DNA of 33,649 bases from Betaproteobacteria bacterium (GTDB taxonomy: Bacteria > Pseudomonadota > Gammaproteobacteria > Burkholderiales > SG8-41). Every line of letters begins with the position of its first letter. The stretch's first letter is position 1. Below the pieces are notes generated by a model. It was not told where the DNA came from and ran no database searches. It saw only the letters and a program-made list of their open reading frames with translations. The position numbers and the translations under genes are program-made. Positions 1 through 33,649 of the stretch are shown in pieces. The stretch is taken from contig CANKUB010000045.1 of the NCBI GenBank assembly GCA_947486575.1, positions 1 through 33,649 on the forward strand. Reading direction: 5' to 3'.

Positions 1-37
1 ACAACAAAACCGCCTTCAATCAAAACCCTCAGGGAAT

Positions 38-723
38 TTGAAAAAATTCCACGTCACAAAAGCGCAACCAGCGCTGCATCGTCAAACCATACCCCGTCAA
101 CCATCACCTATCGTGCAAATCAAACCATCAAATTACTTGCTCGCGCTCAACCACTCAGACTTAAGGAAAACCACGACGAACATTATCAAGCGGCTACTTG
201 CGGTTCCGGTTATTACTTTCGGGTTGTTGGCAGGAGCGCCATCAGTCTACGCAACCCCAATTTCATGGACGCTTCAGGACGTGGCTCTCCAGGATGGCGG
301 CACGGCATCAGGGTCTTTTTCGTATGATTCCTCAACCAATACCTACGCGGGCTGGAACATATTCGTGTCCGCGAACGGGCCCCGGCCGGTTTACAACTAC
401 CTGCCTGGCGTGGATGGCGGTTTTGCGGGAAGCCCGACTGCATTCATGGTAGATTTTGTTGCATTCACGGCAGACCCAGCCTCTGGTCATATCTTCGTTT
501 AAGTTTTGAGAGTGCGTTGACAGATGCGGGAGGCACAACAAACCTGGCGCTTGGAGGGTTATCGTGCGATTGCAGCAACTGCGATTACTTAACCCCAATT
601 ATTTCGGGCTCTGTAACGTCAATGTCAGCGGTTCCTGAACCCGAAACCTATGCCATGATGCTCGCGGGCTTGGGTTTGCTGGGGTTTGCTGCACGCCGTA
701 GAAAACAAACGACAGCGGTCTGA
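38..723 (+). pseudogene. PEP-CTERM sorting-domain protein, frameshifted
   Basis: This is a secreted or surface protein of the PEP-CTERM class, whose C-terminal tag is processed by an exosortase in exopolysaccharide-producing Gram-negative bacteria. The first frame (38-502) carries a signal peptide ending near VYA followed by a beta-rich region typical of these proteins. The second frame (to 723) carries the sorting tag: a VPEP motif, a short hydrophobic helix and a terminal RRRK cluster. The two frames join if one base is restored near 488-492, giving a continuous segment reading HxLRLSFESALTDAGG, usual for this family. The start is also doubtful. TTG at 38 gives an odd 45-residue extension before the signal peptide. 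The best ribosome site (AAGGA, 163-167) faces an ACG codon at 173, perhaps a decayed ATG. I read it as a decaying gene; a sequencing error is the alternative for the frameshift. Confidence 0.75.
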
Positions 724-738
724 TCGCGCATTGCAATG

Positions 739-768
739 ACAACCCTCCACTGAGGCGGGGGGTTGTTT
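739..768 (+). terminator. Intrinsic terminator stem of the PEP-CTERM gene
   Basis: A perfect 10-bp stem (739-748 paired with 757-766, one G-T pair) with an 8-base loop lies 15 bases after the stop codon. It is followed by only TTT before the sequence turns into the intron-like GTGCG. The short T-run fits a terminator whose downstream U tract was displaced by insertion. Confidence 0.7.
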
Positions 769-1060
769 GTGCGCCAGGCAGAAGTGCACTCTTGCGGGTG
801 TAAGTCCCGCCACGAGTTGATCACAGCGAGTGAAGCGAAGCGCAACTGCACGAGGGCGACCGAGTGTGGGGAGGAAGCGTGGAGCGAAGCTGCGAGCCGA
901 TGGACAAGAACCGGATAAAAGGCACTGCCAAGCAGGGCGAGCGGGCGTGATGCCGCGAAGCTCTCGAGATCAAGGCCAAGCGGCGTAAATCCGGCGGTTG
1001 TGCCGCGAACGAGTGTGCCGGCACGCGGCGGGTTACGACGCAAAGAGCGCGTCTTTCGTG
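769..1060 (+). mobile_element. Group IIC-like intron, 5' fragment (truncated)
   Basis: The segment begins with GTGCG, the group II intron 5' consensus, directly after a terminator stem, which is the preferred insertion site of class C introns. The first 60 bases follow the domain I pattern of class C introns: a GGCA...GTGCA..TCT block, then a GGGTG..AAGTCCCG hairpin. GGACAAGAACCGGATAAAAG around 902-921 matches the later domain I GGA..AGAAC..ATA..AGG pattern. No intron-encoded reverse transcriptase is present and I could not find a domain V hairpin, so this is a 5' remnant. The 3' limit is uncertain (about 1000-1080), since the native carA promoter begins at 1115. The family call is by recognition, not by a covariance-model search. 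Confidence 0.6.
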
Positions 1061-1114
1061 AAATGTGCCGCCCGACGGATTTGTTGGGTGATCACGTAAC
1101 TCTCGCCATGCAAT

Positions 1115-1143
1115 TTGAAGCCCACCCCGCCTTCGCGTATAAT
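1115..1143 (+). promoter_or_regulatory. Sigma70-type promoter of carAB
   Basis: A -35 box TTGAAG (1115-1120) is separated by exactly 17 bases from a perfect -10 box TATAAT (1138-1143). Transcription would start near 1150, giving a leader of about 100 bases before carA. Confidence 0.75.
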
Positions 1144-1156
1144 GCGAACCTCAAGT

Positions 1157-1192
1157 AGCGGGACGGGCCTAAGTGTTTAGACCTGTCCCGCT
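1157..1192 (+). promoter_or_regulatory. carA leader hairpin, terminator-like (possible attenuator)
   Basis: An 11-bp GC-rich stem (1157-1167 with 1182-1192, one G-T pair) is topped, beyond one C-A mismatch, by a 4-bp stem and a GTGT loop. It is followed by TTG rather than a long U tract. It starts only a few bases after the predicted transcription start. A second 7-bp hairpin with loop TAAC lies at 1203-1220, before the AT-rich stretch and the carA ribosome site. The position suggests transcription attenuation or RNA stability control; no leader peptide was seen. Confidence 0.5.
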
Positions 1193-1251
1193 TTGCATAT
1201 CTAGCGCCCTAACGGGCGTTGAAAATATTTTAATAAAATCAGGAGGTTGCC

Positions 1252-2386
1252 GTGTCACCACGTACGCCCGCGATCCTCGTACTCAAGGACGGGACGGTAT
1301 TTCGTGGCACGTCTATTGGGGCTGACGGGCTGTCGGCTGGCGAGGTGGTTTTTAATACCGCCATGACCGGTTATCAGGAGATTCTTACTGACCCGTCGTA
1401 TTGCCGCCAGATTGTTACGCTGACTTATCCGCACATCGGTAACACGGGCGCTAACGAAGAAGACGTCGAGTCGGATCGCGTTTTTGCTGCCGGGCTGGTG
1501 ATTCGTGATTTGCCGTTGCTGGCGTCAAACTTTCGCATGAAGTGGACGCTGGATGAATACCTCAAGCGCGAAAACGTGGTGGCGATTGCAGATATTGATA
1601 CGCGCAAACTCACGCGCATTTTGCGTGACAAAGGTGCGCAGGAAGGCTGCATCATCGCGGGCGTGGTTGATGAAAAAGCGGCGCTGAAAGCGGCGCAGGA
1701 TTTCCCCGGTTTGAAGGGCATGGATTTGGCCAAGGTAGTGAGCTGCACACAAAACTACGCTTGGGATGAAACCGTTTGGACACTGGGCAAAGGCTACGGC
1801 AAACTCACTGACGCGAAATTCCATGTTGTCGCTTACGATTTTGGTGTTAAGCGCAATATTCTGCGCATGCTCGCTGCACGAGGCTGCAAGCTCACTGTTG
1901 TGCCTGCGCAAACGTCTGCGCATGACGTGCTGGTACTGAAACCCGATGGCGTGTTTTTGTCCAACGGCCCCGGCGACCCGGAGCCTTGTGATTACGCGAT
2001 TGCGGCGATAAGTGAATTGCTGGATAAAAGCGTGCCGCTGTTTGGTATTTGTCTGGGCCATCAGTTAATGGGCCTCGCCAGTGGTGCGCAAACTATCAAA
2101 ATGAAATTCGGACATCACGGTGCGAATCACCCGGTGCAGGATCTGGATACCGGTCGCGTAATGATTACCAGCCAGAATCACGGCTTTGCGGTGGATGCAA
2201 AAACGCTGCCTGCGAATTGCCGCGTTACGCATGTGTCTTTGTTCGACGGTAGCCTGCAAGGTTTTGCGCGCACGGATAAACCGGCGTTTTGTTTTCAGGG
2301 GCATCCAGAGGCGAGTCCGGGGCCGCATGATGTGGCGTATTTATTTGATAAGTTTGTGAAAATGATGGAAGGCGTTCGTTCAAGCA

Positions 2387-2394
<8 letters not shown>
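1252..2394 (+). CDS. carA: Carbamoyl-phosphate synthase small subunit
   Basis: This is the glutaminase subunit of carbamoyl-phosphate synthase. It hydrolyses glutamine and passes ammonia to CarB for the carbamoyl phosphate used in pyrimidine and arginine synthesis. The 380-residue protein has the CPSase small-chain domain (about 1-150) and a class I glutamine amidotransferase domain (about 190-375). The nucleophile is Cys267 in LFGICLGHQ, with His351 and Glu353 in [10 protein letters not shown] completing the triad. The length is normal. The GTG start at 1252 is set by a perfect AGGAGG at 1241-1246, five bases upstream. The gene overlaps carB by 8 bases (ATGCCTAA), which favours translational coupling and equal subunit production. 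Confidence 0.97.
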
Positions 2395-5611
<3,217 letters not shown>

Positions 5612-5623
5612 GAGGGGGCAAAA

Positions 5624-6106
5624 ATGAGTTTGAGCAAAGTTCCATTAACCGTGCGTGGCGCAGACCGAATGCGCGTTGAACTGCATGATCTGAAAACCGT
5701 GCAGCGTCCGGCGATTATTGCGGCGATTGCCGAGGCGCGCGCACACGGTGATCTGTCGGAAAACGCCGAATATCACGCAGCCAAAGAGCGGCAGAGTTTT
5801 ATCGAGGGGCGCATCGCCGATCTCGATGGCAAAATTTCCAACGCAGAAATTATTGATCCCGCCAAGCTGGATGCCGATGGCCGTTGCGTATTTGGTGCAA
5901 CCGTGGCGCTGGAGGAGTTAGAGAAAGGTACTAAAGTTACCTACCAGATCGTCGGCGAAGATGAGGCCGATATCAAGCAGGGAAAAATCTCGATTGGCTC
6001 GCCAATTGCACGTGCGCTGATTGGAAAGTCAGCCGGTGACATTGCAGAGGTACAGGCACCGGGTGGCGTGCGGGAATACGAGATTCTGGATGTGTCGTAC
6101 GTGTAA
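5624..6106 (+). CDS. greA: Transcription elongation factor GreA
   Basis: GreA binds in the secondary channel of RNA polymerase and stimulates cleavage of backtracked transcripts. The 160-residue protein has the N-terminal coiled-coil hairpin (about 10-78). Its tip motif is [12 protein letters not shown], with the acidic residues Asp43 and Glu46 that help place the catalytic metal. The C-terminal FKBP-like domain (about 85-160) ends in [11 protein letters not shown]. Length is normal. The ATG has a purine-rich ribosome site (GGAGGGGG) about 5 bases upstream, in the 12-base gap after carB. The carAB-greA arrangement is common in betaproteobacteria. Confidence 0.96.
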
Positions 6107-6138
6107 ATAAGGTTTCGTACGAGCCTTTGCTCCGTGGT

Positions 6139-6498
6139 TCAACGGCCCTGAAAACTCCGCTTCGTACGCCGCTGCTTGTTGCGTGCTTTGGGCTTGTGCG
6201 TGGGCGCTGGCTTTGCGCCTGTTTCTGCCGGTTTCGGACGGTGCATTACCAGAACTTTGCCGATGTGCTGCACCAGGGTGGCATCCAGTGTTGTGCTGAT
6301 TTCGCCGAGTATAGTCAGGCGTGAAGCACGTTCATCACCGTGCACTCTTATCTTGATGAGTTCGTGACTTTTCAGATGCACGTCAATCTCAGTCAGTACG
6401 GCAGGTGTCAGGCCTGCATCGCCGATGATGACCACGGGTTCAAGATGATGTGCGGCCGCCTTGAGTGTGCGGCGTTGGGTTGGTGTGAGTTCGTTCAT
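6139..6498 (-). CDS. yhbY: YhbY-like CRM-domain RNA-binding protein
   Basis: This is a small RNA-binding protein of the CRM (YhbY) family, associated in E. coli with pre-50S ribosomal particles. Starting at MNELTPTQRR it is 119 residues. The CRM fold covers about 1-95 and includes the KAAAHHLEPVVIIGDAGLTP region with the GxxGLT loop, followed by IKIRVHGDER. The C-terminal 30 or so residues are rich in Lys, Arg and Pro, likely extra RNA contacts. An upstream in-frame start would add six residues, but the chosen start fits the family. The gene is convergent with greA (32-base gap, with a weak 7-bp stem at 6109-6127) and divergent from rlmE across 64 bases. Confidence 0.93.
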   Translation of the reverse strand: MNELTPTQRRTLKAAAHHLEPVVIIGDAGLTPAVLTEIDVHLKSHELIKIRVHGDERASRLTILGEISTTLDATLVQHIGKVLVMHRPKPAETGAKPAPTHKPKARNKQRRTKRSFQGR

Positions 6499-6562
6499 GC
6501 GTATAGTGTAAGGCATTTGACCGCAACGTAATGACTGTTCTCATGGTTGAAAGTGGCTGAAT

Positions 6563-7183
6563 ATGGTTAAGCGTACCCAAACCAGCAAAGCCTGGATGAT
6601 GCGGCATGTCAACGACCCCTACGTCAAACTGGCGACGGCGGAAGGCATGCGTTCGCGCGCGGCTTACAAGTTGCTGCAAATCAACGAAAAAGATCAACTG
6701 CTCAAATCCGGCATGGTGGTGGTGGATTTGGGCGCAACGCCCGGCGGCTGGTCGCAAGTGGCGGCGCGCATCGTCGGGCCTGCTGGACGCGTAATCGCCA
6801 TTGATTTACTGGAAATGACAGGCTTGCCTGGCGTTAGGTTTCTTCAGGCCGACTTCTCGGAAGATGCAGGGCTGGCCGCGCTGGAGCGAGAGTTGGCAGG
6901 CAAGCGCGTAGACCTTGTGCTTTCGGACATGGCACCCAATATCAGCGGTATCGCCTTGGCGGATCAGGCCAAGTTGATCGGTTTGGTGGAAATGGCGCTG
7001 GATTTTGCGGCTAAGCATCTGAATAAAAAAGGAAATTTTCTGGTGAAAGTGTTTCAGGGTGCGGGCTTTGATGAATTTGTCACGGCCATGCGCAGCGTGT
7101 TTGTGCAGGTGCAAACGCGCAAGCCGGATGCGTCACGCAAAGGCTCGCGTGAAGTTTATTTGCTGGGCAAGGGTTTGAAGTGA
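6563..7183 (+). CDS. rlmE: 23S rRNA 2'-O-ribose U2552 methyltransferase RlmE
   Basis: RlmE (FtsJ/RrmJ) methylates the 2'-OH of U2552 in the A loop of 23S rRNA late in 50S assembly, using S-adenosylmethionine. The 206-residue protein is a single Rossmann-fold methyltransferase. The SAM-binding motif is VVDLGATPGGWSQVA (about 53-67). The catalytic K-D-K-E tetrad is Lys36 (SRAAYKL), Asp122 (LSDMAPN), Lys162 (FLVKVFQ) and Glu197 (SREVYLL), each two less than the E. coli numbering. The ribosome site is weak. It sits between yhbY and ftsH as in many proteobacteria. Confidence 0.97.
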   Translation: MVKRTQTSKAWMMRHVNDPYVKLATAEGMRSRAAYKLLQINEKDQLLKSGMVVVDLGATPGGWSQVAARIVGPAGRVIAIDLLEMTGLPGVRFLQADFSEDAGLAALERELAGKRVDLVLSDMAPNISGIALADQAKLIGLVEMALDFAAKHLNKKGNFLVKVFQGAGFDEFVTAMRSVFVQVQTRKPDASRKGSREVYLLGKGLK

Positions 7184-7388
7184 AGTCGTGGCGTAACTTG
7201 CGTGTGAATAAGTGGTCAAAAGCCGGTAATAGTGCGCACATTGGGTCTGTATTCCGTGCTGCGCCACTGGCAGAAAACGTTTAGAATTGAAACACCTACG
7301 TAATATTGCTACAGAAGTTTTTTCAATTTGCTTTATTAACCGCCATGCATGATCAGAAAGCTGCACGTCAGTGCAGCGAGGAGCGCAT

Positions 7389-9278
7389 TTGAATAATCTC
7401 GTAAAAACGGTGGCGATCTGGCTGGTGATAGCCATCGTGCTGATGACGGTGTTCAATCAGGTCGGCACGCAGAAGACGACGCAAAAGCCGATGGAGTATT
7501 CCCAGTTCATTGACGAGGTGAAGCAGGGGCGTGTGGCCAAAGTCATGATCGAAGGCCGCGTGGTGCGCGGGGTAAAACAGACCGGCGAAAAATTTACCAC
7601 CTATGCGCCGTCGGACATCTGGCTGGTGAGCGATTTGCTGAAGGCCGGCGTGATCGTCGAGGCCAAGGCCGAAGAAGAACAAAGCTTCCTCACGCAGGTA
7701 TTTATTTCGTGGTTCCCGATGCTGCTGCTGATTGGCGTGTGGGTGTTTTTCATGCGGCAGATGCAGGGTGGCGGGCGCGGCGGCGCGTTCTCATTCGGCA
7801 AGAGCAAAGCGCGCATGCTCGACGAATCGAATAACACAGTAACTTTCGCTGACGTTGCAGGCTGCGAAGAGGCCAAGGAAGAAGTCGCTGAACTGGTTGA
7901 ATTTTTACGCGACCCATCAAAATTCCAGAAGCTCGGTGGACGTATTCCACGTGGCGTGTTGATGGTGGGTAGTCCTGGCACCGGAAAAACGTTGCTGGCG
8001 CGCGCCATTGCTGGCGAAGCGAAAGTGCCGTTCTTCTCGATTTCCGGTTCGGACTTTGTAGAGATGTTTGTTGGCGTAGGCGCGGCACGCGTGCGTGACA
8101 TGTTCGAGAACGCGAAAAAGCACGCGCCGTGTATTGTGTTCATCGACGAGATTGACGCAGTGGGCCGTCAACGCGGTGCGGGTTTGGGCGGCGGTAACGA
8201 CGAGCGCGAGCAAACGCTGAATCAATTGCTGGTCGAGATGGATGGTTTTGAGGCGAATGCGGGCGTGATCGTGATTGCGGCAACCAACCGGCCTGATGTG
8301 CTTGATCCGGCGCTGCTGCGTCCGGGCCGTTTTGACCGGCAAGTAGTGGTGCCACTGCCGGACATACGCGGGCGTGAACAGATTCTGCTGGTGCATATGC
8401 GCAAGGTGCCGATTGCGCCCGATGTCAAAGCAGAAATCATTGCGCGCGGTTCGCCGGGCATGTCGGGTGCTGATCTGGCGAATCTGGTGAACGAGGCGGC
8501 GCTGTTCGCCGCGCGTGGCAACAAGCGCTTGGTGGACATGGATGATTTCGAGCGTGCCAAAGACAAAATATTCATGGGCGCCGAACGCAAATCGATGGTG
8601 ATTACCGAGGAAGAAAAACGCGCCACGGCTTACCATGAGTCAGGGCACGCAATCGTTGGCGTATCGCTGCCGGGTATTGATCCGGTGCATAAAGTCACCA
8701 TCATCCCGCGCGGACGCGCACTGGGCCTGACGTGGGTGCTGCCGGAGCGCGATCGCATCAGCCAGTATAAAAATCAAATGCTGGCGCAGATCAGTTTTCT
8801 GTTCGGCGGGCGTATCGCCGAAGAGTTATTCGTGCATGACATCTCCACCGGTGCGTCGAACGACTTTGAACGCGCCACGCAACTGGCGCGCGATATGGTC
8901 ACGCGCTTTGGCATGTCCGATTCGATGGGGCCGATGGTCTACGGTGAGAATGAAGGCGAAGTGTTTCTGGGCCGCTCAGTGACCACAACCAAAAATATGT
9001 CTGAATCGACCCTGCAAAAAGTCGATATGGAAATTCGTCGTATCATCGATCAGCAATATGCGATTGCGCGCAAGATTCTTGAGGACAGCCGCGACAAAGT
9101 TGAAGCCATGACCAAAGCGTTGATGGAGTGGGAAACCATCGACGCGGATCAGATCAAAGACATCATGGAAGGCCGTGCGCCGCGTGCGCCCAAGCCGCTG
9201 CAAGCCGCTACGCCACCGGCGAGCGACAGTACCCCGCCCAGCACGACAGCACCCGCTGCGCCTGCGGCGGAGACGTAG
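7389..9278 (+). CDS. ftsH: ATP-dependent zinc metalloprotease FtsH
   Basis: FtsH is a hexameric inner-membrane AAA+ protease that extracts and degrades membrane proteins and short-lived regulators. I chose the TTG at 7389 because AGGAG lies at 7379-7383 and the protein then starts [13 protein letters not shown], the usual N terminus; a GTG at 7371 would add six residues and cover the ribosome site. The 629-residue form has membrane helices at about 6-23 and 103-122 around a periplasmic domain. It has Walker A GSPGTGKT (194-201, Ser where Pro is usual), Walker B VFIDEID (250-256), the SRH region near 299-317, the zinc site HESGH (416-420) and third ligand Asp492. The tail after about 597 is Pro/Ala/Thr-rich and probably disordered. 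Confidence 0.97.
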
Positions 9279-9290
9279 GGCCGCCAAAGC

Positions 9291-9400
9291 GTGAGCGAAC
9301 AACAGGTGAAAAAGTGAACGGGTAAGCCTCTAAGGTGCTGTTTCCCGCTCACGTGTTCAGTAGTTCTGCTCCGCAGCAGGTGTTCCCTTGACCCGTTCAC
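9291..9400 (+). promoter_or_regulatory. Nested inverted repeats upstream of folP
   Basis: A perfect 10-bp inverted repeat (GTGAACGGGT 9314-9323, ACCCGTTCAC 9391-9400) ends one base before the folP ATG. A second, 8-bp pair (CGTGAGCG 9290-9297, CGCTCACG 9346-9353) overlaps it, so the two pairings are mutually exclusive in a pseudoknot-free fold. A small 5-bp hairpin lies at 9366-9379. No Shine-Dalgarno sequence is visible before folP, so folding could gate translation initiation. Function is inferred. Confidence 0.4.
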
Positions 9401-9401
9401 C

Positions 9402-10235
9402 ATGTATTTAACCTGTGGCAAATTCAAGCTGCCGTTGACCCGCCCATTGATCATGGGCGTGCTCAATGTCACGCCAGATTCGTTCTCGGATGGCGGAAGA
9501 TTTATTCAATTAAAACAATCACTTGTGCACGCGCACGCATTGATTGCCGAGGGCGCGGATATTCTCGATATTGGCGGTGAATCCACCCGCCCCGGCGCAG
9601 CCCCGGTCAGTCTGGATGAAGAACGGCGGCGTGTGTTGCCCGTGCTGGAAAGCCTTGCAGGCAGTACGGTAGCGCTTTCAATAGACACGCAAAAGCCAGA
9701 ACTCATGCGCGAGGCCGTCGCGGCGGGTGCTGCGATGGTAAATGATGTAAATGGCTTTCGTGCACCTGGCGCGTTTGAAGCGGTGGCGGACAGCAATGCC
9801 GCGATTTGCATCATGCACATGCAGAATGATCCGCGCAGCATGCAGCAGAATCCCGGTTATGATGATGTCACGCTGGAGGTGCGCGACTATCTCGCGGCAC
9901 GTATAAAGGCCGCAGCAGCAGCGGGTATAACGGGTGAGCGTATCGTGATTGATCCGGGATTCGGCTTTGGCAAAACGCTGGAACATAACCTCAAGTTACT
10001 GCGGGAGTTATGCTATTTCAGCGCGTTGGGCTGCGCGCTGCTGGCGGGGCTTTCGCGTAAAGCCATGCTGGGGAAAATAACCGGTCGCGAACGCGATCAG
10101 CGATTACACGCCAGTACAGCGGCCGCGTTGATTGCCGTGCAAAATGGCGCGAACATCGTGCGCGTTCACGATGTAGCGGCGACGCGGGATGTGTTGGCGG
10201 TATGGCACGCCGTGTCGCATGCAGCAGTTACCTAG
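9402..10235 (+). CDS. folP: Dihydropteroate synthase
   Basis: FolP joins p-aminobenzoate to 6-hydroxymethyl-7,8-dihydropterin diphosphate to make dihydropteroate in folate synthesis; it is the sulfonamide target. The 277-residue TIM barrel carries the first signature MGVLNVTPDSFSDGG (about 19-33) and the second, DILDIGGESTRPGA (about 54-67). It also has VIDPGFGFGK, the pterin/PABA-site loop GLSRKAMLG and the C-terminal RVHDV. Length is normal. The ATG at 9402 has no clear ribosome site and sits against a 10-bp inverted repeat. Placement between ftsH and glmM matches E. coli. Confidence 0.96.
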   Translation: MYLTCGKFKLPLTRPLIMGVLNVTPDSFSDGGRFIQLKQSLVHAHALIAEGADILDIGGESTRPGAAPVSLDEERRRVLPVLESLAGSTVALSIDTQKPELMREAVAAGAAMVNDVNGFRAPGAFEAVADSNAAICIMHMQNDPRSMQQNPGYDDVTLEVRDYLAARIKAAAAAGITGERIVIDPGFGFGKTLEHNLKLLRELCYFSALGCALLAGLSRKAMLGKITGRERDQRLHASTAAALIAVQNGANIVRVHDVAATRDVLAVWHAVSHAAVT

Positions 10236-10265
10236 CAACGATGCAACCTTGCGATTGAGAAAATG

Positions 10266-11612
10266 ATGAGCAGAAAATATTTCGGTACCGACGGTGTGCG
10301 TGGCAAGGTAGGCAAGGCGCCGATCACGCCGGATTTTGTTTTGCGTCTGGGTTATGCTGCAGGCAAAGTACTGGCTGCGCATCAGGCCGAAGGCGAGCGG
10401 CCTGCTGTGCTGATTGGCAAAGATACGCGGATTTCGGGTTACATGTGTGAATCTGCGCTTGAGGCCGGATTTACTGCGGCTGGCGTAGATGTGAAGCTGG
10501 TGGGGCCGATGCCGACACCGGCAGTAGCGTATCTCACCCGGGCGTTGCGTCTTGCCGCCGGTGTGGTGATCAGCGCATCGCACAATCCGTACGACGACAA
10601 CGGCATCAAGTTTTTCAGCGGTGACGGTGAAAAATTGCCGGATAGCGTTGAGGCCGCCATAGAGGCGCAGATCGACCGGCCGATGGTGTGCCAGACTTCA
10701 TCTAAGCTGGGCAAAGTACGCCGTATTGACGATGCGGCAGGTCGCTATATTGAATTCTGCAAAGGCACGTTCCCGACGAATCTCAATCTGCGCGGCTTGA
10801 AAATTGTAGTCGATTGCGCGCATGGCGCTGGTTATCACGTGGCACCACCGGTGTTTCACGAGTTGGGTGCAGAGGTTGTTGCCATTGGTGCCGCGCCTGA
10901 CGGCTTTAACATTAACGACAAGGTGGGCGCCACCAACCCGCAAGCGTTGCAAAAAGCGGTGATCGCCGAGAAGGCTGACCTCGGCATCGCACTGGATGGC
11001 GATGCCGACCGTCTGGTGATGGTGGATGCTGCGGGCAAGGCTTACGATGGCGATCAACTGCTCTATGTGATTGCGCGCGATGTGCAGCGGCGCGGCCTGT
11101 TGCGTGGCGGCGTGGTGGGCACGCAGATGAGCAATCTGGCGTTTGAACATGCGCTGGGCGCACTCGGTATTCCGTTCGAGCGCGCCAAGGTGGGCGACCG
11201 TTACGTGATTGAGATGATGCAGCAGCGTGGTTGGCGCCTGGGCGGTGAAAACTCCGGGCACATACTGTGCCTCGACCAGCATTCCACGGGAGACGGTATC
11301 GTAGCGGCCTTGCAGGTGCTGCGCGCGTTGCGCGAATCGCGGCTGACGCTCAAGCGGGCCTGCGCGCCAGTAGCGCTGTTTCCGCAGGTGATGATTAACG
11401 TGCCGGTCAAGTCGCGCGGTGATAAGGCAAACGATAACCGGGTGGCAAAAGTGCTGCTGCAAGCCGAGCGCGATCTTGCCGAAGACGGACGGGTGCTGTT
11501 GCGGCCTTCGGGCACAGAACCGGTTATCCGAGTAATGGTTGAAGCCCAGTCGCGCACTAAAGCCGAGCGCTGGGCCAAGGCGATTGCGAGCGCAGTGCAG
11601 GCAGCGCGGTAA
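10266..11612 (+). CDS. glmM: Phosphoglucosamine mutase
   Basis: GlmM converts glucosamine-6-phosphate to glucosamine-1-phosphate, feeding UDP-GlcNAc for peptidoglycan and lipopolysaccharide. There are two adjacent ATG codons (10263 and 10266); the second gives [13 protein letters not shown], the family's usual start, and 448 residues. The phosphorylated catalytic serine is Ser105 within [12 protein letters not shown]. The magnesium loop is ALDGDADRL (about 240), the sugar-binding motif GGENSGH follows, and the C-terminal phosphate-binding loop is [14 protein letters not shown]. All four alpha-D-phosphohexomutase domains are accounted for. It follows folP by about 30 bases with a weak ribosome site and is probably cotranscribed. 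Confidence 0.96.
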
Positions 11613-11633
11613 TTAAAAAAACAGGGAGCAGGT

Positions 11634-12125
11634 ATGCGCGAATCAAACATCAGGAACCTCGTAGCGGGATTGGTTTTAGCGGCAGGTGTGCTGGGTGGCT
11701 GTGAAGGCATTACCACCGGGACGGAAGTGGCGAATGCGCCGTTGCAGGCAGCAGAAAGCGGTGACAAAGGCGCTTACGCGCCGGTGAAATTTACTTTGAG
11801 CGCTGATATGAATCCGCTGGCGTTTAACTTACGCGCGGATTTTTCGCTGGATGCCACGGAATTCGGCAAATCGAATTCCTACCGCGCGGTGTTAACCCAG
11901 AACGGCGCCACGGTAGCTTCGCGCAATATCAACGTCAATCATCCGCAGAGTTCACCGCAGGGCGAGGCGCCACCACCTTCCGCATCGGTGCATACGCTGT
12001 TTTATGTTGATGTGCCCGGCAGTGGCGAGTATGAGTTGACCATCACCCCAACGAAGCCTGTGGTGATCACCCTGAAAGAGCCCAGAGTTGATGTGCGACG
12101 CAATGTGCAGCGCCCGCCGAAATAG
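11634..12125 (+). CDS. Putative lipoprotein, family not recognised
   Basis: I do not recognise this 163-residue protein. Its N terminus is a lipoprotein signal: a short positive start, a hydrophobic stretch (about 9-20) and a lipobox LGGC with acylated Cys23. Position +2 is Glu, so the Asp+2 retention signal is absent and outer-membrane sorting is possible. The mature part is hydrophilic, with beta-like stretches (VKFTLSADM, SGEYELTITP) and a proline-rich loop near 107-113. The C terminus is basic (RRNVQRPPK). A good ribosome site (GGGAGCAGG) precedes the ATG, 21 bases after glmM, so it may be the last gene of that operon. Function is unknown. Confidence 0.75.
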   Translation: MRESNIRNLVAGLVLAAGVLGGCEGITTGTEVANAPLQAAESGDKGAYAPVKFTLSADMNPLAFNLRADFSLDATEFGKSNSYRAVLTQNGATVASRNINVNHPQSSPQGEAPPPSASVHTLFYVDVPGSGEYELTITPTKPVVITLKEPRVDVRRNVQRPPK

Positions 12126-12265
12126 CCCGCAAATGCCAAGGTTGTTTTGACCTGATTGCAGAACTGAACATCGTGCAGTAGCACAGCATTGAGAAGTTGC
12201 CGGTTGAGTGCGCAAAAACCCCGTTAAATCAACAGCTTTCCGCAGCGCGTCATGGCGGACTTTCG

Positions 12266-12294
12266 TTGACCGCCAGCCGCTGTCCCGGTAAAAT
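12266..12294 (+). promoter_or_regulatory. Sigma70-type promoter of tpiA-secG
   Basis: TTGACC (12266-12271) and TAAAAT (12289-12294) are separated by 17 bases, each one mismatch from consensus. It lies 28 bases upstream of the tpiA start, so the leader would be about 20 bases. The rest of the 12126-12322 gap shows no gene and no clear terminator. Confidence 0.7.
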
Positions 12295-12322
12295 CCAGCA
12301 CTTAATGTGAGCCGGGTGTTCA

Positions 12323-13072
12323 ATGCGCAGCAAGTTGGTTGTGGGTAACTGGAAGATGAATGGCAACCTGGCTTCAAACCAGACGCTGCTTAAGTCTTTG
12401 ATTCCATTATTGGCGTCTGTTACACATGCGCGCTGCGCGGTGTGCGTTCCGTATCCCTATTTGGCGCAAACCGAGCAGATTTTGCGGGGGCAGGGTGTTT
12501 CGTGGGGTGCGCAGGATGTGTGTGAGTACGAGCACGGCGCGTTTACCGGCGGGGTTTCGGCGGGCATGGTGGCCGATTTTGGATGCCGTTTTGTGATTGT
12601 GGGGCATTCGGAGCGCCGTGCGCTGTTTGGCGATACTGATGCGGTGGTGGCAAAAAAATTTGCTGCGGTACTGAAGGCGGGTCTTACGCCGATTTTGTGT
12701 GTCGGCGAAACGCTGGCAGAGCGTGAATCGGGCGTGATGGAGCAGGTCATTGCGCGGCAGATGGATGCGGTAATCGCGTTGTCCGGTGTTGCTGGACTGG
12801 GGCAGACGGTGATGGCGTATGAGCCGGTGTGGGCGATAGGCACTGGTAAAACAGCCACGCCAGATGAGGCGCAGGCAGTGCATGCGTTCATACGTGAACG
12901 GGTGGCGGAACTGGATGTGCGTGCCGGAGATGGTTTGCCCATACTGTACGGCGGCAGCGTCAAAGCGTCGAATGCGGCACAGTTGTTTGCCATGGCGGAT
13001 ATCGACGGCGGGCTAATTGGTGGTGCGGCGCTGGTGGCTGAGGAATTTGCCGCAATTTGTAAAGCGGCTTAA
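12323..13072 (+). CDS. tpiA: Triosephosphate isomerase
   Basis: TpiA interconverts dihydroxyacetone phosphate and glyceraldehyde-3-phosphate in glycolysis and gluconeogenesis. The 249-residue TIM barrel begins with LVVGNWKMNGN, holding the substrate-binding Asn and Lys. It contains the catalytic histidine loop IVGHSERR (about 93-100), the catalytic glutamate in AYEPVWAIGTG (about 165-175) and the phosphate-binding YGGSVKASN near the C terminus. Length is normal. It has its own promoter and is followed 31 bases later by secG. In E. coli tpiA lies elsewhere; the tpiA-secG pairing is usual in betaproteobacteria. Confidence 0.97.
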   Translation: MRSKLVVGNWKMNGNLASNQTLLKSLIPLLASVTHARCAVCVPYPYLAQTEQILRGQGVSWGAQDVCEYEHGAFTGGVSAGMVADFGCRFVIVGHSERRALFGDTDAVVAKKFAAVLKAGLTPILCVGETLAERESGVMEQVIARQMDAVIALSGVAGLGQTVMAYEPVWAIGTGKTATPDEAQAVHAFIRERVAELDVRAGDGLPILYGGSVKASNAAQLFAMADIDGGLIGGAALVAEEFAAICKAA

Positions 13073-13103
13073 GTATTAAGTAATTGAATTTAATGGAATA
13101 ATT

Positions 13104-13532
13104 ATGGATCTCGTGGTTTTGATTTTGCACGTTATTGCCGCCGCCGGAATTATCGGCTTGGTGTTGGTGCAGCACGGTAAAGGCGCAGACGTGGGCGCGG
13201 CGTTTGGCAGCGGCTCAGCGGGCAGCGTATTCGGCTCGGCCGGTTCGGCCAACTTTCTAAGTCGCATGACGGCAGGCTTGGCGCTGGTGTTCTTTATGAC
13301 CAGTATCGGGCTGTCTTTTCTGAATAGCAGAAAATCAGCGGGCAAAGGCGTGATGGCCAATCAGCCTGCAGCTACGCAAAGCGCTGCTGATAAGGCGCCA
13401 GGGGCAGCAGATGTTCCCACTGCGCCTTCGGCAAAGAGTGAGAAGAGTGATAAAGGTGATAAATCTGACAAAGGTGTTCCCGCCGCTCCGGCGGCAGCAG
13501 ATGCAAAGGCGGACGAAGCACCGAAAAAGTAG
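13104..13532 (+). CDS. secG: Protein translocase subunit SecG
   Basis: SecG is the small third component of the SecYEG inner-membrane translocon and assists SecA-driven export. The 142-residue protein has two membrane helices (about 2-20 and 53-72) joined by the Gly/Ser-rich loop QHGKGADVGAAFGSGSAGSV, diagnostic of the family. The C-terminal tail (about 78-142) is long, charged and rich in Ala, Lys and Ser, including a repetitive KSEKSDKGDKSDKG stretch. It is longer than in E. coli (110 residues) and likely disordered. The secG-tRNA-Leu order downstream is conserved with E. coli. Confidence 0.95.
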   Translation: MDLVVLILHVIAAAGIIGLVLVQHGKGADVGAAFGSGSAGSVFGSAGSANFLSRMTAGLALVFFMTSIGLSFLNSRKSAGKGVMANQPAATQSAADKAPGAADVPTAPSAKSEKSDKGDKSDKGVPAAPAAADAKADEAPKK

Positions 13533-13546
13533 TTTGTAAGCATTAT

Positions 13547-13631
13547 GCCGTCGTGGTGGAATTGGTAGACACGCCGTCTTGAGGGGGCGGTGGCGAAAGC
13601 CGTGAGAGTTCGAGTCTCTCCGTCGGCACCA
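13547..13631 (+). tRNA. tRNA-Leu (anticodon GAG)
   Basis: This 85-base gene folds as a class II tRNA with an encoded 3' CCA. The anticodon stem CCGTC/GGCGG encloses the loop TTGAGGG, with anticodon GAG at 13581-13583, reading CUC and CUU leucine codons. A long variable arm TGGCGAAAGCCG follows and the T arm is GAGAG-TTCGAGT-CTCTC. The acceptor stem GCCGTCG/CGTCGGC pairs except for a U-U mismatch at 5:68. The location after secG matches leuU of E. coli. Confidence 0.95.
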
Positions 13632-13709
13632 GATTGAAAGTAGTCAGATGGGTTGGAAATGGAAAAAGTTAATTAAAAAAATATTACGTAAAACGCCCAA
13701 TGCACCGGC

Positions 13710-14084
13710 ATGCTTGAGAATTACTTCCCCATTCTGATGTTTATTGGCGTCGGCCTGCTGGTCGGCGTCGCGCCCATGCTGTTGGGTGGGGGCTTGTCGC
13801 GGCTGCTGGGCACCTATAAGCCGACTGAAGAAAAGCTGTCTCCCTATGAATGCGGCTTCGAAGCGTTTGAAGACGCGCGCATGAAATTCGACGTGCGCTA
13901 CTACCTGGTTGCGATACTGTTCATTCTGTTTGACCTAGAAATCGCGTTTTTATTTCCTTGGGCGATTGTGCTCGGCGAGCAAAGTGAAAGCACGTTTCGA
14001 TATGTTGCCATGGTCGTGTTCCTCGGCATCCTCATCGTGGGCTTTGTCTACGAGTGGATGAAGGGCGCGCTCGACTGGGAATGA
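13710..14084 (+). CDS. nuoA: NADH-quinone oxidoreductase subunit A
   Basis: NuoA is a small membrane subunit of complex I at the junction of the peripheral and membrane arms. The 124-residue protein has three predicted membrane helices (about 7-27, 65-85, 95-115). The first loop carries the conserved [22 protein letters not shown] stretch (about 44-65), whose Cys lies near the quinone site. It starts the nuo operon, 78 bases after the tRNA. No convincing promoter was seen in that AT-rich gap, so transcription may continue from secG and the tRNA. Confidence 0.96.
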
Positions 14085-14094
14085 GAGGCTGATC

Positions 14095-14589
14095 ATGGGT
14101 GCCATTGAAACACTGAACGAGAATCTGGCCGAAAAAGGATTCATGACGACCTCGGCCGATGCGCTGATTAACTGGACGCGCACCGGTTCATTGTGGCCCA
14201 TGACGTTTGGTCTGGCCTGCTGCGCGGTGGAAATGATGCACGCGGGCGCTTCGCGCTATGACCTGGATCGCTTCGGCATCGTGTTTCGTCCCAGCCCCCG
14301 GCAGTCCGATGTGATGATTGTTGCCGGCACACTGTGCAATAAAATGGCACCCGCACTACGTAAAGTATATGACCAGATGGCCGAGCCGCGCTGGGTGATC
14401 TCGATGGGTTCATGCGCCAATGGCGGCGGCTATTATCACTATTCATATTCCGTGGTGCGTGGTTGTGATCGCATCGTGCCGGTTGATATTTATGTGCCAG
14501 GCTGTCCGCCCACGGCCGAGGCGCTGCTCTATGGCATTATTCAGCTGCAGAACAAAATTAAACGCACCAACACCATCGCCCGCAGCTAA
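14095..14589 (+). CDS. nuoB: NADH-quinone oxidoreductase subunit B
   Basis: NuoB holds the terminal [4Fe-4S] cluster N2, which passes electrons to quinone. The 164-residue protein shows the cluster ligands: tandem Cys42-Cys43 in [10 protein letters not shown], Cys107 in GSCANGGG and Cys137 in PGCPPT. The [14 protein letters not shown] region before the tandem cysteines is characteristic. It follows nuoA by 10 bases. The N terminus is a few residues longer than many betaproteobacterial homologues, so the Met at residue 17 is a possible alternative start. Confidence 0.97.
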
Positions 14590-14609
14590 GATTATTTATA
14601 CGCCCGCCA

Positions 14610-15233
14610 ATGGCCACACGTATTGAAATTTTGTCCACGGTTGTGCAGTCCGCACTGGGTGATCAGTGTGTGAGCGCCACGATCGCACTGGGCGAATTGA
14701 CGGTGGTTGCCAAGGCGGAAAATTTGCTGACGGTTGCGCAAAAACTGCGCGATGCGCCCGAGCTCAAATTTGAACAGCTACTCGATTTGTGCGGCATGGA
14801 TTACAGTGCTTACGGTGCCGGTGGCGATAGTGAGTGGGAAGGACAGCGTTACGCTGTGGTGTATCACTTGCTTAGCATTAGCTACAACTGCCGCTTGCGC
14901 CTGCGCGTATTTGCGGCGGACGATGATTTTCCGGTGCTGGATTCGGTGATCGGCGTGTGGCCATCCGCAAATTGGTATGAGCGCGAGGCGTTTGATCTTT
15001 ACGGCGTCATGTTTACCGGACATCCCGATCTGCGCCGCTTGCTGACAGACTACGGTTTCATTGGTCACCCGTTCCGCAAGGACTTTCCGCTGTCGGGTAA
15101 TGTCGAAATGCGTTACGACCCCGAAAAGCAACGCGTGATTTACCAGCCGGTGACGATAGAGCCGCGCGAGATTACACCGCGCATTATTCGTGAGCAGCAA
15201 TACGGCAACAGCGAAGGGTTCCGCAAGGGCTAG
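14610..15233 (+). CDS. nuoC: NADH-quinone oxidoreductase subunit C
   Basis: NuoC is the 30-kDa peripheral-arm subunit that packs against NuoD and helps build the quinone-reducing module. The 207-residue protein carries the family signature [20 protein letters not shown] (about 120-139), followed by [20 protein letters not shown]. It is separate from NuoD, unlike the fused nuoCD of E. coli. It starts 20 bases after nuoB and ends 5 bases before nuoD. Confidence 0.97.
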
Positions 15234-15238
15234 TCATC

Positions 15239-16492
15239 ATGGCGGAAATCAGAAATTACACCATGAATTTCGGCCCGCAGCATCCGGCGGCGCACGGCGT
15301 ATTGCGTCTGGTGCTCGAACTCGATGGCGAAGTGATCGAGCGCGCCGATCCGCACATCGGCCTCTTGCATCGTGCCACCGAAAAGCTGGCAGAACACAAA
15401 ACCTTTATTCAGTCCGTGCCGTACATGGATCGTCTCGATTACGTGTCGATGATGGTCAACGAACACGCGTACGTAATGGCGATTGAAAAACTTGCGGGCA
15501 TACAAGTGCCACTGCGCGCGCAATATATCCGCGTGATGTTTGACGAAATTACGCGCTTGCTGAATCACCTGCTGTGGCTCGGTTGCCATGCACTCGACGT
15601 GGGCGCAATGACGGTGTTTTTGTATTGCTTCCGCGAGCGTGAAGATTTGTTTGATACGTATGAGGCGGTGTCAGGCGCGCGCATGCACGCGGCCTACTAT
15701 CGGCCGGGCGGCGTGTATCGGGATCTGCCGGATACCATGCCACAATACAACGCCACAAAACATCAAAACGCCAAGGCCATCAAAGACCTCAACGAAAACC
15801 GTCAAGGCTCGTTGCTTGATTTTATTGAGGATTTTACCAAGCGTTTCCCCACCTATATCGATGAGTATGAAACGCTGCTCACCGATAATCGTATCTGGAA
15901 GCAGCGCACCGTCGGCATCGGCGTGGTAACGCCAGAGCGCGCCAAGGCACTGGGCTTTACCGGCCCGATGTTGCGCGGCTCAGGCATCGAGTGGGATTTA
16001 CGCAAGAAGCAGCCGTATGAAGTGTACGAGCAGATGCAATTTGATATTCCAGTGGGCGTGAATGGCGATTGCTACGACCGTTATCTGGTGCGCATTGAAG
16101 AAATGCGCCAATCGAATAACATCGTCAAACAGTGTATCGACTGGTTGCGCAAAAACCCTGGCCCGGTGATGATCGATAGCCACAAAGTTGCCCCCCCGTC
16201 GCGCGTGGGCATGAAGCAGAACATGGAAGAACTGATTCATCATTTCAAGTTGTTCACCGAAGGCATGCACGTGCCAGCGGGCGAGGCGTATGCGGCTGTT
16301 GAGCATCCCAAGGGCGAGTTTGGTATTTATCTGGTATCCGATGGCGCGAACAAGCCGTATCGTCTGAAAATCCGTGCGCCCGGTTTTGCGCATCTTTCGG
16401 CATTGGACGAAATGTCGCGCGGACACATGATTGCCGACGTGGTGGCGATTATCGGTACGCAGGATATCGTGTTTGGCGAGGTGGACAGATAA
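15239..16492 (+). CDS. nuoD: NADH-quinone oxidoreductase subunit D
   Basis: NuoD is the 49-kDa peripheral subunit that forms the quinone-binding pocket with NuoB; it descends from the large subunit of [NiFe] hydrogenases. The 417-residue protein begins with [19 protein letters not shown], including the pocket loop with His15 and His19. It continues with [12 protein letters not shown] and [13 protein letters not shown], which carries the Tyr expected to contact the quinone head. It ends in [12 protein letters not shown], the typical C terminus. Its stop shares one base with the nuoE start (TAATG), indicating coupled translation. Confidence 0.98.
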
Positions 16493-16977
16493 TGTTGTCT
16501 CCGATGTTGTCAACTGAGGCGTTAGCCAAAATCGACAAAGCCGTGGCCAAGTATCCGCCACAGGAAAAGCAATCTGCGGTGATGGCGGCGTTGACGATTG
16601 CGCAGGATGAAAAAGGCTGGCTTGCCACCGAGACGATGGATTTTGTCGCGCAATATCTTGAAATGCCGCCAGTAGCTGTTTACGAAGTTGCATCGTTTTA
16701 TACGATGTATGACATGAAACCCGTTGGCCGACACAAACTCACGATTTGCACCAATCTGCCGTGTGCTTTGCAGGGCGCAACCAAAACAGCGGCGTACATT
16801 AAGCAGAAGTTGGGTATCGGATTCGGTGAAACGACCGCCGATGGCCGCTTCACGCTGAAAGAAGGCGAGTGCATGGGCGCGTGTGGCGATGCGCCAGTTT
16901 TGATACGCAATAACAAGCAGATGTTGTGTGCGATGTCGAATGACAAAATCGACAAGCTGATCGAGGAGCTCAAATAA
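16492..16977 (+). CDS. nuoE: NADH-quinone oxidoreductase subunit E
   Basis: NuoE is the 24-kDa subunit of the NADH-oxidising module and carries the [2Fe-2S] cluster N1a. The 161-residue thioredoxin-like protein has the four ligands Cys86 and Cys91 ([10 protein letters not shown]) and Cys127 and Cys131 ([11 protein letters not shown]). An N-terminal helical region (about 8-70) includes [11 protein letters not shown]. It overlaps both neighbours by one base (TAATG junctions). A start at the second Met (residue 5) is possible. Confidence 0.97.
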
Positions 16978-18299
16978 TGGCTTCTCTCGGATTGCCGGTC
17001 GCGCCGTTCGCGAAAGATATCTACGGCCCTGATGCCCTGATCATGAAGGGTATCGACGGCACCAACTGGCGTCTCAAGGATTACGAGGCGCTGGGCGGTT
17101 ATCAGGCCTTGCGCAAAATTATCAATGAAAAAATCACGCCGGAAAACGTGATCGCTGAAGTTAAAAAATCCGCACTGCGCGGGCGTGGCGGCGCGGGCTT
17201 CCCGTCAGGGCTTAAGTGGAGCTTTATGCCGCGGCAGTTTCCGGGTGCTAAATATCTGGTGTGCAACTCTGACGAAGGCGAGCCAGGCACGTTCAAAGAC
17301 CGTGATATTCTGCGTTATAACCCGCACAGCGTAATCGAAGGTATGACGATCGCCGCGTACGCGATGGGTATTCCCGTGGGCTATAACTACATCCACGGCG
17401 AGATTTTTGACGTATATGAGCGCTTTGAAGAAGCGCTGGATGAGGCTCGCGCTGCGGGTTATCTGGGCGACCAAATACTTGGGTCTGAATTCAATTTTCA
17501 GTTGCACGCGCATCACGGTTTTGGTGCCTATATTTGCGGCGAAGAAACCGGCTTGCTCGAATCGCTTGAAGGCAAAAAAGGCCAGCCGCGATTCAAGCCG
17601 CCGTTCCCCGCGAGCTTTGGTTTGTATGGCAAACCGACCACCATCAACAATACCGAAACGTTCGCTGCGGTGCCGTGGATTATCGTCAATGGCGGCGAGG
17701 CTTTCCTCAACATGGGCAAGCCGAACAACGGCGGTACCAAGCTCTTTTCGATATCGGGCGATGTGGCGCGGCCCGGCAATTACGAAATCAAATTGGGTAC
17801 GCCGTTCGCAAAATTGCTGGAAATGGCCGGCGGCATGCGTGACGGTGTAAAACTCAAAGCAGTGATTCCCGGCGGCTCGTCGATGCCGGTGTTGCCCGCT
17901 GATATCATGATGGCCACGGATATGGATTACGATTCCATAGCCAAAGCCGGTTCGATGCTCGGCTCCGGCGCGGTAATCGTGATGAACGAAACGCGTTGCA
18001 TGGTGAAATCGCTGCTGCGCCTGTCGTATTTTTATTACGAAGAATCCTGCGGCCAATGCACGCCGTGCCGCGAAGGCACGGGCTGGCTGTACCGCATGGT
18101 TGATCGTATCGAGCACGGCAAAGGCCGCAACGAAGACCTCGATCAGTTGAATCGCGTGGCAGATAATATTCAGGGCCGCACCATTTGTGCGCTGGGCGAT
18201 GCCGCTGCGATGCCGGTGCGTGCGTTCATCAAGCATTATCGCGATGAGTTTCAATATCACATCGACCACAAGAAGTGTCTTGTGGCACCGTACACTTGA
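16977..18299 (+). CDS. nuoF: NADH-quinone oxidoreductase subunit F
   Basis: NuoF is the 51-kDa subunit that binds NADH and FMN and carries the [4Fe-4S] cluster N3, the entry point for electrons. The 440-residue protein has the glycine-rich nucleotide site [14 protein letters not shown] (68-81) and the FMN/NADH segment [13 protein letters not shown]. Cluster ligands are Cys358, Cys361 and Cys364 in [12 protein letters not shown] plus Cys404 in GRTICALGD. The ATG overlaps the nuoE stop by one base. Length is normal. Confidence 0.98.
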
Positions 18300-18312
18300 T
18301 ATCCAATATATC

Positions 18313-20679
18313 ATGCCACTAGAAATCGAAATCGACGGAAATAAGCTGGAAGTGCCCGACGGCAGCACAGTGATGGATGCCGCGCGGCTGGCGGGCATTT
18401 ACGTGCCGCATTTCTGTTACCACCGCAAACTGTCGATTGCCGCCAACTGCCGCATGTGTCTGGTGCAGGTGGAAAAAGCGCCCAAGCCCTTGCCCGCATG
18501 CGCGACGCCGGTGACCAATGGCATGAAGGTGATGACGCATTCCGATCAGGCCGTCACCGCGCAAAAAGGCGTGATGGAGTTTTTACTGATTAACCATCCG
18601 CTGGATTGCCCGATTTGCGACCAGGGTGGCGAATGCCAGTTGCAGGATTTGGCGGTGGGTTACGGTGGCAGCGGTTCGCAGTACGAAGAAGATAAGCGCG
18701 TGGTGGCGAACAAAAATCTCGGCCCGTTGATTTCAACCGACATGACGCGCTGCATTCATTGCACGCGTTGTGTGCGCTTTGGCCAGGAAATTGCTGGCGT
18801 GATGGAACTCGGCATGATTGGCCGTGGCGAACATTCAGAAATCATTACGTTCGTTGGCAAGACGGTGGATTCAGAATTGTCCGGAAACGTTATCGATCTG
18901 TGCCCGGTGGGCGCCCTGACATCAAAGCCGTTTCGTTACAGCGCACGCACATGGGAGCTTACGCGCAAACCGTCGATCAGCCCGCACTGCGGCTTGGGTT
19001 CCAATCTCACATTGCAGGTCAAGCAAAACCGAGTCATGCGTGCGTTGCCACTGGAGAATGAGGCGATCAACGAATGCTGGATTTCGGACAAAGACCGCTT
19101 TTCGTATGAAGCGCTGAATTCCGATCAACGCCTTGCGCGCCCGATGCTGAAACAAGGCGGTACATGGAAGGAAGTGGATTGGCAAACCGCACTGGATTTT
19201 GTCGCCACAGAATTAAAACGCATCGCAGCAACGCACGGCGCGCAATCGATAGGTGCGCTGGCCACACCGCATCAAACGGTTGAAGAATTGCATCTGCTGC
19301 AAAAAGTGGTGCGCGGGCTGGGCTCGGACAATGTTGATTTTCGCCTGCGTCAAAGCGATTTCAGTGCCGACGGCAAGCTCACGGGTGCGCCGTGGCTGGG
19401 GATGGGCATCGCCGAGGTTGCGCAACTGGATCGTGTGCTGGTGATCGGCTCCACTTTACGCAAAGATCATCCGTTGATTGCAAACCGGCTGCGGCAATCT
19501 GCTAAAAAACTGTTAAAAATCAATATATTACATTCAGTGGATGATGATCTGCTGATGCGTGTGGCGAATAAATCAATTGTTGCGCCTAACGCCATGCTGG
19601 ATGCACTGGCGCAAGTAGTCAAAGCAGCCGCTGCGCTTAAAAATGTAGCCTTGTCGCCAGACGTGAGCGTTGCGCTGGCGCATTTAGTCGTTACTGACAG
19701 CGCGCAGCGCATCGCCGCAAGTCTTGCCGATGGCAAAAACGCTGCGGTGTTTCTGGGTAATTTCGCGCAGCACCACGCGCAGGCCTCACAGTTGCACGCG
19801 ATGTCCCTGGCGCTGGCGGAAATTGTTGGTGGTAGATTTGGCGTTTTAGGTGAAGCTGCGAATAGTGTTGGTGGCTATGTTGTGAATGCTGTGCCATTGA
19901 ACTCGGGCGCAAATGCGCAGCAGATGCTTGTAAAGCCGCTCAAAGCCTATGTGCTGCTCGGCGTCGAACCAGAACTCGACATGTGTGATCCGCACCAGGC
20001 CGCATCTGCGATGAAGCAGGCTGAGTTGGTGGTGGCACTGAGTTCCTATCAGCACAAAGCTACTGAATACGCACACGTGCTGCTGCCGATTTCGCCGTTC
20101 ACCGAAACGGCGGGCACGTTTATCAATACTGAGGGGCGCGCTCAAAGTTTTCAGGGCGTGGTGCAGCCGCTGGGTGAAACACGCCCGGCGTGGAAAGTGC
20201 TGCGCGTTGTAGGCAACTTGCTCGGCTTAAGTGGCTTTGATCAGCAAAGTGCCGACGACGTGCGTCTGGAAGCACTTGGGATTGAAAACAAAAATATCAA
20301 TATAAACAATAACTTAAATTCGCTTCCGATAGCGGTTTTTACTGCAACTGCGGGCTTGCAGCGTATTGCCGAAACGCCCATTTATTCCGCCGATGCGATT
20401 GCCCGCCGTGCGCCGTCGCTGCAAAAAACCCGTGATGGTTTACCGCCGTTTGCGTACATGAAACTGGCACTGGCTGATAAGTTGGGCTTGCGCGACGGCG
20501 ACAGTGTGCGCGTGCGTCAAGGGGGTGGTGAGGCTGTGGTTGCTTATGCTATCGACGATAAGTTGCCTGCCGATTGCGTGCGTCTCGCGACAGCGCGTGA
20601 CGAGACCTCTGCGTTGGGCGCGTCATCGGCAGAATTGATCGTCGCGCGCATTGCTGCGCCACAAAAGGTGGCCGTGTGA
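18313..20679 (+). CDS. nuoG: NADH-quinone oxidoreductase subunit G
   Basis: NuoG is the largest peripheral subunit and wires clusters N1b, N4 and N5 between NuoF and NuoI. I start it at 18313 ([17 protein letters not shown]), the family's usual N terminus; an open frame continues upstream into nuoF but is not needed. The 788-residue protein has a [2Fe-2S] ferredoxin domain (Cys35, Cys46, Cys49, Cys63). N5 ligands are His95, Cys99, Cys102 and Cys108, and N4 ligands are Cys147, Cys150, Cys153 and Cys197. A molybdopterin-oxidoreductase-like domain follows. The CxxCxxxC set for the off-pathway N7 cluster is missing (only SPHCGLGSN near 231). It overlaps nuoH by four bases (GTGA). Confidence 0.96.
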
Positions 20680-21806
20680 GCGCAGTGCTACAACCTATCG
20701 TCACGCTCGGCTACTCATTGTGGGCTTTGCTTGCCGCAGTGATTGCTGCGATTTTCGGCAACGAAATCGCGCCGTATGTGTTGTATGGCGTAAAAATTCT
20801 GCTGCTGATCTTGTGCATCGTGGTGCCGCTGATGTTAAGCGTGGCGTATCTCACCCTGTGGGAGCGATGGGTGATAGGCTGGATACAGCTACGCAGAGGG
20901 CCGAACCGCACGACCTTCTTTGGTATCGCCTGGCTGGGTGGATTTGCACAGCCGATTGCCGATGGCCTGAAGTTGTTGCTGAAAGAAATCATTGTGCCGT
21001 CGGGCTCGAGCAAATTGCTGTTTGTGATTGCGCCGTTGATGGCCATCATGCCTGCACTGGCGGCGTGGGCCGTGGTGCCATTCGATCCTGAAATGGTGCT
21101 CGCCAATATCGATGCGAGTTTGCTCTACATCATGGCGATCACGTCCATGGGAGTGTACGGCGTGATTATTGCGGGCTGGGCATCGAATTCCAAATACGCG
21201 TTTATCGGGGCGATGCGCTCGGCAGCGCAGATTGTGTCGTATGAGATTGCGATGGGCTTTGCGCTGGTGGGTGTGCTGATGGCCGCGCAGAGTTTGAATC
21301 TGGTGGATATTGTGAAGGGCCAGCAAAGTTCTTATGGGGTATTTGGCTGGTTCTGGATTCCGTTGTTTCCGTTGTTCCTCACCTACTTGATTGCGGGCGT
21401 TGCTGAAACCAACCGAGCGCCGTTCGACGTGGCCGAGGGCGAATCTGAAATCGTAGCGGGCTTTCACGTCGAATATTCCGGCATGACGTTCGCGATATTC
21501 TTTCTGGCCGAATACGCGAATATGATTCTGGTGTCGATGCTGTGCGCGTTGATGTTCCTGGGAGGCTGGCTGTCACCTTTTCCGCAGTCATGGGGCGTGT
21601 TGGGTGCGTCCAGCTTTCTGTGGCTGCTGGCAAAAACATTCATGGTGGTGTCGAGCTTTTTGTGGTTCCGCGCGACGTTTCCGCGCTATCGCTATGATCA
21701 AATCATGCGGCTGGGCTGGAAGGTGTTTATTCCGGTGACGCTGGTGTGGATACTCGTGCTCGGCGCGTGGATGCAGACGCCACTTTGGGTATGGTGGAAA
21801 TCATGA
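20676..21806 (+). CDS. nuoH: NADH-quinone oxidoreductase subunit H
   Basis: NuoH is the membrane subunit that encloses the quinone access channel and links electron transfer to proton pumping. The 376-residue protein shows about eight to nine hydrophobic helices. Conserved loops include [20 protein letters not shown] (about 54-73) and the acidic [17 protein letters not shown] loop (about 253-269). It starts at GTG in the GTGA overlap with nuoG. The first 40 or so residues include an extra hydrophobic stretch, so it is slightly longer than many homologues and a later start cannot be excluded. Confidence 0.95.
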
Positions 21807-21830
21807 GGTGCAAGTCGTGAGGCACATTGC

Positions 21831-22322
21831 ATGATAAATAAAGTAGGCGGTTTTTTCCGCACCTTTTTGCTGTTTGAACTGGTGAAAGGCATGATGCTTA
21901 CTGGGCGCTATTTGTTCGCGCGCAAGATCACGGTGCAATTTCCAGAAGAAAAAACGCCGCAGAGTGGCCGTTTCCGCGGTCTGCATGCGCTGCGCCGTTA
22001 TCCCAATGGTGAAGAGCGCTGCATTGCGTGCAAGCTGTGCGAGGCGGTCTGTCCGGCGCTGGCGATCACCATTGAATCGGAGCAGCGCAACGACGGCTCG
22101 CGCCGTACCACGCGCTACGACATTGATCTGACAAAATGTATTTTCTGCGGATTTTGCGAAGAATCCTGCCCGGTGGATTCGATTGTGGAAACACGCATCT
22201 TTGAATATCACGGCGAGAAGCGCGGCGATTTGATTTACACCAAACCGATGCTGCTTTCGATCGGTGATGCATACGAAGACCAGATAGCAAAAGATCGCGC
22301 GGCTGATGCGCGGTTTCGGTGA
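21831..22322 (+). CDS. nuoI: NADH-quinone oxidoreductase subunit I
   Basis: NuoI is the 8Fe ferredoxin-type subunit that carries clusters N6a and N6b next to NuoB. The 163-residue protein has two CxxCxxCxxxC motifs: Cys64, 67, 70 and 74 ([12 protein letters not shown]) and Cys103, 106, 109 and 113 ([12 protein letters not shown]). An N-terminal amphipathic segment (about 1-30) likely rests on the membrane. It follows nuoH by 24 bases. Length is normal for betaproteobacteria. Confidence 0.97.
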
Positions 22323-22341
22323 GCGTCTAAGCATTCACACC

Positions 22342-22989
22342 ATGACTTTTCAAACTTTCATTTTCTATTTTCTCTCCACGGTGCTGATCGTCGCGGCGCT
22401 GGGAGTGATTACGGCGCGCAACCCAATTCATGCGGCATTGCTGCTGGTGCTGGCGTTCTTTACGTCATCCGGCCTCTGGCTCATGCTACAGGCAGAGTTT
22501 CTGGCAATCACGCTGGTGCTGGTGTATGTGGGTGCGGTGATGGTGCTGTTTTTGTTTGTCGTAATGATGCTCGATATCAATCTGGCCAAATTGCGCGAAG
22601 GTTTCTGGCGCTATCTGCCGATGGGTGGCGTAGTGGGCGTGTTGCTGGTGCTCGAAATGAGCATGGTGCTGACGAGCCGTTCGGGCGGCTTTGGTGATGC
22701 GGTAGCGCCGCCAGCGCTGCCTGCGGGTTACAGCAATACCAAGGAACTGGGTCTGTTGATTTACACTGAATATGTGTATCCGTTTGAGATTGCAGCGGTA
22801 ATTTTGCTGGTGGCGATAGTGGCTGCCATTGCGCTCACTTTGCGCAAGCGAAAATTGAGCAAATACATGGACCCCGCGGCGCAGGTTGCCATTCAGCGTA
22901 AAGACCGTGTGCGCATCGTTACCATGGCCAGTGAAAAGCCTGAAATCCCGGCAGCGCCAGCCGCAGCTTCGGAAAGCGCCAAGCGATGA
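22342..22989 (+). CDS. nuoJ: NADH-quinone oxidoreductase subunit J
   Basis: NuoJ is a membrane subunit of complex I with five expected helices; its third helix shows a pi-bulge in solved structures. I start it at 22342 ([12 protein letters not shown]), giving 215 residues; an in-frame ATG at 22306 inside nuoI would add 12 unlikely residues. Family marks are [20 protein letters not shown] and the [19 protein letters not shown] helix. The C-terminal tail after about 190 is Ala/Pro-rich and variable. The stop overlaps nuoK (ATGA). Confidence 0.95.
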
Positions 22990-23291
22990 TTACGCTTTCC
23001 AATTACCTGATTCTGGGCGCGATTTTGTTTGCGATTTCGGTGATCGGCATATTCCTCAATCGCAAAAACATTATTGTGTTGTTGATGGCGATTGAATTGA
23101 TGCTGCTCGCCGTGAACATGAATTTCGTCGCCTTTTCGCATTTCCTGAATGATCCGTCCGGGCAAATTTTTGTGTTTTTCATCTTGACGGTTGCAGCGGC
23201 AGAGTCGGCGATTGGCTTGGCGATTCTGGTTGTACTGTTCCGTAATTTGAATACAATCAATGTCGAAGATCTGGACAAGCTTAAGGGGTAG
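22986..23291 (+). CDS. nuoK: NADH-quinone oxidoreductase subunit K
   Basis: NuoK is a three-helix membrane subunit related to MrpC antiporter subunits and lies on the proton path. The 101-residue protein keeps the two membrane glutamates needed for activity in E. coli, here Glu37 (LLMAIELML) and Glu73 ([10 protein letters not shown]). Length is exactly typical. It overlaps nuoJ by four bases and precedes nuoL by 30 bases. Confidence 0.97.
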
Positions 23292-23321
23292 TGGCGTGCG
23301 TGCGCCATCTCCTATAAAAAT

Positions 23322-25355
23322 ATGACCGGCATGCAAAAACTTTATCTGCTCGTGCCAATGGCGCCGCTTGCAGGTGCTATCGTGGCGGGCCTGTGCGGCT
23401 GGGCGTTAAGCCGCCGCGCGGCGCATGTGATTACGATCATCGGCATGCTGGTGTGTCTGGGTGCGTCCGTTGCAGTGTATATGGATGTGATGGCAGGCCA
23501 TCATTTCAACGGCGCGCTGTATACGTGGATGGTTTCAGGCAACGCCAAGTTTGAAATTGGATTTCTGATAGACCCGCTGTCGGCGACGATGATGATTGTG
23601 GTGTCGTTTGTATCGCTGATGGTGCATATCTATACCATTGGTTATATGGCGGATGATCCGGGTTACAAGCGCTTTTTCAGCTACATCTCGCTGTTTACGT
23701 TTTCGATGCTCATGCTGGTGATGAGCAATAATTTCCTGCAATTGTTTTTCGGCTGGGAGGCTGTCGGGCTGGTTTCGTATCTGTTGATCGGCTTTTGGTA
23801 CACGCGGCCCACGGCGATTTACGCCAATCTGAAAGCCTTTCTGGTCAACCGCGTTGGCGACTTCGGGTTTTTGCTTGGGATTGCGCTGGTGTTGATGTAT
23901 TTCGGTACGCTGGATTACGCCTCGGTGTTCGCTAATGCCAAGAGCTTGTCCGGGAATACGATAGAGATTGTTCCCGGCGCAACCTGGTCGCTGCTGACGG
24001 TGATCTGCATTCTGCTGTTTATTGGCGCGATGGGTAAGTCAGCGCAGTTTCCGCTGCACGTATGGCTGCCCGATTCGATGGAAGGCCCGACGCCAATCTC
24101 CGCGTTGATCCACGCGGCCACGATGGTGACTGCCGGTATTTTCATGGTGGCGCGCATGTCGCCGCTGTTTGAGTTGTCTGATACCGCGTTGACATTTGTA
24201 ATGACTATCGGCGCGATTACCGCGTTTTTCATGGCGTTGATTGCCACTGTGCAATACGACATCAAGCGCGTGGTAGCGTATTCCACATTATCACAGTTGG
24301 GCTACATGACGATGGCGCTGGGCGCTTCGGCATATTCTGCAGCGATCTTCCATTTATTTACCCATGCATTTTTCAAAGCCGTACTGTTCCTCGGTGCAGG
24401 CTCGGTGATCATCGCCATGCATCACGAGCAGGATATGCGCAAAATGGGCGGCCTTGCCAAATACATGCCGATTACCTATGCGACGATGCTGATCGGCGCG
24501 CTGGCCAATGCGGGCTTGCCGCCGTTCGCGGGATTTTTCTCCAAAGATACGATCATCGAAGCGCTGCATGCGTCGCCCTTGGCCGGTGCGAGCTTTGCTT
24601 ACGTGCTGGCATTGGCGGGCGTGCTGGTGGGCGGTTTCTATTCGTTCCGTCTGATTTTTTATGCATTTCACGGCAAGGAGCGCTTCGCTGATCCGCATGA
24701 CTCTGCGGTGAAAGCGTGTGATGCTGAGCGTGCGCATGACGCGCATGGACATGACGATCATCACGATAGTCATAACAAGCCGCACGAATCGCCGTGGGTA
24801 GTCACGCTGCCGCTGGTGATGCTGGCGATTCCCTCGGTATGTGCGGGCTGGATTATCGGTAAGTTTGTATTCGGCGACTATTTTGGCAACGCGATCAGCA
24901 TGTCGCCAGCGCATCCAGCCATCGCCACGTTGAAGCACGAGTTTCATGGCGTGATTGCGATGATGACGCACGGTTTCACCAGTCTGCCGTTCTGGCTGGC
25001 AGTGGCGGGCGCTGGCACGGCGTATTACCTCTACATCGTTCGGCCTGATTTACCCGCTGTGCTGCGCGCGAAGTGGGGCGTTGTCGTTACCATTCTGATG
25101 GACAAATACGGTCTTGACCGCTTTAACGATTGGTTTTTCGCGGGCGGCGCGCGCTTGATTGGCACCGGTTTGTGGAAGGGCGGCGACGTTGCGGTCATAG
25201 ATGGCTTGTTGGTGAACGGCTCGGCCAACGCGGTGGGATGGTTCTCGACGGTGATCCGCAAATTGCAATCGGGCTACATCTACAACTACGCGTTTGCCAT
25301 GATTTTTGGCATTTTACTGCTGCTGACGATCACGCTTTGGTCACTGATTGGCTAA
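23322..25355 (+). CDS. nuoL: NADH-quinone oxidoreductase subunit L
   Basis: NuoL is the distal antiporter-like subunit of complex I, with about 16 helices and a long lateral helix HL running along the membrane arm. The 677-residue protein includes FFGWEAVGLVSYLLIGFWY, with the key helix-5 Glu (about 142), and the SAQFPLHVWLPDSMEGPTP signature (about 237-255). A His/Asp-rich cytoplasmic loop (about 465-490, HDAHGHDDHHDSHN) interrupts the late helices. It sits before the segment that leads to HL. The start could also be the Met three codons later. A 46-base AT-rich gap separates it from nuoM. Confidence 0.97.
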   Translation: MTGMQKLYLLVPMAPLAGAIVAGLCGWALSRRAAHVITIIGMLVCLGASVAVYMDVMAGHHFNGALYTWMVSGNAKFEIGFLIDPLSATMMIVVSFVSLMVHIYTIGYMADDPGYKRFFSYISLFTFSMLMLVMSNNFLQLFFGWEAVGLVSYLLIGFWYTRPTAIYANLKAFLVNRVGDFGFLLGIALVLMYFGTLDYASVFANAKSLSGNTIEIVPGATWSLLTVICILLFIGAMGKSAQFPLHVWLPDSMEGPTPISALIHAATMVTAGIFMVARMSPLFELSDTALTFVMTIGAITAFFMALIATVQYDIKRVVAYSTLSQLGYMTMALGASAYSAAIFHLFTHAFFKAVLFLGAGSVIIAMHHEQDMRKMGGLAKYMPITYATMLIGALANAGLPPFAGFFSKDTIIEALHASPLAGASFAYVLALAGVLVGGFYSFRLIFYAFHGKERFADPHDSAVKACDAERAHDAHGHDDHHDSHNKPHESPWVVTLPLVMLAIPSVCAGWIIGKFVFGDYFGNAISMSPAHPAIATLKHEFHGVIAMMTHGFTSLPFWLAVAGAGTAYYLYIVRPDLPAVLRAKWGVVVTILMDKYGLDRFNDWFFAGGARLIGTGLWKGGDVAVIDGLLVNGSANAVGWFSTVIRKLQSGYIYNYAFAMIFGILLLLTITLWSLIG

Positions 25356-25401
25356 GGCTTATCTGATTATAAAAGTTATTTTAAAACAATAAGTTATATT
25401 A

Positions 25402-26892
25402 ATGTACGCGTTGCCACTACTGAGCCTTGCAATCTGGATACCGATTTTTTTCGGTGTGGTCGTGCTCGCCACCGGATCTGATCGCAATGCCAACGCCGCA
25501 CGCTGGATCGCGCTGATCGGTGCGACGCTGGGTTTTCTGATCACGATACCGATCTATACCGGTTTCAGCACCACGCTTGGCGGCTTTCAGTATGTGCAGA
25601 AGGTTGAATGGATAGACGCACTCAACGTCAACTATCATCTCGGCATCGATGGTATATCGCTATTGCTCCTGCTGCTGAACAGCTTCACCACCGTACTGGT
25701 GGTGATTGCGGGCTGGGAGATTATTCAGAAAAAAGTAGCGCAATACATGGCGTCATTCCTGATTTTGTCGGGCTTGATGAACGGCGTGTTTTGCGCGCTG
25801 GATGCGCTGCTGTTTTATGTGTTTTTCGAGGCCACGCTGATACCGATGTTTATCATCATCGGCATCTGGGGCGGGCCGCGTCGCGTGTATGCATCGCTCA
25901 AGTTTTTTCTGTATACCTTGTTTGGTTCGCTGCTCTCTCTGGTTGCGCTGATTTATTTGTTTTTCGCCTCTGGTGGTAGTTTTTCGCTGCTGGATTTTTA
26001 CGATACGCCGCTCACGATGGCCGCGCAGACATTCATTTTCTTCGCGTTCTTCATGGCGTTCGCCGTCAAGGTGCCGATGTGGCCAGTGCATACGTGGTTG
26101 CCTGATGCACACGTCGAAGCACCCACCGGTGGCTCGGTAGTGCTGGCGGCAATCATGCTGAAGCTTGGCGGCTATGGTTTTTTGCGACTGTCGTTGCCGA
26201 TAGTGCCGGATGCAAGCCATGCGCTGGCCGGATTCATGATTTTTCTCTCGCTGGTGGCGGTGGTGTATATCGGGCTGGTGGCGCTGGTGCAAACCGATAT
26301 GAAAAAGCTCATCGCTTACTCATCGATTTCGCACATGGGTTTTGTCACGCTGGGTCTTTTTATTTTCAACGCGCAAGGCATGGAAGGCGCGGTGATTCAA
26401 ATGATTTCGCACGGCTTTATTTCGGCGGCAATGTTCCTGTGCGTGGGCGTACTATATGACCGCATGCATACGCGCGAGATCGGCGATTACGGTGGCGTGG
26501 TGAACACCATGCCCGTGTTCGCGGCGTTTTTCATGCTGTTTGCCATGGCGAATGCCGGATTGCCGGGCACCAGCGGATTCGTTGGCGAATTCACCGTGAT
26601 TCTGGGGGCGATGCAGGCGAATTTCTGGTATGCGTTCTTAGCGGCGACCACACTGATTTTTGGCGCGGCTTATACGCTATGGATGTACAAGCGCGTGGTT
26701 TTCGGCGCGGTCGCCAATTCGCATGTGGCGGAACTTAAGGATATCAATTTGCGTGAGTTTGTAGTGCTTGGCACGCTTGCAGTGGTGGTAATGGTGATGG
26801 GCATCTGGCCGCAACCTTTCGCTGAATTGATCCACACATCGGTCAGCGACATCCTGTCGCACGTGGCGCATAGCAAGATGCCTGGGCAATAA
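25402..26892 (+). CDS. nuoM: NADH-quinone oxidoreductase subunit M
   Basis: NuoM is the second antiporter-like proton-pumping subunit, with 14 expected helices. The 496-residue protein has the helix-5 glutamate in [20 protein letters not shown] (about 136-155). It also has the [20 protein letters not shown] signature (about 220-239) and the [15 protein letters not shown] helix with its lysine-bearing neighbour ([10 protein letters not shown]). Length is normal. It follows an AT-rich 46-base spacer with a weak ribosome site and is separated from nuoN by five bases. Confidence 0.97.
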
Positions 26893-26897
26893 CCGTC

Positions 26898-28346
26898 ATG
26901 CAATATATACAACCCCTGTGGCCCGCGTATCCCGAGATTTTCCTGCTCGCGATGGCGTGCGTGATCTTGATTGCCGACCTGTTCATCAGCGACGAAAAAC
27001 GCAGCATCACCTATGCGCTGACGCAGCTCACGCTGGCAGGCGCTGCACTGATCACCTGGTTTACCGCCAGCGGCGAGCCCGTGCATACCTTCAGCGGCAT
27101 GTTTGTGGGCGATCTGATGTCGGATGTGTTAAAGCTCGTCACCTATTTTGGCGTGATTTCCATACTGGTTTACGCACGTGATTACATCACCTTGCGTGGC
27201 ATGTTCCGGGGTGAATTTTTTGCGCTGACATTGTTTGCCACGCTGGGTCTGATGGTGATGATTTCCGCCAACCATCTGCTCACCTTGTATCTTGGCCTTG
27301 AGTTGCTGAGCCTGTCGCTCTACGCGATGGTAGCGTTGCAGCGTGAATCAGCGCAAGCCACTGAAGCCGCAATGAAATATTTTGTGCTGGGTGCATTGGC
27401 ATCCGGCATGCTGCTGTATGGCATGTCGATGATTTATGGCGCCACCGGATCGCTGGAAATCACTCGTATCGCTGCCGTCATCGCCGACGATGGCGCGAAA
27501 AACGTGGTGCTGGTTTTTGGCCTGGTGTTTCTGGCGGCGGGCATTGGTTTCAAATTGGGTGCTGCTCCATTTCATATGTGGCTGCCCGACGTGTATCACG
27601 GCGCGCCGACGGCGGTAACGCTTTTTATCGGTACTGTCCCCAAGCTCGCGGCATTTGCGTTTGTGATTCGTCTGCTGGTGCAGGCGCTGGGCGTTGAGGA
27701 AATCCAGGCGCATTGGCAGCAAATGCTGGCAGTGATGGCGGTGCTGTCTTTGATCATCGGCAACGTTACTGCCATCGCGCAAACCAACCTGAAGCGCATG
27801 CTGGCGTATTCGACCATTTCGCACATGGGCTTTTTACTGATCGGCATCATCGCGGGCGGGCTGAATGGCTACGCATCGGGCATGTTCTATGTGGTGGTGT
27901 ATGTGCTGATGAGCCTCGGCGCATTCGGCATGATATTGCTGTTGTCGCGCGATGGTTTTGAGGCTGAAAATATCAATGATTTCAAAGGGTTGAATCAACG
28001 TAGTCCGTGGTACGCGTTTTTGATGCTGCTGCTCATGTTCTCGATGGCAGGCGTGCCGCCGACGGTAGGTTTCTACGCCAAACTGGCGGTGCTACAGGCC
28101 ATTGTCGAAGCAGGCCATGTATGGCTGGCGGTCATCGCGGTGATTTTCTCGCTGATTGGAGCCTTCTACTATTTGCGTATCGTCAAGCTAATGTATTTTG
28201 ATGATGCAGAAGACACTACGCCGATTACGCCGCGCGCCGATGCACAGGTGCTGCTGTCGATCAATGGTCTCGCCGTGCTGGCGTTTGGCATATTCCCGCA
28301 GCCGCTGATTGCGCTGTGTGCGAGTTCGATACTGGCTTCTCTTTAG
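26898..28346 (+). CDS. nuoN: NADH-quinone oxidoreductase subunit N
   Basis: NuoN is the third antiporter-like subunit and the last gene of the 14-gene operon. The 482-residue protein has 14 expected helices. Marks are the helix-5 region [18 protein letters not shown], the [20 protein letters not shown] signature (about 214-233) and [17 protein letters not shown] (about 296-312). It starts five bases after nuoM. No strong terminator follows; the Nudix gene begins only 11 bases downstream. Confidence 0.97.
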
Positions 28347-28357
28347 CCGAGTAGCGT

Positions 28358-28924
28358 ATGGTCGAAAGCACTGAGCCAGGCCAGGACATGAGCGAAATCC
28401 AGCTCACGTCGCAAACCGTTTTTCAGGGCAAGTTGCTGCACGTAAAATCTGACCGCGTACGCCTGCTCAACGGTCACGAATCGACGCGCGAATATATTCT
28501 GCATCCCGGCGCGTCGATGATCATTGCGATGACGGACGACAAAACCATTACCCTGATCCGCCAGTATCGATATCCCCTGAACCAGCATTTTATTGAGCTA
28601 CCCGCAGGCAAAATTGATCCGGGCGAAGACCCGCTCGATACCGCCAAACGCGAGTTACGCGAAGAGTGCGGTTACATTGCTACAGAATGGCGGCATCTCA
28701 CGACGCTGCATCCCGGCATTGGTTACTCCAACGAACGCATTGAACTGTATCTCGCACGCGGCATCACGCAAGCAGGGCGTCATCTGGATGAAGACGAATT
28801 CCTGGAAATGCTGCACGTGCCGGTCGCAGTAGCGATGACATGGATACGCGACGGCCGCATCACCGAAGCCAAGGCTGTAACCGGTCTCTTGTGGGCTGAA
28901 AAGCTGCTGAACGGGGAGTGGTAA
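28358..28924 (+). CDS. Nudix hydrolase, ADP-ribose pyrophosphatase-like
   Basis: This is a Nudix hydrolase most like the NudF/ADP-sugar diphosphatases, which clear ADP-ribose to AMP and ribose-5-phosphate. The 188-residue protein has a complete Nudix box, GKIDPGEDPLDTAKRELREECGY (GX5EX7REUXEEXGU), at about 86-108. It is preceded by the family's FIELPAGK and followed by LHPGIGYSNERIELYLA. The Met at 28388 (MSEIQLTSQTVF) has a slightly better ribosome site (AGGA) and fits the family, so the first ten residues may not be translated. Its position 11 bases after nuoN suggests cotranscription with NAD(H)-using complex I; a link to NAD turnover is inference. It converges on the next gene with only 14 bases between the stops, where a 4-bp CGCC/GGCG stem lies. 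Confidence 0.92.
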   Translation: MVESTEPGQDMSEIQLTSQTVFQGKLLHVKSDRVRLLNGHESTREYILHPGASMIIAMTDDKTITLIRQYRYPLNQHFIELPAGKIDPGEDPLDTAKRELREECGYIATEWRHLTTLHPGIGYSNERIELYLARGITQAGRHLDEDEFLEMLHVPVAVAMTWIRDGRITEAKAVTGLLWAEKLLNGEW

Positions 28925-28938
28925 CGCCAATACGGCGG

Positions 28939-30918
28939 CTAAAGCGCGCCTGAGGTTAGTGCCGCCGCTTGTCCTGGCAGCAGATTTTCCAATAACCCGG
29001 GTTTTTGAAATAAATAGCCTTGGCCGTACTCCGTGCCCATTTCGACCAATATTTCCAGCGCCTCGGCGTCCTCCACCCACTCCGCGATGACCTGTTTTTT
29101 CAGGCCTTGGGCAACGTCGTTCAGTGCTTTGACGAACAGGCGGCTACCGTTGTCGCTGGCGAGATTGCGGATAAAGTTGCCGTCGATTTTGAGGTAATCG
29201 ACGTCAAACTGCTTCAGATAATAGAACGAGTTGAAGCCCGCGCCAAAATCATCCAGTGCAATGCGACAGCCGAGTTCTTTAATGCGACGGATAAATTTCA
29301 GCGTCACATCAATCTGCGACAGTGCAGCCGTTTCTGTGATTTCCAGCACCAGTTGATTGGGCTTTACGCCGCTTTTCGCCAGAATGGCTGCGACACGCTC
29401 TGTCCACGCTGCGCTCGACATGGAGACGCCGGACACATTCACAAAATAGCGCACCCTGGCACCGGCCTGGCCCTGCTGTTTAATGTGCGCAAGCACCTTG
29501 GTAATCACACATAAATCGATTTCCTGAGCGATGCCCAGTGATTCCGCGATTTCCAGGAAATTGCCCGGGGCAATATAGGTGCCATTGCTGTCGAGAATGC
29601 GCAGCAAAATTTCATGGTGCGTGATGCGCCGGTCGCTCAGGCGTATAACCGCCTGCGCGAACAACGTGATGCGATCCTGATAAAGTGCGTCACGCAGTTT
29701 TTTTGCCCAATGGGTACGCTTGTGCGTGTTGCGCAGCGCATTCGCTTCCGGGTCAAACAACGCGTAACGATTGCGCCCCAGATCCTTGGCATGGTACAAC
29801 GACAAATCAACGTTGGCAAACAGGACGGCCACGGTGTCACCGTGGAACGGATATATGCCAATGCCGATAGAGGCTGAAACATTGGAGAAAATCCGTCCCT
29901 CCGCTACTTTCAACCGATAGTGGCGGATCGCCGTCAGCGCGCGCTCGGCGGTTTGTATGGCTTTTTCACGCAAGGTTTCAGGTAAATGAATGGCGAATTC
30001 ATCACCGCCAATCCGGTATAACTCGCCGTTTTCGTTCTGAATGGCTTCACGCAGCACGCCGCCGACGGCGGTTACAATTTGATCGCCGGTGCGATGACCG
30101 AAATGATCATTGACGTATTTGAAGTGGTCGATGTCGAGAAACAGCAAAGCGCCGGGCGAACTGCCGCTGGACTTCAGTGCGCGTTCCATCATGCGCTGCA
30201 AGGCGTGACGGTTGGGCAGATCGGTCAGCGCGTCGTGCATCGCGAGATGCTCGATATGCAGGCGCGCGCGTTGTTCCTCGGTGATATCGCGTGCGGTACC
30301 GCGTATGCCGCGCATTTCTTTGGCGTCGTTTAGCGTGACGCGCGCGTTAATGCCGATCCAGCGATCTTCGCCGTTTTTGGAGCGCAGGTGAGTGACATAT
30401 TGCTTGACTTCACCGTGGCGCCGCAGCAATGACAAAAAACGCCGATTGGCGACATGTGCCGTATCCACTTCAAAATCAAAAAAGCAGCGTCCCAAAAGGT
30501 CTTTGGGATCGAGCCCGAAAATGTCATTGGCGGCATTGTTCAAATACGTAAAGCTGCCCTGCGCGTCAGTTGCCCAGATTAAATCATGCGAGGTTTCTAC
30601 CAGATCGCGGTAGCGGCCTTCGCTTTCGACTAGCAACTGAATAATGCGTTGCTTTTCCGCCAGCCTCAGCTTGGTTGAAGCCAGCTCGTGCGACATTTTG
30701 CTATCCGCCGCCGCCGAACGCACAATGATCTGGTCGATTAAATCCTTGGGGTAGCGCCGGTGTCCGCCGCGCGTGCGCACGGCCACCAGCACACCCTGTG
30801 TATCCCAGCGGCGTAGTTTGTAAATCGGCACACCGAGCAAGGCGGCGGTTTCCTGGACGGTGTATTCGTGTTGCGGCATGGACATCTTGATGTTGCAGTA
30901 AAAACGCTTAAAAATCAA
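28939..30918 (-). CDS. MerR-HTH/PAS/GGDEF/EAL cyclic-di-GMP regulator
   Basis: This 659-residue protein joins DNA binding, sensing and c-di-GMP turnover. A MerR/excisionase-type helix-turn-helix covers about 19-65 (YTVQETAALLGV, then RTRGGHRRY). A short coiled coil (about 75-100), a PAS domain (about 100-215), a GGDEF domain (about 228-390; intact GGDEF at 304-308) and an EAL domain (about 405-645) follow. The EAL signature reads EIL (Glu436), but other catalytic positions are kept: Asn494, Glu526, Asp556-Asp557, Lys577, Glu613 and Gln633. No RxxD inhibitory site precedes GGDEF. Both activities are therefore plausible. The frame opens with TTG at 30918, overlapping the synthase stop (TTGA); ATG at 30885 or 30879 gives a more natural start. 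The tandem arrangement with an RpfF-like synthase recalls RpfR, which lacks the HTH. Confidence 0.9.
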   Translation of the reverse strand: MIFKRFYCNIKMSMPQHEYTVQETAALLGVPIYKLRRWDTQGVLVAVRTRGGHRRYPKDLIDQIIVRSAAADSKMSHELASTKLRLAEKQRIIQLLVESEGRYRDLVETSHDLIWATDAQGSFTYLNNAANDIFGLDPKDLLGRCFFDFEVDTAHVANRRFLSLLRRHGEVKQYVTHLRSKNGEDRWIGINARVTLNDAKEMRGIRGTARDITEEQRARLHIEHLAMHDALTDLPNRHALQRMMERALKSSGSSPGALLFLDIDHFKYVNDHFGHRTGDQIVTAVGGVLREAIQNENGELYRIGGDEFAIHLPETLREKAIQTAERALTAIRHYRLKVAEGRIFSNVSASIGIGIYPFHGDTVAVLFANVDLSLYHAKDLGRNRYALFDPEANALRNTHKRTHWAKKLRDALYQDRITLFAQAVIRLSDRRITHHEILLRILDSNGTYIAPGNFLEIAESLGIAQEIDLCVITKVLAHIKQQGQAGARVRYFVNVSGVSMSSAAWTERVAAILAKSGVKPNQLVLEITETAALSQIDVTLKFIRRIKELGCRIALDDFGAGFNSFYYLKQFDVDYLKIDGNFIRNLASDNGSRLFVKALNDVAQGLKKQVIAEWVEDAEALEILVEMGTEYGQGYLFQKPGLLENLLPGQAAALTSGAL

Positions 30919-31841
30919 TGTACTTGCGCCGATTCTCCCAAGCCGTTCTGACGTGACACCAGGCGATGCATGAGCTTCAGGTCACGCACGTTCAAGCGCA
31001 ACGCTGCATCTACCCAGATTTGCACCACATCCATTAACTCCTCAAATGTCAGGCTGTGCACGCGGCGGCGCACAGCGGCAAGGGCCGCCATGCCGTTGCG
31101 GCTCAAGCGCCGTTGTTTGATGAGCGTGTTGACGGCTTCTTCGCCCGCGCCGTTTTCTGCCACGACATCGACAACGCCCAATGCCTGCATTTCGTCGGCG
31201 CTGTAAATGCGACCGCTGGCAATCAGGTTTTCAGCAGCTTTTTGACCGATTTTGCGATCCAGAAAACTGTAAGCACCCATGCCGGGAAACAGATTAAAGA
31301 GTATTTCGGGGAAACCGAAGCGCGCACTTTTCTCGGCGACAATCACGTCACTGGATAGAGCCGCTTCGAAGCCGCCGCCCAGACATTCTCCCTGTACCAG
31401 CGAAATAGTGGTGACGGGCAGTTCGTGGCCAATGTAGTTGCGGTAGAGCACGTCGATACAGGCGCGCCCGTAGCGCAGCAGGCCCTGCCGGTCCTGCGTG
31501 GCGATGAGTTGTTTAAACAAATCGAGGTCGCCACCGAGATTAAACACGCCAGGCATGCTGGAGGCGAGCACTACATATTCGACGGTAGTTTGTTCGCCTT
31601 CGCATTGCAGAATGCCGCCACTGTCGGATAAAAAGCTGTAGTAACCGCGGATATCTGCCAGCAGGCGCGGGTTAAAACAGGGGCGCGGATCGGCGCTCCA
31701 GCGTGACCATATGGCGCGTGTGCGCTTATCGAAGCGTACATTGAGTTGAGGCGAAAATTCGTATTCAATTTCCGCGTCATGCACGCGGGTGTACGGTTGT
31801 TGACGTGCTTCTTGAATCGCAGCTGGTACGTGCATTTCCAT
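30915..31841 (-). CDS. rpfF: RpfF-like DSF synthase (crotonase superfamily)
   Basis: This is most likely a diffusible signal factor synthase, a dual acyl-ACP dehydratase/thioesterase that makes cis-2-unsaturated fatty-acid signals. The 308-residue crotonase-fold protein shows FNLGGDLDLF (about 100-109), QGECLGGGFEAALSSDV (150-165) and FGFPEILFNLFPGMGAYS (175-192). Glu159 and Glu179 are 20 residues apart, matching the catalytic pair Glu141/Glu161 of Xanthomonas RpfF. The ATG at 31841 is chosen because GGGAG lies seven bases upstream; a longer frame to 31886 is unlikely. It is transcribed before the MerR-PAS-GGDEF-EAL gene. Other crotonases (enoyl-CoA hydratases) are the alternative, but the FNLFPGMGAYS segment and the neighbour favour RpfF. 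Confidence 0.85.
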   Translation of the reverse strand: MEMHVPAAIQEARQQPYTRVHDAEIEYEFSPQLNVRFDKRTRAIWSRWSADPRPCFNPRLLADIRGYYSFLSDSGGILQCEGEQTTVEYVVLASSMPGVFNLGGDLDLFKQLIATQDRQGLLRYGRACIDVLYRNYIGHELPVTTISLVQGECLGGGFEAALSSDVIVAEKSARFGFPEILFNLFPGMGAYSFLDRKIGQKAAENLIASGRIYSADEMQALGVVDVVAENGAGEEAVNTLIKQRRLSRNGMAALAAVRRRVHSLTFEELMDVVQIWVDAALRLNVRDLKLMHRLVSRQNGLGESAQVH

Positions 31842-31909
31842 GGCATTTCTCCCGGACTGAATTGTTTGTTGGCAGGTTTGTGTCACCGCTGGTTTGGAGC
31901 CACGCCTGC

Positions 31910-31938
31910 ATTAAACGGAGAGCGACTTTAAAAATCAA
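31910..31938 (-). promoter_or_regulatory. Candidate promoter of the DSF synthase operon
   Basis: On the minus strand, TTGATT (31938-31933) and TTTAAT (31915-31910) are separated by 17 bases, with 4/6 and 5/6 matches to sigma70 consensus. Transcription would start near 31903, about 60 bases before the synthase ATG. The stretch upstream (31940-31980) is strongly AT-rich and could act as an UP element. Confidence 0.5.
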
Positions 31939-32024
31939 ATCTGTAATTTTGTTAGGTTTAAAAATTATTAAATTAAAACAAAGGGTTATGAGATGATAAT
32001 CACAGTAGGCTGATTAAAAAATTT

Positions 32025-32048
32025 GCACTGAGGAAACCCTTTCAGTGC
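32025..32048 (-). terminator. Hairpin with minus-strand T-run in the divergent gap
   Basis: A 7-bp perfect stem GCACTGA/TCAGTGC with partial inner G-C pairs is followed on the minus strand by AAATTTTTT. It lies upstream of the synthase promoter, so it may block antisense transcripts coming from the acyl ligase gene. The remainder of the 31842-32168 gap holds the two divergent promoters and no gene. Confidence 0.4.
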
Positions 32049-32120
32049 GCAGATGCGCGGCGGCGTGGCAGCGTGATGCCGTGTGCGCTGATCGCGCGGG
32101 TGCCCAGCATTTACATTTTT

Positions 32121-32149
32121 TTGACATAGTTGGAGCCGGCATGAATAAT
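32121..32149 (+). promoter_or_regulatory. Strong sigma70 promoter of the acyltransferase/acyl ligase gene
   Basis: A perfect -35 box TTGACA (32121-32126) is separated by 17 bases from AATAAT (32144-32149, 5/6). The start of transcription would be near 32156, leaving a very short leader before the first in-frame ATG at 32169. Confidence 0.7.
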
Positions 32150-32168
32150 CGAGAACAATAATTGCTTG

Positions 32169-33649
32169 ATGGCGGTTAGGAATATGCGCGTTTGTATTCG
32201 ATGGCTGCTTCGTACCCTGTTTCGCCTGCGCGTGATAAGCCATTTGAATGGTCAGGGTGACGCAGCGCGATTAGTGCCGTTTGCGCACGGGCCGCGCCTG
32301 CTTGTTTCGCATTGTGAATCTGCGTTGGACGGCGTGCTACTGGGATTGTTTTTGCCAGGCGATCCGCTGGTGGTAGCGACACCGGAAATGCACGCGCAGC
32401 TTATTCCGCGTTTACTGATGCGCTGGGTGCGCTGTTTAAAGATAGATGCGGCACATCCGATGGCGCTAAAGGATGTGGTGCATCATGTGCGTGACGGCGG
32501 TGTGGCGGTGATCTTTCCGCAAGGTCGCGTTACCACCACCGGCGCATTAATGAAGACCTACGATGCGGCCGCGGTAATCGCAGCGCATTGCAGCGATGAA
32601 GTAGTGCCGGTGCGTATCAGCGGCACGCTGTACTCGCGCTACGCCGCCACGTCAGGCTTGTGGCCGAAGCGTTGGTTCCCTGCGATAACCATAACGGTGC
32701 ACGCACCGGTGCGCATCACGCAGGCCACGCAAACGCAGCCTCGCCACAAGCGACGTGCTCGCGCAGATGCGCTGCATCGGGTGTTGCAAAACATGCTGGG
32801 TACGGCGGCTGACAATCGCTGCCTGTTTGGCGCATTCGTGGATGCGGTAGCATTGCACGGTCGGCGCACGACCATTATCGAAGATGCGCGGCGGCAGCCC
32901 GAAACGTACGGCCAGCTGCTTAAGGTGGCGCTGGCGCTCGGTCGCCTGGCCGCGCGTGAAACCACAGCGGGTGAAACCGTGGGCGTGCTGATGCCGAGCA
33001 TTTCTACCGCCCTGAGTCTGGTGCTGGGTCTGGCCGCACACGGTCGAACGGCTGCGATGCTTAACGACAGCGCCGGGCTTAACGTCATGCACAAGGCCTG
33101 TATTGCCACAGGCGTGCGCACGGTGATTGCATCGCGCCAGTTTCTCGCGGTGATACGGTTGCAGGGTATCGCTGAAGGTTTGAAAGGTATCAAAATACTG
33201 TATGTGGAAGATTTGCGCGCGCGACTTACAGTGGCTGACAAGTTGTGGCTGATAGGGTACGCATTGTGGTTTCCGCGCGCGGCCTGTCCGGACAGAAAGC
33301 CCGCTGAGCCCGCCGTGGTGCTGTTTACCTCGGGGTCGGAAGGGCTGCCCAAAGGGGTGGTGCTGTCGCATGCGGCGATGCTGGCAAATATGACGCAACT
33401 GCGCGCGGTAATTGACTACGGCCCCGACGACAAGTTCTTCAGTGCATTGCCGCTGTATCACACGTTCGGTCTGATCGCGTGTTCGATGATGCCGCTGATG
33501 ACCGGTACGCGACAATTTCTGTATGTGTCGCCGCTGCGCTATCGCACCATTCCCGAACTGGTTTATGTGAGCGGCGCAACCTATCTGTTTGGCACCAGCA
33601 CGTTTCTGGGTCACTATGCGCGCCAGGCGCATCCAGCTGATTTTCAGTC
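32169..33649 (+). CDS. PlsC acyltransferase/AMP-dependent acyl ligase fusion (Aas-like), partial
   Basis: The frame stays open to the window end (493 codons seen, C terminus missing). It resembles Aas, which reacylates lysophospholipids with an acyl group activated as acyl-AMP/ACP. Residues about 25-185 form a PlsC-type domain (LDGVLLGLFLP, then RVTTTGALMKTYDAAA). From about 215 an AMP-binding ligase domain follows, with the ATP loop FTSGSEGLPKGVVLSH (about 383-398) and LPLYHTFGL. The acyltransferase motifs are atypical: the HX4D box reads SHCESALD (His and Asp one residue too far apart) and FPEGR reads FPQGR. Start candidates are ATG 32169 and ATG 32184; the latter has AGGA but only two bases away. 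It is divergent from the DSF synthase, so a role in handling fatty-acid signals is possible but unproven. Confidence 0.85.
   Translation, partial: MAVRNMRVCIRWLLRTLFRLRVISHLNGQGDAARLVPFAHGPRLLVSHCESALDGVLLGLFLPGDPLVVATPEMHAQLIPRLLMRWVRCLKIDAAHPMALKDVVHHVRDGGVAVIFPQGRVTTTGALMKTYDAAAVIAAHCSDEVVPVRISGTLYSRYAATSGLWPKRWFPAITITVHAPVRITQATQTQPRHKRRARADALHRVLQNMLGTAADNRCLFGAFVDAVALHGRRTTIIEDARRQPETYGQLLKVALALGRLAARETTAGETVGVLMPSISTALSLVLGLAAHGRTAAMLNDSAGLNVMHKACIATGVRTVIASRQFLAVIRLQGIAEGLKGIKILYVEDLRARLTVADKLWLIGYALWFPRAACPDRKPAEPAVVLFTSGSEGLPKGVVLSHAAMLANMTQLRAVIDYGPDDKFFSALPLYHTFGLIACSMMPLMTGTRQFLYVSPLRYRTIPELVYVSGATYLFGTSTFLGHYARQAHPADFQ

Follow-up and report, generated by a model that had tools for sequence, protein, structure and literature searches.

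Gene Content and Organization of the rpfF Locus

The 33,649-nt stretch of DNA analysed here (the window) carries on its minus strand a gene for an RpfF-family crotonase (30915–31841), followed by a gene for a protein that joins a MerR-type helix-turn-helix (HTH) to PAS, GGDEF, and EAL domains (28939–30885). A sequence-only reading had proposed this arrangement, and the analysis bears out both its coordinates and its domains. Translation of rpfF was assigned to the ATG at 31841, which opens an M-E/D-M sequence conserved among relatives and agrees with the end coordinate of that reading; a longer frame starts with a GTG at 31886 (30915–31886). The ATG at 30885 opens the conserved N-terminus of the regulator and lies about 30 nt beyond the rpfF stop codon, inside a longer TTG frame (from 30918; 28939–30918) that overlaps rpfF by 4 nt.

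A divergent gene on the plus strand (32166–33647), truncated by the contig end, encodes an Aas-like acyltransferase/acyl-ACP ligase. The 23-bp palindrome AAAYCTAWCANNNTGTTAGATTT lies upstream of rpfF at positions 31937–31959, where the site reads AAACCTAACAAAATTACAGATTT on the minus strand. This candidate operator is a weaker copy of the family consensus and is centred 107 nt upstream of the rpfF ATG. On the other side, a convergent NudE-like NUDIX hydrolase gene (28358–28924, plus strand) follows nuoN; it is a conserved syntenic neighbour and is probably outside the rpfF-regulator system. Sigma-70 and terminator patterns occurred in the window about as often as in shuffled sequence, with the exception of TTGACA-17-AATAAT upstream of the Aas-like gene.

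The Crotonase Is an RpfF-Family Enzyme

The crotonase clears the cut-off of the PRK08788 crotonase model (359.7 versus 177 bits). Its second NCBIfam match is the RpfF model NF053515, at 226.7 bits and thus below the cut-off of 550. Two Burkholderia-type RpfFs from the same order also fall short of 550 (175.3 and 177.8 bits); because the cut-off misses these proteins too, we filed the window enzyme as RpfF-family and not as an NCBIfam equivalog. The RpfF structures 3m6m and 6dgn are among its best solved relatives. In a tree built from a subset that omits about half of the distant loci, and has long branches to the hydratases and to Xcc, 65 RpfF-like rows (including Xcc 3m6m and 5fus) separated from five enoyl-CoA hydratases of the same genome with support of 99/97. 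The RpfFs linked to the regulator formed a single clade (support 100/100), also apart from the hydratases. The tree thus rules out an ordinary enoyl-CoA hydratase and upholds the family assignment of the sequence-only reading. Two glutamates (E174 and E194 of alignment A1) are invariant across 18 aligned RpfF-like proteins and correspond to E141 and E161 of Xcc RpfF, which we take to be its catalytic glutamates; the window crotonase was also aligned to 3m6m. By family membership, the enzyme probably produces a cis-2 fatty acid from acyl-ACP, or releases fatty acids from it.

RpfFs of sister groups in the tree sit with HD-GYP or RpfR signalling genes, and an HD-GYP motif is present in 31 of 70 loci having a more distant RpfF. 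A second rpfF occurs in two genomes belonging to the family of the window, accompanied by genes for a REC-HD-GYP protein and a hybrid kinase. An RpfC-like kinase was not found in the window's genome when searched with the RpfC-like protein of locus L051 (E ≤ 1e-100), which extends the absence of rpfC that had been noted for the window.

A MerR-Type HTH Replaces the RpfF-Binding Domain of RpfR

One chain carries the HTH, sensor, and c-di-GMP domains, as the sequence-only reading had it. All four Pfam domains of the longer frame (28939–30918) exceed their own cut-offs: MerR (residues 20–56; 36.0 bits versus a cut-off of 28.2), PAS (102–212), GGDEF (226–384), and EAL (406–640). The HTH and wing (30727–30864, minus strand, as are the other domains) contain the motif LRRWDxQGVLVAxRTxGGHRRY, and homologues show little or no variation at the residues typical of DNA-binding MerR proteins. 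The nearest solved relatives of the HTH include DNA-binding proteins (6ama/6amk, TipA, and SoxR). BldC and other MerR-type HTH proteins (6ama/6amk, TipA, SoxR, and CarH) have the HTH and an RTxGGHRRY wing in common with the regulator, but the matched chains of this type contain no PAS or c-di-GMP domains as described. A predicted long helix (model residues 47–97) connects the HTH to the PAS domain (30283–30615). The GGDEF domain (29767–30243) has an intact motif and, in the window protein, lacks an RxxD inhibitory site. In the EAL domain (28999–29703), the eight positions that we presume to be catalytic are intact in the window protein, and each is kept in 15–16 of 16 homologues; the regulator therefore has the intact EAL residues expected of a trigger phosphodiesterase.

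The domain order PAS-GGDEF-EAL and the linkage to rpfF are shared with RpfR of Burkholderia and Cronobacter. RpfR, however, starts with an FI domain that binds RpfF, as described in the available text of PMC6361424, and the window regulator has the MerR HTH in its place. Among the matches listed (E ≤ 1e-60), those covering FI came only from seven Burkholderia-type genomes. Furthermore, rpfF and rpfR are convergent in all seven genomes of the order that have them, whereas rpfF and the MerR-type regulator are co-directional. The five RpfR residues that contact BDSF (S169, N172, Y183, R187, and N202) correspond in 16 MerR-type proteins to N, F, K/R/L/Q, T/S, and N, so that N202 is the sole contact kept (16/16). 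RpfR-type controls from the same order retained S169 in 4/7 proteins and N172, an aromatic residue at 183, R187, and N202 in 7/7. Searches of the PDB and of structural neighbours with the PAS domain returned, among the matches listed, other PAS domains and no RpfR PAS. Replacement of FI by MerR and retention of one contact in five indicate that the regulator is not RpfR with an extra domain; RpfR proper is ruled out on the same two grounds. The earlier proposal that the PAS domain senses the signal as RpfR does is not borne out, given the F and T/S at the positions of N172 and R187 and the missing FI domain.

These features bear on a variant of RpfR in which the PAS domain binds the signal, only c-di-GMP turnover matters, and the MerR domain is a protein-protein module standing in for FI (for example, towards RpfF) that does not bind DNA. 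The position of MerR where FI would bind RpfF is consistent with such a module, as is the PAS-GGDEF-EAL core, which is colinear with residues 116–644 of E. coli PdeR (29% identity) in a match that begins at residue 116. The near-invariance of the DNA-binding HTH and wing residues argues against it, as does the restriction of the palindrome (at one mismatch or fewer) to genomes with the regulator, and we regard it as improbable.

rpfF and the Regulator Are Conserved as a Pair

We surveyed 399 genomes of the order, of which 46 had a regulator match and 353 did not. Every one of the 37 RpfF copies sharing 52% identity or more with that of the window had the regulator next to it, whereas only 1 of 36 more distant copies did. 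In each of the 37 pairs the regulator lay downstream on the same strand, 25–559 nt away, although two of the matches (G003 and G006) are partial. Similarly, in 80 loci of a named collection the regulator accompanied all 20 testable close RpfFs (57–76% identity) and none of the 59 RpfFs at 53% or below, 54 of which show at least 1 kb downstream; the RpfF of L101 (60%) was left out of this count because its contig stops 8 nt past rpfF. The two genes are thus co-conserved, in support of the sequence-only reading. Eight genomes have a regulator match but no rpfF (one match is broken and two lack a recovered HTH), and two same-genus genomes retain rpfF without the regulator.

The pairing is far from chance. 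Shared synteny by itself accounts for part of it, since the position of the locus next to the nuo operon is fixed; one rpfF-regulator pair (L167), though diverged, lies away from nuo. Chance neighbourhood, or an ordinary enoyl-CoA hydratase with an unrelated c-di-GMP enzyme as its neighbour, could draw on this fixed position and on the sub-threshold NCBIfam RpfF score, but is strongly disfavoured by a pairing conserved over many families, the single RpfF clade, and a co-conserved site.

Neighbouring genes were assigned across loci by tblastn, as the loci are GC-rich. In 44 of 49 distinct loci the Aas-like gene adjoins rpfF. It is absent from the stretch examined in all eight loci with the regulator but without rpfF.

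A Conserved Palindrome Follows the Regulator

Removal of three repeats from 53 sequences left 50 distinct upstream regions of rpfF genes with a regulator. The palindrome was present with at most 4 mismatches in 20 positions in 39 of these regions and with at most 5 in 42; the remaining eight had 6–8. Perfect copies stand, for example, upstream of rpfF in L080 and L068. At 5 mismatches or fewer, controls yielded 2 of 1060 shuffled sequences and 1 of 68 upstream regions of rpfF genes without a neighbouring regulator, the latter being L101, whose contig ends before a regulator could show. Genome-wide, 22 of the 399 genomes contained the palindrome (at most one mismatch), and each belonged to the 46 with the regulator (hypergeometric probability 1e-23, shared ancestry ignored). 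The palindrome occurred in none of the 353 genomes without a regulator match, and a reversed-pattern control gave no hits at the same threshold. Two of the 22 genomes (G348 and G282) have no rpfF match, indicating that the site follows the regulator. G011, which has rpfF and no regulator, had no palindrome at rpfF. The two halves vary without compensation (paired in 18/30 and 11/30 sequences at two positions), as expected of a DNA dyad and not of an RNA stem, and an RNA hairpin or terminator was rejected on this basis.

The palindrome could instead be the operator of another factor co-inherited with the locus, and 24 of the 46 regulator genomes, including that of the window, do lack a copy at one mismatch or fewer. 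Yet the site tracks the regulator where rpfF has been lost, is absent where rpfF has been retained without the regulator, and has the regulator as the HTH-bearing gene directly beside it, leaving this explanation an outside chance. The conserved palindrome and its tie to the regulator argue that the HTH is in use.

Other Copies of the Site Suggest a Small Regulon in Relatives

Additional copies of the palindrome adjoin genes for c-di-GMP enzymes, a type I secretion exporter, and surface proteins. We inspected 50 further sites, with neighbouring ORFs selected by a GC3 rule: seven flank c-di-GMP turnover genes, five flank a type I exporter (in two families), two flank RTX proteins, and four flank one unnamed family of about 120 amino acids. 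Beside 30 sites there were four EAL genes versus 0.22 expected. The c-di-GMP category was picked after the list had been seen. Many of the 50 sites flank genes without an obvious theme (purB, aspartate kinase, cytochrome, haem oxygenase-like, RHS, and REP transposase-like). In the window's own genome, a search at up to 3 mismatches returned the rpfF site only, at 3 mismatches; a regulon is thus not shown for this organism and was rejected for its genome. A genus-level pattern found one locus in each of the six genomes whose rpfF upstreams had given the pattern and none in seven others, five of which have no rpfF match and only two of which have a known regulator status. In G005, only 16 nt separate the start of rpfF from the end of a contig, which placed its upstream region outside this search.

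A Putative Self-Controlled Switch Linking Signal Synthesis to c-di-GMP

We propose, with a probability of roughly 0.7, that the regulator is a DNA-binding c-di-GMP 'trigger enzyme' that controls the signal synthase encoded beside it and a small regulon linked to a surface lifestyle. In this model, the conserved unit consists of two genes, rpfF and that of the regulator, and is in most cases accompanied by the divergent acyl-ACP ligase gene. The regulator would dimerise via the HTH-PAS helix and bind the palindrome in the rpfF promoter through its MerR-type HTH, so as to control its own operon. In many relatives it may control a few more promoters, including those of c-di-GMP enzymes, the type I secretion exporter, RTX, and other surface proteins. 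The catalytically intact EAL and GGDEF domains, presumably both active, would couple c-di-GMP turnover to DNA binding.

Such coupling has precedents in E. coli. As described in the available text of PMC5052742, PMC5635695, and PMC3509220, PdeR is an active EAL enzyme coupled in trans to the MerR-type DNA-binding protein MlrA, which also uses an AT-rich inverted repeat, and PdeL joins a LuxR-type HTH and an EAL domain in one DNA-binding chain. The same text describes no DSF synthase linkage for PdeR/MlrA or PdeL, and the MerR-PAS-GGDEF-EAL chain and the palindrome also set the window regulator apart. The MerR content of a Cupriavidus paper (available text of PMC6629876) proved unrelated.

The PAS domain would provide the input, and gene linkage makes the RpfF product the likeliest single candidate ligand. 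The PAS domain may sense this signal, and the ligand may alter DNA binding. Two core receptors of DSF signalling, RpfC/RpfG and RpfR, are described in the available text of PMC4504480. The RpfF/RpfC/RpfG system of xanthomonads and others likewise links RpfF to c-di-GMP control, but through a two-component kinase and HD-GYP regulator where the window has one protein. We suggest only tentatively, at somewhat under even odds, that DSF signalling has a third core form in uncultivated betaproteobacteria. Here, one cytoplasmic protein would bind an RpfF-made cis-2 fatty acid via a PAS pocket unlike that of RpfR and shift c-di-GMP synthesis and hydrolysis, and hence its own binding to the 23-bp palindrome, with feedback on the synthase and switching of a small set of genes for c-di-GMP enzymes, secretion, and the cell surface.

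A doubtful but serious contender is a DNA-binding regulator with a non-DSF input, in which the PAS domain senses something else (or the EAL and GGDEF domains sense c-di-GMP) and RpfF and the acyl-ACP ligase serve membrane fatty-acid turnover and not signalling. The four divergent BDSF-contact positions are compatible with another ligand, and turnover would fit both the ligase gene's presence or absence along with rpfF and the cleavage of many acyl-ACPs by RpfF (reported in the available text of PMC6361424). The signalling genes beside sister-group RpfFs and the surface and c-di-GMP genes near the palindromes speak against it. A ligase fits signalling as well, since xanthomonad rpfB, a fatty acyl-CoA ligase gene, lies in the rpf operon (available text of PMC4504480).

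For the DNA-binding trigger enzyme that we favour, the conserved palindrome upstream of rpfF points to an undescribed type of self-controlled switch, in which the two genes would serve cell-cell signalling. What appears to be new is this palindrome, together with a putative MerR-bearing variant of DSF/c-di-GMP signalling. If the model is true, a c-di-GMP enzyme with its own DNA-binding domain allows two genes to connect signal synthesis with second messenger and transcription, as a covalent counterpart of the PdeR-MlrA contact of E. coli. The palindrome would then predict an operator and a list of targets in the genomes of hardly cultured bacteria, making the idea directly testable.

The rpfF-regulator locus

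The minus strand carries an RpfF-family crotonase gene (31841..30915) and, beginning about 30 nt past it, a gene encoding a MerR-PAS-GGDEF-EAL protein (30885..28939; hereafter, the regulator). The sequence-only reading had the coordinates and domains of this pair right. An Aas-like acyltransferase/acyl-ACP ligase gene, truncated by the contig end, lies divergently upstream of rpfF; a NUDIX gene and then the nuo operon lie downstream of the regulator gene in convergent orientation. In profile searches, the crotonase scored above the PRK08788 cut-off but reached 226.7 bits with the NCBIfam RpfF model, whose cut-off is 550; two Burkholderia-type RpfFs fall even further short of it. Among the best matches of known structure are the RpfF structures 3m6m and 6dgn. 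The crotonase also grouped with RpfF rather than with enoyl-CoA hydratases in a 70-row tree, where RpfF-like proteins, including the xanthomonad and Burkholderia-type RpfFs, split from five hydratases, all of one genome, at 99/97 and with long branches. A single clade (100/100) contained all 24 regulator-linked RpfFs of the tree, two RpfFs of the window's genus without the regulator (L058 and L060) and one further copy (L051).

Among 399 genomes of the order Burkholderiales, the regulator lay downstream on the same strand for 38 of 73 RpfF matches (E<=1e-40). It was present for all 37 RpfFs with at least 52% identity to the window's and for 1 of 36 below this value, the diverged RpfF of G212. 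Co-conservation of the two genes also held in a named collection, with the regulator at 20/20 testable close RpfF loci (one more was untestable) and at 0/59 distant ones, 54 of which have at least 1 kb of downstream sequence. The 20 close loci are titled as MAGs throughout, mostly Betaproteobacteria or Burkholderiales. The synteny nuoN - NUDIX, regulator - rpfF, Aas recurs across many families, with the Aas-like gene in 44 of 49 distinct loci. Two genomes of the window's genus (G005 and G011) have rpfF without the regulator, and eight genomes have a regulator match and no RpfF match genome-wide; among these eight, the regulator is broken in G282 and its HTH was not recovered in G336 and G278. 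The Aas-like gene was not found in the fetched stretch of any of these eight loci (L159-L166). Because the genomes that kept the regulator and lost rpfF also lack the ligase gene at that place, rpfF and the ligase seem to go together.

Several loci depart from this layout. A lipase/esterase-like ORF is inserted between rpfF and the regulator in G039 and G047 (L057/L080, L078). In L059 (G003), the regulator HTH and part of the PAS domain are out of frame with the remainder and a stop falls inside the N-terminal match, with the palindrome before rpfF kept; the frame break is either an assembly error or a decaying gene. A contig titled Bordetella parapertussis (MAG; L085) carries the uncultivated-type locus, with an RpfF 69% identical to the window's, and is probably a misnamed bin. 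Two genomes of the window's family (G063 and G026) have, besides a MerR-type rpfF locus elsewhere, a second rpfF with REC-HD-GYP and membrane hybrid-kinase genes, resembling rpfG and rpfC, downstream of it in the same orientation (L051:893-5431, L052:894-5405). The gene content predicts two DSF-type systems per cell in these organisms.

The regulator compared with RpfR

In RpfR, the BDSF receptor, residues 1-95 are described as an FI domain, which attaches to RpfF and inhibits it, residues 118-224 as the PAS domain, and S169, N172, Y183, R187 and N202 as BDSF contacts (PMC6361424). In each of seven same-order genomes with a Burkholderia-type RpfF (37-41% identity to the window's), a gene for a full-length RpfR homologue lies in convergent orientation to rpfF, and N172, R187 and N202 are retained in 7/7 of these RpfR-type proteins. 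The window protein, by comparison, can be aligned with PdeR, the E. coli relative of RpfR, only from residue 116 on (29% identity). In the low-identity alignment of 16 MerR-type proteins, the five contact positions are occupied by N, F, K/R/L/Q, T/S and N, respectively, leaving N202 as the only contact residue retained. The missing FI-region alignment and the lost contact residues rule out that the regulator is RpfR plus an extra domain. Since most contact positions have changed in this alignment, the PAS domain may bind a different ligand or bind DSF in a different manner.

GGDEF residues and eight inspected EAL positions are retained in 15-16 of 16 homologues, and the RxxD inhibitory site is absent from the window regulator. 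Structure prediction for residues 1-222 (47 sequences, mean pLDDT 85.4, pTM 0.58) yielded an HTH, a single helix spanning residues 47-97, and a PAS fold whose structural neighbours, among the matches listed, are other PAS/LOV domains. The closest solved sequences of the HTH include 6ama/6amk, TipA, SoxR and CarH. In L066 and its relatives (genus g7), the GGDEF motif is degenerate (GEDQF) and one EAL glutamate is replaced by K. The persistence of the HTH and the palindrome site alongside this degeneration suggests a shift toward a non-enzymatic sensor.

A candidate operator before rpfF

Aligned upstreams from six loci of the window's genus revealed a conserved inverted repeat before rpfF. Its family consensus, AAATCTAACANNNTGTTAGATTT, is matched with <=4/20 mismatches in 39 of 50 distinct rpfF upstreams with the regulator and with <=5 in 42, the remaining eight having 6-8. 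At <=5 mismatches it was found in 2/1060 shuffles and in 1/68 rpfF upstreams without a neighbouring regulator, namely L101, whose RpfF falls with the linked group at 60% identity and whose contig stops 8 nt after rpfF. The rpfF upstream of G011 is 8 mismatches away, and genus g38 keeps the site at the same place in diverged form. The window copy (31937-31959) is weak, with 3 mismatches against the degenerate pattern, and the search of its 5.35-Mb genome at <=3 mismatches recovered no other.

Palindrome copies with <=1 mismatch were found in 22 of the 399 genomes, all inside the 46 with a regulator match (0/353 without one; hypergeometric 1e-23, common descent ignored), and the reversed control pattern occurs in none. 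Two of the 22 (G348 and G282) have no rpfF. Counting against the tie, however, 24 of the 46 regulator genomes, the window's included, have no copy at this threshold.

Copies at <=2 mismatches are present in 20/22 chosen relatives. For 50 copies not located at rpfF (30/30 from 14 chosen-relative genomes and 20/22 from the 399-genome scan, leaving out G183:C130 and G221:C333), we inspected the flanking sequence and recorded genes that start nearby and point away from the site. Their products include five GGDEF/EAL or EAL proteins (L205, L206, L211, L222, L275), two GAF-HD proteins of the HD-GYP kind (L217, L270), two single-domain response regulators (L207), RTX proteins (L215, L216), a WecA-like transferase (L225) and a T2SSE/MshEN ATPase (L284). 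A type I secretion exporter recurs across two families, in five genomes altogether (L210, L219, L221, L228, L271), accompanied at the first four by a divergent YgfZ-like gene. A family of ~120-aa proteins without an assigned role or a Pfam or NCBIfam match directly adjoins the palindrome in each of four genomes (L220, L227, L273, L281) and is a candidate unnamed regulon member. Other flanks (purB, aspartate kinase, cytochrome, HbpS-like, haem oxygenase-like, RHS) have no theme. Beside the first 30 sites, 4 EAL genes were observed versus 0.22 expected (P about 8e-5); the expectation takes 219 EAL genes over 59.5 Mb and assumes a density of one gene per kb, and the category was picked post hoc.

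A proposed one-chain circuit

E. coli PdeR is described as a trigger phosphodiesterase that keeps DgcM and the MerR-like factor MlrA inhibited by binding to them until it is occupied by c-di-GMP; MlrA targets an AT-rich inverted repeat, and PdeL is a DNA-binding HTH-EAL fusion (PMC5052742, PMC5635695, PMC3509220). Unlike PdeR and MlrA, the window regulator is a single chain that carries both a MerR-type HTH and a PAS-GGDEF-EAL enzyme. We propose that it grips the rpfF promoter via the palindrome and that c-di-GMP turnover and PAS input would alter this grip, so that the operon would control its own signal synthase. The Aas-like ligase, whose gene disappears along with rpfF, could serve to recycle the fatty acid or to clear it; xanthomonad RpfB, whose gene adjoins rpfF, is likewise described as a ligase (PMC4504480). 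A full-text literature search, with subscription papers mostly outside it, returned no paper whose title, abstract opening or inspected passages mention a MerR-PAS-GGDEF-EAL protein beside rpfF. Judged by that search, the pair would be a previously undescribed form of DSF/c-di-GMP signalling.
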